DNA of 64,000 nt from Eubacterium sp. GTDB lineage: Bacteria; Bacillota; Clostridia; Lachnospirales; Lachnospiraceae. A model generated the notes under the pieces. It did not search any database. It was given only the letters and a program-made list of their open reading frames with translations, and was not told the origin of the DNA. The stretch lies in contig JAFRGL010000025.1 of NCBI GenBank assembly GCA_017433825.1, forward strand, positions 62,001 to 126,000, read 5' to 3'. Of the stretch, positions 1 through 64,000 are shown one piece after another; the first letter of the stretch is position 1; every line of letters begins with the position of its first letter. The translations under genes and the position numbers were made by a program.

Positions 1-81
1 TACCCGAAATCAGACGGTTTTGCAGCTGTAAATTTTTCAGGCTGAAACGACCTACCGGCTGTTTTTCTGTCGGAACTGATT

Positions 82-1050
82 TTAATTGTTTGTTAATTCT
101 GAGTGTTTAAACGATGTCAGCCCGGTATCGGAGAAGCGCTCTTTCCATCTGCCGACCGGGCAGTAAATCAGGCATTTCTCGCAGAAACTTCTCGGATAAT
201 GCTCCATGCCGCCGCCTGCTATCGGCTTCTTTTCGAAGGCCGCCTCCAGTTCCTCATCTGTGGGATGATTGGAAGATACCAGATCCGGCACAGGGGCACG
301 GCCCTTAAATTCACTTCGCAGTGCCAGGGATGCTACCGTACAGGCATTGGCGTCTATGTCCGAAACCGTCTGTTTCTTTCCCTTTACCCTTATTTCCATT
401 GCGCATCCTGCACAAGGCTCCGGAATAGCGCCGGTCGGGCACACCTTTGCGCAGATACCGCATTCTTCCGGATTGCACAGAACAGGTCCGTCATAAGGGG
501 CGTCAGGCGTAAGTTCCAGCGTGGTAATCACCGCTGTAAGCATCTGTCTGGGACCGTATTCCGGGGTGAGGAAACGTCTGCTCCAGCCGAATTCACCTAA
601 GCCCGCGGCCAGTGCCGCCTTGCCGATATCCAGGGGCATGCCCTGACCGTATGGGTCGGCAAAGAATTTGCCCGGCGCGTGTTTCCAGCGCATGCTCTGC
701 ATCACGTTGAACGGGCAGGGGACGGAAACCGCATGGAAGGTGTCTTCCAGATAAGCGGTGATTTTAAAAGCATCGTTGAAAAGCAGGATATTCGGTGCCA
801 GTTCGTCACAGTAGGCCTGATAGGAGCTCTGCGCGCTGAAATTGCCGTCTTCCTTCGCACGGAACATGCCGGATACCGCGCCGTCCGCAAAGCTTCGTCC
901 GAAAACGATAATGCTTTTCGCACCGGGCATAAGATCGGAAGGACGGTGCCCTTCCGGTTCGTCAGAGAGTGCATCTGCGGATGCGAAACCCACAAGGTCA
1001 AGATCATAATTTGTTTTCAGGAATGATTTCAGTTCTTCCGTATTTATCAC
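82..1050 (-). CDS. QueG-like double [4Fe-4S] cluster protein, paralogue 1
   Basis: A 322-residue iron-sulfur protein related to the ferredoxin half of epoxyqueuosine reductase (QueG). The C-terminal half carries CNPEECGICAKVCP (C-x4-C-x2-C-x3-CP), a further CAGC pair, and CEKCLIYCPVG near the end, which fits two [4Fe-4S] clusters. The N-terminal half (about residues 1-170), with a conserved GHRPSDLMPGAKSIIVFG stretch, matches the domain preceding the clusters in this superfamily. The start is GTG with GGGAGG about 12 bases upstream. It is the last gene of a minus-strand set with two paralogues (1401-2363 and 2368-3309). I infer a redox role; the substrate is unknown, and a true QueG is not claimed because the first motif has C-x4-C where QueG usually has C-x2-C. 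Confidence 0.8.
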   Translation of the reverse strand: MINTEELKSFLKTNYDLDLVGFASADALSDEPEGHRPSDLMPGAKSIIVFGRSFADGAVSGMFRAKEDGNFSAQSSYQAYCDELAPNILLFNDAFKITAYLEDTFHAVSVPCPFNVMQSMRWKHAPGKFFADPYGQGMPLDIGKAALAAGLGEFGWSRRFLTPEYGPRQMLTAVITTLELTPDAPYDGPVLCNPEECGICAKVCPTGAIPEPCAGCAMEIRVKGKKQTVSDIDANACTVASLALRSEFKGRAPVPDLVSSNHPTDEELEAAFEKKPIAGGGMEHYPRSFCEKCLIYCPVGRWKERFSDTGLTSFKHSELTNN

Positions 1051-1068
1051 AGCGCATCCATCCTCCCT

Positions 1069-1404
1069 TCAAAGCAGGCCGTTCCGGCGGTCAACCCGCA
1101 GGATCATAAACCCCAGGGTTTCGGAAGACAGTACATTTCCTTCATCGTCCGTTTCCACTTCTTCCACACGTCCCCAACGTTCTTCATCCGTCCAGTCAGT
1201 CTGGTATTTCTCCGGCCCGACTTCCTTAATCCAGGCGCCGTTATCCAGTCCGAAGTACCGTCCGCTGCCGCTGGTTACGGCTCCGGAGTGAAATTCCCGG
1301 CTTTCACCGCCGGTCCTTGTATTGATGACCTTGTAAATATGCTCTCCTTTGTATTCTCTTTTAACTTCCGGATGGAAGCCTGCATGAATAATAATCTGCT
1401 TCAT
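1069..1404 (-). CDS. Small hypothetical protein between QueG-like paralogues
   Basis: A 111-residue soluble protein I do not recognise. It is rich in charged residues, has a GSGRYFGLDNGAWIKEVG segment near the middle and no cysteine cluster, signal peptide or membrane segment. Its ATG overlaps the stop of the upstream paralogue by four bases (ATGA), so the two are translationally coupled, and it is followed 18 bases later by the third iron-sulfur paralogue. Its place inside the set suggests a partner of those proteins, but no function is visible. The coupling and the lack of any better ORF on the other strand make it a real gene. Confidence 0.7.
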   Translation of the reverse strand: MKQIIIHAGFHPEVKREYKGEHIYKVINTRTGGESREFHSGAVTSGSGRYFGLDNGAWIKEVGPEKYQTDWTDEERWGRVEEVETDDEGNVLSSETLGFMILRVDRRNGLL

Positions 1405-2363
1405 TTTCCAGTCTCCTTTACGTCAAAAGAAGAAAATCCGGTGTCGTAAAACCGTTCTTTCCAGTTCCCTAAGGGGCAGTAAAGCCTGCATAAATCACAG
1501 TAATAGTCCGGATAATGGGAGAATGACCAGGATGCTATCGGCTTTTCGGCATAGGCTTTTTTCAGCTCTTCATCTGTCGGGTGGTCGGTCAGTATCTGAT
1601 CCGGGACCTTGTATTTTCCCGCGAATTCCTGCCGGAAGGCCATGGACGCCACCGCGCAGGCATTTGAATTAACACAGGAGACGTTGTAAACCTTGTCGCA
1701 GATCATGAATTCCTCGGTTTTGCCGCCTGCTTCGGGAATGGCTTTTGTCGGACATAAGCGTATACAGATTCCGCATTTTTCCGGATTGCACAGTTTTGGA
1801 CCGTCGTACGGACTGTCATAATCCAGCTCCAGGGTGGTCAGCACCAGCCCGATTCCCTGCCTGGGTCCGTTTTCCTCCGTCACAAAGGCATTATTCCAGG
1901 CAATTTCCCCAAGGCCAGCGGCAACGGCTGCCCGGACGGGATCCAGGATAGCAGTATTGGCTTTCGCTCCAGTAAAGGTGGGAAGAGGAATATTGACGGG
2001 CGTAACATTCTGCATCGGACCGGAGGAAACGGGAACAGCCGTGAAGCCGAAATTCCGCTCAATATACTGGGCAATATTGTACTGCATGAAAAACAGATGC
2101 ATATTCGGGGTCAATTCCCTGCCATAGGAAGCATAGATACTGAAGGCATCCGCATGGCCGTCTTCTTTAGCGCGGAATGCGGCCTGAATGATGCCGTCCG
2201 GAATCTTTTTCAGAAACACAATGATGCTTTTCGCTCCGGGAAGAATATCTTCCGGCCTGTGACCTCCGCGTTCGTCTTCCAGGGCGGAAGCAGGGGCAAA
2301 ACCTGCAGCGTCCAGGCCGCAGTCATCCAGAATATATCTTTTGAGGGTTTCAGTTACTGACAT
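1401..2363 (-). CDS. QueG-like double [4Fe-4S] cluster protein, paralogue 2
   Basis: A 320-residue paralogue of the proteins on either side, with the same order: N-terminal domain with GHRPEDILPGAKSIIVFL, CNPEKCGICIRLCP and the final CDLCRLYCPLG. AGGAGG lies 9 bases before the ATG. The gene begins 4 bases after the previous paralogue ends and overlaps the next gene by 4, so the group is one transcription unit. The conserved cysteine spacing shows all three copies keep both clusters, so none looks degenerate. Family knowledge points to an electron-transferring reductase domain; partner and substrate are not evident. Confidence 0.8.
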   Translation of the reverse strand: MSVTETLKRYILDDCGLDAAGFAPASALEDERGGHRPEDILPGAKSIIVFLKKIPDGIIQAAFRAKEDGHADAFSIYASYGRELTPNMHLFFMQYNIAQYIERNFGFTAVPVSSGPMQNVTPVNIPLPTFTGAKANTAILDPVRAAVAAGLGEIAWNNAFVTEENGPRQGIGLVLTTLELDYDSPYDGPKLCNPEKCGICIRLCPTKAIPEAGGKTEEFMICDKVYNVSCVNSNACAVASMAFRQEFAGKYKVPDQILTDHPTDEELKKAYAEKPIASWSFSHYPDYYCDLCRLYCPLGNWKERFYDTGFSSFDVKETGK

Positions 2364-2367
2364 ATGC

Positions 2368-3309
2368 TCAAACCTCCTCTTTATCGATATACTGGTCCAC
2401 GTCCGTGTTCGTAAGCTTTGTGTCCCGGAATTTTTCGTACCAGCTGCCCACCGGACAGTATGTCAGACAGTTGCCGCATTTCCATGTGGGGTTATGCTGG
2501 ATATAATCCCGTCGGGGATACTTGCTGTAATAACGGTTGATATTGGTCAGATCATCATTAATCGGGTCTTCCAGATCCTGCGGGATGATGTCCGTGCCGC
2601 TTTCATTGAAGTCCTTGCCCGTACCGTGGCACATGATACGGCATTTGTTCCAGTTAACCTGGCCGTAGGCGATTTCCTTGCCGCCGCTTTCCACAATACG
2701 GCCCGAACCTTCCGTATAGGGAGGGATGGCGCCGGTGGGGCAGAGCTTTTCGCAGACATGGCATCTGGCAGGATCGCAAAGCTGCGGTCCGTGATACATG
2801 GGGTCGGGTTCCAGTTCCGCCGTAGTGAGAACAGCGCCGAAACGGTTCCTCGGGCCGAATTCAGGCGTGAGCATCAGGGAACTCCAGCCGAATTCACCCA
2901 GGCCCGCCGCGTAGGCACAGTGCCGCATGCTCATCATCTTGGCACCGTGGGTCGGTCCGCAGGGCTCCGGCATGGCTGTACAGCCCGTGAGTTTTTCCAC
3001 AAAACGGGAAAGGCGGTAATTGGCAAACATCAGCATGTAATTCGGCGCGCCGGAATAGCCGAAAGCGCCGTAAATGCCGTGTACGCCGTAGTTCAAATCC
3101 TCAAATGCCCGGAAAGTGGTTTCAACTGCTCCGTCGGGAAGTCTCGTACAGAATACGATGACGGATTTGCATCCCGGAAGGAAATCTGTGGGATGCTGTC
3201 CTTCCGGAGATTCGTTGAAACGGTCTATACCGGCAATGCCCACTTTGTCCATATGGCATTCATGAAGGACATAGTTTTTAATCTGCTGTGTTGCAGACAG
3301 TTCAGACAT
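2368..3309 (-). CDS. QueG-like double [4Fe-4S] cluster protein, paralogue 3
   Basis: A 313-residue member of the same tandem family, first in the set. It has CDPARCHVCEKLCP and a final CGNCLTYCPVG, plus an extra CRIMC pair that the other copies lack in this form. I chose the ATG at 3309 because AGAGGT lies 7 bases upstream; an in-frame ATG 45 bases further upstream lacks a ribosome site. It lies about 100 bases downstream of an SDR dehydrogenase on the same strand, separated by a strong hairpin. The three copies have diverged clearly, so the duplications are probably old and the copies may use different substrates. Confidence 0.8.
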   Translation of the reverse strand: MSELSATQQIKNYVLHECHMDKVGIAGIDRFNESPEGQHPTDFLPGCKSVIVFCTRLPDGAVETTFRAFEDLNYGVHGIYGAFGYSGAPNYMLMFANYRLSRFVEKLTGCTAMPEPCGPTHGAKMMSMRHCAYAAGLGEFGWSSLMLTPEFGPRNRFGAVLTTAELEPDPMYHGPQLCDPARCHVCEKLCPTGAIPPYTEGSGRIVESGGKEIAYGQVNWNKCRIMCHGTGKDFNESGTDIIPQDLEDPINDDLTNINRYYSKYPRRDYIQHNPTWKCGNCLTYCPVGSWYEKFRDTKLTNTDVDQYIDKEEV

Positions 3310-3361
3310 GTGGTTACCTCTTTTCATAAAATTCCTGCTGAAGAATTTTTCCATATGGAAA

Positions 3362-3386
3362 CTGCCGGTGCATCATGCACCGGCAG
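3362..3386 (-). terminator. Hairpin between SDR gene and iron-sulfur set
   Basis: Perfect 11-base arms CTGCCGGTGCA and TGCACCGGCAG around three bases. On the minus strand it follows the SDR stop and is followed only by a short TTT, so it may end or attenuate SDR transcription or protect the 3' end. Confidence 0.55.
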
Positions 3387-3408
3387 AATAAATGACGTTA
3401 TATGCTGA

Positions 3409-4395
3409 TTATACCGGAGGCTTGTAATCGGCAAACAGGCTTCTGGGTGCCATCATCTTGATTTCGTCCACGGTCCATTTCTCCGGGGAGTATTTGGTCA
3501 CGGATTTCGCGATAATGGGATTGGAATACATGCCGATGTTATTGCCTGCAAGGGAGAAGATGCAGCCGGAATAATCCTTGGCTTCTTCCGTGCAAAGGTA
3601 AGCCAGGAACGGCGCCAGTGTATCGGGAGTCGGGCTCCATTCATACTTCGGCAGGAAGGTTTCACCTACGGTAAGCTTATCGCCGTTCATTGCGGAATAG
3701 GAATCCAGATCAACTGAAGCGCGGGTCTGCGCGAAGGGAGAGAAGGCGTTGCAGGTAATGCCGTATTTGTAAAGCTCCATTGCAACTGCCATGGTCAGGC
3801 CTACAACGCCGGCGTTTGCTACGCAGTATTCCGGATGAAGGATTACATCACCCCAGAAAGCCCTTGAGGTGCAGTTGATGATGCGGCCCCATTTTTTTTC
3901 AATCATGTAGGGAGCTGCAAAATGAATCGTATTGAAATATCCTTTGGGTTTAACGGTTGTGACGCGGTCATAGGTAGCTTCGTCAATTTCGGTAATGGAG
4001 CCGAAGCCGAAGGAGCCGGCAACGTTTGCCACAATGTCAACCGAACCGAATTTTTCAGCAGCGGTTTTTACCATTTCTTCCGCCACATCCCATTTGGAAA
4101 TGTCGCCGAAGAAGGGGAATGCCTTGCCGCCGCGCTGGATAATGGTGTTGGCGGTTGTTTCCGCGTCGCCGTTGAGGTTGGCCATTTTAGCCTCGATATC
4201 CTTCTTCTCCTCATCGGTCTTCTTTGCCCATTCTTCAGGCGTTCCCTGCAGGAACTGGTCGGATGTGGAACCTTTTTTACGGTTGTTGGTGATGACGGTG
4301 GCGCCGTGGCTTGCCAGTTCAAGGGCAACTGCGCGGCCGATGCCCTGACCGGACCCGGTTACGATGGCAACTTTGCCTTCCAGAAATTTCTCCAT
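3409..4395 (-). CDS. SDR-family dehydrogenase-like protein with substituted catalytic lysine
   Basis: A 328-residue short-chain dehydrogenase/reductase fold. The nucleotide-binding TGSGQGIG is near residue 14 and NVAG takes the place of NNAG. The usual Tyr-x3-Lys catalytic pair reads Tyr190-C-V-A-Asn194: the codon for the lysine position is AAC. A charged insertion of about 35 residues (TSDQFLQGTPEEWAKKTDEE and on) follows the second strand and makes it longer than a 250-residue SDR. The ATG at 4395 has AGGAGG 8 bases upstream; in-frame codons further up lack one. The DUF853 ATPase upstream is on the same strand. Function is unknown; the Lys-to-Asn change means ordinary alcohol dehydrogenase activity cannot be assumed. 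Confidence 0.8.
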   Translation of the reverse strand: MEKFLEGKVAIVTGSGQGIGRAVALELASHGATVITNNRKKGSTSDQFLQGTPEEWAKKTDEEKKDIEAKMANLNGDAETTANTIIQRGGKAFPFFGDISKWDVAEEMVKTAAEKFGSVDIVANVAGSFGFGSITEIDEATYDRVTTVKPKGYFNTIHFAAPYMIEKKWGRIINCTSRAFWGDVILHPEYCVANAGVVGLTMAVAMELYKYGITCNAFSPFAQTRASVDLDSYSAMNGDKLTVGETFLPKYEWSPTPDTLAPFLAYLCTEEAKDYSGCIFSLAGNNIGMYSNPIIAKSVTKYSPEKWTVDEIKMMAPRSLFADYKPPV

Positions 4396-4473
4396 GATAA
4401 TTCCTCCTGAAATATTTGCTTTATGATTAAAAATATAATGTTCCTTTTCCTGTAATGCTTTCAGCATTTTCAA

Positions 4474-6006
4474 TTATCTGCCCCTTAAGAGAGAACCCAA
4501 AAGGCCCCTTACCAGCTTGTTGGTAGCCGTGCGTCCGGCGGAAGTGGCAATGCTGCGCATGGATTTTTCAAATTCACGCTTGCTTTTTTCCTTTTTTTGC
4601 TCTTCCTTCAATTCGGCCTTAGCCTGGCGGATGGCTTCCTTGCGCTCTTTTTCTCTTTCTTTTTCTTCTTTCAGGCGCTGTTTTTCCGCTGCTGCCGCAT
4701 CCCTGGCTTCCTGCTCGGCGGTAAACTTCTCAATGAGCATTTCATAGGCGGACTCCCTGTCCACCGGCTCGTTGTATTTTTTCCCCATCTCGGAAACGGC
4801 GATGCTTCCTGCCATGGTTATCTCATCCACCGGGCCCATCAGGCTTTGGGGCGGAAGGATTCCGCAGCGTTGCACCATGCCCGGGGCACCATATTCATCC
4901 ATGAAGGATATCAGGGCTTCACCGGTTCCGCAGGAGGTGATAGCCTCTGCCGTGTCAAAATCCGGATTGGAACGGAAGGAAGCGGCTGCAGCCCGCAGAT
5001 CTTTCTGATCGGCCGGTGTATAAGCCCGCAGCGCGTGCTGGATACGGTTGCCCAGCTGGGCAAGGACGGTGTTCGGCACGTCGGTGGGGGACTGGGTAAT
5101 GAAGTATACGCCAACACCCTTGGAACGAATCAGCCTTACCACCTGTTCTACCTTGGAAAGAAGCTCTTTGGAACCCAGCTTGAAAAGAAGATGGGCTTCA
5201 TCGAAGAAGAAGACCGCCTTCGGGAAGGGCAGATCACCTGCTTCAGGAAGGTATTCATACAGCTCGGACAGCATCCAGAGCAGATAAGTTGCGTAAAGGG
5301 AAGGCTGCTGGAACAGCTTCTCGCAGTTGAGCACATTCACCATGCCCCTGCCGGCTTCATCCTTAACCAGCCAGTCCGCGATATCAAGGGAAGGCTCTCC
5401 GAAGAAAAGCTCCGCGCCTTGGTCCTCCAGCTTGATAAGGCCTCTCTGGATGGCGCCTACGGATGCAGCGGTAATATTGCCGTATTTTGTCTTGTAATCG
5501 GCGGCATGATCGCCTACTTCCTGCAGCATAGCCCTGAGATCCTTTAAATCTAAAAGCAGCATGCCCTGGTCATCCGCTATGCGGAAAACGATATGCAGGA
5601 CACCTTCCTGCACCTGTGTCAAATCCATAATCCTTGCCAGAAGCATCGGGCCCATTTCCGAAACAGTGGCCCGGACAGGCGTACCTTTCTCCCCGAATAC
5701 ATCCCAGTAGGTAGTGGGGTATGCCTTATAGGACCATACACCGCCCAGGTTATACTTGGCGATACGTTTCTGCATGTTTTCACTGTCCACGCCAGGTTTA
5801 ATCATGCCGGAAAGGTCGCCCTTTATATCGGATACAAATACCGGCACGCCGGCATCCGAAAAAGCTTCCGCCATAACCTTTAACGTAATGGTTTTGCCGG
5901 TACCGGTGGCACCGGAACTCAGACCGTGGCGGTTCGCCATGGAAGGCAGCATGCATACCGGCCTGCCGTCAGCCGAACCCATCCAGATTTTGCCGTCAAA
6001 AAACAT
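4474..6006 (-). CDS. HerA/DUF853-family helicase-like ATPase
   Basis: A 510-residue P-loop ATPase of the HerA-FtsK clan, DUF853 (YjgR) type. Walker A GATGTGKT is at residues 32-39 and the Walker B strand reads AVFFFDEAH. The last 80 residues are a lysine- and glutamate-rich probable coiled coil ending in a small basic tail. Length fits the family. The ATG at 6006 has GGAGGA just upstream. Its biochemical role in bacteria is not settled; relatives are predicted DNA- or protein-handling motor ATPases. It runs divergently from icd and is followed by the SDR gene on the same strand. Confidence 0.85.
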
Positions 6007-6116
6007 AGTCTCCTCCGAATATTCAGCAGCTTGTACACTGCAGTATTTGCAATTTATATACACTGGTATTTTATCATAAATGAATTAATAAGAAAACATA
6101 AAAACTGACTTTCTTA

Positions 6117-6144
6117 TTGATTCCGATGACAATATGTGTATAAT
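6117..6144 (+). promoter_or_regulatory. Promoter of icd
   Basis: TTGATT and TATAAT separated by 16 bases, ending 38 bases before the icd ATG; GGAGG follows at the right distance from the start. Confidence 0.65.
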
Positions 6145-6182
6145 ATACAGAAAAACCCGGTTTGTTTTGGAGGAATAGTCAA

Positions 6183-7397
6183 ATGAGTAAAATTCAGATG
6201 AAGACACCGCTGGTGGAGATGGACGGAGACGAGATGACCCGCATTATTTGGCAGATGATAAAGGATGAACTTCTCCTTCCGTACATTGACCTGAAGACGG
6301 AATATTATGATCTCGGCCTGGAAATGCGCGAGAAAACAAAAGACGAGATCACAAAAGATGCCGCAAGGGCCAATATGAAATACGGTGTTGCCGTCAAATG
6401 CGCCACCATTACCCCGAATGCGGCCCGGGTGAAGGAATATAATCTGACAGAGATGTGGAAAAGCCCTAACGGCACCATCCGCGCCATGCTGGACGGCACC
6501 GTGTTCCGCGCGCCGATTATAGTAAAGGGCATTGACCCTTATGTGCCCACCTGGAAAAAGCCCATCACCATCGCAAGGCACGCATACGGCGATGTATACA
6601 AGGGTGTGGAGATGCAGGTGAAAAAGCCGGGAAAGGCGGTATTAAGGTTTGAGCCTGCGGACGGAAGCGAGCCCTCCGAGATTACCATTCAGGAATTTGA
6701 CGGTCCCGGCATTGTTCAGGCACAGCATAACATAGATGAATCCATCAAAAGCTTTGCCGTCAGCTGTTTTGAATACGCGCTGGAAACCGGTCAGGATCTG
6801 TGGTTCTCCACGAAGGATACGATTTCGAAGAAATACGACCACCGGTTCAAGGACATTTTCCAGGAGCTGTATGATATGCAGTACAGGGAAGCCTTTGAGA
6901 GCCGCGGCATGGAGTATTTCTATACGCTTATCGACGATGCGGTTGCCCGTATTATCCGTTCGGAGGGCGGCTTTATCTGGGCCCTGAAGAATTATGACGG
7001 CGATGTGATGAGCGACATGATTTCCACCGCTTTCGGTTCACTGGCCATGATGACCTCCGTGCTGGTTTCACCCCACGGCTATTATGAATATGAAGCTGCC
7101 CACGGCACCGTTCAGAGGCATTATTACAAGCATCTGAAAGGAGAGGAGACCTCCACCAATTCCGTGGCAACCATCTTTGCCTGGACCGGTGCGCTTAAGA
7201 AAAGAGGAGAACTGGATAAGATACCGGAGCTTTCCGCCTTTGCCGGCAAACTGGAACAGGCTGTCATCGAGACAATAGAAAGCGGCAAAATGACCGGCGA
7301 CCTTGCGCTTATCACCAGCCTCACGGATGTGACAAAGCTGAATACGCTGGACTTCATCCTGGCGATCAAGGAAAAACTGGAAGAACTTATGAAATAA
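6183..7397 (+). CDS. icd: NADP-dependent isocitrate dehydrogenase
   Basis: A 404-residue enzyme converting isocitrate to 2-oxoglutarate with NADPH production. It is of the homodimeric type shared with eukaryotic cytosolic IDH, shown by [12 protein letters not shown] near the start, [16 protein letters not shown] for isocitrate binding, and [11 protein letters not shown] near residue 300. The length is typical. The ATG at 6183 has GGAGG upstream; a TTG 21 bases earlier is less likely. It is monocistronic, with its own promoter and a strong terminator. Aconitase and citrate synthase are not nearby. In an anaerobe with a partial TCA pathway its likely job is 2-oxoglutarate and NADPH for glutamate synthesis, which fits proB-proA elsewhere in the window. 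Confidence 0.95.
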
Positions 7398-7405
7398 ATA
7401 ATTAT

Positions 7406-7432
7406 GGGGACGGAAAACCGTCCCCTGTTTTT
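7406..7432 (+). terminator. Terminator of icd
   Basis: GGGGACGG-AAAA-CCGTCCCC stem-loop followed by a T-rich tail; a classic intrinsic terminator 9 bases after the icd stop. Confidence 0.9.
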
Positions 7433-7447
7433 ATAAATCTGTTTTTC

Positions 7448-9364
7448 TTATTCCATCAGCCCTTCCCAGACAAGATAGGCTTCATCAAGCTCTGCAGTAT
7501 ATTTCTCTCTTTCCAGCGTAAGCCTCGCAAGCTCTGCAGCGTTTGAAGCGTTATCCGGAAGATTGATTTCTTCATCCACGGCTTTAATGGCAGCTTCCAG
7601 CTCTTCGATTCTCTTTTCCGCTTTTGCCAGGTCGTTTTTATGCTTAGTGACCCGGGCTTTGTCTTCCTTGTAGGATTTCCAGTCCGCAGCAGCGTTTCCC
7701 GGTTCTCTGCCGGCTGTATCGTTATCATCCGTACCGGCACCCAGATAAATGCTTTCCAGATGTTCCTTTTTCTCCAGGTAATAGTCGTAATTGCCGTCAA
7801 AGGGTATCAGCTTTGTGCCTTTCAGTTCCAGAATCCTCGTGGCGGTACGGTTGATGAAATAACGATCGTGGCTGACATAAAAGACAGTGCCTTCATATGC
7901 GTTTATTGCATCCTCAAGTATTTCCCGGGAGGGCATGTCCAGATGGTTGGTGGGCTCGTCCAGTATCAGGAAATTGGCGTTGGAAAGCATGAGCTTTGCC
8001 AGGGATACCCGGCCCCGTTCACCGCCGGAGAGGTTGCCGATGGGCTCAAATACCTCGTCATTGGTAAACAGGAATGCCGCACAAAGATTTCGGATTTCCG
8101 TTTCCGTCATCATGGGATGTTCGTCGGAAATCTCCTGAAAAACAGATTTTGACAAATCCAGTTCCTGCTGTTCCTGATCATAATAGCCGATTTCCACATT
8201 TGTGCCGAAAACCATGGTGCCCGCGTCTGCAGGAACGAGACCGTTCAAAATCTTCAGAAGGGTTGTTTTACCGGTACCGTTGCTTCCGATTAAAGCTATT
8301 TTTTCACCCCTGTATACGGAAAAATCCAGCCCTTCAAAAAGCGTAAGCTGCGGGAAGCTCTTGGACAGGCCGGTCACTTCCAGCACGTCGTTTCCGCTCG
8401 TTACGGCCGGCGTCAGCGTCAGGTGCATTTCGGAGACATCTTCAGAAGGCTTGTCCAGCCGTTCAATCTTTGCCAGCATCTTTTCACGGGATTCTGCCCG
8501 TTTGATGGATTTTTCCCGGTTGAAGGATTTCAGCTTGGTAATGACGGCTTCCTGATGGCGGATTTCATCCTGCTGCTTCTGCCAGGCCTTCAGCTGCGCA
8601 CGGCGGACAATAGCCTTTTTTTCGCTGTAGGCGGTATAGTTTCCGGTAAATGTCATAGCGGTTTTATTTTCAATTTCAACCACGCGGGTGACTACCCTGT
8701 CCAGAAAATACCGGTCGTGGGAGACGATAAGCACAGCGCCGGGGTATGAGGACAGAAAGCCTTCCAGCCAGCCGATGGAATCCATGTCCAGGTGGTTGGT
8801 GGGCTCATCCAGAAGCAGGATATCCGGTTTGGATACCAGAAGGCGGCCCAGGGCCACCCTGGTTTTCTGTCCGCCGGAGAGGGTGTCAAGCGGTCGGTCG
8901 AAATCCTCCTCTGCAAAACCCAGGCCTTTTATGACGCCCACGGTTTCACTGTGTATGGCATAGCCGTCCGCCAGTTCAAATTCGTGATTCAGCCTTGCAT
9001 AGGTGTTCATCATAGCTTCCAGCTTTTCGCCGCAGGCGTTTTTCATTTCATTTTCCAGATTTCGGAGCGCTTCTTCCTTTTCCAGCACATCTTTTCTCGC
9101 ATCCAGTACATATTCGTAAACGGTCATATCACCGAAAACATCATGGTGCTGGGCCAGATAACCAACCGTAGAGCCGGACTTAAAGGAAATTTCCCCTGAA
9201 TCCGCAGTTTCCTCACCCATGATGATCTTCAGCAGTGTGGATTTGCCGCAGCCGTTGATGCCGGTGAGGGCGGCTTTTTCGTTTTCTTCTATATGAAAAG
9301 TAATATCCTTGAACAGCAGGGCAGTGCCGAAGGATTTTGCGATATTTGCGACGTTAAGTATCAT
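7448..9364 (-). CDS. ABC-F family ATPase (ribosome-associated)
   Basis: A 638-residue protein with two ABC cassettes and no membrane segment, typical of ABC-F proteins that act on the ribosome. Walker A motifs are GINGCGKST near residue 36 and GSNGTGKTT in the second half; signatures are LSGGQKTRVALGRL and LSGGERGRVSLAKL, each followed by LLDEPTNHLD or LILDEPTNHLD. The linker between the cassettes is charged and helical, and the C-terminal 80 residues look like the coiled coil of the YdiF type. The ATG at 9364 is preceded by GGAAGGAAAG. It reads away from rex. Translation factor versus antibiotic resistance cannot be told from sequence; the long C-terminal coiled coil favours a housekeeping YdiF-like role. 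Confidence 0.9.
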   Translation of the reverse strand: MILNVANIAKSFGTALLFKDITFHIEENEKAALTGINGCGKSTLLKIIMGEETADSGEISFKSGSTVGYLAQHHDVFGDMTVYEYVLDARKDVLEKEEALRNLENEMKNACGEKLEAMMNTYARLNHEFELADGYAIHSETVGVIKGLGFAEEDFDRPLDTLSGGQKTRVALGRLLVSKPDILLLDEPTNHLDMDSIGWLEGFLSSYPGAVLIVSHDRYFLDRVVTRVVEIENKTAMTFTGNYTAYSEKKAIVRRAQLKAWQKQQDEIRHQEAVITKLKSFNREKSIKRAESREKMLAKIERLDKPSEDVSEMHLTLTPAVTSGNDVLEVTGLSKSFPQLTLFEGLDFSVYRGEKIALIGSNGTGKTTLLKILNGLVPADAGTMVFGTNVEIGYYDQEQQELDLSKSVFQEISDEHPMMTETEIRNLCAAFLFTNDEVFEPIGNLSGGERGRVSLAKLMLSNANFLILDEPTNHLDMPSREILEDAINAYEGTVFYVSHDRYFINRTATRILELKGTKLIPFDGNYDYYLEKKEHLESIYLGAGTDDNDTAGREPGNAAADWKSYKEDKARVTKHKNDLAKAEKRIEELEAAIKAVDEEINLPDNASNAAELARLTLEREKYTAELDEAYLVWEGLME

Positions 9365-9458
9365 GATCTTTCCTTCCGGTCCGGGAACATTGTTGTATCT
9401 GTTAGATTTTATTATAATAAAATACAAATCACAAGTATGTTTTGATAGATTTAACAGA

Positions 9459-9487
9459 TTGACAAAAACTGTTTATTCATATATAAT
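9459..9487 (+). promoter_or_regulatory. Consensus promoter of the rex run
   Basis: TTGACA and TATAAT with exactly 17 bases between them, a perfect sigma-A match, 72 bases upstream of rex. It may drive the long plus-strand gene run that follows. Confidence 0.85.
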
Positions 9488-9559
9488 GCACATATTTAAG
9501 ATAGTGGGATACTATATGCAGTAACCAACAGCCAAAATTTCCGAAAGAAGAGGTGGACA

Positions 9560-10225
9560 GTGAGCACTAACAACATTTCCAGTGCGGTCATAAACCGTCT
9601 CCCCAGGTATTACAGGTTCCTTGCGGACCTCTTAAGGGAAGGCGTCGACCGGATTTCCTCCAGCAAGCTCAGCCAGAGAATGGGCGTTACCGCGTCCCAG
9701 ATCCGGCAGGATCTGAATAATTTCGGCGGCTTCGGACTTCAAGGTTATGGCTACAATGTGAAATTTCTTCATGAAGCCATTGGTAAAATCCTCGGGCTGG
9801 ATACGGCCCACAATATGATTATCATCGGTGCAGGCAACCTGGGAAGGGCGCTTGCCAATTATGCTGATTTTGAGAACCTCGGCTTCTTTATCATCAGCCT
9901 TTTTGACTCCAATCCGGAGCTGGAAGGCACTTCGGTGCGGGGTATTCCGGTACGCCGTATGGAAGGACTGGCGGATTTCATTAAAGAAAATCATGTGGAC
10001 ATCGCGCTTCTGTGTCTGCCCAAGTCCTATGCCATCGAAACGGCCCGCATGCTTGTCAGATACGGTATCAAAGCCATCTGGAATTTCGCACATATCGATT
10101 TGGAGCTTTACCTTCCTTCGGACGTCCTTGTTGAAAATGTCCATCTGTCCGAAAGCATTATGAGGCTTTCCTGCAAGATGGCCAGAAAGGATGAATCCGA
10201 AAGACCGGATGCGGAAAATGAATAA
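9560..10225 (+). CDS. rex: Redox-sensing transcriptional repressor Rex
   Basis: A 221-residue Rex protein. The N-terminal winged helix (about residues 1-80) contains SSSKLSQRMGVTASQIRQDL for DNA reading; the Rossmann domain has GAGNLGRALANY, which binds NADH or NAD+. Rex represses fermentation genes when NAD+ is high and lets go when NADH builds up. Translation starts at GTG with AGAGGTGG upstream. The next gene overlaps its end. A candidate Rex operator lies on the promoter of the butyryl-CoA operon at 24170-24187, a known kind of Rex target in Clostridia. Confidence 0.96.
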   Translation: MSTNNISSAVINRLPRYYRFLADLLREGVDRISSSKLSQRMGVTASQIRQDLNNFGGFGLQGYGYNVKFLHEAIGKILGLDTAHNMIIIGAGNLGRALANYADFENLGFFIISLFDSNPELEGTSVRGIPVRRMEGLADFIKENHVDIALLCLPKSYAIETARMLVRYGIKAIWNFAHIDLELYLPSDVLVENVHLSESIMRLSCKMARKDESERPDAENE

Positions 10226-11702
10226 GATACTGACAGCCTCGGAAATGAAATACTGTGATGATGCCAGAATCTCTTCCGGGCTTCCTTCCCTCGTTTTGAT
10301 GGAACGGGCGGCCCTGGCCGTACTGAAGGTCATCCGTGAAAACAGGCTTGATACATCAAAAACGCTTATTCTTGCGGGAAACGGCAACAACGGGGCGGAC
10401 GGCGTGGCCCTGGCCCGGCTTCTGGCGGAAGAAGGAGAGCAGCCCGTTGTTCTTTTAAGCGGAGGCGGAAGCTTTTCCGAACAGATGAAGCAGCAGCTTG
10501 CGGCCCTGGAGTGCTATGGCGTACGGATTGCGCAGGATGATGATTTCAGCAGCAAATCACTGATTGTGGATGCTTTGTTCGGCATCGGACTTTCCAGGGA
10601 TATTACCGGACGGTACGCGGAGATTATCGAAAAGGCGAACAAAAGCCCGGCCGTAAAGGTGGCCGTGGATATTCCTTCCGGTATTTCCGCCGATGACGGC
10701 AGTATCTGCGGCTGCGCGCTGAAAGCGGATATTACCGTAACATTTGCCGCGGCGAAAAGAGGGCACTTCCTCTATCCCGGAAAGGATTACACCGGGGTGC
10801 TTTATATCGAACCTGTGGGTATCCCGATACCGGACATTCCCGAAACGGGAAATGTACGGTCCCTCGGAAAAGACGACCTGAAAAAGCTTCCCGGAAGGCC
10901 TGCTGATTCCCATAAAGGCACCTTCGGCAAACTGCTGGTCGTTGCGGGAAGCAGGGATATCTGCGGCGCTGCATACCTGTCCGCTGCGGCTGCCTTAAAA
11001 ACCGGAGCCGGCATGGTGATGGTTTACACCCACAGCCGGAACCGGACCGCCATCTTGAGCCTGCTTCCGGAAGCCCTCGTGATGACTTACGAGGACAGGG
11101 AAGAGACCATGCGTCTGGAGAATGCCCTGGAATGGGCAGATGCCGCAGTCATCGGCCCCGGCCTTTCCACGGGAAATGATTCGGTAAAGCTTCTGGAACA
11201 TTTCATCGAATACAATACACATCCGGCCATACTGGATGCGGATGCACTGAGCATTCTTGCCGCAGAACCAAGGCTTTTTGACAAAATACATTTTCCGGCG
11301 GTGTTTACGCCGCATATAGGAGAAATGTCAAGGCTCATGGGAAAGCCCGCAGCGGAAATCAAAAAGAATCTGATTGAAACCGCTGTCAGCTATGCGAAGG
11401 ATAAAGGCATAGCCTGTGTGCTGAAGGATGCTGCTACAGTGACGGCATATCCGGACGGGAGGGCTTATTTGAATACCACAGGCACGGACGCCCTGGCAAC
11501 TGCTGGTTCCGGCGACGTGCTGTCAGGAATTCTGGGAAGCTTCCTTATGCAGTATGCGAAAAACACGGACGCATGGGCGGCTTATGCAGTATGTTTCCAC
11601 GAACTTGCCGCTGCAGAAACCGCGCGCCTGTATTCAAAAAGCGGTACCACCGCAAAACTGATTGTCGACACACTTGCATCGTTTTCGTCGGTGCTGGATT
11701 AA
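10218..11702 (+). CDS. nnrD: Bifunctional NAD(P)HX epimerase / ADP-dependent NAD(P)HX dehydratase
   Basis: A 494-residue fusion repairing hydrated NADH and NADPH. The N-terminal epimerase (about 1-210) has GNGNNGADGVALARLL; the C-terminal ribokinase-like dehydratase (about 220-494) has the ATP-binding TAGSGDVLSG near residue 430. The fused order is common in bacteria (NnrE-NnrD, YjeF). I chose the ATG at 10218, overlapping the rex stop by 8 bases, because the family begins with MNKILTASEM-like sequence; in-frame ATGs at 10191 and 10209 are alternatives. Placement after rex pairs a pyridine nucleotide sensor with nucleotide repair. Confidence 0.93.
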   Translation: MNKILTASEMKYCDDARISSGLPSLVLMERAALAVLKVIRENRLDTSKTLILAGNGNNGADGVALARLLAEEGEQPVVLLSGGGSFSEQMKQQLAALECYGVRIAQDDDFSSKSLIVDALFGIGLSRDITGRYAEIIEKANKSPAVKVAVDIPSGISADDGSICGCALKADITVTFAAAKRGHFLYPGKDYTGVLYIEPVGIPIPDIPETGNVRSLGKDDLKKLPGRPADSHKGTFGKLLVVAGSRDICGAAYLSAAAALKTGAGMVMVYTHSRNRTAILSLLPEALVMTYEDREETMRLENALEWADAAVIGPGLSTGNDSVKLLEHFIEYNTHPAILDADALSILAAEPRLFDKIHFPAVFTPHIGEMSRLMGKPAAEIKKNLIETAVSYAKDKGIACVLKDAATVTAYPDGRAYLNTTGTDALATAGSGDVLSGILGSFLMQYAKNTDAWAAYAVCFHELAAAETARLYSKSGTTAKLIVDTLASFSSVLD

Positions 11703-11732
11703 ATAAAGCTAAAAATAAGGAGAACACAAAAA

Positions 11733-12464
11733 ATGTCAGGACATTCCAAATTCGCGAATATTAAACATAAAAAGGAAAGAAACGACGCCAAAAAAGGAAA
11801 AATCTTCACGATTATCGGCCGTGAGCTTGTTATTGCCGTAAAAGAGGGCGGCCCGGACCCGGCCAACAACAGCAAGCTTCGTGATGTCATTGCCAAGGCA
11901 AAAGCCAACAACATGCCCAACGACACCATCGAACGAGGCATTAAGAAGGCTGCGGGCGATTCAAACGCGGACAACTACGAACGCATCACCTACGAAGGAT
12001 ACGGCCCGGGCGGTATCGCCATCATCGTGGAAACGCTGACAGACAATAAAAACCGTACCGCGGCGGATGTCAGAAGCGCCTTTACAAAGGGCAGCGGAAA
12101 TATCGGCACACCCGGCTGCGTATCTTTCATGTTTGACCAGAAGGGCCAGATCATTATTCCGAAGGAAGACTTCGATATGGATTCGGACGAGCTGATGATG
12201 CTGGTGCTTGACGCAGGCGCGGAGGATTTCGAGGAAGAGGAAGACTGTTACGAAGTGCTTACCGATCCGGACAGCTTCTCGGAAGTTCGTGAAAACCTGG
12301 AAAAGCAGGGGATTCCCATGGAAGAAGCGGATATCACCATGATTCCACAGAACTACGTAAAGCTTACGGACGAAACCGCACTTAAAAACCTTCAGAGAAC
12401 GCTTGACCTGCTGGATGACAGTGATGACGTCCAGAACGTATATACCAACCTTGACGAGGATTAA
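11733..12464 (+). CDS. yebC: YebC/PmpR-family protein
   Basis: A 243-residue YebC-type protein with the invariant opening [19 protein letters not shown] and [12 protein letters not shown] in the middle. Family members are described as DNA-binding regulators, and recent work assigns some a role in translation of difficult proline-rich stretches; which applies here is not visible. Notably, a gene with a long proline-rich tail lies 3.5 kb downstream in the same run. AAGGAG precedes the ATG. Length is standard. Confidence 0.95.
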
Positions 12465-12473
12465 GGAAAAGAC

Positions 12474-13349
12474 ATGTCCGGCGTGATTTTCCTCGTACTT
12501 GCAGCAGTGCAGGGCGTCGCCGGCGTGCTCCCCATCAGCGGATTCGGACATGTGGTTATCCTGGCCGTGATTTTAGGAGTATCCGGCAGCCTTTCCCCGG
12601 CTGCGGTCGTCATCTTGCATCTGGGAACTGCGGCAGCTGTTGTTTACCAGTTCCGCAGGGATATTCTGAAAACTTTATATTCGGCTGTGGGTATCGCTCA
12701 GGATCTGGCGCACAACCTGAAGCAGTGGATTATCCACCGCAGGGATCCGGAAAACGCGGATTACACCAGGGTACTGGCCGATAATTATTCCAGGCTTCTG
12801 GTTCTTACACTGATTACCACCGTATTTACGGCGCCCGCTGCCATCCTGACTGACAGGATTTCCGCCGCCGGGAACTATTCTGTTCTGCTTGCTGCCTTTG
12901 CCGGCTTTCTGGTGACGGCACTGGTACTGTCCGTTTCTTCACGGACGCTGGCGGATAAAAGAAGCCCGAAGGATGTGTATTTCCGAGATGGCATCCTTAT
13001 CGGCATTTTTGCCGGTTTCGGCATCCTGCCAGGCCTTTCCTGCCTTGCGCTGGTGCAGGCGGGAACCTTCCTGTGCGGTTTTTCCGATAAATTCTCCCGG
13101 AGAACGGTTTATATTCTCATGCTTCCCGCCATTTTCGGAAGCCTTGTCTATTACGGTATTACCGGAAGACTGGTATCCTTCGGTACGCCGGCGGGTTTCA
13201 TTGTACTGGGCGTTGTAATCTGTGCATTTGCAGGCATTGTTACCTGCAAACTTGTCTTTCCGCAGATGGGAAGGGAGAACAGCAGACGTGCTGCGTGGTA
13301 TGCCGTGGGGGCGGCGGCAGCATCTCTGATCGTGTATTTTGTGAAATAA
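12474..13349 (+). CDS. UppP/BacA-like membrane protein lacking catalytic residues
   Basis: A 291-residue polytopic membrane protein (about 8 hydrophobic segments) of the undecaprenyl pyrophosphate phosphatase fold. In active UppP the first motif reads roughly QGxTEFLPxSSxGH; here it is QGVAGVLPISGFGH, so the essential glutamate is Gly17 and the double serine is Gly-Phe, while His26 stays. The second motif PGxSRSxxT reads PGLSCLALVQ, so the arginine is Cys190. By family knowledge these changes should abolish normal phosphatase chemistry. It starts 9 bases after yebC and lies just before ftsK. It may transport or bind a lipid, or be a structural paralogue; a standard uppP is expected elsewhere in the genome. 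Confidence 0.75.
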   Translation: MSGVIFLVLAAVQGVAGVLPISGFGHVVILAVILGVSGSLSPAAVVILHLGTAAAVVYQFRRDILKTLYSAVGIAQDLAHNLKQWIIHRRDPENADYTRVLADNYSRLLVLTLITTVFTAPAAILTDRISAAGNYSVLLAAFAGFLVTALVLSVSSRTLADKRSPKDVYFRDGILIGIFAGFGILPGLSCLALVQAGTFLCGFSDKFSRRTVYILMLPAIFGSLVYYGITGRLVSFGTPAGFIVLGVVICAFAGIVTCKLVFPQMGRENSRRAAWYAVGAAAASLIVYFVK

Positions 13350-13400
13350 AATGAACTGTCTGAGGGGTTCCAGCAACATTTAAAAGGGAGTGTGTTTCAT

Positions 13401-16010
13401 TTGGCTGAGACAAAGAAAAATAACGGAAAGAAAAATACCGTTAAGAAAACGCCGGTGAAGGATACAAATAAGGAAACACCGGAGAATCTGGAAAAAGAAG
13501 CAATATGGAAACGGGATATTACCTTCCTTATTATCTTCGGCGTTGCCGTGCTTCTGATGCTTTCCAATTTTGGTATCTGCGGCGTTATCGGCCGGGGACT
13601 TAAGTTTTTCTTCTTCTGCCTGTTCGGCGCGGCAGCTTACGCCTTCCCCTTCGTGCTTTTCGCAGGGGCGGTTTACTATGTCATTAACCGGAAAAAGAAA
13701 CGGCTGAAAAGGACCTACATCGGCCTTTGCGGCCTTTTTCTGCTGGCCTGCGCGCTCCTGCAGATGATTTCCGTTGATGATCCTGCGGGCATGAAGATTT
13801 CGGATATCTTCACCTACGGTCCTCTTTACAACTACGGCGGCGGTTTCTTCGGCGGAATTATCGCCAAGGCACTGGCCGGCGGCTTGGGAAGGGCAGGCGC
13901 GTATGTCGTCATTATTATCGGTATTGTTATTTTTGCCATCATCCTGACCCAGCGTCCCCTGGTTTCTGAAGCGAAAAAGAAGGGAACGGAAGTATATAAG
14001 GATGCCAGGCAGAAGGTCAAAGAGGCAAAAGAAAGAAGGGAAGAGATCAGAAAAGCCAATGCTGAGGCTGTTCAGAAGCCTGTCCTGGATTTCGAAGATC
14101 TGGATGAGGAAGACAACGGACAGTATGCATTTAACGTACGGCATGAGATAACCTCAACAGAAGCCAAATCCGGGCCCGGTCCGGTTGTAACCAATATTAC
14201 TGCCAGCCCGGAGAGAAAGAAAACCTCCAGGCCTGCCGCAAGCCTGGAGATTCCGCCGTTCCTGAAAGGCTACGGCCTGAAGCCCTTTGACAATCAGAAG
14301 GAGGAAACACCCGCACCCGCCATGCCTGCAGAGGCTGAAGTGCGTCCGGCTGCTGAAAAAAGGCAGGCTCCCGCGGAAGAACCGGTGACAGAACCGGTTA
14401 ACCATTCTGAAGCTTCCGAAACGCCCGCCGTACGGAAAGGCGCCGCAAGGCCAAGGTCTTCACAGGAAGAGATTGCGGAAGGCATAGAGGAAGTGTCAAA
14501 AGAAATCGCCGGGGAGGCGGTAAAGGCCGCTCCCGTATACCAGCTTCCGCCTCTTTCCCTCCTGAATGCCGGTGGGGGCGTAAACCAGAATCTTATGAAC
14601 GCCCAGGTTCAGGAAACTGCGGACAAGCTGCAGAAAACCCTGGACAGCTTTGGCGTAGCCGCAAAAGTTACCGGCTTTTCCTGCGGACCCACGGTAACCA
14701 GATATGAACTGGCGCCGGAACAGGGCGTTAAAGTAAGCCGAATCATCAGCCTCGCCGATGATATCAAGCTGAACCTGGCGACTGCGGACATCCGTATCGA
14801 AGCGCCGATTCCGGGAAAAGCCGCGGTAGGCATCGAAGTGCCGAACCAGACCAATGCCAGCGTAGCGTTAAGCGACCTGCTGCGTTCCGATGAATTCAGG
14901 AACTTCAAATCAAAGCTTGCCTTTGCCGTGGGCGTAGACCTCGCGGGCAAGATTGTAGTCACGGATATTGCCAAAATGCCGCATCTTCTGATTGCCGGCG
15001 CTACAGGCAGCGGCAAATCCGTCTGTATTAATACGCTTATTTTAAGCCTGCTTTACAAAGCCACGCCTGATGAGGTCAAATTCCTGATGATTGACCCGAA
15101 GGTTGTGGAGCTGCAGATATTTAATGATATTCCGCATCTGCTTATCCCTGTGGTGACCGATCCGAAGAAGGCCGCCGGTGCCTTAAACTGGGCCGTAACC
15201 GAAATGAGCAGAAGGTACAATCTTTTTGCCGAATTTAATGTAAAGGATCTTTCATCCTACAACACAAAGGCGAAATCCCTGCAGGGACTGGCCGGTGAAG
15301 GTGAAAAGGATCCCGAAATTCTTCCCCAGATTGTCATTATCATCGACGAGCTGGCCGATTTGATGATGACTTCTCCCCAGGAAGTAGAAGACGCCATCTG
15401 CCGCCTGGCCCAGCTGGCCAGGGCTGCGGGACTGCATCTTGTTATTGCCACGCAGAGGCCTTCCGTCAATGTCATCACCGGCCTTATCAATGCAAATATG
15501 CCTTCCAGAATTGCCCTTTCCGTTACCAGCGGTACGGATTCCAGGGTTATTATCGATATGGTCGGCGCCGAAAAGCTGCTGGGTAAGGGCGATATGCTGT
15601 TTTACCCGCAGGGCTATGCCAAACCCGCAAGGGTGCAGGGCGCTTTCATCTCCGATGATGAAATTGCAAAAGTGGTAGATTTCCTTAAGAGCCAGCGGCC
15701 GGAAGATTCAGTATCCTATGACGCAAAGATACAGTTTTCCGTGGACAATTCTTCGTCTGCAGACGGCGGTTCCGCCGCAGCGGATGACAGGGATCCCTAT
15801 TTCTTTGACGCAGGTAAATTTATTATCGAGAAAGACAAAGCCTCTATCGGCATGCTGCAGCGCATGTTCAAGATAGGGTTTAACCGCGCTGCCCGGATTA
15901 TGGATCAGCTGTGCGAAGCAGGCGTAGTCGGCGAGGAAGAAGGCACCAAGCCGAGACGCATCCTGATGACGGCAGCGGAATTTGAAGAATATACGAAGGA
16001 GAACAAATGA
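13401..16010 (+). CDS. ftsK: DNA translocase FtsK/SpoIIIE
   Basis: An 869-residue septal DNA pump that clears chromosomal DNA during division or sporulation. The N-terminal 200 residues hold about four membrane helices, followed by a Pro-, Glu- and Ala-rich linker (about 210-390), then the motor with Walker A GATGSGKS near residue 533 and Walker [13 protein letters not shown]. The last 65 residues form the winged-helix gamma domain that reads orienting sequences. The start is likely TTG at 13401, 10 bases after AGGGAG, giving a typical MAETKK opening; a GTG at 13392 sits too close to that site. Its stop overlaps the next gene by four bases. Confidence 0.93.
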
Positions 16011-17404
16011 TTAGAATATGTCCCAACTGCGGAGCGGAGGTGCCGCCGGGGGATGTCTTCTGCCCGGTCTGCGCGGAAGAAATTCAGCTTGTTCCCGACT
16101 ATGATTCCATCTCCAACCGTATAAGGGAAAGAGAGATGCACGAACAGGAGGAACAGCGGAAAAAAGCCGAAGCCCTCCTCCGCGCTAAAAAAGAAGAAGA
16201 ACGTAAAAGAGCCAGAAGACGCAGGAGAATCCTGACGGCTGTTATCTGTATCATCATCATAATGGCTGTGGTATTCATACTCGGCTACCGTTACCTGAAC
16301 CATAAGGATTCCGAGTTTGAAAACCTGTACCAGAAAGCCAAAACAGAATACCAGGCCCAGAATTATCAGGAAGCCTATGACGTGATAAATGAAGCGCTGG
16401 CCAAGGATCCGGAAAGCATTTCCGCCCGAATTCTTAAAGCCCAGATTGCGAAAACGCTGGGCAAAGCAGATGAAGCGGAAAGCCTTCTCCTGGATGTAAT
16501 TGCGGAAAAGCCCTCCAGTAAAGATGCTTACCGGGAAATACTGGACATTTACATGAATGAAGGCGCGTTCGAACAGATGCGCGACCTCATGGCGGCATGC
16601 ACAGATTCATCCATCCGGATGGCTTTTGCCGAATACATCTGCTCCGAGCCGGTGTTCAGCATTGCGCCGGGCGAATATACAAGGGAGCTGGATGTGCATC
16701 TTTCATCCGAAAACGATGCGGTCATTTATTTTACGGCCGACGGCAGCGAACCGGACGAAAAAGCGCAGCTTTATGAAGGCACCATTCATTTAATCAACGG
16801 CGAAACGACCATTAACGCGGTTGCCATCAAACCGAACGGCATACGCAGTACGGTTTCTTCCGGTATGTATACGGTGAAAACCAGCGGCCTGAATCCGCCG
16901 GAAGTAACTCCGGCAAGCGGCAATTACCAGTCTGTCGAGCCGGAGAAAATTATGGTAATCGTACCGGTCGGCTGCACCTGTTATTACACCTTTGACAAGA
17001 GAGCCACGCGGACAGACGAAGTATATACCGGCCCCGTAGACATGCCGGAAGGCAGTCATATTTTCTACTGCTTCATTATTGACGGTGCAGGTGAAGTAAG
17101 CCAGCAGACCATACGAACCTATGTGTTCCGTAAGCTGGCGCCGACACCCACACCTACGCCCGAACCTACGGAAACGCCCACACCCACACCTTCACCTACC
17201 GCGAAGCCGACTGCGACACCCACACCTACGCCGGCACCCACGGAAGAACCGACACCGGAACCGACAGAAGAACCGACACCGGAACCGACGGAAGAACCGA
17301 CGCCGGAGCCTACGGAAGAACCGACGCCGGAACCGACGGAAGAACCGACCCCGGAGCCCACCGTGGAACCGGATAATCCGGACGGTGAAGAAGGAGGAAA
17401 CTAA
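16007..17404 (+). CDS. Zinc-ribbon, TPR and CHB_HEX_C-like membrane protein with Pro-Thr tail
   Basis: A 465-residue protein. Residues 5-22 form a zinc ribbon (CPNC and CPVC); about 35-74 is a very basic helix; 75-97 is a membrane segment; about 105-210 resembles TPR repeats; about 215-290 resembles the chitobiase C-terminal (Fn3-associated) beta domain ([11 protein letters not shown]), with a second, weaker copy to about 375; the remainder is Pro-Thr-Glu rich. With the ribbon inside, the TPR and beta domains would face outside and the tail could span the wall. ATGA coupling with ftsK suggests shared expression and perhaps a division-site role. Function is unknown. Confidence 0.8.
17243..17362 (+). 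repeat. Five tandem 24-base repeats coding EEPTPEPT
   Basis: Five copies of a 24-base unit, residues 413-452 of the gene, with silent third-base differences (aca, acg, acc), so the peptide is kept more strictly than the DNA. Copy number is prone to change by slippage. Confidence 0.9.
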
Positions 17405-17451
17405 TATATAAACTGGCCTGAATGCATTATATCAGGCGGAAAGGAAGCTTC

Positions 17452-18336
17452 ATGTATCCTGTATTATCCAAAGAAAAGCTTTCCGAAAACATTTACCGTT
17501 TTGTTGTGGAAGCGGAGAACGTATCCCGGCATTGTCTTCCGGGACAGTTCCTGATTGTCAAAACCTTTGAGAACTCTGAACGTATTCCTCTCACCATCTG
17601 TGATTATGACAGGGAGAAGAAGACGGTGACAATCGTTGTCCAGACTGCCGGCTTTTCCACTCAGTTGATGACAGATCTTAAAGAGGGAGACGCGTTTTAC
17701 GACGTTGTCGGGCCTTTGGGAAAACCATCAGAGCTGACCGGACAGACACCGGAAGAACTGGCAGAAAAGAAGATCGTCTTTGTGGCCGGCGGCGTCGGAA
17801 CGGCACCGGTATATCCCCAGGTGAAATGGCTTTATGAGCGGGGTGTGAAGTGTGACGTCATCATCGGTGCGAAAAACAAAGACCTGGTCATTATGGAAGA
17901 TGAGTTCAAAGACATCTGCAACCTGTATATCACTACGGACGACGGTTCCTACGGCAGGAACGGTATGGTCACGAAAGCTCTGGAAGATCTGGTTCAGGAA
18001 GGGAAACAGTATGATCTTTGCATTGCCATCGGACCGATGATTATGATGAAGTTCGTCTGCATTCTTACAAAGAAGCTTTCCATTCCCACAATTGTAAGCA
18101 TGAATCCCATTATGGTTGACGGTACCGGCATGTGCGGTGCATGCCGTCTGACAGTGGGAGACGAGGTGAAATTTGCCTGTGTTGACGGCCCGGAGTTTGA
18201 CGGCCATCTGGTGAATTTTGATGAAGCCATGAAAAGGCAGCAGATCTATAAAACCGAAGAAGGCAGGGCCATGCTGGCGGCAAAAGAAGGAAAGACCCAC
18301 CATGGCGGCTGCGGCAATTGCGGAGGTGAAGAATAA
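17452..18336 (+). CDS. nfnA: Sulfide/dihydroorotate dehydrogenase-like FAD/NAD-binding subunit (NfnA-like)
   Basis: A 294-residue ferredoxin-NADP reductase-fold subunit. An FAD domain (RIPLTICDYD) is followed by a nucleotide domain with FVAGGVGTAPVYPQ and a C-terminal [2Fe-2S]-type cysteine set, GTGMCGACRLTVGDEVKFAC. With the next gene it matches NfnAB, the complex that bifurcates electrons between NADH, ferredoxin and NADPH. The ATG at 17452 follows AAGGAAG; an in-frame ATG 30 bases upstream lacks a site. A short inverted repeat (GCCTGA/TCAGGC, 17416-17437) lies just before. Its last base overlaps the next start. The same subunit can pair with glutamate synthase-like proteins, hence some uncertainty in substrate. 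Confidence 0.88.
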   Translation: MYPVLSKEKLSENIYRFVVEAENVSRHCLPGQFLIVKTFENSERIPLTICDYDREKKTVTIVVQTAGFSTQLMTDLKEGDAFYDVVGPLGKPSELTGQTPEELAEKKIVFVAGGVGTAPVYPQVKWLYERGVKCDVIIGAKNKDLVIMEDEFKDICNLYITTDDGSYGRNGMVTKALEDLVQEGKQYDLCIAIGPMIMMKFVCILTKKLSIPTIVSMNPIMVDGTGMCGACRLTVGDEVKFACVDGPEFDGHLVNFDEAMKRQQIYKTEEGRAMLAAKEGKTHHGGCGNCGGEE

Positions 18337-19730
18337 TGGCTGATATGATGAAAAAGGTTCCGGTACGTGAACAGGACCCGAAAGTAAGAGCGGCAAACTT
18401 TGAAGAAGTCTGCCTCGGATATAATGAAGAAGAAGCTGTTGCTGAAGCGGAAAGATGCCTGAACTGCAAGAATCCCAAATGTGTGACCGGCTGCCCGGTG
18501 AGCATTGATATTCCCGGATTTATCTCTGAGATTAAAGAAAAGAATTTTGAAAAGGCCTATGAAGTTTTAAGCCTTTCCACCTCCCTTCCGGCCGTATGCG
18601 GCAGGGTCTGTCCCCAGGAAAGCCAGTGCGAAGGCAAATGCATCCGCGGAATCGCGGGCGAAGCGGTATCCATCGGCAAGCTGGAACGTTTTGCAGCGGA
18701 CTGGGCAAAGAGCCAGGGCATCGGCCCGAAAAAACCGGAGAAGACCAACGGCCATAAGGCAGCCGTCATCGGTTCAGGCCCCGCAGGCCTTACCTGTGCC
18801 GGTGAACTCGCAAAAATGGGCTATGAAGTGACCATTTTCGAGGCGCTTCACAAAGCCGGCGGCGTTTTGAGCTACGGAATTCCGCAGTTCAGGCTGCCCA
18901 AGGATACCGTTGTGGACCCGGAAGTGCAGAATGTTATTTCCCTCGGTGTGGAAATCAAAACAAATATGATTGCCGGACGTTCTGTTACCGTTGACGAGCT
19001 CTTCGATGACGGCTTTGAAGCTGTCTTTATCGGTTCCGGCGCGGGCCTTCCCATGTTCATGGGCATTCCCGGCGAAAATGCCAACGGCGTATTCTCCGCC
19101 AATGAATACCTGACCAGGGTTAATCTGATGAAGGCCTACAGGGACGACTATGATACCCCGGTTATCAGGGGTAAAAAGGTTGTAGTCGTAGGCGGCGGCA
19201 ATGTGGCGATGGATGCGGCCAGGACAGCTCTCCGCCTCGGAGCGGAAACCTATATTGTATACCGCAGAAGCGAGAAAGAGCTTCCCGCCAGAGCGGAAGA
19301 AGTGGAGCATGCGAAAGAGGAAGGCATCAATTTCCGGCTTCTTACAAACCCGGTGGAAATCCTCCAGGACGAAAACGGCTGGGTTTCCGGTATCCGCGTT
19401 ATCCGGATGGAACTGGGCGAGCCCGACGCTTCCGGAAGGAGAAGGCCGGTCGAGGTACCCGGCAGCGAATTTGAAATCGAAGCCGATACGGTCATCATGG
19501 CCCTGGGAACCACACCCAACCCTATGATTTCCGAAAGCACCCCCGGACTTGAAATCAACAGAAAGAAATGTATCGTGACGGATGAGGCAACCGGCCGGAC
19601 GTCCAGGGAAGGCGTCTTTGCGGGCGGCGACGCGGCTACAGGCTCCGCCACGGTTATCCTGGCCATGGGCGCAGGCAAGGCTGCCGCAGCTGCCATGGAC
19701 GAATATATCAGGAATAAAAATCAGGCATAG
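18336..19730 (+). CDS. nfnB: NADPH-dependent glutamate synthase-like subunit (NfnB/GltD-like)
   Basis: A 464-residue flavoprotein. The N-terminal 140 residues hold the paired cluster cysteines (CLNCKNPKCVTGCPVSIDIP, then CGRVCPQESQCEGKC); next is the FAD site GSGPAGLTCAGELA and an NADPH-type Rossmann motif GGGNVAMDAARTAL. This is the large subunit pattern of NfnAB and the small subunit pattern of glutamate synthase; the adjoining NfnA-like gene and absence of a gltB-type gene favour NfnAB. The ATG shares a base with the previous stop (TAATG), so translation is coupled. It links NADPH, NADH and ferredoxin pools, fitting the Rex and butyryl-CoA genes in the window. Confidence 0.88.
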   Translation: MADMMKKVPVREQDPKVRAANFEEVCLGYNEEEAVAEAERCLNCKNPKCVTGCPVSIDIPGFISEIKEKNFEKAYEVLSLSTSLPAVCGRVCPQESQCEGKCIRGIAGEAVSIGKLERFAADWAKSQGIGPKKPEKTNGHKAAVIGSGPAGLTCAGELAKMGYEVTIFEALHKAGGVLSYGIPQFRLPKDTVVDPEVQNVISLGVEIKTNMIAGRSVTVDELFDDGFEAVFIGSGAGLPMFMGIPGENANGVFSANEYLTRVNLMKAYRDDYDTPVIRGKKVVVVGGGNVAMDAARTALRLGAETYIVYRRSEKELPARAEEVEHAKEEGINFRLLTNPVEILQDENGWVSGIRVIRMELGEPDASGRRRPVEVPGSEFEIEADTVIMALGTTPNPMISESTPGLEINRKKCIVTDEATGRTSREGVFAGGDAATGSATVILAMGAGKAAAAAMDEYIRNKNQA

Positions 19731-19738
19731 GAGGCATT

Positions 19739-20308
19739 ATGTCCCTTACAGAAGAACTGGAAGAATTTATATCCCGGTTTCCGGTTTACCAGTATGCATT
19801 TGTTACCCCGGAGCAGATTCATTTTAATGACAGCGTAGTTGAAATCTGCAAAAGGGAATGTCCGCATTACAATACATCCTGGGCCTGCTACCCGGCTGTG
19901 GGAAAAGTATCGAAAAGCAGGGCCAGATGTCTGAAATATGACGGCGCGCTGGTTTTTTCCACGGTTACCAAGCTGGACAATCCCGATTCCCGCAGAGACA
20001 GGCTGGAGACCAAAACCCAGCATGAAAAGCTGACGGGGATCGTCGCTGACCAGATGACAGGCATGGGCTTAAGGCCCTACATTCTGACCAGTGATTACTG
20101 TACGAACTGCCTGCGCTGCGGTTTCCCGCAGGAGTACTGCAGGCACCCGGAGGTTTTGTATCCCTGTATAGAAAGCAACGGCATTGTAATGTCGGATTTA
20201 CTGGAATTCTGCAAGATGGACAATTATATGAGTGACGATTTAAGCCTGTGGTTTTCCATTATTTTCTTTGAAGATCCCGCCAGTATAAAGGAGCATTTTA
20301 ATGGCTGA
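19739..20308 (+). CDS. DUF2284 cysteine-rich metal-binding protein
   Basis: A 189-residue predicted metal-binding protein of the DUF2284 type. Cysteines occur in groups: CKRECPHYNTSWACYP in the first third and YCTNCLRCGFPQEYC followed by YPC in the second. This pattern suggests an iron-sulfur or other metal site. AGGAGG precedes the ATG. It lies 8 bases after nfnB and overlaps phoH by 8 bases. Some family members accompany redox enzymes; a link to NfnAB is inference only. Confidence 0.8.
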   Translation: MSLTEELEEFISRFPVYQYAFVTPEQIHFNDSVVEICKRECPHYNTSWACYPAVGKVSKSRARCLKYDGALVFSTVTKLDNPDSRRDRLETKTQHEKLTGIVADQMTGMGLRPYILTSDYCTNCLRCGFPQEYCRHPEVLYPCIESNGIVMSDLLEFCKMDNYMSDDLSLWFSIIFFEDPASIKEHFNG

Positions 20309-21308
20309 TACCATAGTTGAAGAAAGAATCGAGATACCCGCAGACCATGAATCGAATATTTTCGGCCAGTATGACACGTTTGCCAAAAAGCTGGAGAAAG
20401 CCTACCGTGTTTCCCTTGTAAGTCGTGACGGCATCCTGCGCATTATCGGCCCGGCCGGTAACGTATCCGAAGCCAAAAATGCCCTTTCACAGCTGCTGCT
20501 TCTGTCGCTGCGCGGCAAAACCATCACCGAGCAGAATGTCAATTACCTCATAGCGGCTTCCATGGAAAAGGAAAACCTGCTCATCTGCCTCGATGACGAC
20601 TGTATCTGCCATACCATTACCGGCAAGCCGGTCAACCCGAAAACGCTGGGACAGAAAAACTACGTCGATTCCATGCGGAACAATATGGTAACCTTCGGCA
20701 TCGGCCCGGCGGGTACCGGCAAAACTTATCTGGCCATGGCCATGGCCATTACCGCCTTCCGCAACGAAGACGTAAGCCGTATCATCATGACCAGGCCGGC
20801 TATCGAAGCGGGAGAGAAGCTGGGCTTCCTGCCCGGCGACCTCCAGAGCAAGGTAGATCCCTACCTGCGCCCCCTGTATGACGCTCTTTACCAGATAATG
20901 GGCGCGGAGACCTTCCAGAAAAATATGGAAAAAGGCCTGATAGAAGTAGCGCCCCTGGCCTATATGAGGGGCCGTACACTGGACAACGCCTATATTATTC
21001 TGGACGAAGCCCAGAATACCACCCAGGCGCAGATGAAAATGTTCCTGACTCGTATCGGCTTCGGCTCGAAGGTCGTCATTACCGGCGATACCTCACAGAA
21101 AGACCTTCCCTCCGGTGTCAAATCCGGACTGGACGTGGCCCTTAAAGTACTGAAAGGCGTGGAAGGCATTGCCATCTGCAATCTGACCAGCAAGGATGTG
21201 GTAAGGCATCCGCTGGTACAGAAAATAGTGGAAGCCTACGAAGCATACGAAGCGAAACATCCCGAAAATGCTGACGGCAGAAATAACAGGAGATATGTAC
21301 GTAAATGA
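20301..21308 (+). CDS. phoH: PhoH-family ATPase
   Basis: A 335-residue PhoH-like protein: an N-terminal KH-like region (about 20-100) followed by a P-loop ATPase with GPAGTGKTYLAMAMA near residue 135 and Walker B AYIILDEAQN. PhoH proteins are RNA-linked ATPases usually next to ybeY, as here. The ATG has AAGGAG upstream inside the end of DUF2284. The four-base overlap with the next gene indicates coupling. Likely role: RNA handling together with the YbeY domain encoded next. Confidence 0.93.
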   Translation: MADTIVEERIEIPADHESNIFGQYDTFAKKLEKAYRVSLVSRDGILRIIGPAGNVSEAKNALSQLLLLSLRGKTITEQNVNYLIAASMEKENLLICLDDDCICHTITGKPVNPKTLGQKNYVDSMRNNMVTFGIGPAGTGKTYLAMAMAITAFRNEDVSRIIMTRPAIEAGEKLGFLPGDLQSKVDPYLRPLYDALYQIMGAETFQKNMEKGLIEVAPLAYMRGRTLDNAYIILDEAQNTTQAQMKMFLTRIGFGSKVVITGDTSQKDLPSGVKSGLDVALKVLKGVEGIAICNLTSKDVVRHPLVQKIVEAYEAYEAKHPENADGRNNRRYVRK

Positions 21309-22681
21309 AGCTTTTTGTCGAAAATGAAGCAAAACTGAAGCTGGGGTTCAACTTCGAAACAGTCGCCCGCCAGGTGGCGGAAAAGGTTCTGGACCTGGAA
21401 AACTGCCCCTATGAGGCCCAGGTATCCCTCCTCCTTACGGACAGTGCCCAGATCCGTATCATGAACAGGCAGTTCAGGAACATAGACAGCGAGACGGATG
21501 TACTTTCCTTCCCCCTTGTGGATTTTGAAAAGCCGTCTGATTTTGCCTCACTGGAAAGCATGGAGGATGTCTTCGATCCGGAAACCGGCGAACTGATGCT
21601 GGGGGATATCGTTATTTCTGCTGATAAGGTGCTGGAACAGGCGGATGATTACGGCCATTCCGTAAAAAGGGAATTTGCCTTCCTTGTTGCCCACAGCATG
21701 TATCATCTTCTGGGTTACGACCACATGACCGATTCGGAAGAAGAGGAAATGACCGCGAAACAGGAGCAGGCATTAAAGCAGCTGGGAATTACAAGGGATG
21801 CGGCGGACCCGGACCGAATCCGGGAGCATTTCCGCGATAAGTCCAGAATCGTGGTGAAGATCGGTTCATCTTCCCTGACTCATGCGGAAACCGGAAAGAT
21901 TGACCTAATCAAGCTGGAAATTCTCGTACGGGAGCTTTCCGATCTGGCCATGCGCGGCAAGGAAGTGGTCCTGGTATCTTCGGGGGCCATTGCCACCGGC
22001 AGGGATGCCCTGCAGATGATGGACAGGGAACTTAACCTGGCCATGAAGCAGGCCTGCGCTTCTGTGGGCCAGGCAAAGCTGATGATGCTGTATCAGAAGC
22101 TCTTTTCGGAATACAACCAGATCTGCAGCCAGGTCCTTCTGACCAAGGACATTATGCTGGACGATGTCGCCCGCAACAATGCCCGCAATACATTCAACGA
22201 ACTTTTAAGTCTGGGCGTTATTCCTGTTGTCAATGAAAACGATACCGTTGTCACCGACGAGATTGACAAGCTGTCTGTTTTCGGAGATAATGATACGCTT
22301 TCCGCTGTCGTGGCAGCCCTGATCCACGCGGATCTGCTGATTCTGCTTTCCGACATTGACGGGCTGTATACCGATGACCCTCGTCAGAATCCGGATGCGG
22401 AATTCATACATGTTGTGGAGAAGATGGATGATCATTTCGCTTCCATGGGCAAAAGGAGTACCGGGAGCAAGGTGGGAACCGGCGGAATGGCCACCAAGCT
22501 GTCCGCAGCCCGCATCGCCACAGGCGCAGGAGCGGATATGGTGATAGCCAACGGGGAAGATTTCCACGTGCTGCACCGGATTATCAACGGGGAGCCCTAC
22601 GGCACCGTATTCCTGGAAAATGCCAGGGATGAATTCTATCTGCTGGACTATTTAAGGAAAGAAGGGCAGGAAGAATCATGA
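21305..22681 (+). CDS. ybeY-proB: Fusion of YbeY endoribonuclease and ProB glutamate 5-kinase
   Basis: A single 458-residue frame. Residues 1-163 are YbeY, the metal-dependent RNase for 16S rRNA maturation, with all three zinc ligands in HSMYHLLGYDH (His130, His134, His140). Residues 172-458 are a short ProB without PUA domain: RIVVKIGSSSLTHAETG, SSGAIATGRDAL, NENDTVVTDE and the kinase loop KVGTGGMATKL. ProB makes glutamyl-5-phosphate, the first proline step. Where a separate ProB would begin, the codon is ATC (21818-21820), no ATG, GTG or TTG lies in frame close by, and no ribosome site precedes it. Start overlaps phoH; end overlaps DUF896. Fusion of these unrelated functions is unusual; an assembly error must be ruled out. 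Confidence 0.9.
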   Translation: MKLFVENEAKLKLGFNFETVARQVAEKVLDLENCPYEAQVSLLLTDSAQIRIMNRQFRNIDSETDVLSFPLVDFEKPSDFASLESMEDVFDPETGELMLGDIVISADKVLEQADDYGHSVKREFAFLVAHSMYHLLGYDHMTDSEEEEMTAKQEQALKQLGITRDAADPDRIREHFRDKSRIVVKIGSSSLTHAETGKIDLIKLEILVRELSDLAMRGKEVVLVSSGAIATGRDALQMMDRELNLAMKQACASVGQAKLMMLYQKLFSEYNQICSQVLLTKDIMLDDVARNNARNTFNELLSLGVIPVVNENDTVVTDEIDKLSVFGDNDTLSAVVAALIHADLLILLSDIDGLYTDDPRQNPDAEFIHVVEKMDDHFASMGKRSTGSKVGTGGMATKLSAARIATGAGADMVIANGEDFHVLHRIINGEPYGTVFLENARDEFYLLDYLRKEGQEES

Positions 22682-22890
22682 TTAATCTCGAACGAATCAA
22701 CGAACTTGCAAGGAAATCCAAAACAGTGGGCCTGACCGAAGAAGAAAAAGACGAACAGGCGCTGCTGCGGGCGGAATATATCGCGTCCGTCAGGAGGAAC
22801 CTGAAGGCGCAGCTGAACAATATTGACATACAGGAAAAAGACGGCACAATTACCAACCTGGGAGAGAAATACGGAGACCAGTTACCATGA
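22678..22890 (+). CDS. DUF896 (YnzC-like) small protein
   Basis: A 70-residue helical-hairpin protein with MINLERINELARKSK and LTEEEKDEQALLRAEYI, the signature of DUF896/UPF0291 (YnzC). Overlaps of four bases on both sides (ATGA) couple it to proB and proA. YnzC in Bacillus is an SOS-associated small protein of unclear function. Its place between two proline genes is the notable point. Confidence 0.9.
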   Translation: MINLERINELARKSKTVGLTEEEKDEQALLRAEYIASVRRNLKAQLNNIDIQEKDGTITNLGEKYGDQLP

Positions 22891-24131
22891 ATTTAAACGA
22901 AACAGGCGCGAAAGCCAGAGAAGCCCGTTATATTCTTGAAAAATGTCCCTCCGGGGAGAAAAACCGGATTCTTGCAGCCTGCGCTGACGCGCTGGAAGCG
23001 GAATATGAGAAAATTGTGGAAGCAAATGCCATTGATATGGCAAACGGTGAAAAGAAAGGCATGTCCAAAGGACTGCTCGATCGTCTGCTGCTTACGAAGG
23101 AGAGAATTGCCGGCATTGCTGACGGCCTCCGGGACGTTTGCGCACTGCCGGATCCCATCGGTGAAGTAACCGGCATGACCAAAAGGCCCAACGGACTCCT
23201 TGTGGGCACGAAAAGGGTGCCTTTAGGCGTTGTGGGCATGATTTACGAAGCCCGGCCGAATGTGACGGTGGACGCTTTCGGACTTTGCTTCAAGACCGGC
23301 AATTCCGTCATCCTGAAGGGCGGAAGCGACGCCATCCATTCCAATATCGCCATTGTGGATGTGCTTCGGAAGACCATTGAAGACTGCGGCATGACACCTG
23401 ATGTGCTCCAGCTGATTACGGATACGGACCGTCAGGTTACCGTGGAACTGATGAGGCTGAACAAATACCTTGACGTGCTGATTCCAAGGGGAGGCGCGGG
23501 CCTGATTCAGACCGTGGTGAACAACAGCACGGTTCCGGTCATCGAAACCGGCATCGGCAACTGCCATATTTTCGTGGATGAAAGCGCGGACATGGATATG
23601 GCGGAGAATATTATCATCAATGCCAAAACCCAGAGGGTCGGCGTGTGCAATGCCTGCGAATCCCTGGTGGTGCACAGGGCCGTCCTGGATAAGATTCTTC
23701 CCCGGCTTTCGGAAAAACTGGCGGAATACAATGTGGAAATGCGCTGCGACGAAGAAAGCATCGGTTATGTAAAAGGCGGCGTTCCCGCGTCGGAAGAGGA
23801 CTGGGGCACGGAATACCTTGATTATATTATTTCGATTAAAACCGTCGGAAGCCTGGATGAAGCCATCGCGCATATCAACAAATACAATTCCGGCCATTCC
23901 GAGGCGATTATTACGGAGAACTATACCAACGCGCAGAGGTTCCTGGACGAAATTGATGCGGCGTGCGTCTATGTGAATGCTTCCACACGCTTTACGGACG
24001 GCGGTGAATTCGGCCTCGGCGCGGAGATAGGAATCAGCACCCAGAAACTCCATGCCAGGGGGCCGATGGGACTTCTGGCGCTTACAACCACAAAACATAT
24101 TATTTACGGGTCTGGTCAGGTTCGTAAGTAA
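22887..24131 (+). CDS. proA: Glutamate-5-semialdehyde dehydrogenase
   Basis: A 414-residue ProA that reduces glutamyl-5-phosphate to the semialdehyde with NADPH, second step of proline synthesis. Typical motifs: RVPLGVVGMIYEARPNVTVD near residue 113, the catalytic cysteine in TQRVGVCNACESLVVH, and FTDGGEFGLGAEIGIST near the C terminus. Normal length. It closes the gapless run and has no obvious terminator before the crt promoter. Confidence 0.96.
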   Translation: MNLNETGAKAREARYILEKCPSGEKNRILAACADALEAEYEKIVEANAIDMANGEKKGMSKGLLDRLLLTKERIAGIADGLRDVCALPDPIGEVTGMTKRPNGLLVGTKRVPLGVVGMIYEARPNVTVDAFGLCFKTGNSVILKGGSDAIHSNIAIVDVLRKTIEDCGMTPDVLQLITDTDRQVTVELMRLNKYLDVLIPRGGAGLIQTVVNNSTVPVIETGIGNCHIFVDESADMDMAENIIINAKTQRVGVCNACESLVVHRAVLDKILPRLSEKLAEYNVEMRCDEESIGYVKGGVPASEEDWGTEYLDYIISIKTVGSLDEAIAHINKYNSGHSEAIITENYTNAQRFLDEIDAACVYVNASTRFTDGGEFGLGAEIGISTQKLHARGPMGLLALTTTKHIIYGSGQVRK

Positions 24132-24169
24132 TTACCAGTTGACTTTCTTATTTTTGTATTTATTTGGAA

Positions 24170-24187
24170 TTGACAAAAAAATAACAT
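24170..24187 (+). promoter_or_regulatory. Candidate Rex operator
   Basis: TTGACAAAAAAATAACAT matches 10 of 14 defined positions of the Rex consensus TTGTTAA-N4-TTAACAA and covers the -35 hexamer, where bound Rex would block RNA polymerase. Rex is encoded at 9560. The match is by eye. Confidence 0.5.
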
Positions 24188-24197
24188 ATATTATACT
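24170..24197 (+). promoter_or_regulatory. Promoter of the butyryl-CoA operon
   Basis: TTGACA and TATACT with 16 bases between, 80 bases upstream of crt. The leader also holds AAAATG-TGTT-CATTTT (24215-24230), a small inverted repeat. Confidence 0.75.
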
Positions 24198-24277
24198 GGT
24201 ATAGTATGATAGATAAAATGTGTTCATTTTATTGTATTTAAAGAAACATAAGTATATTTATGAAAAGGAGAGAAACT

Positions 24278-25108
24278 ATGGAATTCGTAACCTACGAAGT
24301 TGAAGGCGCCGTTGGTATCATTACCATCAATCGTCCGAAGGCCCTCAATGCGCTGAACAGCACGGTTCTTGACGACCTCAACGAGGCTTTTGACAGTGTT
24401 GACCTTAATGTTGTCCGCTGCATCATCCTCACAGGCGCAGGTGAAAAATCATTCGTTGCCGGCGCAGACATCGGCGAGATGAGCAACCTGACAAAGGCTG
24501 AAGGCGAAGCCTTCGGTAAGAAGGGCAATGACATCTTCAGAAAGATCGAAACCTTCCCCATCCCCGTAATTGCTGCTGTTAACGGTTTTGCCCTTGGCGG
24601 CGGATGCGAGATTTCCATGAGCTGCGATATCCGTCTCTGCTCGGACAACGCCGTATTCGGACAGCCTGAAGTAGGCCTCGGCATCACCCCCGGCTTCGGC
24701 GGCACCCAGAGACTTCCCCGTCTCGTAAGCCCCGGCATGGCGAAGCAGATGATTTACACCGCCAGGAACATCAAGGCTGCGGAAGCATACCGCATCGGTC
24801 TTGTAAACGAGGTGTGTTCTGAAGTTAAGGATCAGGAAGGCAATGTTGTCAAATCCGCACAGGAAGCCCTTATGGACGCTGCCATGAAGATGGCCAAAGG
24901 CATTGCCGCACAGGCTCCCATCGCCGTACGCAACTGCAAGAAAGCCATTAACGAAGGTCTCCAGGTTGACATGGACCAGGCTATCGTTATCGAAGAGAAG
25001 GTGTTCGGCGACTGCTTCGAGACAGAAGACCAGAAAGCCGGCATGGGCAATTTCCTTGAGAAAGACAAGGAAAAGAAACTCAAAGTTGTTCCTTTTAAGA
25101 ACTGCTAA
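24278..25108 (+). CDS. crt: Short-chain enoyl-CoA hydratase (crotonase)
   Basis: A 276-residue crotonase that hydrates crotonyl-CoA, or in the fermentative direction dehydrates 3-hydroxybutyryl-CoA. The oxyanion-hole motif GAGEKSFVAGADIGEM and the ALGGGCEISMSCDIR stretch are present. An insertion (KDQEGNVVKSAQ) near residue 190 makes it slightly longer than the 260-residue norm. The ATG at 24278 follows AAAGGAGAG. First gene of crt-hbd-bcd-etfB-etfA; codon use is biased as in highly expressed genes. Confidence 0.93.
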   Translation: MEFVTYEVEGAVGIITINRPKALNALNSTVLDDLNEAFDSVDLNVVRCIILTGAGEKSFVAGADIGEMSNLTKAEGEAFGKKGNDIFRKIETFPIPVIAAVNGFALGGGCEISMSCDIRLCSDNAVFGQPEVGLGITPGFGGTQRLPRLVSPGMAKQMIYTARNIKAAEAYRIGLVNEVCSEVKDQEGNVVKSAQEALMDAAMKMAKGIAAQAPIAVRNCKKAINEGLQVDMDQAIVIEEKVFGDCFETEDQKAGMGNFLEKDKEKKLKVVPFKNC

Positions 25109-25165
25109 TTAAAGGTATTTCTTAATTATAATAGTTCTCAAAAAATAAATCAGGAGGAAATTTTA

Positions 25166-26005
25166 ATGAAGGTTGGAGTTATCGGCGCAGGAACAATGGG
25201 TTCCGGTATTGCACAGGCGTTTGCCTCCACTGAAGGCTACGAAGTATTTCTTTGTGACATCAACGAAGAATTCGCAGCAAACGGCAAGAACAAAATTGCC
25301 AAAGGTTTTGAGAAGAGAATCGCAAAGGGTAAGATGGAGCAGGCTGCTGCTGACGCTATCCTTGGCAAGATCACCACTGGTGTAAAAGACATCTGCACAG
25401 ACTGCGATCTTATCGTGGAAGCTGCTGTTGAAAACATGCAGATCAAGAAAGCTACCTTCAAGGAGCTTGATGAGATTTGTAAGGAAGACTGCATTTTCGC
25501 CAGCAACACTTCTTCCCTGTCCATCACCGAAATCGGTGCTGGCCTGAAGCATCCCATGATCGGCATGCATTTCTTCAATCCGGCTCCCGTTATGAAGCTC
25601 ATTGAGGTTATTGCCGGCCTCAACACCCCCGAATGTGTTGTTGAGAAGATCATTGAGATCTCCAAGGAAATCGGCAAGACTCCTGTTCAGGTTCAGGAAG
25701 CTGCCGGATTCGTTGTAAACCGTATCCTTATCCCGATGATCAACGAAGCAGCAGGTATCCTTTACGAAGGCGTTGCCTCCGCGGAAGATATCGACACTGC
25801 CATGAAGCTCGGCGCAAACCATCCCATGGGACCGCTTGCCCTCGGCGATCTGGTAGGCCTTGACGTTGTTCTTGCGATTATGGACGTTCTGTATACTGAG
25901 ACCGGCGATTCCAAGTACCGCGCTCATCCGCTTCTTCGTAAGATGGTTCGCGGCGGCAAGCTGGGTCAGAAGACAGGCTGCGGCTTCTTTGATTATACAA
26001 GGTAA
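25166..26005 (+). CDS. hbd: 3-hydroxybutyryl-CoA dehydrogenase
   Basis: A 279-residue NAD(P)-dependent enzyme reducing acetoacetyl-CoA to 3-hydroxybutyryl-CoA. The N-terminal Rossmann motif is VIGAGTMGSGIAQAFA; catalytic SNTSSLSITE and GMHFFNPAPVMKL follow, and a C-terminal helical domain contains NRILIPMINEA. AGGAGG precedes the ATG. Length and motifs are standard for Hbd of clostridia. Confidence 0.96.
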   Translation: MKVGVIGAGTMGSGIAQAFASTEGYEVFLCDINEEFAANGKNKIAKGFEKRIAKGKMEQAAADAILGKITTGVKDICTDCDLIVEAAVENMQIKKATFKELDEICKEDCIFASNTSSLSITEIGAGLKHPMIGMHFFNPAPVMKLIEVIAGLNTPECVVEKIIEISKEIGKTPVQVQEAAGFVVNRILIPMINEAAGILYEGVASAEDIDTAMKLGANHPMGPLALGDLVGLDVVLAIMDVLYTETGDSKYRAHPLLRKMVRGGKLGQKTGCGFFDYTR

Positions 26006-26029
26006 TAAATCTATAACGGAGGAATAGAC

Positions 26030-27181
26030 ATGGATTTTACAATTGATAAAAAACATGAAATGGCGAGGAACCTGTTCAAAGAGTTCGCTGAGACTGAAGT
26101 AAAGCCTCTCGCTCAGGAAGTTGACGAAACCGAACAGTTCCCGGAAGAAACCTTTAAGAAGATGGCCAAGAGCGGTTTCCTTGGCATCGCTGTTCCGAAG
26201 CAGTACGGTGGCCAGGGCTGTGATGTTCTTACCTACATCATGGCAGTTGAAGAGATGGCTAAGGTCTGCGGCACCACCGCAGTTGCCCTTTCCGCTCACA
26301 GCTCCCTTTGCATTGACCCCATCCTGTTTTACGGCACAGAAGAGCAGAAGCAGAAATACGTTCCGAAGCTTGCCAGCGGCGAATGGCTTGGTGCTTTCGC
26401 ACTGACCGAGCCCATGGCCGGTACCGATGCCCAGGGCATGCAGACCAAGGCTGTTCTGGAAGGCGACGAATGGGTTCTGAACGGATCCAAGTGCTTCATC
26501 ACCAACGGCAAGGTTGCCCAGGTTTACATCATCTTCGCAGTAACCGGTATCGTTGAAAAGCGCGGCCGCAAGTCCAAAGAAATCTCTGCTTTCATCGTAG
26601 AGAAGGGCACCCCCGGCTTTACCTTCGGCGTGAAGGAAAAGAAGATGGGTATCCGCGGTTCTTCCACCTATGAGCTGATCTTCACTGACTGCCGTATCCC
26701 GAAGGAAAACCTTCTCGGCAAGCAGGGCAAGGGCTTCTCCTATGCAATGCATACTCTTGACGGCGGCCGTATCGGTATCGCTGCTCAGGCTCTGGGTATT
26801 GCTGAAGGCGCCATTGATGCTACTATCAAATATGTAAAAGAGAGAAAGCAGTTCGGCAAATCCATCTCCTCATTCCAGAACACACAGTTCACTCTGGCAG
26901 AGCTTGCTACCACTACCCAGGCTGCGCAGCTTATGGTTTACCGTGCTGCACTGGCGAAGCAGAACCAGCCCGTTTACACTGTAGAAGCTGCCATGGCCAA
27001 GCTTTTCGCCGCCCAGACAGCAATGGAAGTTACTACCAAGTGCGTACAGCTCTTCGGCGGCTACGGCTATATCCGTGAGTACGATGTTGAGCGTATGATG
27101 CGCGATGCCAAGATTACCGAGATCTACGAAGGAACTTCAGAAGTTCAGCGTATGGTTATCTCCGGAAATATTTTAGCTTAA
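26030..27181 (+). CDS. bcd: Butyryl-CoA dehydrogenase
   Basis: A 383-residue short-chain acyl-CoA dehydrogenase. FAD-binding FALTEPMAGTDAQGM and FITNG are present; the catalytic base is Glu367 in IYEGTSEVQR. Next to etfB-etfA it forms the Bcd-Etf complex that reduces crotonyl-CoA while sending electrons to ferredoxin (flavin-based bifurcation), as known in clostridia. GGAGGA precedes the ATG. Strong codon bias indicates high expression. Confidence 0.95.
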   Translation: MDFTIDKKHEMARNLFKEFAETEVKPLAQEVDETEQFPEETFKKMAKSGFLGIAVPKQYGGQGCDVLTYIMAVEEMAKVCGTTAVALSAHSSLCIDPILFYGTEEQKQKYVPKLASGEWLGAFALTEPMAGTDAQGMQTKAVLEGDEWVLNGSKCFITNGKVAQVYIIFAVTGIVEKRGRKSKEISAFIVEKGTPGFTFGVKEKKMGIRGSSTYELIFTDCRIPKENLLGKQGKGFSYAMHTLDGGRIGIAAQALGIAEGAIDATIKYVKERKQFGKSISSFQNTQFTLAELATTTQAAQLMVYRAALAKQNQPVYTVEAAMAKLFAAQTAMEVTTKCVQLFGGYGYIREYDVERMMRDAKITEIYEGTSEVQRMVISGNILA

Positions 27182-27196
27182 CAGGAGGAGAAAAAA

Positions 27197-27979
27197 GTGA
27201 AGGTTGTTGTTTGTGTTAAACAGGTACCGGATACCGCCGGCGGCGTTCAGTTCAATCCCGACGGCACATTAAACAGAGCTGCTATGCTTGCCATCATGAA
27301 TCCGGATGACAAAGCCGGTCTTGAGGCTGCATTAAGATTAAAAGATGAGTTCGGCGCAGAAGTTACCGTAGTTACCATGGGTCTTCCCAAGGCACAGGAT
27401 GTTCTGCTTGAGGCTCTTGCCATGGGCGCTGACAAGGCTATCCTTGTAACAGACCGCCGTCTGGGCGGCGCTGACACCTGGGCTACCTCCCAGACTGTTG
27501 CCGCTGCAGTTCGCAATCTTGAATATGACATCATCATCACCGGACGTCAGGCTATCGACGGCGATACCGCTCAGGTTGGACCGCAGATTGCCGAGCATCT
27601 CGGACTGCCCGTTATTTCCTACTGCCAGGAGCTGAAGATTGACGGTGACTATGTTATCGCAAAACGTCAGTATGATGACAGATATCAGATTCTGAAGGCA
27701 AAGATGCCCGTTCTGCTTACCGCTCTTTCCGAGCTGAACACACCCCGTTACATGACTCCCGGCGGCATTTTCGATGCAGTTGACGCAGGCGTTACCGTAT
27801 GGAGCCGTGATGACTTAAAGGATCTGGACGATGCCAACATCGGTCTTGCCGGTTCTCCGACCAAGATCGCCAAGGCTTCCGACAAGGTTCGTAAGGGTGC
27901 CGGCGAAGTTGTTAACCTTGATACCGAAGCCAGCGTAGCTTACCTGATGGAAAAGCTGACCGGCAATCATATAATCTAA
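27197..27979 (+). CDS. etfB: Electron transfer flavoprotein subunit beta
   Basis: A 260-residue EtfB. It opens with KVVVCVKQVPDT and carries the nucleotide loop of the bifurcating kind in LLEALAMGADKAILVTDR and ITGRQAIDGDTAQVGPQIAE. Initiation is at GTG after AGGAGG. With EtfA it takes electrons from NADH, giving one to ferredoxin and one to Bcd. Located 15 bases after bcd, normal order bcd-etfB-etfA. Confidence 0.95.
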   Translation: MKVVVCVKQVPDTAGGVQFNPDGTLNRAAMLAIMNPDDKAGLEAALRLKDEFGAEVTVVTMGLPKAQDVLLEALAMGADKAILVTDRRLGGADTWATSQTVAAAVRNLEYDIIITGRQAIDGDTAQVGPQIAEHLGLPVISYCQELKIDGDYVIAKRQYDDRYQILKAKMPVLLTALSELNTPRYMTPGGIFDAVDAGVTVWSRDDLKDLDDANIGLAGSPTKIAKASDKVRKGAGEVVNLDTEASVAYLMEKLTGNHII

Positions 27980-27994
27980 GAGGTGGTGAACAGT

Positions 27995-29053
27995 ATGAAA
28001 AATCTGGAAGAATACAAGGGTGTATTTATCTTTGCCCAGCAGGTAGATAATAAATTAAGCGGCATCGCCTTTGAACTGCTCGGAAAGGCCAGAGATCTGG
28101 CTGAAGACCTTGACTGCAAGGAAGTTACCGCGGTTCTTCTCGGCTGCGGCGTGAAAGACCTTGCCGATCAGCTTGCCGAGTACGGCGCTGACAGGGTTAT
28201 CGTAGTTGACGATCCCGCTCTGAAGACTTATATGACAGAGCCCTATACCCATGCTCTGGCATCCGTTATCAATGAGTTCAAGCCCGAAATCATGCTCGTA
28301 GGCGCTACTGCCATTGGCCGTGACCTCGGCCCCAGAGTATCCGCCCGTGTTGCCACCGGCCTTACCGCCGACTGCACACAGCTGGATATCGGTGATTTCC
28401 CGCTGGTTGCCATTCCCGGACAGGAACAGCTTCATAAGCAGCTGCTCATGACCCGTCCCGCTTTCGGCGGCAACACCATCGCGACCATCGCCTGCCCGTA
28501 CAACCGTCCTCAGATGGCTACCGTACGTCCCGGCGTTATGGTTAAGAAGGACAAGATCGAAGGCGCAAAGGCCAACGTAGTTGAGTACAATCCCGGATTC
28601 GAGAAGAACAACAAATGGGTTGAGATTCTTGAAGAGGTTATGTCCGTATCCGAAGTTGCCGATATCATGGATGCCAAGATCCTTGTATCCGGCGGCCGTG
28701 GCGTTGGTTCTGCTGAGAACTTCAAACTCCTTCAGGAGCTTGCTGACGAAATCGGCGGACAGGTTTCCTGCTCCCGTGCAGTAGTTGATGCAGGCTGGAT
28801 GCCCAAGGATATGCAGGTTGGACAGACCGGCAAGACCGTACGTCCGAAGGTTTACTTCGCCATCGGTATCTCCGGCGCTATCCAGCACGTAGCCGGTATG
28901 GAAGAGTCCGATCTCATCATCGCCATCAACAAGAACGAAACAGCTCCCATCTTTGATGTAGCTGATTACGGCATTGTCGGCGACCTGAACAAGATCGTTC
29001 CGAAGCTCATTGATGCTATCAAGGCTTACAAGGCAGCAAAGGCTCAGTTCTAA
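27995..29053 (+). CDS. etfA: Electron transfer flavoprotein subunit alpha
   Basis: A 352-residue EtfA. The C-terminal FAD domain shows ILVSGGRGVGSAENFKLL, SRAVVDAGWMP, and GQTGKTVRPKVYFAIGISGA ahead of HVAGM. I chose the ATG at 27995, 7 bases after AGGTGG; in-frame GTGs at 27983 and 27986 form part of that site. Last gene of the operon, ended by a strong terminator. Confidence 0.95.
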   Translation: MKNLEEYKGVFIFAQQVDNKLSGIAFELLGKARDLAEDLDCKEVTAVLLGCGVKDLADQLAEYGADRVIVVDDPALKTYMTEPYTHALASVINEFKPEIMLVGATAIGRDLGPRVSARVATGLTADCTQLDIGDFPLVAIPGQEQLHKQLLMTRPAFGGNTIATIACPYNRPQMATVRPGVMVKKDKIEGAKANVVEYNPGFEKNNKWVEILEEVMSVSEVADIMDAKILVSGGRGVGSAENFKLLQELADEIGGQVSCSRAVVDAGWMPKDMQVGQTGKTVRPKVYFAIGISGAIQHVAGMEESDLIIAINKNETAPIFDVADYGIVGDLNKIVPKLIDAIKAYKAAKAQF

Positions 29054-29068
29054 ATTTCATTTATTACG

Positions 29069-29102
29069 ATGCACCCGCATGTACTTATGCGGGTGCATTT
29101 TT
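29069..29102 (+). terminator. Terminator of the butyryl-CoA operon
   Basis: Twelve-base arms ATGCACCCGCAT and ATGCGGGTGCAT around six bases, followed by a TTTTTG tail. Confidence 0.92.
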
Positions 29103-29146
29103 GCATTCAGAGAATAAATATTGCAATCCTGAGAAGAGAAGAGATT

Positions 29147-30352
29147 ATGAAAAGTGTTATTATCAGAAAAAACAGCAATCCCGGGTGGAAAGCACCTTAC
29201 GAGGTGACATTTTCCTTTAAGCCCGCCGAAGACGATGACATCGCGAAAGTCGAGCTGACCGGTGACTTCCAGTTTATGACACAGACCCAGGCAGACGGAT
29301 TTTTCCGTCAGAACGGAACAGATTTCGGCATTACGCCCTACAATCCCTACCAGTACAGTCCGGAAATGTTTTCCTGCGAGTTCAATATCAGGAAATCACC
29401 CGAGCATTTGTTTGAAATGAAAAAAGAAGAAGACGGCGTATACCGGACAGTGCTCCCGCTTCCCGACGGACAGTTCCACTACTGGTTTATTCTTACCAGG
29501 GCTGACGGTACCACGGAAGAGATTTGCGACCCCGAAAACCCGTCTTATACCAATGAATGGCACACCTATTTCCACAGCAGGCTTTCCGTAGGTGAAAGAG
29601 ATAAAGCAGGTTATGAAGGCTATGCGTTCCCACGCTTGGATAAAAAATGCGGCCGGATAGTCTTTGACCGGTATAAAGGCCTGGACGGCAAGATGCAGTG
29701 CCTGGGTATTTACCTGCCTTACGGTTATGACAGCAGCAAAAAATATCCCGTTGTCTATGTAAGTCACGGCGGAAGCGGAAATGAACTTGACTGGCTGAAT
29801 TCCGGTGCAATGGCCCAGGTCTTCGACAATGCCATTGCCTCAGGAGAAATTGTCCCGGTTATCGGCGTAACCATGGACCACGGCTATTATTCCATAGGCT
29901 TCGGGCAGTGGAAATTCGAAGAAATCGCGCAGAACCTGCTGAAGCATATTATTCCCTTTATGGAAGAAAAGTATTCAGCTGCTCCCGGTGCGGAAAACAG
30001 GGCTTTCTGCGGGCTGTCCATGGGCGGAATGACAACTTCTTATCTTTACATCCATTATCACCGGGAATTCTTCAATTTCGGCATCTTTTCCGGATCGGAC
30101 AGCGTACGGCCTAATGAAGAAGAAACGAAGATCCTTAAGGAAGGAACCGCGCCGTACATCACCTGCGGCTGCACAGATATTGCTTTCGTCAACCCTTCTT
30201 ACAGGACCGATCATGACATTACAACCCTCGGACTGGTGGAGTGGCTGGACGCGCACGATATACCTTATGTATTTTCATTAAAAAACGGTGCGCATGACTT
30301 CCATATCTGGATTCAGGCGCTTGCAGAGTTCTTGACAAAATACCTTTGGTAA
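29147..30352 (+). CDS. Esterase of the CE1/feruloyl-esterase type with N-terminal beta domain
   Basis: A 401-residue protein with no signal peptide. The first 130 residues resemble the beta-sandwich (CBM48/E-set-like) domain found before such esterases. The alpha/beta hydrolase has VVYVSHGGSGNE (oxyanion region), FCGLSMGGMTTS (nucleophile Ser) and NGAHDFHIW (catalytic His). Related enzymes remove feruloyl or acetyl groups from plant oligosaccharides, or hydrolyse siderophore esters. No signal sequence suggests it works in the cytoplasm on imported oligosaccharides, fitting the glycosidase-like genes downstream. The ATG at 29147 follows AAGAGAAGAG; upstream in-frame codons lie in the terminator. 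Confidence 0.82.
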   Translation: MKSVIIRKNSNPGWKAPYEVTFSFKPAEDDDIAKVELTGDFQFMTQTQADGFFRQNGTDFGITPYNPYQYSPEMFSCEFNIRKSPEHLFEMKKEEDGVYRTVLPLPDGQFHYWFILTRADGTTEEICDPENPSYTNEWHTYFHSRLSVGERDKAGYEGYAFPRLDKKCGRIVFDRYKGLDGKMQCLGIYLPYGYDSSKKYPVVYVSHGGSGNELDWLNSGAMAQVFDNAIASGEIVPVIGVTMDHGYYSIGFGQWKFEEIAQNLLKHIIPFMEEKYSAAPGAENRAFCGLSMGGMTTSYLYIHYHREFFNFGIFSGSDSVRPNEEETKILKEGTAPYITCGCTDIAFVNPSYRTDHDITTLGLVEWLDAHDIPYVFSLKNGAHDFHIWIQALAEFLTKYLW

Positions 30353-30361
30353 GGATAAAAT
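30332..30361 (+). promoter_or_regulatory. Promoter of the DUF4190 gene
   Basis: TTGACA and TAAAAT with 18 bases between, lying over the end of the esterase gene, 35 bases before the next ATG. Confidence 0.6.
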
Positions 30362-30395
30362 AATATAAATTATTCTTCTTTGTGGAGGTTCCATT

Positions 30396-31190
30396 ATGTT
30401 TTGTAAAAACTGCGGCGCTCAGATACCGGACGGCGCCAGATTCTGCCCGGAATGCGGCACTCCTGCCGTTTCTTCCGGCCCGGTGAACCAGACAGCCCAG
30501 GAAACTTATACCGGCGGCGGATTCTCAACGGATTATTCTGCTGATTACAATACGGATTATACCCAGGATCAGTCTGCCGATATCAATTCTTCTTATGCCT
30601 CGGACTATGCTTCGGATTTCGGTCAGAACGAAGCGTCCGGCTATGAATCCGATTACTCCGGCAATTACCGGCAGAGCGACAGTTTTGCCACATCATATTC
30701 CGATGATGGCAACGGCCCCGGATATGATGACAGCAGATACGCACAGCCCGGCCGTAACAATTACAACACCGGCCGCGGCGGACAGAACGCCGGTCAGCGG
30801 AACAGCCGCTCATCCAATACAAGGAATAACAATTACAATAATTCCTACGACAATAATTACAACAATAACAACTACGGAAACCAGGGCGGTTACGGATATC
30901 AGGATGCGCCGTTGAGCGGCCTCTGCGTTGCAGGCTTTATCGTAAGCCTTGCATCCATATTCTTTAACGCATTCTTCCTGGCACCTTCCATCGTAGGCAT
31001 TATCTTAAGCGCATGCGGACGGTCCCAGTGCAGGAACAAAGGCTACAGAGGCAACGGACTGGGTGTGGCAGGCTTGGTAATCAGCATTATCACCCTGATA
31101 CTGTATGTCCTTGCCATCATTTATCTTATTTTCTTTGCATACAATTCTGCTTACGGACTGATGTATATCTTAAGGAACCTGTTTGACTGA
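30396..31190 (+). CDS. Zinc-ribbon DUF4190 membrane protein with prion-like linker
   Basis: A 264-residue protein. Residues 3-21 are a zinc ribbon (CKNC and CPEC). About 40-170 is a low-complexity stretch dominated by Tyr, Asn, Ser, Asp, Gly and Gln, with runs such as NNNYNNSYDNNYNNNNYGNQ. About 175-260 is a DUF4190-type domain of two membrane helices with a Gly/Cys-rich turn (ACGRSQCRNKGYRGNG) between them. GGAGG precedes the ATG. Function is unknown. The linker resembles prion-like domains that condense; that is a compositional impression. It stands alone between promoter and terminator. Confidence 0.82.
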   Translation: MFCKNCGAQIPDGARFCPECGTPAVSSGPVNQTAQETYTGGGFSTDYSADYNTDYTQDQSADINSSYASDYASDFGQNEASGYESDYSGNYRQSDSFATSYSDDGNGPGYDDSRYAQPGRNNYNTGRGGQNAGQRNSRSSNTRNNNYNNSYDNNYNNNNYGNQGGYGYQDAPLSGLCVAGFIVSLASIFFNAFFLAPSIVGIILSACGRSQCRNKGYRGNGLGVAGLVISIITLILYVLAIIYLIFFAYNSAYGLMYILRNLFD

Positions 31191-31197
31191 TTTTAAA

Positions 31198-31249
31198 GGA
31201 GAAGCTTTTCCTGCGGTTTTCCGTCGTTTGAAAAGCTTCTCTTTTTTTG
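31198..31249 (+). terminator. Terminator after the DUF4190 gene
   Basis: AGAAGCTTTTC and GAAAAGCTTCT arms around a 19-base loop, then CTTTTTTT. Confidence 0.88.
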
Positions 31250-31258
31250 TATAAAAAA

Positions 31259-31299
31259 TGATACAGTACTGTTTAAAATGACGGAAATGTGATACAGTA
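31259..31299 (+). promoter_or_regulatory. Direct repeats TGATACAGTA before the glycosidase pair
   Basis: TGATACAGTA occurs at 31259-31268 and 31290-31299, 31 bases apart (three helix turns), the second running into a TATATAAA likely to hold the -10. Spacing on one DNA face suggests a regulator site. Confidence 0.45.
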
Positions 31300-31343
31300 T
31301 ATAAAGAGCATTTAGCAATTATGCATTGAAAGGAGATTTACTG

Positions 31344-32750
31344 ATGCAGCTTGATTTGAAAACCAGGCCCTTAAGCCGTTTCCTTTCCCGGCATTTTGTG
31401 TTTGAAGAAACAGATGCGCAGGACAAGGGATATGTAAAAGGCTTATATCTGGGACTTTCCGTAGAAGGATCCGGTACATTCGGTGCGGTTGACGCTCCTT
31501 CGGGCTTTATCCGCCTGACCCCTGTATGCGGGGAAGATACGGATATTTCCGTGACGGCAGATGAAGGTTCCGCAAAAGTTACGGCAGGAGCCGGCTGTAT
31601 GGAAATAGCACTATACGACGAAAAACTACTGCTGATTTCCGGTAGAGGCATCGGACTTGTCATGAATGTCCGGCTGAACATGGGAGAATCCGTTCTGGAA
31701 ACCGAGCGTGGCTATGAAGTAATCATGGGTACCGAACGCTATGTCATCCAGACGAGGAAAGGCAAACCGAATCTCAAGGTGGAATGGCTGCTTTCATCCT
31801 TAAAGAGCAGTGACCCGGTAATCACCATCGAACCGGAAGACGGCGGATTCGAACTTGTCATGATGGATACGGATACGAATTATAACGTACCCGAAGCTCC
31901 CGAAAATGCTGCAGCGGCAGCCTGCACATCCAGGGAGGCATTTGCCGGATTCCGCAAAAAACTGGTTAATCCGGAAGCGGAAGAGGAAGCCTATGACCTC
32001 TGGATTGGGTTCCAGTACAGAAAGGGTTCCGTTCTGGCGGATACTGACAGGGAGAATGCCTATCAGGCCAATGCACTGGAACAGACATTTGCAGCCCTTG
32101 CCTTTAAAGATGTAAATGACAGGCTCTGCCTGCTCAATAACCTGTTCTGCCAGATGACGCCTGCCGGCATGGTACCTTCCTATGTTAAACTGCGTTCTGT
32201 ACTTGCGGAAGCTGCACCGCCCGTTTACGGCATTGCTTTTGCCGATGCGGATTTCGGCAAAGCTGAACCGGACAAGCTGGCACAGTTTTACGGTTATTTT
32301 GCTAAAGCCGTTAACTGGTGGTATGAAAACCGTTATACGGCTGACGGTTTCTTCTATGCCTACCCGTATGAATGCGGATGGCCGAAGAAACCCGCACTGC
32401 CGCTCGGACGGCCCTGCATCAGCCCGGATTTGCAGGCGTATCTTCTGACGGACTGTCAGGTTTTGGAAAAGGCGGCCGAAACACTCGGCAAGGCAGAAGA
32501 GGCAGCCTGCTGGAAGAAACGCAGCGAAGAACTTTCCGGCTTTGTGAAAAAGCTTTTCGGCTGCGGAAGATTTGAATGCATGGATGCCATTACAAAGGAA
32601 TGTGTTTCCGCGCCGAAGCAGATTGCAAACGCAGCGGTTATTCTCTCCGACAACGGCATCTGCACATTCCTTGAAGGTATTAAAGACATACTGCCTGCCG
32701 GTTCCCCGGCTAAAAGCGCAGTACTGTCTGTATTAAAGGAAAGGAGCTGA
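31344..32750 (+). CDS. Six-hairpin glycosidase-like protein 1 (divergent active site)
   Basis: A 468-residue protein without signal peptide. The first 200 residues look like a beta-sandwich; the rest resembles an (alpha/alpha)6 barrel as in trehalase and GH63-type enzymes. At the position where such enzymes have a GWD motif with the acid aspartate it has E343-C-G-W-Pro347, so the aspartate is missing. The barrel also seems to stop early compared with the 600-residue neighbour. AAAGGAG precedes the ATG at 31344. It could be inactive, a binding partner of the next gene product, or use other residues. Family placement is by pattern only. Confidence 0.6.
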   Translation: MQLDLKTRPLSRFLSRHFVFEETDAQDKGYVKGLYLGLSVEGSGTFGAVDAPSGFIRLTPVCGEDTDISVTADEGSAKVTAGAGCMEIALYDEKLLLISGRGIGLVMNVRLNMGESVLETERGYEVIMGTERYVIQTRKGKPNLKVEWLLSSLKSSDPVITIEPEDGGFELVMMDTDTNYNVPEAPENAAAAACTSREAFAGFRKKLVNPEAEEEAYDLWIGFQYRKGSVLADTDRENAYQANALEQTFAALAFKDVNDRLCLLNNLFCQMTPAGMVPSYVKLRSVLAEAAPPVYGIAFADADFGKAEPDKLAQFYGYFAKAVNWWYENRYTADGFFYAYPYECGWPKKPALPLGRPCISPDLQAYLLTDCQVLEKAAETLGKAEEAACWKKRSEELSGFVKKLFGCGRFECMDAITKECVSAPKQIANAAVILSDNGICTFLEGIKDILPAGSPAKSAVLSVLKERS

Positions 32751-32755
32751 AGAAG

Positions 32756-34558
32756 ATGTTTGGTACAAGAGAGAAATTTGACCTGACTCATGCCGTTTAT
32801 GGCCGTGAAGGTTCCGCGTTTTTCCTGATTGAGAATTATTACAGCCATCTTCTGCAGCTTTCCAGCTATAAGCCCGGTGCATGGATGGACTGGAACGAAT
32901 TTCTGTTTACCGTTCGCACTTATGAAAAAGGCATGGAAACGCTTTACACTTATATCGGTGATCCCGGTTCAATAAGGCTGACCTGCCCCGACGGCGTGCT
33001 TGATATCGTGTTTACCTATGACGAATACCTGAAAATCCGCACCGACGACGGCATTGCCATCAGCTTTGAAGCGGACCGTTACCGTCCGTGGCTTACAAAA
33101 GCGGCAGCAATTCACGGAGTCTGCTTCCTGCCGGACGGCACCTTCGAACTGACAGCCGGCACTTATGGTAAGCTCAGGTTCAGACCTTTAAAGGGAAGCA
33201 TCACGCTGGATGCCGAACCGGACGCTTCCGGATACGGTTTCTCTTCCCTGAAGATTAAGCTTGAACCGGATGAGAACGGCGTGCTGGACGTTGCCGTACA
33301 TGAGGATATGGTGGAAATGGCCTGTCTTCCGGATGAGTATCCTTCCATGGATGCGCTGAAGAAAGATGGTTTTGACCGCTATGAAGATTTCAAGAAGAAT
33401 TACAAAGCTCCTGCGAAACGTTACGAAGAACTCTTCAAATATGCATCCCAGACTGTCTGGAGCAGGAGAGTAAAACCCGGCGGCAATTACAAGGCACCCA
33501 TGATTCTGATGCATTATGAATATCTGAATGCCTGCTTCTCCTGGCAGCAGAGCTTTAACGGCCTTTCCATGATGGGCAACCCGGAAGAAGGCTGGCGTAT
33601 GATCTGCGCCATGTTTGATTATCAGGAAGAGGATTCCGGACAGCTCCTGGGCAATGTCGGCTATCTGAACGCAAACCGCGGCATTCAGCCTCCCATCCAG
33701 GGCTTTGCCCTTGATTTCCTGACACAGAAATGCGGCGATTCCTTCCTCACACCCGAAAGCTGTGAGAAGATGCTGCCCAAATTTGAAAAATGGATTAATT
33801 TCTGGATTACCACAAGAAGCGCCGGCCGCGGTGACGATGTTACCATGATCAACAGCCCGAATGACTCCGGGTGGGACGATGCCACAATTTTCCAGGACGG
33901 CTTCCCGGCTGTCAATCCGGACCTTATCGCCTTCATGATTCTGCTTCTGGAGAAAACCGGCGTTCTGGCAGAAAAATGCGGGAAAACCGAATTGGCAAAG
34001 TCGTATTACGACAGGAGTAAAAAACTTCTCAAGACCCTGCTTGATGAATTCTGGGACGGTGAGAAGTTTGTAACCTTCCACAACGGCAAACCTGTTGACA
34101 GCCTTTCCGTTGCCTGCTATCAGCCGATCATCCTCGGAAAGAGACTTCCGCAGGACATTATCGACAAAGTTACGGAGAAGCTTCTGGAAGAGGACAACTT
34201 CCTCACCGCTATCGGCCTTGCTTCTGAAAGCCTGAACAGTACGAATATTACTTATTCCACTCATTCATTCGTACACGGCAGGGTAGTGGCACCGGTACAG
34301 CTGTTCCTCTGTGCAGGCCTGAACCTGGCAGGAAAGAAGAAAGAAGCCGCGTATATTGCGAAACGTTTCTGCGACCATGCGGATGTTCACGGATGTATCC
34401 TCGGATATCCGCCGAGAACAGATACTTACAAGGCAACCGGCAAGCCGATTTACATCCAGCCCGGCCCGATTGCTTCCGACGGATGGCCATGGTCCAGCTG
34501 GTGCGCCTGCAGTATTCTGACACTGATTACCTGCATTATTCCGGAAGGAGAAGCGTAA
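32756..34558 (+). CDS. Six-hairpin glycosidase-like protein 2 (trehalase/GH63-like)
   Basis: A 600-residue cytoplasmic protein, 5 bases after its neighbour. An N-terminal beta domain (about 1-210) is followed by an (alpha/alpha)6-type region with NSPNDSGWDDATIF (acid candidate Asp374), and a C-terminal YSTHSFVHGRVVAPVQLFL and SDGWPWSSWC, the kind of aromatic motifs seen in GH37/GH63 enzymes. It likely hydrolyses an alpha-glucoside or similar small glycan; substrate unknown. AAAGGAG lies upstream of the ATG. It shares layout with the preceding gene, suggesting an old duplication. Confidence 0.7.
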   Translation: MFGTREKFDLTHAVYGREGSAFFLIENYYSHLLQLSSYKPGAWMDWNEFLFTVRTYEKGMETLYTYIGDPGSIRLTCPDGVLDIVFTYDEYLKIRTDDGIAISFEADRYRPWLTKAAAIHGVCFLPDGTFELTAGTYGKLRFRPLKGSITLDAEPDASGYGFSSLKIKLEPDENGVLDVAVHEDMVEMACLPDEYPSMDALKKDGFDRYEDFKKNYKAPAKRYEELFKYASQTVWSRRVKPGGNYKAPMILMHYEYLNACFSWQQSFNGLSMMGNPEEGWRMICAMFDYQEEDSGQLLGNVGYLNANRGIQPPIQGFALDFLTQKCGDSFLTPESCEKMLPKFEKWINFWITTRSAGRGDDVTMINSPNDSGWDDATIFQDGFPAVNPDLIAFMILLLEKTGVLAEKCGKTELAKSYYDRSKKLLKTLLDEFWDGEKFVTFHNGKPVDSLSVACYQPIILGKRLPQDIIDKVTEKLLEEDNFLTAIGLASESLNSTNITYSTHSFVHGRVVAPVQLFLCAGLNLAGKKKEAAYIAKRFCDHADVHGCILGYPPRTDTYKATGKPIYIQPGPIASDGWPWSSWCACSILTLITCIIPEGEA

Positions 34559-34600
34559 TATCAGCAATAGCCTTTAATAAACAAAATTCATAAGAATTTG

Positions 34601-34636
34601 CACCGGCATTGTAAGATACATACAACAATGCCGGTG
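34601..34636 (+). terminator. Hairpin after the glycosidase pair
   Basis: Perfect 12-base arms CACCGGCATTGT and ACAATGCCGGTG. The following TCCTTATAT is a weak T tract, so termination may be partial. Confidence 0.6.
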
Positions 34637-34846
34637 TCCTTATATGAAGGCATAATTAATAGACAAAAACGCAATATCTTTTTTATCTATAATATACAAT
34701 GGAGGCTGGGAATATAATACTTTTATGACGACTGACCCATAAATCAATCTAAAATGAGATCTATTCAATGCTTTAATGTGGTAAAATATACACAAAAACA
34801 CGCGATATATTGGGCGTTTTTATGTTTCATAGTACAAAATTTATGC

Positions 34847-34875
34847 TTGACATAAAGCTGATAATAAGATAAGTT
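34847..34875 (+). promoter_or_regulatory. Candidate promoter of the Liv/synthase cluster
   Basis: TTGACA, 17 bases, TAAGTT. The -10 is weak. The inverted repeat at 34887-34900 would lie just after the start of transcription. Confidence 0.4.
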
Positions 34876-34886
34876 GTCAACATAGG

Positions 34887-34912
34887 TGAATCACAATTCA
34901 TTTTGTTTGGTG
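34887..34912 (+). promoter_or_regulatory. Candidate TetR operator region
   Basis: TGAAT-CACA-ATTCA inverted repeat, directly followed by TTTTGTTTG. GTGAATCA here and ATTCATTTTGTTTG closely resemble sequence on the -35 of the TetR gene (42627-42644), suggesting one regulator for both. Confidence 0.4.
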
Positions 34913-34914
34913 TA

Positions 34915-34926
34915 GTATGATCATAC
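34915..34926 (+). promoter_or_regulatory. Palindrome GTATGATCATAC
   Basis: A perfect 12-base palindrome 45 bases before the synthase ATG; a possible protein site in the leader. Confidence 0.35.
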
Positions 34927-34971
34927 ACATCAAAATCACAAATGTATATTATTTTAGGAGGAACTAAGAAT

Positions 34972-35994
34972 ATGGAACTGCCCAAAGTAGGTATTGTCGG
35001 CCTTGGTATTTATCTTCCCGAGACGAAGATGACTGCTGCAGAGATTTCTGCTGCCACAGGCGGCAACTGGAGTGAAGACGCTGTAATCAACAAACTCGGT
35101 ATCGTCGAGAAGTACGTTCCCTCGGGAAATCCCTGTGACGGAACGCAGGAGATGGGTGCACTTGCGGCCCTCGACTGCCTGAAAAACACAGGCGTTGATC
35201 CCCTTGACATTGACGTTATCCTTTGCTTTACCGAGGAGTGGAAAGAGTATCCCTTAACCACTTCCGCATGCTATACCGCTGACAGAATCGGCGCAAAGAA
35301 CGCCTGGGGCATCGATATTCAGAACCGCTGCTGCACAACCGTTTCTGCCATGAAGATGGCCAAAGACATGCTGCAGGCTGATCCGGACATCAACAACGTC
35401 CTCGTATGCGGCGGATACCGCAACTGCGACCTTATCGACTACACTGACAATAACCTTTCCTTCATGTATAACCTCGCCTGCGGCGGCGGTGCAGTCCTGA
35501 TGAGAAAGAACTATGACAAGAACCTTCTGCTCGGCACTCATATCATGAGCGACGGCTCCGTTGTCCATACAGCCGGTGCGCAGGTAGGCGGCATAAATGA
35601 GCCCGTTAACGCTGAAAACTACAAAGAATACTTCAAACTCCGCCTTATGGATGCGAAGACCATGAAGGCTCTGTTAAATGAAACCTCCATGCCCAACTGG
35701 ATGCACTGCATCGACGAATCTTTAAGGAAATCCGGCATGACCAGGGCGGATATCGGATATCTTGACATCCTGCATATCAAACGCTCCGGACACAAGGGCA
35801 TGCTGGCTGACCTCGGACTTACCGAAGACCAGACCATTTATCTGGAAAACTACGGCCATGTAGGCCAGGTTGACCAGATCCTGTCCCTGAAGCTTGCCCT
35901 TGATGAAGGCAAGGTAAAGGACGGTACCGTGGTTTCCATGATTGCTGCCGGTATCGGATATACCTGGGCTGCAAACGTTATTAAGTGGGGTTAA
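34972..35994 (+). CDS. 3-oxoacyl-ACP synthase III-like enzyme with altered triad
   Basis: A 340-residue thiolase-fold protein of the FabH (KAS III) group. The catalytic Cys120 lies in DIQNRCCTT, where FabH has DIxxxC. The HQAN segment reads HIKR (His268), and the final asparagine of the C-H-N triad, in YGNTSAAS of FabH, is replaced by His296 in YGHVGQVD. The C-C-H-H arrangement should change the decarboxylating or acyl-transfer chemistry. AGGAGG precedes the ATG at 34972. As the first gene before a Liv-type importer, with a CoA-transferase downstream, it is unlikely to be the housekeeping FabH. Substrate unknown; HMG-CoA synthase-like condensation is one alternative. Confidence 0.8.
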   Translation: MELPKVGIVGLGIYLPETKMTAAEISAATGGNWSEDAVINKLGIVEKYVPSGNPCDGTQEMGALAALDCLKNTGVDPLDIDVILCFTEEWKEYPLTTSACYTADRIGAKNAWGIDIQNRCCTTVSAMKMAKDMLQADPDINNVLVCGGYRNCDLIDYTDNNLSFMYNLACGGGAVLMRKNYDKNLLLGTHIMSDGSVVHTAGAQVGGINEPVNAENYKEYFKLRLMDAKTMKALLNETSMPNWMHCIDESLRKSGMTRADIGYLDILHIKRSGHKGMLADLGLTEDQTIYLENYGHVGQVDQILSLKLALDEGKVKDGTVVSMIAAGIGYTWAANVIKWG

Positions 35995-35997
35995 TAC

Positions 35998-36870
35998 ATG
36001 GCAACATTTTTCCAGCTTTTTCTCCGAAGCTTTGAAACAGGGGCAGTTTACGGCCTTGCGACGCTGGGTATTATCATCGTATTCCGTACGAATGCGCTGG
36101 TAAACTTCGCGCAGGGCGTTATGGGCATGTTCGGCGCCTATGTGATTACCTTTGCATATTCCAAAGGCGTTCCGATCCTCGCTGCCATACTTATCGGTGT
36201 GGTGGCAGCCATAGCGCTTGGCTTTGTCGTTGACTTTGTTATAATCAGGCGGACAAAGAAGGTATCCGGCGCAGGCAAGGAGATAATCACCCTGGGCCTT
36301 ATGATGGTAATTCTGGGCCTGGTACCGATTATTTTCGGCGTTGAGCCTTTAAAGCTGGGAAGGGTTATCGCAGACGGTTCCTTCAATGTGTTCGGTGCTA
36401 ATATTTCCTACAACAGTGTACTGAATATTTTCTTCGGCATCGGCATAACCGTACTGCTGTTCTTCCTGATTCAGAAGTCCAAACTCGGCCTTGCCATCCG
36501 TTCGACCGCTTCCAATGAAAAAACCGCCAAGCTGATGGGTGTTCCCACCGCTCTGGTTACCCTTTTCGCATGGGCTGTGGCTGTGGTGCTCGGCTCCCTT
36601 TCCGGCGCGATGGTAGCCCCGGCAACTTCCGTATCCATCAACCTGATGGACAGCGTGCAGGTCTGCGCATTTATCGCCTGCGTACTGGGCGGTTTCCAGA
36701 CCTTCTACGGACCGGTTATCGGCGCCTACATTATCGCCATTGCGAACAATATGCTTTCCTATTATGTGTCCTCCGTCTGGGGAACGCAGATACTGTACAT
36801 CATCATTATGGTATTTATCGTATTCAAGCCTGTCGGCCTGTTCGGTAAACGTACCATCAAGAAAGTTTAA
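35998..36870 (+). CDS. livH: Branched-chain amino acid-type ABC permease LivH
   Basis: A 290-residue integral membrane protein with about eight hydrophobic segments. ALVNFAQGVMGMFGAYV near residue 30 and GLAIRSTASNEKTAKLMGV in the cytoplasmic loop that meets the ATPases are LivH hallmarks. It starts 3 bases after the synthase stop, showing co-transcription. The substrate need not be a branched-chain amino acid: Liv-type systems also import urea, amides and aromatic acids. Confidence 0.92.
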   Translation: MATFFQLFLRSFETGAVYGLATLGIIIVFRTNALVNFAQGVMGMFGAYVITFAYSKGVPILAAILIGVVAAIALGFVVDFVIIRRTKKVSGAGKEIITLGLMMVILGLVPIIFGVEPLKLGRVIADGSFNVFGANISYNSVLNIFFGIGITVLLFFLIQKSKLGLAIRSTASNEKTAKLMGVPTALVTLFAWAVAVVLGSLSGAMVAPATSVSINLMDSVQVCAFIACVLGGFQTFYGPVIGAYIIAIANNMLSYYVSSVWGTQILYIIIMVFIVFKPVGLFGKRTIKKV

Positions 36871-36884
36871 GGAGGCGGCGTTTT

Positions 36885-38006
36885 ATGGAAAAGAAACAAA
36901 GCGGATTCGCTGCCTCATTTAAAAAACATTACCTCGGCTACATCATTTTCGGGTTCCTGATTTCACTTCTGCCCATTGCGACAAAAGCAGGCGTGCTCAA
37001 AACCTCCATGATCGGTATCGTGGGCGGAACCATTATTTATTCAATTGTAGCCCAGGGCCTGAACATCAACCTCGGCTTCGCCGGACTGACATCCCTCGGT
37101 ACAGCGGGCTTCATGGGCCTTGGTGCCTATGCTTCGGCCTTCTTCACAGAAAACCTGGGATGGAAATGGGAAGCCGCACTGATTGTTTCCATAGCCATCT
37201 GCGTACTTTTGGGATTGGTCGTCGGACTGATATCCCTGAGGGTGGAAGGCCTGTATCTGGGTATTATCACCTTGTGTATTGCTGAAATATTCCGGAAAAC
37301 CTTCGAGGAACTGGATCCGATTACCGGCGGTTATCAGGGTAAAAGTGCTTCCTTCCCCACCATTTTCTTCGGAGGCTGGAAGCTGAACCAGATTCAGAAC
37401 TACGTTCTGCTTGCCATCATCATGGTTATCATGATGATCCTGACCTACAACCTGGTACACGGCCAGATCGGCCGTGCCATGCATGCGATGAGGGGTTCAA
37501 CCTCCGCCGCGCAGGCCATGGGTATTTCACTGTTTAAATACCGTCTGATGGCTTTCGCGCTTTCCACCGGTTATGCGGCACTCGGCGGCGTGCTTTACGT
37601 ACATTTCTTCAGGTTTGTATATCCGTCCACCTGGACGCTGGTATTGTCCCTGAATATTGTCGCCATGGTAGTTATCGGCGGTTCCCGGACTATTTTCGGA
37701 CCTTTCCTGGGTGCGGTTATCGTTTATTCCCTGCAGGACCTTGTTATCAAGAGAATCCCGGTTATCGGTGACCTGAACGGTATTTCCTATATCATTTCCG
37801 GCGTGCTGATTATCCTGGTAGTCATGTTCTATCCCAAGGGCGTTATCAACTTCTTCAGCTCGATTGGAGAGAGGGTAAGCAAGTCCAAAGAAGCAAAAGC
37901 CGCAGCTGCCGCTGCAGTACAGACAGAAGCAGGTGCCCCGGCACAGCTGGAGGCACAGGCTGATACAGAGACGGAATCTGAAAAGGAGGAGAACGGCAAT
38001 GAGTGA
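36885..38006 (+). CDS. livM: Branched-chain amino acid-type ABC permease LivM
   Basis: A 373-residue polytopic membrane protein pairing with LivH. NINLGFAGLTSLGTAGFMGL and GRAMHAMRGSTSAAQAMGI are the family signatures. The C terminus carries a 45-residue Ala- and Glu-rich cytoplasmic tail not common in the family. AAGGAGG precedes the ATG. The end overlaps livG by 8 bases. Confidence 0.92.
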   Translation: MEKKQSGFAASFKKHYLGYIIFGFLISLLPIATKAGVLKTSMIGIVGGTIIYSIVAQGLNINLGFAGLTSLGTAGFMGLGAYASAFFTENLGWKWEAALIVSIAICVLLGLVVGLISLRVEGLYLGIITLCIAEIFRKTFEELDPITGGYQGKSASFPTIFFGGWKLNQIQNYVLLAIIMVIMMILTYNLVHGQIGRAMHAMRGSTSAAQAMGISLFKYRLMAFALSTGYAALGGVLYVHFFRFVYPSTWTLVLSLNIVAMVVIGGSRTIFGPFLGAVIVYSLQDLVIKRIPVIGDLNGISYIISGVLIILVVMFYPKGVINFFSSIGERVSKSKEAKAAAAAAVQTEAGAPAQLEAQADTETESEKEENGNE

Positions 38007-38889
38007 TAATATTCTCCGCGAAGACGAAGTTCTGAAAATAGATAATCTCTCCATGCATTTCGGCGGACTGAAGGCTGTTGACCAGCTTTCCTTCACCATC
38101 AGGAAAAATGAAATATTCGGTCTTATCGGCCCCAACGGCGCCGGCAAGACCACCGTATTCAACTGTATTACACAGTTCTACAAACCCACGGCAGGCAATG
38201 TGGTTTTCCGCAACAACAAGGATGATGTCCAGAGCCTTATCGGCGTGAAGGTACACGACGTTATCCGCAAGGGCCTGGTACGTACCTTCCAGAACGTGGA
38301 GCTGATTCCCGAGCTGTCCCTGATTGACAATGTCATGATTGGCGCACATATTGAATTCAAAGCCGGCCTCGTTTCCCAGTTCCTGAAACTACCGAATGCC
38401 CGGAGAGAAGAGCGCGCCATCCGTGAAAAAGCGGAAAAATCCCTTGCCTTTATGGGTATCGCAGACCTTAAGGATCAGCAGGCAGGCGGACAGCCTTACG
38501 GCGTCCGTAAAAAGGTGGAGATTGCCCGTACACTGATGTGCGACCCGAAGCTTATCATCCTGGATGAGCCGGCCGCAGGCCTGAACGATACCGAGACCAT
38601 GCAGCTTGCGGAAAACATCCGCCGTATCCGTGACGAATACGACTGCACCATTCTTCTGGTAGAGCACGACATGCGTCTGGTTATGAGCATCTGCGACCGT
38701 ATCTGCGCCATTTCTTTCGGTAAATTCCTTGCACTGGGAACGCCTGCAGAAATCCAGGCCAATGCCCAGGTACAGGAAGCATACCTCGGTGAAAAGGAAG
38801 CGGAAGCGGAAAAGGATATGGAAGCGAAAGAGCCTGCCAAATCCGTTGTGGAACAGTTCAAAGACAACTTACTTGGAAAGGAGCAGTAA
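37999..38889 (+). CDS. livG: ABC transporter ATP-binding protein LivG
   Basis: A 296-residue ATPase. Walker A is GPNGAGKTTVFN, the signature region GGQPYGVRKKVEIARTL, Walker B LIILDEPAAGL, and the switch histidine follows in VEHDMRLVM. A charged 35-residue C-terminal tail follows the LivG core. The ATG at 37999 has AAGGAGG upstream; upstream in-frame ATG at 37933 lies deep inside livM. One of two ATPases powering the importer. Confidence 0.93.
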   Translation: MSDNILREDEVLKIDNLSMHFGGLKAVDQLSFTIRKNEIFGLIGPNGAGKTTVFNCITQFYKPTAGNVVFRNNKDDVQSLIGVKVHDVIRKGLVRTFQNVELIPELSLIDNVMIGAHIEFKAGLVSQFLKLPNARREERAIREKAEKSLAFMGIADLKDQQAGGQPYGVRKKVEIARTLMCDPKLIILDEPAAGLNDTETMQLAENIRRIRDEYDCTILLVEHDMRLVMSICDRICAISFGKFLALGTPAEIQANAQVQEAYLGEKEAEAEKDMEAKEPAKSVVEQFKDNLLGKEQ

Positions 38890-39609
38890 ATGGCAGAAAC
38901 AGCATTGTCCCTCGAAGGGCTGAAGGTTTCCTACGGGCCTATCGAAGCCGTTAAAGGCATTGATATGACCGTGCCGGATGGTTCTGTTGTAGCGCTCCTG
39001 GGTGCCAACGGTGCCGGCAAGACCAGTACGCTTCAGACCATTTCCGGTCTGGTAGCGGCTTCCGGCGGCCATATCAAATATTACGGCAGGGATATTACCA
39101 ATATGGACCCGGAAAAGATTACTGCCCTCGGTATCGCACAGTCGCCCGAAGGAAGACAGATCTTTTCAGACCTTACCGTAACGGAAAACCTGCAGATTGG
39201 CGCTTTTACCGTTAAGGATCGTAAGGTTATCCAGAACTGCTTTGAGCGTGTATACCGTCATTTTCCGATTCTTCAGGAAAGAGGAAAACAGATAGCCGGT
39301 ACACTTTCCGGCGGCGAGCTCCAGATGCTGGCCATCGGCCGTGCGCTGATGGCAAACCCGAAGGTTCTTCTTCTGGACGAGCCTTCACTGGGCCTGGCTC
39401 CTTTGATTGTACAGAATATTTTCCGTATCATTAATGAGATTAAGCATGAGGGTACAACGGTTGTCATCGTTGAGCAGAATGCGCTGCAGACCCTCAAGAT
39501 CGCAGATTACGGTTATGTCCTGGAGCTTGGCAGCATCAATATTCACGGCCCGGCCAATGAGCTGATTCATGACGAACGTCTGGTTGAAGCTTATCTGGGC
39601 AAAAACTAA
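38890..39609 (+). CDS. livF: ABC transporter ATP-binding protein LivF
   Basis: A 239-residue ATPase with Walker A GANGAGKTSTLQ, the signature LSGGELQMLAIGRAL, and LLLDEPSLGLAPL. QSPEGRQIFSDLTVTENL is the usual LivF stretch. The start directly abuts the livG stop, with AAGGAGC upstream. The heterodimer LivG-LivF drives LivH-LivM. Confidence 0.94.
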   Translation: MAETALSLEGLKVSYGPIEAVKGIDMTVPDGSVVALLGANGAGKTSTLQTISGLVAASGGHIKYYGRDITNMDPEKITALGIAQSPEGRQIFSDLTVTENLQIGAFTVKDRKVIQNCFERVYRHFPILQERGKQIAGTLSGGELQMLAIGRALMANPKVLLLDEPSLGLAPLIVQNIFRIINEIKHEGTTVVIVEQNALQTLKIADYGYVLELGSINIHGPANELIHDERLVEAYLGKN

Positions 39610-39645
39610 AGGAAACACCGTATTAAGCCTGTTTCCGTTAATCAG

Positions 39646-39669
39646 AATTTATGTATATTAACATAAATT
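39646..39669 (+). promoter_or_regulatory. Inverted repeat before the binding-protein gene
   Basis: AATTTATGT and ACATAAATT, 9-base perfect arms around six bases, 44 bases before the livK ATG. A second repeat GGAAAC/GTTTCC (39611-39636) precedes it. The lack of a T tract argues for an operator or an RNA processing site rather than a terminator; it may let livK be expressed above the permease genes. Confidence 0.45.
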
Positions 39670-39712
39670 AAAAAGTACGAAAGAGTACGCAAATTTAAAG
39701 GAGGAAAACAAA

Positions 39713-41035
39713 ATGAAAAAGAAACTGCTTGCAGTAATTCTGGCTTCTGCCATGGCGCTTTCACTTGCAGCCTGCTCAGGCGGCGGTGCAGACAGCACCA
39801 GCGAGAAGTCAGAACCCGCACAGACCAGCAGTGCAGCATCCGCTTCTTCCGCAACGGAAGAGAAGAGCGAAGAACCCGTTGCTCCGGTTGATGTCGAGAA
39901 TGCTCAGGGTGTTACCGATACCAAGGTTATCATCGCCAACACTGCTGCTACCTCAGGTGCTTACGCACCCATCGGCCTTCCCTTCCTTGCCGGTATCCAG
40001 GGCTACCTTGATATGGTTAACTCTGAAGGCGGCATCGACGGACGTGAGGTAGTATTCATCCATAAGGATGATGAATTTGCTCCCGATAAGGGCAAAGCTT
40101 ATCTTCAGGAAATGGTAGAAGACGAGAAGGTATTCGCCATCGTCGGTCACTTCGGAACTCCCGTTGTTTCCGCTACCATCGAGGATCTTGAGAACTACGG
40201 CATCCCGGCTGTTTACTTTGCAACCGGTATCGGCCAGCTGTTCAATGATCATGCAACCGACAACTCCAACGGCTTCAACATCTTCCCGGTACAGCCTCTG
40301 TACATCACTGAAGGCCAGGTTATGGTATCCCGTGCGGTAGGTACTTTCGGTGCCACCAAGATCGGTATCATCTACACCTCCGACGATGCAGGCAAGAACA
40401 TGCTTGACGGTGCCAAGAAGAAAGCTGCAGAAGTCAATGTAGAACTTGTTGAGCAGCAGGTTGCTGCCGGCGCTGCCGACGTTTCCGCTGCTGTTACCGC
40501 CATCAAGGATGCCGGCTGTGATTTCGTAATCATCGCTGCTATCCAGGCTACCATGCCCACCATCACCAAGGAAATGGCTGCCCAGGGCATGACCGTTCCG
40601 GCCATCACCACCTATGTTGACGCTTCCGTATCCGTATCCGAGCAGATCGCTGACGAAATCGCCGGCAAGTTCGACGTATACGTATCCAGCTGGAAGACCC
40701 ATGATGACGAGCACGCAGATGATCTTGCTCTGTTCGAACAGTGGGTTGACAAAGAGTACATCACCAACACTGACGCCGAGTCCGGCTGGGTTGCTGCTCA
40801 TGTATTCTGCACCGCTTTGAAGAGACTGGAAGGCAAGCCCGTAACATGGGAATCCTACATGGCTGCTCTTGAAGAAGCTCCCATCGACATCCCCTTCGGC
40901 GGCAGCATCAGCTTTGCCAACGGCGCCCGTACCGGCGTTCAGGAGATGATCCTTCGTAAGTGCGACGGCACCTCCGCTGACGGCTGGACCACAGTTGACG
41001 GCTTCCGTTCCATGGACGAACTTACTCAGCAGTAA
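39713..41035 (+). CDS. livK: Liv-type substrate-binding lipoprotein
   Basis: A 440-residue periplasmic-binding-type protein anchored as lipoprotein: signal peptide MKKKLLAVILASAMALSLAAC with lipobox Cys21. A Ser/Ala/Glu linker to about residue 70 is followed by a type I binding fold (VIIANTAATSGAYAPIGLPF, VFAIVGHFGTP). It captures substrate for LivHMGF. Strong codon bias suggests high expression, normal for binding proteins. AGGAGG precedes the ATG. The ligand cannot be read from sequence. Confidence 0.92.
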   Translation: MKKKLLAVILASAMALSLAACSGGGADSTSEKSEPAQTSSAASASSATEEKSEEPVAPVDVENAQGVTDTKVIIANTAATSGAYAPIGLPFLAGIQGYLDMVNSEGGIDGREVVFIHKDDEFAPDKGKAYLQEMVEDEKVFAIVGHFGTPVVSATIEDLENYGIPAVYFATGIGQLFNDHATDNSNGFNIFPVQPLYITEGQVMVSRAVGTFGATKIGIIYTSDDAGKNMLDGAKKKAAEVNVELVEQQVAAGAADVSAAVTAIKDAGCDFVIIAAIQATMPTITKEMAAQGMTVPAITTYVDASVSVSEQIADEIAGKFDVYVSSWKTHDDEHADDLALFEQWVDKEYITNTDAESGWVAAHVFCTALKRLEGKPVTWESYMAALEEAPIDIPFGGSISFANGARTGVQEMILRKCDGTSADGWTTVDGFRSMDELTQQ

Positions 41036-41162
41036 ATTCAATTATTACATCTGACATCATTGACGAGGCATAATAATCGGGGGTCCTTCTCAACCGAAGG
41101 GCTCCCGGTATAAATGAACATCCTTTAATTCTACTCTTTCAATTACACAAGGAGAAGCATTC

Positions 41163-42479
41163 ATGAGTTACGAAGAAAAATATATTTCCATAGAAAAGGC
41201 ACTTTCCTTTGTAAAATCAAATGATTTTATTGTTACCGGCCTCGGCGCTGCCGAAGCAGGTCTTTTCATGGAGAATTTACATACAATCGCCGACAGGGTT
41301 AAAAACGTTACCATTTCCAACTGCCTGCCCACCCATCCGTCCAAAATCTATGATCCCGAATATGTGGACAGCTTCAACGTAGACGGCTGGTTTTTTGCCC
41401 CGCAGCTGCGCAAAGCCGCATCCAACGGCAACATGGCCTACATCCCGAACCATCTGCATCTGGCAGCCACAAAGAGAATTTATCACAAGCACTGCAACAT
41501 TTATGTAGGCGCTGCCTCCATGCCGGACAAATTCGGTTATATTTCCCTGTCCCTGTCCAATACATATGAGAGAAGATTCATCGACGATGCCGACCTGGTT
41601 ATCCTCGAAGTAAACCCGAACTTCCCCTATACCCTGGGCGATGTCCAGATTCACGTTGATGAAGTTGACTATCTTGTCAGGGCTGATTACATGCCCCCCG
41701 AGACTCCGGAAGGCACCTTCAATGAGAAGGACGAAGCAATCGGCAAGCTTATTGCGGACATGGTTCCCGACGGCGCATGCATCCAGCTGGGCATCGGCGG
41801 TATCCCGAACGCAGTTACCAAACAGCTTGAAAAGAAGAATGACCTCGGCGTACACACCGAGATGATGACCACCGGCATGATGCGTCTTGCAAAAATGGGT
41901 GTTATCAACGGCAGGAAGAAACAGATTAACCGCGGCAAAATCGTGACTACATTCGCGATGGGCACACAGGAAATGTATGAATACATGCATTACAATCCGT
42001 CCATCAACCTTTACGACGGCGCATGGACCAATGATCCCTACACCATTGCACAGAATGACAACATGGTTTCTATCAATACTTCCATGGAAGTTGACTTGAC
42101 CGGCCAGTGCTGTTCCGAATCCATCGGTTCCCGTCAGTATTCCGGTTCCGGCGGCCAGGCAGATACCGCCATCGGCGCCCAGATGTCCAAAAACGGAAAA
42201 TCCATCATCGCCCTGTATTCCACCGCTATGGTAAGAGGCGCGGACGGACAGAAGCACGAAGTATCCAAGATTCAGGCCCAGCTTACCCCCGGCGCAGGCG
42301 TAACCCTTTCCAGAAATGACGTGGACCGGGTTGTTACTGAGTACGGCGTTGCGGAACTCCGCGGCACCAGCGTAAGGGATCGTGTGGCAAGACTGATTGA
42401 GATTGCCCATCCGAAATACCGTGAAGAGCTCTGGGACCAGGCTGTGGAATGCGGCATCATCGGGAAGAGATTCCTGTAA
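41163..42479 (+). CDS. CoA-transferase of the acetyl-CoA hydrolase/4-hydroxybutyrate family
   Basis: A 438-residue family I-type CoA-transferase. Motifs QLGIGGIPNAV, LGVHTEMM (Glu233, by eye at the catalytic glutamate), SINTSMEVDLTGQ and YSGSGGQADT match 4-hydroxybutyrate or butyryl-CoA:acetate CoA-transferases. It would move CoA between acetate and a short acid: either the last step of butyrate formation from the crt-bcd pathway or activation of the imported Liv substrate. Synteny favours the second; redox context the first. AAGGAG precedes the ATG; an imperfect hairpin lies in the 127-base gap before it. A strong terminator follows. Confidence 0.88.
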   Translation: MSYEEKYISIEKALSFVKSNDFIVTGLGAAEAGLFMENLHTIADRVKNVTISNCLPTHPSKIYDPEYVDSFNVDGWFFAPQLRKAASNGNMAYIPNHLHLAATKRIYHKHCNIYVGAASMPDKFGYISLSLSNTYERRFIDDADLVILEVNPNFPYTLGDVQIHVDEVDYLVRADYMPPETPEGTFNEKDEAIGKLIADMVPDGACIQLGIGGIPNAVTKQLEKKNDLGVHTEMMTTGMMRLAKMGVINGRKKQINRGKIVTTFAMGTQEMYEYMHYNPSINLYDGAWTNDPYTIAQNDNMVSINTSMEVDLTGQCCSESIGSRQYSGSGGQADTAIGAQMSKNGKSIIALYSTAMVRGADGQKHEVSKIQAQLTPGAGVTLSRNDVDRVVTEYGVAELRGTSVRDRVARLIEIAHPKYREELWDQAVECGIIGKRFL

Positions 42480-42544
42480 TTTCAGTTATTCTCCTTAAAT
42501 AATATACTAAAAGACCTGGCGGATGCTCCTTAAACCGCGCAGGG

Positions 42545-42578
42545 CGCCGGATGCGTAAAACCATCCGGCGTTTCTTTT
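42545..42578 (+). terminator. Terminator of the Liv/CoA-transferase cluster
   Basis: CGCCGGATG and CATCCGGCG arms around eight bases, then TTTCTTTT. Confidence 0.9.
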
Positions 42579-42597
42579 ATCCGTTATGTTGATACTA

Positions 42598-42644
42598 TGT
42601 TCACTTTTGACATATTTTTCTCAACCTGATTCACTTTTTGTTTG
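42598..42644 (+). promoter_or_regulatory. Repeated TTCACTTTT motifs before the TetR gene
   Basis: TTCACTTTT at 42600 and 42630, exactly 30 bases apart, the second as TGATTCAC and covering the -35 region. The reverse GTGAATCA and the ATTCA-TTTT-GTTTG pattern recur upstream of the synthase gene, so this may be the regulator's own operator. Confidence 0.45.
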
Positions 42645-42670
42645 CATTTCAAAAAAAACAGGTATAGAAT
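42642..42670 (+). promoter_or_regulatory. Promoter of tetR-leuS
   Basis: TTGCAT, 17 bases, TAGAAT, 33 bases before the start. Confidence 0.6.
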
Positions 42671-42702
42671 CAGGATAGTTTAAAGAAATGAGGTATGCCT
42701 TT

Positions 42703-43392
42703 ATGGATGCTAGTCCCTTTATCAACAAACCGAAAACCAGAAAGGGAAGGGAAACCCTGAACCGTATCGTAAGTGCGGCGGCCCAGGTGTTTTACGAGAA
42801 AGGATACCATTCCGCCTCCATCAATGACATTACAAGGCTGGCGGGTGTGGCTTCCGGAACCTTTTACGTTTATTTTGACGGTAAATACAACCTTTACAAG
42901 TTCCTGCTTCTGCAGTGCAGCCACATGATTCGAAAGCATCTGTACGAATCCACAAAAAACTGCAAGACCAGACGGGAAATGGAAGAGGTAGGCTTGCGGG
43001 AATGGCTGCGGTTTGTTGACCGCAACAAATATATGTACCACGTGATCTGGGAATCGCTGTACATCGACAAGCAGCTGTTCGTAGAGTATTATGAAAATTT
43101 TGCGAAGAACTACATCAAAGGCATGGAAGAAGCAAAAGCGAACGGTGAAATTGCGCAGGATATCGATCTTGAAGTCGTGGCCTTTACCCTTATGGGAGCT
43201 TCCAATTTCCTGGGCCTGAATTACGGGCTGTTCAAGGACGGCAGATATGACCGTGAAGAAGTTGTGCAGAGCTTTATGAAGATCCTGAACGGCGGCCTGT
43301 TTACCGGCAAAGTCGAAAAAAAGGAAATGGAAGACCTTCCTATCCGCCTGACTGTGGAATTTGACGACGAAGAAGAGGAAGAGGAAGTTTAA
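42703..43392 (+). CDS. TetR/AcrR-family regulator
   Basis: A 229-residue regulator. The N-terminal DNA-binding domain contains RIVSAAAQVFYEKGYHSASI and DITRLAGVASGTFYVYF, the TetR helix-turn-helix; the remainder is the helical ligand domain, ending in a run of acidic residues. ATG at 42703 with GAGGT upstream. It sits after the Liv/CoA-transferase cluster and shares sequence motifs with that cluster's promoter, so I infer that it controls uptake and CoA chemistry in response to an acyl-CoA or the imported compound. leuS follows after 12 bases. Confidence 0.88.
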   Translation: MDASPFINKPKTRKGRETLNRIVSAAAQVFYEKGYHSASINDITRLAGVASGTFYVYFDGKYNLYKFLLLQCSHMIRKHLYESTKNCKTRREMEEVGLREWLRFVDRNKYMYHVIWESLYIDKQLFVEYYENFAKNYIKGMEEAKANGEIAQDIDLEVVAFTLMGASNFLGLNYGLFKDGRYDREEVVQSFMKILNGGLFTGKVEKKEMEDLPIRLTVEFDDEEEEEEV

Positions 43393-43404
43393 GGAGGAAT
43401 ACAA

Positions 43405-45819
43405 ATGGCTGTACCTTTTAATCACAAAGCTGTAGAGAATAAGTGGCGGAACAACTGGGAAAAGCGCCCCGTTAACGTCAATGACGGCAAAAAGCCGAAA
43501 TATTACTGTCTGGATATGTTTCCGTATCCTTCAGGCAACGGCCTGCATGTCGGCCACTGGAGAGGCTATGTCATTTCCGACGCCTGGAGCCGTTACAAGC
43601 TGATGCAGGGGCACTATGTGATTCATCCCATGGGCTGGGATGCATTCGGCCTTCCCGCAGAGAATTATGCGATTAAAAACGGCGTGCATCCTGCTGTGTC
43701 CACCGCATCCAATATTGAGAACATCAAGCGGCAGATTAATGATATCGCCGCGCTTTACGACTGGGATATGGAGGTTAATACCACCGATCCGAATTTCTAC
43801 AAATGGACCCAGTGGATCTTTGTCCAGATGTTCAAAAAAGGCCTTGCCTACGAGAAGGAATTCCCGATTAACTGGTGTCCTTCCTGCAAGACCGGACTTG
43901 CCAATGAAGAAGTTGTCGGCGGCAGATGCGAACGCTGCGGCACGGAAGTGACCAAAAAGGATCTGCGTCAATGGATGCTTAAGATTACCGCCTATGCAGA
44001 CAGACTCCTGAACGACCTGGATACACTTGACTGGCCGGAAAAGGTTAAAAAGATGCAGACTGACTGGATCGGCAAATCCTACGGAGCGGAAGTGCATTTC
44101 CCCGTAGACGGTACGGATGAAGTCATCACGGTCTACACCACCAGGCCCGATACGCTGTACGGCGCCACCTTCATGGTGCTTTCCCCGGAACATGAGCTGG
44201 CTAAGAAGATTGCAGCGGAAGAGCAGAAGGAAGCCGTGGAGAAATACATTTTCGACGCTTCCATGAAATCCAACGTAGACCGTATGCAGGCGAAGGAGAA
44301 GACCGGCGTATTTACCGGCTCTTATGCCGTTAACCCGCTCTCAAAAACCAGAATTCCCATCTGGCTTTCCGACTACGTACTGGCTGACTACGGTACCGGC
44401 GCCATCATGTGCGTTCCTGCCCATGACGACCGTGACTTCGAGTTTGCCAAAAAGTTCGATCTGCCGATTATCCAGGTTATCGCCAAAGACGGCGTGGAAA
44501 TCGAAGACATGACCGAAGCCTATACCGAGGCTTCCGGCACCATGATTAATTCCGGAGAATGGAACGGCCTGGAGTCCGCCAGTCTGAAGGTGGAAGCCCC
44601 GGAAATGATTGAAAAGATGGGCTTCGGTAAAAAGACGGTGAACTACAAGCTTCGTGACTGGGTATTCTCCCGTCAGCGTTACTGGGGCGAGCCCATCCCG
44701 ATTATCCACTGCCCGCACTGCGGAAACGTTCCTGTTCCTGAAGAGGATCTTCCGCTGCTTCTGCCCGAGGTGGAATCCTATCAGCCCACCGGTACCGGCG
44801 AATCACCCCTTGCCGCCATTGACAGCTGGGTGAACTGCAAGTGCCCGGTCTGCGGCGCGGATGCGAAGAGGGAGACCAATACCATGCCCCAGTGGGCCGG
44901 TTCTTCCTGGTATTTCCTGCGTTATGTGGATGTCAACAATGACAAGGAGCTTGTTTCCAGGGAAAAAGCAGACAAATACCTTCCCGTGGATATGTATATC
45001 GGCGGCGTGGAGCATGCCGTACTGCATCTTCTGTATTCCAGGTTCTACACCAAGTTCCTGTATGATATCGGCGTCATCGATTTCGAAGAGCCTTTCCACA
45101 AGTTGTTCAATCAGGGCATGATTACCGGCAAGAACGGTATCAAGATGAGCAAATCAAAGGGCAATGTGGTTTCTCCGGATGATCTGGTGAATGAATACGG
45201 CTGCGACTCCTTAAGGATGTACGAGCTGTTTGTCGGACCGCCTGAACTGGATGCGGAATGGGATGACAGAGGCATAGACGGCGTCAACCGTTTCTTAAGA
45301 AGGTTTTGGAACCTCGCGCTTGACAGCATCGACGCCAAGGTGGAAGCCACGGATGAAATGAAGAAAGCCCGCGCCCGTCTTACCAGGGACGTGACTTCAA
45401 GACTTGAAAGCTTCAGCCTGAATACCGTTATTTCCGCCTTTATGGAATACAACAACAGACTGATGGATATTGCCAAGAAGGCCGGCGGCATCGATATCGA
45501 TACAGTGGAGACCTTTACCAAGCTTCTGGCTCCCTTCGCCCCGCATATAGCGGAAGAAATATGGGAGAGAGCAGGACATACGGAAACCGTATTCGCTTCG
45601 GGATGGCCTGCAGCCGATGAGAAATACCTTGTCGACGAAATGGTGGAAGTTCCGGTTCAGGTAAACGGCAAAACCAGGGCGGTTGTTTCGATTTCGAAGG
45701 ACTGTGACAAAGACACGGCCCTTGCCGCAGGAAGAGAAGCAGTGGCGGACAAGCTGACCGGTGAACTGAAGAAGGAAATCTTCGTACCGAACAAAATTAT
45801 TAACTTCGTTGTAAAATAA
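43405..45819 (+). CDS. leuS: Leucyl-tRNA synthetase
   Basis: An 804-residue class I synthetase of bacterial type. HVGH (the HIGH motif) is near residue 50, a zinc module CPSC...CERC near 160, the editing domain in the middle (TTRPDTLYGATFMVLSPEH), and KMSKSKGN near 577. Standard length for Firmicutes. No T-box leader precedes it; the only promoter seen is that of the TetR gene, so its transcription may run through the regulator. GGAGG precedes the ATG. Confidence 0.97.
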   Translation: MAVPFNHKAVENKWRNNWEKRPVNVNDGKKPKYYCLDMFPYPSGNGLHVGHWRGYVISDAWSRYKLMQGHYVIHPMGWDAFGLPAENYAIKNGVHPAVSTASNIENIKRQINDIAALYDWDMEVNTTDPNFYKWTQWIFVQMFKKGLAYEKEFPINWCPSCKTGLANEEVVGGRCERCGTEVTKKDLRQWMLKITAYADRLLNDLDTLDWPEKVKKMQTDWIGKSYGAEVHFPVDGTDEVITVYTTRPDTLYGATFMVLSPEHELAKKIAAEEQKEAVEKYIFDASMKSNVDRMQAKEKTGVFTGSYAVNPLSKTRIPIWLSDYVLADYGTGAIMCVPAHDDRDFEFAKKFDLPIIQVIAKDGVEIEDMTEAYTEASGTMINSGEWNGLESASLKVEAPEMIEKMGFGKKTVNYKLRDWVFSRQRYWGEPIPIIHCPHCGNVPVPEEDLPLLLPEVESYQPTGTGESPLAAIDSWVNCKCPVCGADAKRETNTMPQWAGSSWYFLRYVDVNNDKELVSREKADKYLPVDMYIGGVEHAVLHLLYSRFYTKFLYDIGVIDFEEPFHKLFNQGMITGKNGIKMSKSKGNVVSPDDLVNEYGCDSLRMYELFVGPPELDAEWDDRGIDGVNRFLRRFWNLALDSIDAKVEATDEMKKARARLTRDVTSRLESFSLNTVISAFMEYNNRLMDIAKKAGGIDIDTVETFTKLLAPFAPHIAEEIWERAGHTETVFASGWPAADEKYLVDEMVEVPVQVNGKTRAVVSISKDCDKDTALAAGREAVADKLTGELKKEIFVPNKIINFVVK

Positions 45820-45830
45820 ACAAAAAGAGA

Positions 45831-45859
45831 CGCAGCAGGCTTAAGCCCTGCTGCGTTTT
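45831..45859. terminator. Bidirectional terminator between leuS and the DUF1461 gene
   Basis: CGCAGCAGG and CCTGCTGCG arms with TTTT after it on the plus strand and TCTCTTTTTG after it on the minus strand. It closes both converging genes; the minus-strand stop lies inside the loop region. Confidence 0.85.
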
Positions 45860-46479
45860 GCATTTCTGATATAAAGTATGATGCACAGTGCTGCGCAGGC
45901 CAGGACGATGCCCAGGATAAGCACACAGCAATGCAGGAAAAACTCGTCTGGCAGAAGGTCGATGATGGGGTCGGTTGCAGAATTGAATAACCAGTAATCG
46001 TTGTTGAAAAACAGTTCATGGAATTTCGTAAAAAACGTATCCCAGTTGGCCGCAATCAGCCCGCCTAAAACCGCCGGAATACCGACCGAAAAAATCCCGG
46101 ACAGCAGAAGATACGGTTTTTTCCTGTCTTTTCGGCATAGAATGATGTCGGCAATGGTTCCGGCCAGACCGGCGGGCAGAAGCACGGTTTCGATAAAGAC
46201 AAATATCACGCGCACCTCACGGAAATGTTCCCTGGCATTTTCAGACATGGGCAGGGTGGGGAATTCCAGTTCTCCTTTATAGAAGAAGTTATTGTATTCC
46301 ACCATGGCGTCGTAATTTGCCCTGAGTTCTTCCTCCGGATAACCGAAGCGTTCGGACAGGCGGTACCTTTCCATATCGGCGTAATACAGCGGTTTGAAAT
46401 TCAAAGTAAATACCACCGAGGCGGAAAATACAAGGATTGTCAGAGCCAGGGCGGTCAGTATATGTTTGATGATTTTCAT
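45841..46479 (-). CDS. DUF1461 (TIGR01906-type) integral membrane protein
   Basis: A 212-residue membrane protein with an N-terminal helix (about 5-27), an external loop, and three to four more helices. The stretch HELFFNNDYWLFNSATDPII ahead of LLPDEFF is the family mark of DUF1461. Function unknown. I chose the ATG at 46479: it lies 9 bases after the -10 of its promoter, so the message may be leaderless; the longer frame start at 46527 lies upstream of that promoter. It is divergent from the DUF3160 gene. Confidence 0.75.
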   Translation of the reverse strand: MKIIKHILTALALTILVFSASVVFTLNFKPLYYADMERYRLSERFGYPEEELRANYDAMVEYNNFFYKGELEFPTLPMSENAREHFREVRVIFVFIETVLLPAGLAGTIADIILCRKDRKKPYLLLSGIFSVGIPAVLGGLIAANWDTFFTKFHELFFNNDYWLFNSATDPIIDLLPDEFFLHCCVLILGIVLACAALCIILYIRNAKRSRA

Positions 46480-46488
46480 GGCAGTGTC

Positions 46489-46518
46489 ATTATATAGGCC
46501 GGGCCCGCCTGCTGTCAA
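46489..46518 (-). promoter_or_regulatory. Minus-strand promoter of the DUF1461 gene
   Basis: On the minus strand TTGACA, 18 bases, TATAAT. The -35 is one half of the palindrome at 46513-46526. Confidence 0.7.
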
Positions 46519-46526
46519 CGTTGACA
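46513..46526. promoter_or_regulatory. Palindrome TGTCAACGTTGACA shared by divergent promoters
   Basis: A perfect 14-base palindrome whose two halves are the -35 boxes of both divergent promoters. A dimeric regulator bound here would control both genes at once. Confidence 0.7.
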
Positions 46527-46549
46527 TTGACTTGCCGCAATATTAAAAT
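46521..46549 (+). promoter_or_regulatory. Plus-strand promoter of the DUF3160 gene
   Basis: TTGACA, 17 bases, TAAAAT, 41 bases before the ATG at 46590. Confidence 0.7.
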
Positions 46550-46589
46550 ATAGAAAGCATAATAATCCATAAAGGAAGTAAAAGACAAG

Positions 46590-48809
46590 ATGAAAAGACA
46601 ATACAAGGCAGTACTGGCAGCGGTTCTGGCCGCGTCATTTGTATTATCCGCCTGCGGCGGCAGGGTTTCAAGGCCTGAAAGCGGCAGCCGTCCGCTGCCG
46701 CAGGATACGGAAACCGCCGGAAACAATGCAGCGGAGAATACACAGCCGTCCCAGGAAGGCGGAAGCACGCAGACCGTAAGGGAAGTTATCCATGCGGAAC
46801 GTCCCGCAATCCTGACGGACACCGTATCATATACATACGAAGAGACACCTTCCGTACCTGCGTATTCCGTTTCCGATTTGTCCGAAGTGGCAAATATGGA
46901 CCGTGTCTATTTCAATGATGCGGAGAAAGCTCTTCTGAAAGAAAACCTGTTCATGGTGGAACAGTCCTACAGCCGTGAATTTTTCGATGTTTATGAAGAC
47001 AACCGTTATGAAAATTTCCCGAGTTTCGTTACGGTGGATTCCCTGATGCACACCTATCATCTTTATTTCTCCAACCTGATGAAGAAAACGGAGAAGAATT
47101 ACCTGGCGGAGGATATCGCGGAACTGTCGAAAACCATGTGGAGCGCCTGCGCAGCCCAGTATGAACAGCTGAAAGGCACCGAATGGGAGGACGCGGCAAA
47201 GAGGAACGTGGCCTTTTTTACCGTTGGCCAGATGCTGTCCGGCGGCGATTACATCCTGCTGGATGATGTCAGGGATATGGCAAATGCGGACTATGAAGCC
47301 ATTATGAACCACAGCAGTCTGCAGACTTCCGCCGTAACCGGCCAGGAGGTGGATTTCACCCAGTTCATTGTCCGCGGCTATTATGAAGGCGACGAACAGC
47401 TGGAACGGTATTTCCGGACAATGATGTGGTACGGCCTTATCGGTTTCCTGCAGAATGATGAAGATCTGGAAAGAAGCGCCGTCCTCATGACATTTGCCCT
47501 GAAGGATGACGGTTTCGAAGATTGGAACCGTGTATACCAGATTACGTCCTTCTTTGCCGGCGCCTCCGATGATCTTGGGTACTATGAATACGAGGCTGCC
47601 CTGGATGCGGCTTACGGTGAAGATGCGGATATTTCCTCACTTGCAGGAAATACGGCTTCCTGGAGCGTTTTCAGGCTTCTGGCTGAGGAATTAAGGGGCC
47701 CGGCTGTAAATGCCAACGTGCAGTTAAATGCTGATGGCAGCGAAACCGTAACCAACAAGGCCTTCCGGTTCATGGGCCAGCGTTTCACCGTTGACGCGGC
47801 TGTATTCTCCAACCTCACCAGCCCTCAGGTCGGCGCGAACAGTGCCGGAGAGAAGAGAGGCCTTCCCGACGTGCTGGATGTGGCTGCCGCAATGGGAAGC
47901 GAAAAAGCTTATGAGCTTCTGGCTTACCAGGGCGATACGGACTATGCGCGTTATCCCGAAAACATGCAGGCTCTGAAAGAACAGATTGCCTCTTCCGGTG
48001 AACTGTGGGAGCTTTCCCTGTACGGCGGATGGCTGCATACCCTTTCCCCGCTTCTGGAAGCCAAAGGCGAAGGCTGGCCCAGCTTCATGACCGGTGAAGA
48101 ATGGCAGAAGAAGGATCTGGAATCTTTTGCGGGCAGCTATACCGAACTGAAGCATGACACCGTTCTTTACGCCAAGCAGAATATGGCTGAGATGGGCGGC
48201 GACGACTATTCCGCTTTTGATTACAGGGGCTATGTCGAACCGGAACCTGTGATTTACGGAAGATTCGTAAGCCTGGCTGAGAAGACTGCGGACGGGCTGC
48301 AGGAATTTGACTGTGTGGACTACGCTGATATCGAAAACCTGAACCGTCTGGCCGACATGGCTTCAAAGCTTCTTAATATTTCCGTCAAAGAGCTTCGGAA
48401 CGAAACACTGTCTGATGAGGAATATACGTTTATTTACGAATACGGCGGCTATCTGGAGCATTTCTGGAAGGATGCGGTTTTATCCGATCCCAATGAGAGG
48501 GCAAAAAGCTCCAATTATCCTTCCGCACTGGTAACGGATATCTCCACGGATGCATCCGGTACGGTTCTGGAAGTGGGCACCGGCAATCCTTCCACGATTT
48601 ATGTAATCGCCCCCGTTGCCGGAAAGCTTACGCTTTGCTCCGGTTCCGTTTTCACCTTCTACCAGTTTGAGCAGCCTATGGCGGACCGCCTGACAGACAG
48701 CTCCTGGCGGCAGATGATGGGCATAGAACTGGGCAGCGATAACAGGTATGACACATCATCCGCCATCAGCCAGCCCTGGTGGACAGATTCCTACAGGTAT
48801 GTCAAATAA
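46590..48809 (+). CDS. DUF3160 lipoprotein
   Basis: A 739-residue secreted lipoprotein: basic start, hydrophobic helix and lipobox LSAC (Cys22), then a 50-residue Pro/Ser/Glu-rich linker and a large helical domain of the DUF3160 type (SREFFDVYEDNRYENFPSFV; VTVDSLMHTYHLYFSNLMKK). Function of the family is unknown; it is found on the surface of anaerobes. AAGGAAG precedes the ATG. Its stop lies inside the next gene, so the two are coupled. Confidence 0.88.
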   Translation: MKRQYKAVLAAVLAASFVLSACGGRVSRPESGSRPLPQDTETAGNNAAENTQPSQEGGSTQTVREVIHAERPAILTDTVSYTYEETPSVPAYSVSDLSEVANMDRVYFNDAEKALLKENLFMVEQSYSREFFDVYEDNRYENFPSFVTVDSLMHTYHLYFSNLMKKTEKNYLAEDIAELSKTMWSACAAQYEQLKGTEWEDAAKRNVAFFTVGQMLSGGDYILLDDVRDMANADYEAIMNHSSLQTSAVTGQEVDFTQFIVRGYYEGDEQLERYFRTMMWYGLIGFLQNDEDLERSAVLMTFALKDDGFEDWNRVYQITSFFAGASDDLGYYEYEAALDAAYGEDADISSLAGNTASWSVFRLLAEELRGPAVNANVQLNADGSETVTNKAFRFMGQRFTVDAAVFSNLTSPQVGANSAGEKRGLPDVLDVAAAMGSEKAYELLAYQGDTDYARYPENMQALKEQIASSGELWELSLYGGWLHTLSPLLEAKGEGWPSFMTGEEWQKKDLESFAGSYTELKHDTVLYAKQNMAEMGGDDYSAFDYRGYVEPEPVIYGRFVSLAEKTADGLQEFDCVDYADIENLNRLADMASKLLNISVKELRNETLSDEEYTFIYEYGGYLEHFWKDAVLSDPNERAKSSNYPSALVTDISTDASGTVLEVGTGNPSTIYVIAPVAGKLTLCSGSVFTFYQFEQPMADRLTDSSWRQMMGIELGSDNRYDTSSAISQPWWTDSYRYVK

Positions 48810-49368
48810 AAGAAAACTGATTATTGCGGCCGCAGTCATTTTTGCTGCGGCTGCGGTTTGTCTGCTCATTATTCTGAAAACAAACGGATATTTCCTGCCC
48901 GGATGGATTTCCTGGCAGGAGAGGGACTTTATCTGGACGACCGGAAAGGCCGAAGAGGGTTTTCCTGCCAAAGCTGTCCTGAAGAACCGCAGAGTGAGAG
49001 TCCTTGACACGAAAGGAAACATTCTCTGGGAATCGGAGAGAACTGTAAAAGTCCAGGACATCCTTGCAGCTGATATTGACCGCGACGGGCAGGATGAACT
49101 TCTCCTTCTGTGCTGGAAGAAAGGCCGCTACGGCACCAGCAGGCCTTTCTGGGTGACTGAGGATGAAAAGAACTGGTCACAGCATATTTTTATCTATGAA
49201 TGGAAAGAAACCAGAGTAGGCGCCTCCTGGATGGCCTCCGACATCGGCATGGATGCCGCGTCCTGGTCATTTGACCCGGAAACAAGACTTTCCATTACGG
49301 AAACCGACGGAAGGGTTACCCGCTGGGACTGGTTCTCCTTCGGGCTGGAATACATCGGTGAATTTTGA
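48799..49368 (+). CDS. Membrane-anchored protein with calcium-loop-like repeat
   Basis: A 189-residue protein with an N-terminal hydrophobic helix (about 5-25) and an extracellular part. DIDRDGQDELLLLCWKKGRY resembles an FG-GAP/VCBS-type repeat blade with an Asp-rich calcium loop. The ATG at 48799 overlaps the end of the DUF3160 gene by 11 bases; a longer in-frame start at 48748 lies further inside that gene. The pair probably work together outside the membrane. No function is recognisable. Confidence 0.7.
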   Translation: MSNKRKLIIAAAVIFAAAAVCLLIILKTNGYFLPGWISWQERDFIWTTGKAEEGFPAKAVLKNRRVRVLDTKGNILWESERTVKVQDILAADIDRDGQDELLLLCWKKGRYGTSRPFWVTEDEKNWSQHIFIYEWKETRVGASWMASDIGMDAASWSFDPETRLSITETDGRVTRWDWFSFGLEYIGEF

Positions 49369-49376
49369 TTTTAGTA

Positions 49377-49405
49377 TTGTTTTCAGACGTTAAAAATGAT
49401 AAAGT
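49377..49405 (+). promoter_or_regulatory. Candidate promoter of fba
   Basis: TTGTTT, 17 bases, TAAAGT, in the 85-base gap before the aldolase gene. Confidence 0.4.
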
Positions 49406-49453
49406 AAAGCTAACCAGAAAGTTGCAATACTTACAGGAAAGGAAGTATTTATT

Positions 49454-50419
49454 ATGCCATTGGTAACAAGTACTGAGATGTTCAAGAAAGCCTATGCCGG
49501 CGGCTACGCCATCGGTGCGTTCAATGTGAACAACATGGAAATTGTTCAGGGTATTACGGAAGCTGCAGGCGAGCTGAATGCTCCCCTGATTCTGCAGGTT
49601 TCCGCAGGCGCAAGGAAATACGCCAACCACACCTTCCTGATGAAGCTTGTGGAAGCTGCCCTTATTGAGCAGCCCAACATCCCCATCTGCCTCCATCTGG
49701 ATCACGGCGCAGATTTCGAAATCTGCAAATCCTGTGTTGACGGCGGTTTCACCTCCGTAATGATTGACGGTTCCAAACATCCTTTCGAGGAGAATATTGA
49801 ACTGACCAGAAGAGTAGTCGATTATGCTCATGAGCACGGCGTTGTCGTTGAAGGCGAACTGGGCAAGCTGGAAGGCGTGGAAGATGAAGTAAAGGTTGCC
49901 GCAGGACAGGGTTCCTACACCCAGCCCGATGAAGTGGAAGAGTTTGTGACACGTACCGGCGTGGATTCACTGGCCATCGCCATCGGTACCAGCCACGGCG
50001 CATATAAATTCAAACCCGGCACCAAGCCGCAGCTTCGGTTCGACATTCTGGAAGAAGTTTCCAGAAGACTTCCCGAGTTCCCGATCGTTCTGCACGGTGC
50101 TTCCTCCGTTCCCCAGGAATATGTAAAGATTATCAATGAGAACGGCGGCAATATGCCCGATGCCATCGGCGTTCCTGAGGAAATGCTCCGCCAGGCAGCC
50201 CGTATGGCAGTCTGCAAGATCAATATTGACTCCGACCTCCGTCTGGGCCTGACTGCCGGTATCCGTCAGGTAATGGCTGAGCATCCGGAATACTTCGATC
50301 CCAGAGAATACCTGAAAGTCGGCAGAGCCAACGTCAAGACCGTTGTAGCCCATAAGATCAGAGAGGTCCTGGGCTGCGAAGGCAAGGCCGCCGAGTGCAT
50401 GGAATCCCTGCTGAAATAA
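49454..50419 (+). CDS. fba: Class II fructose-bisphosphate (ketose-bisphosphate) aldolase
   Basis: A 321-residue zinc aldolase splitting fructose 1,6-bisphosphate in glycolysis. Zinc and substrate motifs are CLHLDHGADFE near residue 80, GVVVEGELGKLEGVED, SHGAYKF and LHGASSVP; INIDSDLRL binds phosphate. Length and motifs fit both Fba and the GatY/KbaY group; the lack of galactitol or tagatose genes nearby favours Fba. AGGAAAGGAAG precedes the ATG. Codon bias indicates strong expression. Confidence 0.92.
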   Translation: MPLVTSTEMFKKAYAGGYAIGAFNVNNMEIVQGITEAAGELNAPLILQVSAGARKYANHTFLMKLVEAALIEQPNIPICLHLDHGADFEICKSCVDGGFTSVMIDGSKHPFEENIELTRRVVDYAHEHGVVVEGELGKLEGVEDEVKVAAGQGSYTQPDEVEEFVTRTGVDSLAIAIGTSHGAYKFKPGTKPQLRFDILEEVSRRLPEFPIVLHGASSVPQEYVKIINENGGNMPDAIGVPEEMLRQAARMAVCKINIDSDLRLGLTAGIRQVMAEHPEYFDPREYLKVGRANVKTVVAHKIREVLGCEGKAAECMESLLK

Positions 50420-50445
50420 TCTCCGGGACTCCGTTTTAACAGCTA

Positions 50446-50478
50446 AAAATGAACAGCAGATTTTCTGCCGTTCATTTT
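50446..50478 (+). terminator. Hairpin after fba
   Basis: AAAATGAAC and GTTCATTTT arms with an inner GCAGA/TCTGC pair; the 3' arm supplies the T tract. Confidence 0.65.
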
Positions 50479-50479
50479 C

Positions 50480-50655
50480 AGCCTGAAGTGTTCGATAAAC
50501 CTGCTTATATGAACCTACAAATACTTTAAAACGGGATTCCTATATTCTTATGCCTATGTCAGGCCTCCTTCAGTCAGTGGAAGACAGAAGCATATATGCG
50601 GAATTAACCCACCTGGCTCAGCTAGGAGTCGGCGGCAGGTCCGGCACTTCGGGTA
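50480..50655 (+). ncRNA. ssrS: 6S RNA
   Basis: About 175 bases with the 6S design. The closing stem pairs 50482-50490 (CCTGAAGTG) with 50645-50653 (CACTTCGGG), next ACCTGC (50499-50504) with GCAGGT (50635-50640). A large central bubble follows, whose 3' strand holds a small hairpin in CTGGCTCAGCTAG. The terminal stem pairs GGGATTCC (50533-50540) with GGAAT-taa-CCC (50600-50610). The sequence GTGTTCG after the closing stem and GGCGGCA-GGTCCGGCACTTCGG before the end recall the E. coli molecule. 6S RNA mimics an open promoter and holds the sigma-A RNA polymerase. Exact ends are estimates and no clear promoter was found. Confidence 0.82.
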
Positions 50656-50660
50656 TTTAA

Positions 50661-50706
50661 AAAGGCAGCTGATCATGCCGGTTTTAAACCGGGATCCGCT
50701 GCCTTT
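50661..50706. terminator. Bidirectional terminator between 6S RNA and the Ldh-family gene
   Basis: AAAGGCAGC and GCTGCCTTT arms with an inner CCGG/CCGG stem. TTTGTTT follows on the plus strand, TTTTTAAA on the minus strand. Confidence 0.85.
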
Positions 50707-50731
50707 GTTTATTATTTTGTTTTATATCCGT

Positions 50732-51841
50732 TTATTTCTCAAACGGGAAACGGTAGGGAAGGCTGAACCGGTCACGGATTTCCACAAGTTCCTTCTGTAC
50801 AGACTCGGAAACCGGAACGCCTTTGTCCTTCCTTTCAAGCCATGCCAGGTATTCCTTCTCGCCTGCTGTATAAATACGGTCGCAGCCGGGGGCTTTTTTA
50901 GAAGCGCGGAGCGCCCTGCAAATGTCTCCGGCAGTTTTTTTGAATTCCTCCAGCCCGCAGAAGAATTCCGGATTGACGACAAAGAAGAAATGGCTTAAGG
51001 AATACATCTTCGGTTTTCCTTCTTCATCCGTACCGGAAAGGGCTTTCATGAAGGGGGCCGCATTAAGCGCGGCACTTAACATTTCCACAACGACGGAATA
51101 ACCGTATCCCTTGTAGCCGCAGTTTTCATCGCCTGTGCCGCCTAAGGGCGCCAGCGCTGCCTTGCCCTGCGTAAGGGCAGTCAGGATATAGGCGGAATCC
51201 GTAAGCGTACTGCCGTCTTCACCGATAACCATTCCTTCCGGAGTGGGCTTTCCGCTTCTCGCGTAATATTCAATCTTGCCCCTCTGTACCGCGCTGGTGG
51301 CGCAGTCCAGACAGAAGGGGAATTCTTCGTCTGTGGGAAGGGAGAAGGTTAAGGGATTGGTGCCCATCATATTTTCAACGCCGAAGGTAGGCGCTACAGC
51401 CGGCCTTGCATTTGTGCCCGTGATACCCACAAGGCCTTCCTTTGCAGCCATGCCGGTCCAGTAACCGGCAATACCGTAATGGGTCGAATTCTTCACAGAA
51501 CCGCCGGCCATACCGAATTTCTTCGCTTTTTCGATGAGGATTTCCATCATTTTATGACTGGCAACCATGCCGGAACCGTCATGGGCATCTATGACGCAGG
51601 TGGTAGGAGTATCTTTTATAATTTCAAGCTTTGTCACGGGAAGCAGAGTACCCTTGTCAATCCGGTCGAGATAAATGGGTTTCAGCCGGTTGACGCCGTG
51701 GCTTTCTATACCTCGTCTGTCAGACTCCAGCAGTACATCCGTACAGATTTCAGCATCGGTTTCCGGTACGCCGTAAGCCTTGAAAGCATCTTTCATAAAA
51801 TCATGCATCAGTTCCCAGGGAACATAAGGTCTGGTTTCCAT
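50732..51841 (-). CDS. Ldh-family (malate/L-lactate/sulfolactate-type) dehydrogenase
   Basis: A 369-residue NAD(P)-dependent dehydrogenase of the type 2 malate/L-lactate family, not related to ordinary lactate dehydrogenase. Motifs: SDRRGIESHGVNRL near the N terminus, STHYGIAGYWT, GTNPLTFSLPT, and GYKGYGYSVVVEMLSAAL. Such enzymes oxidise malate, lactate, sulfolactate or ureidoglycolate; the substrate cannot be chosen here. AAGGAG precedes the ATG. It stands alone, divergent from pheS. Confidence 0.9.
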   Translation of the reverse strand: METRPYVPWELMHDFMKDAFKAYGVPETDAEICTDVLLESDRRGIESHGVNRLKPIYLDRIDKGTLLPVTKLEIIKDTPTTCVIDAHDGSGMVASHKMMEILIEKAKKFGMAGGSVKNSTHYGIAGYWTGMAAKEGLVGITGTNARPAVAPTFGVENMMGTNPLTFSLPTDEEFPFCLDCATSAVQRGKIEYYARSGKPTPEGMVIGEDGSTLTDSAYILTALTQGKAALAPLGGTGDENCGYKGYGYSVVVEMLSAALNAAPFMKALSGTDEEGKPKMYSLSHFFFVVNPEFFCGLEEFKKTAGDICRALRASKKAPGCDRIYTAGEKEYLAWLERKDKGVPVSESVQKELVEIRDRFSLPYRFPFEK

Positions 51842-51954
51842 CGTTTTCTCCTTGTTATCTTCAAATATTCATTATATGTTTATCGCATTTAACACCAGTT
51901 CAAGATTATAACCTATATCAGTGAGAATTTCATCTTTTTTTTTCGAATGATATG

Positions 51955-51963
51955 TGTTATATT
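51955..51963 (+). promoter_or_regulatory. Extended -10 promoter of pheS-pheT
   Basis: TG-T-TATATT, an extended -10, 43 bases before pheS, with no good -35. No T-box leader was found. Confidence 0.5.
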
Positions 51964-52005
51964 GGATATTCGAAATGAAAGCAGGTTCAGGAGGATTTTG
52001 CATAA

Positions 52006-53037
52006 ATGGACATGAATATCAAGGAAAGGCTGGATGGCATTGTCGCAAAGGCGAAGGAAATGATGGACGCCTCAGGCACACTGGAAGCCTTAAACGAAGT
52101 CCGGGTAAATATACTGGGCAAAAAAGGCGAACTTACCGGTGTTCTGAAAAGCATGCGGGACGTTGCGCCTGAAGACCGCCCGAAAGTCGGCCAGATGGTC
52201 AACGAAGCCAGGGATTTCCTGGAAGGCAGGCTGGAAGAAGTCAGGGCTTCGCTGGAAAAGGCAAAGCTGGCACACCGCCTGGAACATGAAGTGATCGACG
52301 TCACCCTTCCGGCAAAAAAAAGCGTCTTCGGCCACCGTCATCCGAATACCATTGCCCTGGAGGAAGTGGAACGCATCTTTACGGGTATGGGTTACGAGGT
52401 GGTTTCCGGCCCTGAGATTGAATATGATTTATATAACTTTGAAAAACTGAACATCCCGGCCAATCATCCGGCCAAGGATGAACAGGATACCTTCTATATC
52501 AACAAGGAAATCGTGCTGCGCACCCAGACCTCACCCTGCCAGGCCAGGGTTATGGAACAGGGAAAGCTGCCCATCCGTATGATTTCCCCGGGCCGCGTAT
52601 TCCGTTCCGACGAAGTGGACGCCACCCATTCCCCCAGCTTTCATCAGATCGAGGGTCTTGTGGTGGACAGGCACATTACGTTTGCTGACCTGAAGGGCAC
52701 GCTGGAGCAGTTCGCAAAGGAACTGTTCGGCGAGGATACGAAAACCAAATTCCGTCCGCATCATTTCCCGTTTACGGAACCTTCGGCGGAAATGGACGTT
52801 TCCTGCTTTAAATGCGGCGGAAAAGGATGCCGTTTCTGCAAGGGTGAAGGCTGGATCGAAATCCTGGGCTGCGGCATGGTGCATCCCCATGTATTTGAAA
52901 TGTGCGGTATTGACCCGGATGAATACACCGGATTCGCTTTCGGCGTAGGCCTGGAGCGTATCGCGCTTCTGAAATATGAAATCGACGACATGCGTCTGCT
53001 GTACGAAAACGACATCAGATTTCTGAACCAGTTCTGA
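52006..53037 (+). CDS. pheS: Phenylalanyl-tRNA synthetase alpha subunit
   Basis: A 343-residue class II catalytic subunit. The N-terminal coiled coil (about 1-90) binds tRNA; class II motifs are seen in SPGRVFRSDEVDATHSP, FHQIEGLVVD and FGVGLERIALLKY. The insert CFKCGGKGCRFCKGEGWIE carries four cysteines like a zinc knuckle. AGGAGG lies 11 bases before the ATG; a second ATG 6 bases on would be too far. pheT follows after 19 bases. Confidence 0.97.
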   Translation: MDMNIKERLDGIVAKAKEMMDASGTLEALNEVRVNILGKKGELTGVLKSMRDVAPEDRPKVGQMVNEARDFLEGRLEEVRASLEKAKLAHRLEHEVIDVTLPAKKSVFGHRHPNTIALEEVERIFTGMGYEVVSGPEIEYDLYNFEKLNIPANHPAKDEQDTFYINKEIVLRTQTSPCQARVMEQGKLPIRMISPGRVFRSDEVDATHSPSFHQIEGLVVDRHITFADLKGTLEQFAKELFGEDTKTKFRPHHFPFTEPSAEMDVSCFKCGGKGCRFCKGEGWIEILGCGMVHPHVFEMCGIDPDEYTGFAFGVGLERIALLKYEIDDMRLLYENDIRFLNQF

Positions 53038-53056
53038 ACAAAGGAGGAAAAGAAAA

Positions 53057-55474
53057 ATGAATACTGCTTATTCCTGGATTAAAAGCTTTGTTCCGGAACT
53101 GGACGCGACTGCGCAGGAGTACATGGACGCAATGACCCTTTCCGGCACAAAGGTGGAAGGCTATACAAGACTGGACGCGGACCTGGACAAAATTGTCATC
53201 GGCCAGGTTAAAAGCATCGAAAAGCATCCGGACGCGGACAAGCTGGTGGTCTGCCAGGTTGACGTCGGCACGGAAATACTGCAGATTGTCACCGGTGCGC
53301 CTAATGTATTCGAAGGCGCCAAGGTTCCCGTCGTACTGGACGGCGGCAAGGTGGCCGGCGGACATGACGGCAAAATGACCCCCGGCGGCATTGTCATTAA
53401 GGCAGGAAATATGAGGGGCGTTCCTTCTGCAGGCATGATGTGCTCGATTGAAGAGCTGGGAAGTTCCCGGGAGTTTTATCCGGAAGCCCCCGAAAACGGG
53501 CTTTACATTTTCCCGGATGACGCAGTCATCGGTGAAAGCGCCGTGAAAGCCCTGGGCCTTGACGACGTTGTTTTCGAATATGAAATCACCTCCAACCGGG
53601 TGGACTGCTATTCGGTTATCGGCATTGCCCGCGAAGCGGCCGCCACCTTCCGCAAACCCTTCGTATACCCGCCTGTAAAGGAAACCGGAAACGATGAAAA
53701 GGCTTCCGATTATATCAAAGTTACCGTTAAGGATACAGACCTGTGTGGCAGATACACCGCAAGAATCGTGAAAAACGTTAAAATCGGTCCGTCCCCCGTC
53801 TGGATGCAGAGAAGGCTTGCGGCTTCCGGCATCCGCCCCATCAACAACCTGGTGGACATCACCAACTATGTGATGGAAGAGTACGGTCAGCCCATGCACG
53901 CCTATGACCTGGATACGATTGCGGGCAGGGAAATCATCGTCCGCCGCGCGGAAGACGGTGAAACCTTTGTAACCCTGGACGGGCAGACCCGCCATCTTGA
54001 CAGGGATGTGGTCATGATCTGCGACGCGGAAAAAGCTGTAGGCATCGGCGGCATCATGGGCGGTGAAAACTCCATGATTACCGATCAGGTAAAGACCGTT
54101 CTTTTCGAAGCGGCCAACTTCGACGGTACAAATATCCGTCTTTCCGCAAAAAGAATCGGCCTCAGGACCGACGCATCCGGCAAATTTGAAAAGGGCCTGG
54201 ATCCGAACAACGCCGAAGCCGCCATCAACCGTGCCTGCGAGCTTATGGAGCTCTTGGGCGCCGGCGAAGTGGTCGGCGGAATCGTTGACGTATATCCGGA
54301 GAACAGGGAAGAATCCCGTGTGAAATTCGAGCCCGAAGCGATAAACAACCTTCTGGGCACGAACCTGACCCCTGAAGAAATGCTGGATTATCTGTCGCTG
54401 GTGGAGCTTTCCTATGATAAGGCTGCCAATGAAATCGTGGCGCCTACCTTCCGCCAGGATATCCACCGTACCGCTGATATTGCGGAAGAAGTAGCCCGGT
54501 TCTTCGGCTACAATAACATTCCCACCACACTCCCCAAAGGAGAAGCCACCAAGGGCGGCGTACCCTTTGAAAAGAGAGTGGAAGAGAAGTTCCGCGACGT
54601 ACTGGAATACTGCGGTTTCTCGGAAGGCTACTGTTATTCCTTCGAAAGCCCGAAGGTTTTCGACAGACTTCTGGTATCCGAAGATGACACAGTCCGTAAG
54701 GCAATTGTAATATCCAACCCGCTGGGCGAGGATTTCTCCGTTATGAGGACACTCTCCGTAAACGGCATTCTTTCCTCCCTGGCTTCCAATTACAACAGAA
54801 GGAATAAAAACGTCCGTCTGTACGAACTCGGCAACGTTTACCTTCCCAAGGCTCTTCCCCTGACCGAGCTTCCCGATGAAAGAATGACCCTGACCTTCGG
54901 TTTTTACGGAGACGGCGATTTCTTTGATTTGAAGGGCGTTGCGGAAGAACTTCTGGAACAGACCGGCATGAAGAACCGCCCGGCCTATATCCAGACAAAG
55001 GAGATTTCCTTCCTGCATCCGGGACGCGCGGCATATATCGAATATGAAGGCGTACGCATCGGTTTCCTTGGCCAGGTTCATCCGACGGTGGAAGACAATT
55101 ACGGTATCGGTACCGATACATATCTGGCTGTCCTTGACATGCCGGCCCTGCTGCCCTTTGCCACCTTTGACCGCAAGTTTGAAGGCATCGCGAAATTCCC
55201 GGCCGTAAGCCGTGACCTTTCCATGGTGGTGCCCAAGGATATCCCGGCCGTGACGATTGAGAACATGATCCGCCAGCGCGGCGGAAAGATTCTCGAATCC
55301 GTCAGCCTGTTCGATATTTACGAAGGCTCCCAGGTAGCCGCCGGCTGCAAGTCAATGGCCTATTCACTGGTATTCCGTTCAAAGGAAAAGACACTGGAAG
55401 AGGCGGAAATTTCCGCTGCAATGAAAAAAATCCTGAACGGTCTGGAAAGCCTTAACATTACACTGAGGCAGTAA
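53057..55474 (+). CDS. pheT: Phenylalanyl-tRNA synthetase beta subunit
   Basis: An 805-residue beta subunit, full length. N-terminal EMAP-like tRNA-binding domain (about 40-150, VGTEILQIVTGAPNV), then B3/B4 editing region, B5 domain, inactive class II core and a C-terminal ferredoxin-fold anticodon domain (FPAVSRDLSMVVP). GGAGG precedes the ATG. With PheS it forms the alpha2-beta2 enzyme. Confidence 0.97.
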   Translation: MNTAYSWIKSFVPELDATAQEYMDAMTLSGTKVEGYTRLDADLDKIVIGQVKSIEKHPDADKLVVCQVDVGTEILQIVTGAPNVFEGAKVPVVLDGGKVAGGHDGKMTPGGIVIKAGNMRGVPSAGMMCSIEELGSSREFYPEAPENGLYIFPDDAVIGESAVKALGLDDVVFEYEITSNRVDCYSVIGIAREAAATFRKPFVYPPVKETGNDEKASDYIKVTVKDTDLCGRYTARIVKNVKIGPSPVWMQRRLAASGIRPINNLVDITNYVMEEYGQPMHAYDLDTIAGREIIVRRAEDGETFVTLDGQTRHLDRDVVMICDAEKAVGIGGIMGGENSMITDQVKTVLFEAANFDGTNIRLSAKRIGLRTDASGKFEKGLDPNNAEAAINRACELMELLGAGEVVGGIVDVYPENREESRVKFEPEAINNLLGTNLTPEEMLDYLSLVELSYDKAANEIVAPTFRQDIHRTADIAEEVARFFGYNNIPTTLPKGEATKGGVPFEKRVEEKFRDVLEYCGFSEGYCYSFESPKVFDRLLVSEDDTVRKAIVISNPLGEDFSVMRTLSVNGILSSLASNYNRRNKNVRLYELGNVYLPKALPLTELPDERMTLTFGFYGDGDFFDLKGVAEELLEQTGMKNRPAYIQTKEISFLHPGRAAYIEYEGVRIGFLGQVHPTVEDNYGIGTDTYLAVLDMPALLPFATFDRKFEGIAKFPAVSRDLSMVVPKDIPAVTIENMIRQRGGKILESVSLFDIYEGSQVAAGCKSMAYSLVFRSKEKTLEEAEISAAMKKILNGLESLNITLRQ

Positions 55475-55486
55475 ACACTTAATTTC

Positions 55487-55515
55487 AATAATCCCGGGTA
55501 TATCCCGGGATTATT
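55487..55515 (+). terminator. Hairpin between pheT and queA
   Basis: Perfect 12-base arms AATAATCCCGGG and CCCGGGATTATT around five bases. No T run beyond ATTATT, so some read-through to queA is likely. Confidence 0.6.
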
Positions 55516-55543
55516 CAGCAGATGACATTTTTACGGTAAACCT

Positions 55544-56569
55544 ATGAAAACAAGCGATTTTTACTACGACCTGCCGGAAGAACTGATTGCGCAGGACCCG
55601 TTGGAGCAGAGAAGCTCATCCAGGCTTATGTGCCTGAACAGAAAAACGGGCGAAGTAATGCATGAGCACTTTACCGACCTGCCGAAGCATTTAAAACCGG
55701 GAGACTGCCTTGTCGTAAATGATACCAAGGTCATACCGGCAAGGCTTCTGGGAAGAAGGGAAGGCCATACCGGGACAGTGGAAGTTTTTCTTTTAAAAAG
55801 GAAATCCTCCGACGTCTGGGAAACCCTGGTACGCCCCGGGAAGAAGCTGCGCACCGGAGCAAGGGTGGAATTCGGGGAAGGACTTTTAAAAGGCGAAATA
55901 ACCGAGGTGCTCCCGGACGGCAACCGCCTGGTACATTTTGAATACGAAGGAATCTTCGAAGAGATTCTGGACAGACTGGGAGAAATGCCGCTTCCGCCTT
56001 ATATCAAGCATAAGCTGGCCGACCCGAACCGATACCAGACCGTCTATGCCCGTGCGGAAGGCTCTGCTGCTGCACCCACAGCAGGACTGCATTTTACCAA
56101 TGAACTTCTGGATGAAATCCGCGGTATGGGCGTAGCTGTTGCTCATGTTACGCTTCACGTGGGACTGGGCACCTTCCGTCCGGTGAAAGTGGAAGACGTT
56201 GCAAACCACCAGATGCACAGTGAATTCTATATTGTTGAGGAAGAACAGGCGGAGATTATCAACCGGGCCAAAGCCGCAGGCGGAAGGATTATCTGTGTGG
56301 GCACCACCAGCTGCCGCACCCTGGAATCTGCCTCGGATGAAGAAGGGATTCTGCATGCGGGAAGTGCGGACACCTCTATTTTCATCTATCCCGGCTACCG
56401 GTTTAAAATAATGGACGCACTCATTACCAATTTCCACCTTCCCGAGTCCACGCTTATCATGCTGGTATCCGCATTTGCCGGCCGCGGCAATGTACTTTCC
56501 GCCTACGAAGAAGCCGTACGGGAAAGATACCGTTTCTTCTCCTTCGGGGATGCAATGTTCATCGGATGA
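55544..56569 (+). CDS. queA: tRNA preQ1(34) S-adenosylmethionine ribosyltransferase-isomerase
   Basis: A 341-residue QueA, which adds the SAM ribosyl group to preQ1 in tRNA to give epoxyqueuosine. Family motifs include [33 protein letters not shown] and TSCRTLES. The ribosome site is weak (GGTAAACC). QueG would do the next step; QueG-like proteins are 55 kb away on the other strand, and direct linkage is not shown. Confidence 0.96.
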
Positions 56570-56620
56570 ACGGCCGCACGGAGGATTGGTTTTTATAAAA
56601 CATTAAGAGAGGACAGAATT

Positions 56621-57640
56621 ATGAAGAAAGCATTCAGCACAGTCTCTGTTGCGGTTATTGTATTCTCCCTGCTGCTGTCAGGCTGCGGTTCCGGCAGCAA
56701 AAGCAGCAGCGGCACACAGCAGAATTCAGCTGCGGAAGAACCGGCGGTACAGCCGGATGAGACTTCCTCTCAGGCGGAGGATTCTGAACAGACCGTTTCT
56801 GAAACGCAGGAAATTACCGGCCCTGTCTATACGGTAAACACGGACGACCCGGCTGTGATTCTGGAGCGTGTCAGGACCTGGGATGAAACCTTAAACGAAT
56901 ATGACGGCGCGCCTGTCGGCAAAAGGGTCCTGATGAGGGAAGAGTACTTCAAGGGCCCGGAAGAGGCCCACGACGGTCATTACTGCTATGCCTGTGACAG
57001 GCTGGGCAACGAACGCGTGCATGCCTACTACTCCGATGACTATTCCCTTTTCGGGTACAGCATTACCCTGTATGATGAGAATAATTACAAAATCAGGCAG
57101 ACTGATTACAATTCTTCGGGTGAGAACCGGCAGCAGGTGGATTATTTCAACAATGAGGACGGCATCGCTGTCCGGGAGCAGTATTACAGCAACGGGGAAT
57201 CAGTATCCGACGACTGGGATGAATATGAAGTCGATGAGGCCGGCAACCGTGTAAAACGATACGGCTACCGGAAAAACGAACTGGACTTTATTTACGATTA
57301 TACCTACGACGAAGAAGGAAGGCTGCTGCATACCTGGCGCTATGATGCGGACGGCACACTTTCTTTCCACACGGAAAACGTGTACGACGAGGACGGGCAT
57401 AAAATCGCGGAAAACAGTTATGATACCGGAACAGGCGAAATTTCCGGCACCTATTACGCGAACTGGAGCAATGATTTCCACACACGGACCAATGACTGGA
57501 TTTCAGGCGGCGTGGATAAGGGCGATGACGTGTGGACGTATGACGATGAAGGCAATCCTCTAATGTACGAATATATTGATACTGACGGGGTGCTGCAGAA
57601 TAAGAGAGTATATACGTACTTCGATTCGGAAAACAAATAA
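56621..57640 (+). CDS. Lipoprotein with YD-like repeats
   Basis: A 339-residue lipoprotein: signal peptide with lipobox LSGC (Cys22), Ser/Glu/Gln-rich linker to about residue 65, then an extracellular part. From residue 145 it has repeated Tyr-Asp-containing units (YDEEGRLLHTWRYDADGT, VYDEDGHKIAENSYD) resembling the YD/RHS-type beta hairpins, without any C-terminal toxin. GAGAGGAC precedes the ATG. Probably a surface protein; no known function. A terminator follows. Confidence 0.8.
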   Translation: MKKAFSTVSVAVIVFSLLLSGCGSGSKSSSGTQQNSAAEEPAVQPDETSSQAEDSEQTVSETQEITGPVYTVNTDDPAVILERVRTWDETLNEYDGAPVGKRVLMREEYFKGPEEAHDGHYCYACDRLGNERVHAYYSDDYSLFGYSITLYDENNYKIRQTDYNSSGENRQQVDYFNNEDGIAVREQYYSNGESVSDDWDEYEVDEAGNRVKRYGYRKNELDFIYDYTYDEEGRLLHTWRYDADGTLSFHTENVYDEDGHKIAENSYDTGTGEISGTYYANWSNDFHTRTNDWISGGVDKGDDVWTYDDEGNPLMYEYIDTDGVLQNKRVYTYFDSENK

Positions 57641-57645
57641 TAATA

Positions 57646-57672
57646 AACCGGGGCTTTGACGCCCCGGTTTTG
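57646..57672 (+). terminator. Terminator of the YD-repeat lipoprotein gene
   Basis: AACCGGGGC and GCCCCGGTT arms, six-base loop, then TTTTG. It sits between converging genes. Confidence 0.85.
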
Positions 57673-57685
57673 CTGTATATGCATA

Positions 57686-58666
57686 TTAATGGGTTTTGTA
57701 ATAGTCCTTCGCATAATGCTCGTAGACTTCGTTGACGATGTCCTGGCGTTTCTTCGTTTCCGGATCATCCGGCGGTCCGCCTATCATCGCGGAGAACACG
57801 AAGCCGCCGTCCGGGGCAAAGGTGTCCACATAAGTGTACAGGGCTTCCCGCAGTTCGTCGACATCGCAGGTATTGTCGTATTTAATATGGTCCCAGCCGC
57901 CCACGATGGCCAGCTTCCGGCCGTATTTCTTCTTAATGCCGGGCAGGTCATTCATGGTCTGCGCGGGATTCCAGCTGCAGATGCCTAAGTCCAGCCAGTC
58001 AGGGATGAAGGCTTCGCATTTGCCGCAGTCATGCCTTTCCACGAACATATTGTTTTCATGGGCGATATCGGTATGCAGCTTGTGGAAGGGCTTGAAGAAT
58101 TCTTTGTACATATCCACGGAGAAGAAGGGGGCGAGGGCAGCGGAATCATCGTCCATCATTCCCAGCACTTCCGGATGGATATAGTAAATCTGTTTCTTCA
58201 GCACGGTCAGATAAAATTCGGAAACATATTCCAGCAGTGCTTTCACTTCCTCAGGCTCTTCATAGAGTGCCAGAAGCGTGTCCTCAAAGCCCATGAAGGA
58301 AACCAGGGTAAGGAAATAATCGCCGCCGCCCACGGCAATGTATTTCTGTGAACGGTCAATATCTTTGATTTTATCCGTGTAGTATTTTTCCCAGTCGAAA
58401 CCGGACAAATCCGGCATTTTGATATAATCCCGCCATTTCGTAATGTCGGGCAGAAGCTTCTGGGCAGGGTCCGGCATTGCGCCGAAGTTCATGTCAGGCG
58501 CGCCGACGTACCGTACGCCCCAGGAAGTAACAACCGGTCCGTCGGGAGCTGCCTGCGGCGTCAGGAGTTCTTCGTTGAAACGCCCCGCCCGGTCTTCGAA
58601 CATGGTGGGGATATACTCCGGGATTTCCCCTGAAAGGAGCCTGAAATAATTCTCTTTCGGTGTCAT
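57686..58666 (-). CDS. Uroporphyrinogen decarboxylase-family protein
   Basis: A 326-residue URO-D fold protein. TPKENYFRLLSGEIPEYIP at the start and FVERHDCGKCEAFIPDWLD in the second half are marks of the corrinoid-methyltransferase-like branch rather than heme HemE; HDCGKC may supply zinc-binding His and Cys. Members act on methylated corrinoid proteins or related C1 substrates. I chose the ATG at 58666 after ACGGAGAA; the longer frame lies in the upstream palindrome. No corrinoid protein gene is adjacent, so function is open. Confidence 0.8.
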   Translation of the reverse strand: MTPKENYFRLLSGEIPEYIPTMFEDRAGRFNEELLTPQAAPDGPVVTSWGVRYVGAPDMNFGAMPDPAQKLLPDITKWRDYIKMPDLSGFDWEKYYTDKIKDIDRSQKYIAVGGGDYFLTLVSFMGFEDTLLALYEEPEEVKALLEYVSEFYLTVLKKQIYYIHPEVLGMMDDDSAALAPFFSVDMYKEFFKPFHKLHTDIAHENNMFVERHDCGKCEAFIPDWLDLGICSWNPAQTMNDLPGIKKKYGRKLAIVGGWDHIKYDNTCDVDELREALYTYVDTFAPDGGFVFSAMIGGPPDDPETKKRQDIVNEVYEHYAKDYYKTH

Positions 58667-58686
58667 ATGATTTCTCCGTAAGTTTC

Positions 58687-58724
58687 TGTCCGGCCGGCAG
58701 GCATAAAGCCCGCCTGACCGGACA
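58687..58724 (-). promoter_or_regulatory. Inverted repeat at the URO-D-like gene promoter
   Basis: TGTCCGG-C-CGGCAGGC and GCCTGACCGGACA form a long imperfect palindrome directly after a minus-strand TATAAT (58725-58730). It overlaps the expected transcription start, so it may be an operator or a 5' hairpin. Confidence 0.4.
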
Positions 58725-58796
58725 ATTATAAGCAAAAAGTCTCTGCCTAAAAGATATCACAGACTTTTTCTTTTGTAAATTAAAGAGGTTTTGAAG

Positions 58797-58925
58797 ATGC
58801 GTACAACTTTAACCCTGATTAAAGTGAAAAGGTTTGTGCAGGAGATTTTCATCTGTACGAACCGGCCTTTGTCTGCTATAATGCAGGAAATCCACCCGGA
58901 AGAAATGTTTAATCCGAAACGGTAA
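58797..58925 (+). CDS. Possible 42-residue small protein
   Basis: ATG at 58797 with AGAGG 8 bases upstream opens a 42-codon frame (MRTTLTLIKVKRFVQEIFIC at the start, ending NPKR). It stops 7 bases before the flavoprotein gene and could be a leader coupled to it. However, an extended -10 promoter lies inside it and I know no homologue, so it may be chance. Confidence 0.25.
   Translation: MRTTLTLIKVKRFVQEIFICTNRPLSAIMQEIHPEEMFNPKR
58874..58882 (+). promoter_or_regulatory. Extended -10 promoter before the COG2509 gene
   Basis: TG-C-TATAAT, 50 bases before the ATG at 58933; the -35 region is poor. Confidence 0.5.
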
Positions 58926-58932
58926 TTTAATC

Positions 58933-60588
58933 ATGCTGCAGATAAATGAAATCAAGCTTCCCGTGAATCATGACGGAAACGCGCTTCTTCTGAAAGCCGC
59001 CCATATACTTCATGCGGACAGAAATGAAATAAAAGAACTGAAAATCCTCCGCCGTTCCCTGGAAGCCAGAAAGGGCGAAAAACTGTCTTATGTCTATTCG
59101 GCAGCCGTCACCCTGAAAAAGGAAGATGCGGTCCTGAAAAGAATCCCCTCCAGGCTTAAAGCGAAGATCAGGAAATATGAACCTTCCGTATACCGGTTTC
59201 CTTATACCGCCGGAGAAGATGCAGTGTTTCAAAGGCCGGTAATTATCGGCGCGGGGCCTGCAGGACTTTTCTGCGCCTGGGAGCTTGCCAGGGCAGGATT
59301 CAGGCCCCTGGTAATTGAAAGAGGAAAAACTGCTGCGGAACGGAAAGCCGACGTGGAAGAATTCTGGAAAACAGGAGTTCTGAAGCCTGATTCCAATGTC
59401 CAGTTCGGCGAAGGCGGCGCGGGAACTTTCTCAGACGGCAAACTAAACACGCAGGTGGGAGACCGGATGGGCCGGAAGGCTGAGGTCTTAAGCATTTTCA
59501 TCAGGAACGGTGCCGCGGAAAACATTGCCTATGATGCAAAGCCGCACCTGGGCACCGATGTGCTGATGAAGGTGATTCCCTCCATACGGAATGAAATAAT
59601 CGCAATGGGCGGGGAATTCCGTTTCCGGACAGCCTGTACCGCACTGGAGACCGAAAACGGCCGTCTTTCCGCCGTTATCACATCTGAAGGGGAACGTATA
59701 CCCGCAGACTGTGCAGTGCTGGCCATCGGGCATTCCGCCCGGGATACGTTTCAGATGCTTTACGATGAGGGGCTTTCCATGGAAGCCAAGGCATTCGCGG
59801 TCGGCGTGCGCATTTCCCATCCTCAGGAACTGATCAATGCCAATCAGTGGGGGGAGGGTTATCCGGAAAGCCTGGGCAGCGCGTCCTACAACCTGGCCGT
59901 ACAGCTGGAAGACGGCAGGGGCGTATACTCCTTCTGCATGTGCCCTGGCGGTTATGTGGTAAATGCCTCCTCAGAAGAAGGGATGCTTGCCGTAAACGGC
60001 ATGAGCTATTCCGGCAGAAGTTCCGGCAGGGCCAATTCCGCGATAGTCGTTACCGTAGCGCCGGAGGATTACAGCAGCGAAACCGGCAGCGGGGCTAAAG
60101 CACATCCTCTTTCCGGCATCCTGTTTCAGCGGGACCTGGAAAAAAAGGCTTACGAGGCCGGCAGGGGATGCATTCCGGTACAGCTGTTTTCGGATTTTGA
60201 AAAAGGAATCCCTTCCGTTCCCGCAGAAGGGCTGGTTAATATGGCTGAAGCCTCGGCCAAAGGCCGGATTCTTTTCGGAAACGTGCGCGGCATTTTCCCG
60301 GAAAGACTGGCGGAAGACCTGACGGAAGGCATCAGAAGATTTGACGGGAAGATAGCAGGCTTTGCCGGCAAGGACACCCTGGTATACGGTGTGGAGAGCA
60401 GGACCTCGTCCCCGGTAAGGATTCTCCGGGATGAAAACCTGGAAAGCAGCCTTCCCGGACTTTTCCCCTGCGGGGAAGGTGCAGGCTATGCGGGCGGGAT
60501 TATTTCCGCGGCTATGGACGGCATCCGTACGGCCGAAGCAGCGGCCGCGAAAATATCCGGTCTTGTTTGCGGGACGCATCCATGTTAA
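58933..60588 (+). CDS. COG2509-type FAD-dependent dehydrogenase
   Basis: A 551-residue flavoprotein. The first 90 residues form a small N-terminal domain; FAD binding is at IIGAGPAGLFCAWELARAG near residue 103; GEGGAGTFSDGKLNTQ and a final FPCGEGAGYAGGIISAAMDG are the marks of this conserved but uncharacterised family. The start at 58933 has a poor ribosome site, so coupling with the small frame just upstream is possible. It precedes radC by about 36 bases. Electron donor and substrate unknown. Confidence 0.88.
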   Translation: MLQINEIKLPVNHDGNALLLKAAHILHADRNEIKELKILRRSLEARKGEKLSYVYSAAVTLKKEDAVLKRIPSRLKAKIRKYEPSVYRFPYTAGEDAVFQRPVIIGAGPAGLFCAWELARAGFRPLVIERGKTAAERKADVEEFWKTGVLKPDSNVQFGEGGAGTFSDGKLNTQVGDRMGRKAEVLSIFIRNGAAENIAYDAKPHLGTDVLMKVIPSIRNEIIAMGGEFRFRTACTALETENGRLSAVITSEGERIPADCAVLAIGHSARDTFQMLYDEGLSMEAKAFAVGVRISHPQELINANQWGEGYPESLGSASYNLAVQLEDGRGVYSFCMCPGGYVVNASSEEGMLAVNGMSYSGRSSGRANSAIVVTVAPEDYSSETGSGAKAHPLSGILFQRDLEKKAYEAGRGCIPVQLFSDFEKGIPSVPAEGLVNMAEASAKGRILFGNVRGIFPERLAEDLTEGIRRFDGKIAGFAGKDTLVYGVESRTSSPVRILRDENLESSLPGLFPCGEGAGYAGGIISAAMDGIRTAEAAAAKISGLVCGTHPC

Positions 60589-60624
60589 AATAATAGTTCG
60601 GGAAGAGAGTAGAAAGGAACTTCA

Positions 60625-61317
60625 TTGAACTGTTACCGTTTGAAAGAAGCCCCGCCGGAAGAGAAGCCTTACGAAAAATTTGAGCACTGCGGGCCGTCCT
60701 GCCTTTCAGATGCCGAGCTTCTGGCAATTATCCTGCGCAGCGGAACCAGAGACAAGGATGCCTATGCCCTGGCATCGGAAGTGCTTCGGCTTTGTCCGTT
60801 CGAGAAAGGGCTTACGGGTCTGTATCATCTTTCCCTTGCCGAGCTGATGTCCGTATCCGGTATCGGCAGGGTGAAGGCCATCCAGCTGAAATGCATCGGC
60901 GAACTGGCCGGAAGGCTGCGCAGAAAAAGCAACGGACGTCTGCAGTCCTTTACGGACCCGGCCTCCCTGGCAGGATATTATACGGACATGCTGGTACACG
61001 AAGAAGTGGAGTATGTCTACTGTGTACTGCTCGATGCGAAAAACCGCATTATCGGCGAGGAGCTGCTGACCAAAGGCACGGCCAGTGCTTCACTGGTATC
61101 ATCCAGGGAAGTGTTTATCAAGGCAGTCAGCTTCCATGCCTCCGCTTTTGTACTGATTCACAACCACCCGGGCGGCGACCCGTCCCCTTCCGGAGAAGAT
61201 GTGAAGGTAACCAGGCTTCTTGCGGAGGGCGGGGAAATTCTCGGCATACCTCTTCTGGACCATATTATAATCGGACATTCTGCCTTTTTCAGTTTTCTTG
61301 AAGGAGGCATGCTATAA
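60625..61317 (+). CDS. radC: RadC-family (UPF0758) JAMM protein
   Basis: A 230-residue RadC. The N-terminal helix-hairpin-helix part contains LSDAELLAIILRSGT; the C-terminal JAB/MPN domain has HNHPGGDPSPSGED, the His-x-His...Ser...Asp zinc motif of JAMM proteases. The start is TTG with GAAAGGAAC upstream. Its place before mreB-mreC-mreD is conserved in Firmicutes. The role in DNA repair is doubtful in the family despite the name. Confidence 0.93.
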   Translation: MNCYRLKEAPPEEKPYEKFEHCGPSCLSDAELLAIILRSGTRDKDAYALASEVLRLCPFEKGLTGLYHLSLAELMSVSGIGRVKAIQLKCIGELAGRLRRKSNGRLQSFTDPASLAGYYTDMLVHEEVEYVYCVLLDAKNRIIGEELLTKGTASASLVSSREVFIKAVSFHASAFVLIHNHPGGDPSPSGEDVKVTRLLAEGGEILGIPLLDHIIIGHSAFFSFLEGGML

Positions 61318-61327
61318 AGGATAACTT

Positions 61328-62335
61328 ATGAATCAGGCGTTCGGCATTGATCTGGGTTCCGATACGGTGAAAATCTACGACCGCAGGGACGACAGCATCT
61401 CCATTGATAAGAATTACATAGCCGTCAGAACCCCGCTGAAGATAATTGCCGTGGGAAATGACGCCTACGAAATCTATGAGAGAAATCCCATGGATATGGT
61501 GGTTGAATCCCCGGTCATTGACGGACGTATTGCCAATGTCATGGAGGCGGAAGCGGTGCTGCAGACCCTGCTTTTCCGTCAGAAGCATTACGTGGGCAGC
61601 CGGCAGGATATTTATTTCGCGGTGCCCATGGACACGACGGAAGTGGAGCGGCGGGCCTACGCCTCCGTGACAAGGAGAGGCAGGCTGAAGGACTGCAATA
61701 TCTATTTTATTGAAAAGCCCATCGCCGATGCCGCGGCACTCGGCATCAACACAAAAAAAACCAAAGGCGCCATGATCGTCAATATCGGTGCTTCGGTTAC
61801 GGAAATCTCGGTAATCGCCGATTCACGTATTATCTTAAGCCGTACCGTTAAATTCGGGGGCAATACGATTGACGAGGAGATTGTAAGCCGCGTTACCCGC
61901 AAAAACCACCTGTCTATCAGTACCAAAACCGCGGAACAGCTGAAGCTTATGTATGCTTCCCTGGAGAGCACTTTCCCCGCGGAAGGATGCCTGGTTCTGG
62001 GGGTGGATACGGATAACGGCCTTCCCCGGGAAGGATATATTTCCTCCGCGACCATCGTATCGATTGTAAAAGAAGCCTTTACTTCCTTTGCAAAGGAAAT
62101 TACGAATATCATTTCCAGGACGCCGCCGCAGGTGCGCGACATTATTATGCTCACCGGCTTTACCGTAACCGGCGGTTCCTCCCGGATCTCCGGTGTGGTG
62201 CCTTTCCTTACGGCCGAATGCGGGATGCAGGCGAGGCTGTCGGATTTGTACGAGCTATGTACGGTAAGCGGGCTGAAAGAGATTATCAATGAGCCGGCAG
62301 GCGCAAAAAGCGCCTATGTCCGGAAACGAAGGTAA
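61328..62335 (+). CDS. mreB: MreB-like rod-shape protein (divergent nucleotide site)
   Basis: A 335-residue actin-fold protein that organises cell wall synthesis. It opens with FGIDLGSDTVKIY (phosphate 1). The phosphate 2 loop, DIGGGTT in ordinary MreB, reads NIGASVT (Asn152-Thr158), and LTGGGALL reads LTGFTVTGGSS. The body otherwise aligns over its full length. These changes sit in the ATP pocket and may weaken hydrolysis, giving stable filaments or a scaffold. mreC and mreD follow directly, so it works in the elongasome. A second, canonical mreB may exist elsewhere. Confidence 0.88.
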   Translation: MNQAFGIDLGSDTVKIYDRRDDSISIDKNYIAVRTPLKIIAVGNDAYEIYERNPMDMVVESPVIDGRIANVMEAEAVLQTLLFRQKHYVGSRQDIYFAVPMDTTEVERRAYASVTRRGRLKDCNIYFIEKPIADAAALGINTKKTKGAMIVNIGASVTEISVIADSRIILSRTVKFGGNTIDEEIVSRVTRKNHLSISTKTAEQLKLMYASLESTFPAEGCLVLGVDTDNGLPREGYISSATIVSIVKEAFTSFAKEITNIISRTPPQVRDIIMLTGFTVTGGSSRISGVVPFLTAECGMQARLSDLYELCTVSGLKEIINEPAGAKSAYVRKRR

Positions 62336-62337
62336 GC

Positions 62338-63186
62338 ATGAACAGGAAAACAGACGAATCCAGCAATAAATTAATATTGATCATACTGACGCTTGTCTGC
62401 GCTGCGGCCATTGTACTGACCGGTACGGATATTGTGTCTGTTTCGCCTATAAGGAAAGTGGCCAGCTACGTGATTGTGCCCATGCAGAAGGGCATTAACT
62501 CCATCGGCAGATGGCTGACCGACCGGAGGGATTACTTCGGCAAGGCAAATGAGCTGAATGACCGGATAAAGGAACTGGAGCAGCAGGTGGCCGACCTCCA
62601 GGAAGAAAACCTGGTGCTTTCGGAAAACCAGTCCGAGCTGAAAAGGCTGAGGGAGCTGTATGCGCTGGATGCGGGCTATTATGAATATGACAAGGTCGCA
62701 GCCAATGTCATTTTCAAGGATCCGGGCAACTGGTATTCCTCCTTTATCATCGACAAGGGCAGCAATGACGGCCTGGAAATCAACATGAATGTGATTTCCC
62801 AGGGAGGCCTGGTGGGCCTCGTAACGGATGTGGGTGCGGACTGGGCCACGGTCCGGGCCATTATCGATGATTCCAATTCCGTATCCGCCATGACCTTAAG
62901 CCGGAATGACACCTGTATCGTAACCGGCGACCTGGTGCTGCTGGACGACGGCCTTCTTGCCTTTTCCCAGATGAATACCGCCAACACGGTAACGGAAGGC
63001 GAGCGGATTGTCACCTCCAACATCAGTGACAAATACCTGCCCGGCATCCTCATCGGCACCATTTCGGAGATTAACGACGATACCAACCATCTGACCAAAA
63101 CCGGCTATATCATTCCCGTTGTAAACTTCAAGAACATCCGGGAAGTGCTGGTTATCAAAACCCTGAAGCAAAACGTGAAGGATTAA
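62338..63186 (+). CDS. mreC: Rod shape-determining protein MreC
   Basis: A 282-residue bitopic protein: membrane helix at about 11-31, coiled coil at about 70-107 (NELNDRIKELEQQVADLQEE), then two beta domains outside the membrane (NVISQGGLVGLVTDVG). MreC links MreB inside to PBP2 and RodA. It starts 2 bases after mreB. Length is typical. Confidence 0.95.
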   Translation: MNRKTDESSNKLILIILTLVCAAAIVLTGTDIVSVSPIRKVASYVIVPMQKGINSIGRWLTDRRDYFGKANELNDRIKELEQQVADLQEENLVLSENQSELKRLRELYALDAGYYEYDKVAANVIFKDPGNWYSSFIIDKGSNDGLEINMNVISQGGLVGLVTDVGADWATVRAIIDDSNSVSAMTLSRNDTCIVTGDLVLLDDGLLAFSQMNTANTVTEGERIVTSNISDKYLPGILIGTISEINDDTNHLTKTGYIIPVVNFKNIREVLVIKTLKQNVKD

Positions 63187-63192
63187 CTATTC

Positions 63193-63720
63193 ATGCGAAG
63201 AAGAATCGTCATGCTCATCCTTATACTCGCCTGTTTCCTGGCACAGTGTACGGTCTGGGGCATGTTTCCTGCGGGAAACGTAAAGCCCAACCTGCTGCTG
63301 GTGCTGACGGTTTCCTTTGCCCTGATGCGGGGAAGGAAATCCGGTATGGTAACGGGCCTGATTTCCGGGCTGGTCATGGATTTGTATTTCTCCAGCTATT
63401 TCGGCCTCTGCGGCCTGATTTATATGTATATCGGTTATTTCGTAGGCGGTCTCTACAAGATTTTCTTTGATGAAGACATCCGCATGCCCCTCCTTCTGGT
63501 GGCTGTCAGCGATTTTGCCTACGGAATCATCTACTATGTGTTCCGGCTGCTTTTCAGGATGAAGTTCAATTTTCCTGCATACCTGAAGCATATCATTGTG
63601 CCGGAACTTGTTTATACCATAGCCATAACCCTGGTCCTCTACAGAATTTTTTATCTGATTAACAGGAAACTGGCAGAACGGGAGAGGGAGGAAGAGGAAT
63701 CTCCCTGGCTTTTGAAATGA
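63193..63720 (+). CDS. mreD: Rod shape-determining protein MreD
   Basis: A 175-residue membrane protein with about five helices and the family pattern NLLLVLTVSFALMRGRKSGM followed by GLISGLVMDL. It starts 6 bases after mreC and overlaps the PBP gene by four bases (ATGA). Confidence 0.94.
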   Translation: MRRRIVMLILILACFLAQCTVWGMFPAGNVKPNLLLVLTVSFALMRGRKSGMVTGLISGLVMDLYFSSYFGLCGLIYMYIGYFVGGLYKIFFDEDIRMPLLLVAVSDFAYGIIYYVFRLLFRMKFNFPAYLKHIIVPELVYTIAITLVLYRIFYLINRKLAEREREEEESPWLLK

Positions 63721-64000
63721 GACGAGCGCTTATACGGCTGTTTTCACACCGATCCGCCATACTGCTGGTCATCTTCATGGTGATGAGCATTATTCTTGCT
63801 GTCCGTCTTTTCAGCCTTCAGATTATCCACGGCCAGGAATACGAGGACGGCTTTGCCGACAAAACCACAAAGGTGAGAAGGCTTGAAGGCACAAGGGGAA
63901 ATATTTATGACTGCGAAGGCAGGCCTGTGGCATACAATGAGCTGTCCAATGCGGTGCTGCTGGAAGACTCCGGCTCTTATGAAAACCGCAGGGAGAAGAA
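63717..64000 (+). CDS. mrdA: Class B penicillin-binding protein 2, 5' part
   Basis: The first 94 codons before the window edge. A membrane helix (about 15-35) is followed by GTRGNIYDCEGRPVAYNELS, the start of the PBP dimerisation domain. In mre clusters this is PBP2 (MrdA), the transpeptidase of the elongasome. The catalytic domain lies beyond 64000. Confidence 0.9.
   Translation, partial: MRRALIRLFSHRSAILLVIFMVMSIILAVRLFSLQIIHGQEYEDGFADKTTKVRRLEGTRGNIYDCEGRPVAYNELSNAVLLEDSGSYENRREK

Follow-up and report, generated by a model that had tools for sequence, protein, structure and literature searches.

The window analysed here is a 64,000-nucleotide stretch of contig JAFRGL010000025.1 from Eubacterium sp. 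(Lachnospiraceae), in which ybeY and proB are joined in a single forward frame of 458 codons plus TGA that contains no internal stop (Table 1). The first-pass annotation had read this frame as the rRNA-maturation RNase YbeY, with His130, His134 and His140 intact, followed by a complete short glutamate 5-kinase (ProB), and family models above their cut-offs on both halves confirmed this reading. The YbeY half matched PF02130 (148.1 bits against a cut-off of 25, residues 15-160) and TIGR00043 (142.8 bits against 45), the YbeY models together spanning residues 15-164. The ProB half matched TIGR01027 (315.3 bits against 186, residues 181-441) and PF00696 (150.8 bits against 24.9), and no Pfam match to a PUA domain was obtained in the fused protein. 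Searches of the organism's own genome for a second copy of ybeY or proB returned the fused gene as the sole match (assembly 92.66% complete).

The three histidines, whose codons begin at 21692, 21704 and 21722, are conserved at 90% or more in an alignment of 39 rows (36 fused and three kinase-only rows). Arg58, identified by eye in the alignment rows covering that position, is the conserved Arg of the YbeY half, and presumably has the role of its counterpart in E. coli YbeY. The ProB motifs K185, SGA 226-228, NEND 310-313, GDND 327-330, GTGGM 391-395 and K398, which we take to serve catalysis and nucleotide binding, are invariant or nearly so; Lys185, Ser226-Gly227, Asn310, Asn312-Asp313, Gly327-Asp-Asn-Asp330, Gly391-Thr-Gly-Gly-Met395 and Lys398 are unchanged in 39 of 39 rows.

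The structure predicted for the fused protein consists of two folded domains (mean pLDDT 81.4, pTM 0.63). In structure comparisons, the YbeY half of the model resembles the solved YbeY 7y7o (TM 0.87), while the kinase half resembles the solved glutamate kinase 2w21 (TM 0.90) and also 2j5t. YbeY ends in a helix (143-159), which is followed by a loop (160-168), a second helix (169-178) and the first kinase strand from residue 181. Residues 161-170 average a pLDDT of 62, and with the modest pTM the modelled orientation of the two domains to each other is tentative. The same kinase domain and motifs are found in the PUA-less short glutamate 5-kinases, such as Campylobacter jejuni 2ako (241 residues in the model; 35% identity by fold alignment); however, 2ako and the Lachnospiraceae ProB proteins (280-294 aa) are free enzymes.

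Table 1. Features of the fused ybeY-proB gene and its operon in the window
Feature	Position	Strand	Basis or remark
DUF2284 gene	19739..20308	+	PF10050; 8-base overlap with phoH
phoH (ybeZ-like), upstream partner of ybeY	20301..21308	+	PF02562, 323 bits; stop overlaps the ybeY start (ATGA, 21305-21308)
AGGAG, probable ribosome-binding site for the fusion	21288..21292	+	12 bases 5' of the ATG; duplex -7.4 kcal/mol
Fused ybeY-proB gene	21305..22681	+	Frame reading and profile matches
YbeY domain, residues 1-164	21305..21796	+	Ends LGITR, where the free YbeY of genomes G088 and G397 stops
YbeY metal-binding motif H130-x3-H134-x5-H140	21692..21724	+	Sequence
In-frame ATG, Met149	21749..21751	+	Preceded by GAAGAGGAA; most plausible internal start, yet a general YbeY-family residue
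Junction/linker, residues 165-180 (16 residues)	21797..21844	+	Contains ATC at 21818-21820
Glutamate 5-kinase (ProB) domain, residues 181-458	21845..22678	+	TIGR01027; fold match
DUF896 gene	22678..22890	+	PF05979; start overlaps the stop of the fused gene (ATGA)
proA, enzyme after ProB	22887..24131	+	NF001221, 604 bits; 4-base overlap between its start and the DUF896 stop

From the DUF2284 gene through phoH, ybeY/proB and DUF896 to proA, successive genes overlap by 8, 4, 4 and 4 bases. The fusion is a further packing step in an already tight operon, which is presumably read as one transcript. A promoter scan of positions 17300-24300 gave 12 promoter-like sites against 7.2 expected; the site at 22263, one of the two best, sits within the kinase, and a whole ProB is impossible from there. 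Upstream, the window encodes at 16007-17404 a protein that combines a zinc ribbon, TPR and chitobiase C-terminal/Fn3-associated domains with a long repeat tail. Downstream, positions 24260-27181 hold an enoyl-CoA hydratase (Pfam) and then two more frames, which from their translations we take to be a 3-hydroxyacyl-CoA dehydrogenase and an acyl-CoA dehydrogenase; this stretch looks like a butyrate-type operon.

At the junction, the first-pass annotation had named ATC as the codon where a free ProB would begin and had seen neither an in-frame start nor a ribosome site close by. Codon 172 is indeed ATC, but the ProB starts of free relatives (MNDRIRE, MNIRE) align slightly before it, with codons 168-170. 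Linker codons 165-180 contain no ATG, GTG or TTG, as claimed; in-frame ATGs are nevertheless present at codons 141 and 149, and the second of these had been overlooked. It follows a weak Shine-Dalgarno-like stretch, GAAGAGGAA, which has a duplex energy of -5.9 kcal/mol and a purine run that touches the ATG (spacing 0).

The same one-frame fusion was found in six of the seven genomes of the genus, at 57-100% identity. In the seventh, G004, contig C23 stops at base 8653, within phoH; this genome also encodes on contig C54 (L149) a ProA-like protein that is just 38% identical to the ProA of the window. The first-pass annotation had named a junction stop or frameshift as evidence against the fusion; the assemblies of all six resolved genomes have neither, and the junction is stop-free at each of the fused loci. 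In all six, the linker starts at the point (GITR or GISR) where YbeY terminates as a free protein in G088 and G397, and it varies among them in length (14-15 codons) and in letters (20-64% identity). Four of the six linkers are without ATG, GTG or TTG, whereas that of G003 has an ATG and that of G002 a GTG. Between the window and G001, dN/dS was 0.22 for YbeY, 0.20 for the linker (14 codons) and 0.08 for ProB; all values computed in the 15 pairwise comparisons among the six genus loci, with dS above 1 or not computable almost throughout (saturated), ranged from 0.07 to 0.31 for YbeY and ProB and from 0.20 to 0.98 for the linker, which hints weakly at constraint on both halves. The fusion is real and is conserved at the level of the genus.

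The database search for YbeY-ProB architectures that had been proposed as a check yielded 35 clusters with both domains among the 120 matches listed, at 99% to 55% identity; these include the window's own type (P0002, 99%), seven clusters of a doubtful type exemplified by P0021, and the truncated P0036. An additional fused cluster, P0176, came from a search with the YbeY region. By their database source names, P0018 is labelled Candidatus Alectryocaccobium and P0081 Candidatus Alectryocaccobium stercorigallinarum, a genus placed in Lachnospiraceae by its authors (PMC8035907). As the kinase halves of P0081 and the genus member G006 are identical, this is likely the genus of the window as well.

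Several apparent fusions did not hold up as architectures. The seven near-identical clusters of the doubtful type (P0019, P0021, P0022, P0023, P0025, P0026 and P0027) differ from one another at the junction, where they carry either in-frame deletions or a frameshift. The unfused G463 is 96% identical to them in the kinase and 97% in YbeY, and compared with it they read as though the frame had shifted within the final codons of YbeY or as deletions across the junction; the type was rejected as a stable architecture and is treated here as probable rare mutants or assembly errors. Long "open frames" among 60 genomes that suggested extra fusions in genus g287 (G431, G436, G440, G451, G473 and G474) were likewise rejected, as they run through stops: none of 18 loci with both genes (18 of the 60 genomes) is fused, because in each the ybeY frame meets one or more stops before proB is complete. 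A separate observation is P0185, a 458-residue ProA-YbeY chimera on one 4.5-kb contig, possibly a misassembly or a deletion within the corresponding operon.

Phylogenetic analyses addressed the number of origins. A careful ProB tree grouped 29 of 32 fused rows (87/92), with the remaining three sitting among unfused rows, and all fused rows came together in 0 of 200 bootstrap trees. The ProB data rejected a single clade of all fused proteins (AU p 0.0097), as well as the union of the main fused group with P0021/P0025 (AU p 0.016), and did not reject its union with P0029 (AU p 0.437), which is known from one 3-kb contig. When the two domains were concatenated, 26 of 28 fused rows formed one side of a branch (93/95); P0029 adjoined the unfused G300 (95/96), and P0021 fell within an unfused genus. 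The YbeY-only tree set the window's three rows apart from the other 24 genus-type fused rows by a weakly supported split (49/71), and a quick ProB tree likewise kept the window's rows apart from the other fused rows, whereas the careful ProB tree and the concatenated tree placed them together. Because of the YbeY-only and quick ProB trees, a single origin within the genus is not proven.

Relatives with separate genes suggest how the fusion arose. Both genes lie on one contig in 17 of 30 same-family genomes, with ybeY upstream on the same strand in all 17, at distances of 8 bases to 9.5 kb (match coordinates). In G088, which belongs to a different genus, ybeY ends LGITR-TAG and is followed by 18 bases and the proB ATG, all in one frame (L011, 2365-2388). 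In G016, ybeY ends 2 bases ahead of the proB ATG, out of frame, and in G397 and G268 the two genes are direct neighbours, also out of frame. phoH lies upstream of the adjacent pair in all four of these genomes, and DUF896 and proA lie downstream in G088 and G397. Separate genes with like flanks, the other finding that had been named as speaking against the fusion, were thus encountered, but outside the genus only (G088, G397, G016 and G268), where they leave the fusion unrefuted and show its likely ancestor. Among the listed matches from 397 family genomes, those spanning both domains came from G000 and G003, which are fused, and from G088, with one TAG inside. Named-genome loci, mostly from Lachnospiraceae, included no fusion in the best 80 of 135 loci, in which near-window records may be missing; ybeY was found upstream on the same strand, 0.6-5.6 kb off, in 21 of the 80, and was absent from the examined flank in 59.

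Given the near-fusions of G088 and G016, and a linker that starts where free YbeY ends, the simplest origin would be the loss of a stop, a mechanism that is well supported although we infer it. Genes between ybeY and proB would first have been deleted, and the stop between the two now adjacent operon genes would then have been lost in the ancestor of the genus, with or without a small deletion; the mutation itself is a reconstruction. The product would be a single protein with both enzymes active in it at 1:1, as in the cautious wording of the first-pass annotation that the fusion "may simply fix" such a ratio, and the pairing would add no special regulation beyond that ratio and an expression shared with proA. 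We consider it likely that an intact ybeY and an intact short proB are made as one polypeptide with a predicted size of about 50 kDa, that the two halves fold and function separately, and that stop loss was their route to fusion.

A single two-enzyme protein is accordingly the product we expect as likely, but the gene might instead give two, a full-length YbeY-ProB and a free kinase that is begun at Met149 or cleaved off in the linker. The in-frame ATG149 does sit behind GAAGAGGAA, and an ATG is present at codon 148-150 in all six fused loci, 32-35 residues before the first kinase strand, with a duplex of -9.5 kcal/mol in G001; the linker ATG of G003 has a duplex of -10.0 kcal/mol at spacing 1. 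However, the duplex energies at the shared ATG range from -2.3 to -9.5 kcal/mol over the six loci, the spacing in the window is 0, and Met149 is a general residue of YbeY, present throughout the 40 unfused rows (39 places, G397 being entered twice) and in 29 of the 30 fused ones, so its presence is uninformative about a start. P0008 has Leu in its place. P0081 is publicly annotated as a 305-aa kinase starting at the counterpart of Met149, but this start was chosen by the annotator: G006 has the same kinase half as P0081, and its DNA is open upstream of this Met. Two products from the fused gene seem unlikely to us.

The single-protein reading raises the question of whether its halves work together, on which the other fusions of YbeY bear. 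In a YbeY-region search covering proteins of about 252-800 residues, the best 120 of 814 clusters had, by our count, ProB as the partner in 35 cases, cytidine deaminase in 33, PhoH in 17, DgkA in two, and Era and ProA in one each, besides 14 without another Pfam domain and 17 others. Eight YbeY clusters, 471-519 residues long, gave no further Pfam match (P0129-P0131, P0133, P0135, P0141, P0143 and P0158); P0129 and P0135 have a membrane-like N-terminal half, and P0135 occurs on 32 contigs. YbeY-Era fusions have been described in some Clostridia, Selenomonadales and Thermoleophilum (PMC10582724; PMC6738653). Like the fusion studied here, they have YbeY N-terminal and an operon neighbour C-terminal in one frame (for example P0201); however, Era itself takes part in ribosome assembly and binds YbeY, whereas ProB is a metabolic enzyme. 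The fusions with cytidine deaminase and PhoH also join YbeY to a protein commonly encoded beside it, since ybeY of S. aureus has cdd and ybeZ as neighbours (PMC6738653), and differ in the partner and, in P0122, in having PhoH N-terminal. In titles and abstract openings of the open-licence papers listed, we found neither a YbeY-cytidine deaminase fusion nor any tie or fusion between YbeY and ProB. YbeY-ProB, as read from these sequences, adds a partner to a known series, in which YbeY-Era is published and the PhoH and cytidine deaminase fusions were seen here. From the side of the kinase, P5CS of plants and animals is a GK-GPR fusion (PMC11061531) and resembles the present protein in joining a glutamate 5-kinase domain to another enzyme. 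In P5CS, however, the kinase comes first and is followed by a ProA-type reductase, whereas here the kinase comes second and proA has a frame of its own; the P5CS model TIGR01092 scored 187.3 bits on the fused protein, below its cut-off of 796.75.

P0176, a 439-aa protein encoded on a 242-kb contig, keeps an open YbeY-ProB frame, but its kinase half has NENS for NEND and lacks ten residues of the DGLYTDDP loop as well as GTGGM. In the YbeY tree it adjoins P0008 (93/8). Its kinase half may be dead and held in frame by YbeY, or may be an arm that serves another purpose. A search with this half listed 120 matches, none of which was a further fused protein with a decayed kinase.

Such a protein would suit a regulatory coupling in which sensing of glutamate, proline or ATP by the kinase half, or its oligomerisation, gives it control over YbeY and 16S rRNA maturation. 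The fusion is old and kept throughout the genus, the solved relatives of the kinase half include, by the titles of their structure entries, tetramers, filaments and a bundle, and P0176 has retained the frame after its kinase half lost key motifs. Against this, operon adjacency by itself accounts for the pairing, the linker differs from locus to locus in length and letters, and fusions of YbeY to PhoH and to cytidine deaminase make the choice of partner look driven by neighbourhood. Coupling of this kind appears quite improbable to us. Its most explicit form, in which the kinase half is a metabolic or oligomerising arm of YbeY that tunes 16S rRNA maturation through glutamate, ATP, proline or assembly, and in which the P0176 lineage lost the chemistry and kept the arm, we consider very improbable. 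Neither a special link between ribosome quality control and proline synthesis nor later cleavage, both mentioned in the first-pass annotation, is supported here: the place of the two genes in the operon accounts for their pairing, and YbeY fuses to other neighbours as well. That ribosome maturation and proline synthesis are functionally tied is unproven and, from the present data, unlikely.

That a sequencing or assembly error removed a stop or frame break is scarcely credible and is rejected for the genus: some other fused clusters (the P0021 type) do look as if a frameshift or deletion at the junction had joined genes that are otherwise separate, but six separately assembled genus genomes agree on the fusion with different linkers, and it recurs in protein clusters from other sources.

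The fusion joins an rRNA-maturation factor to an unrelated metabolic enzyme. Separate genes, a 2-base gap, one in-frame stop and the fusion itself form a natural series for the merging of operon neighbours. YbeY fuses repeatedly to its usual neighbours, and such fusions are therefore no proof that the partners work jointly. If the coupling were functional, ribosome maturation would be tied to the amino-acid state of the cell through one polypeptide.
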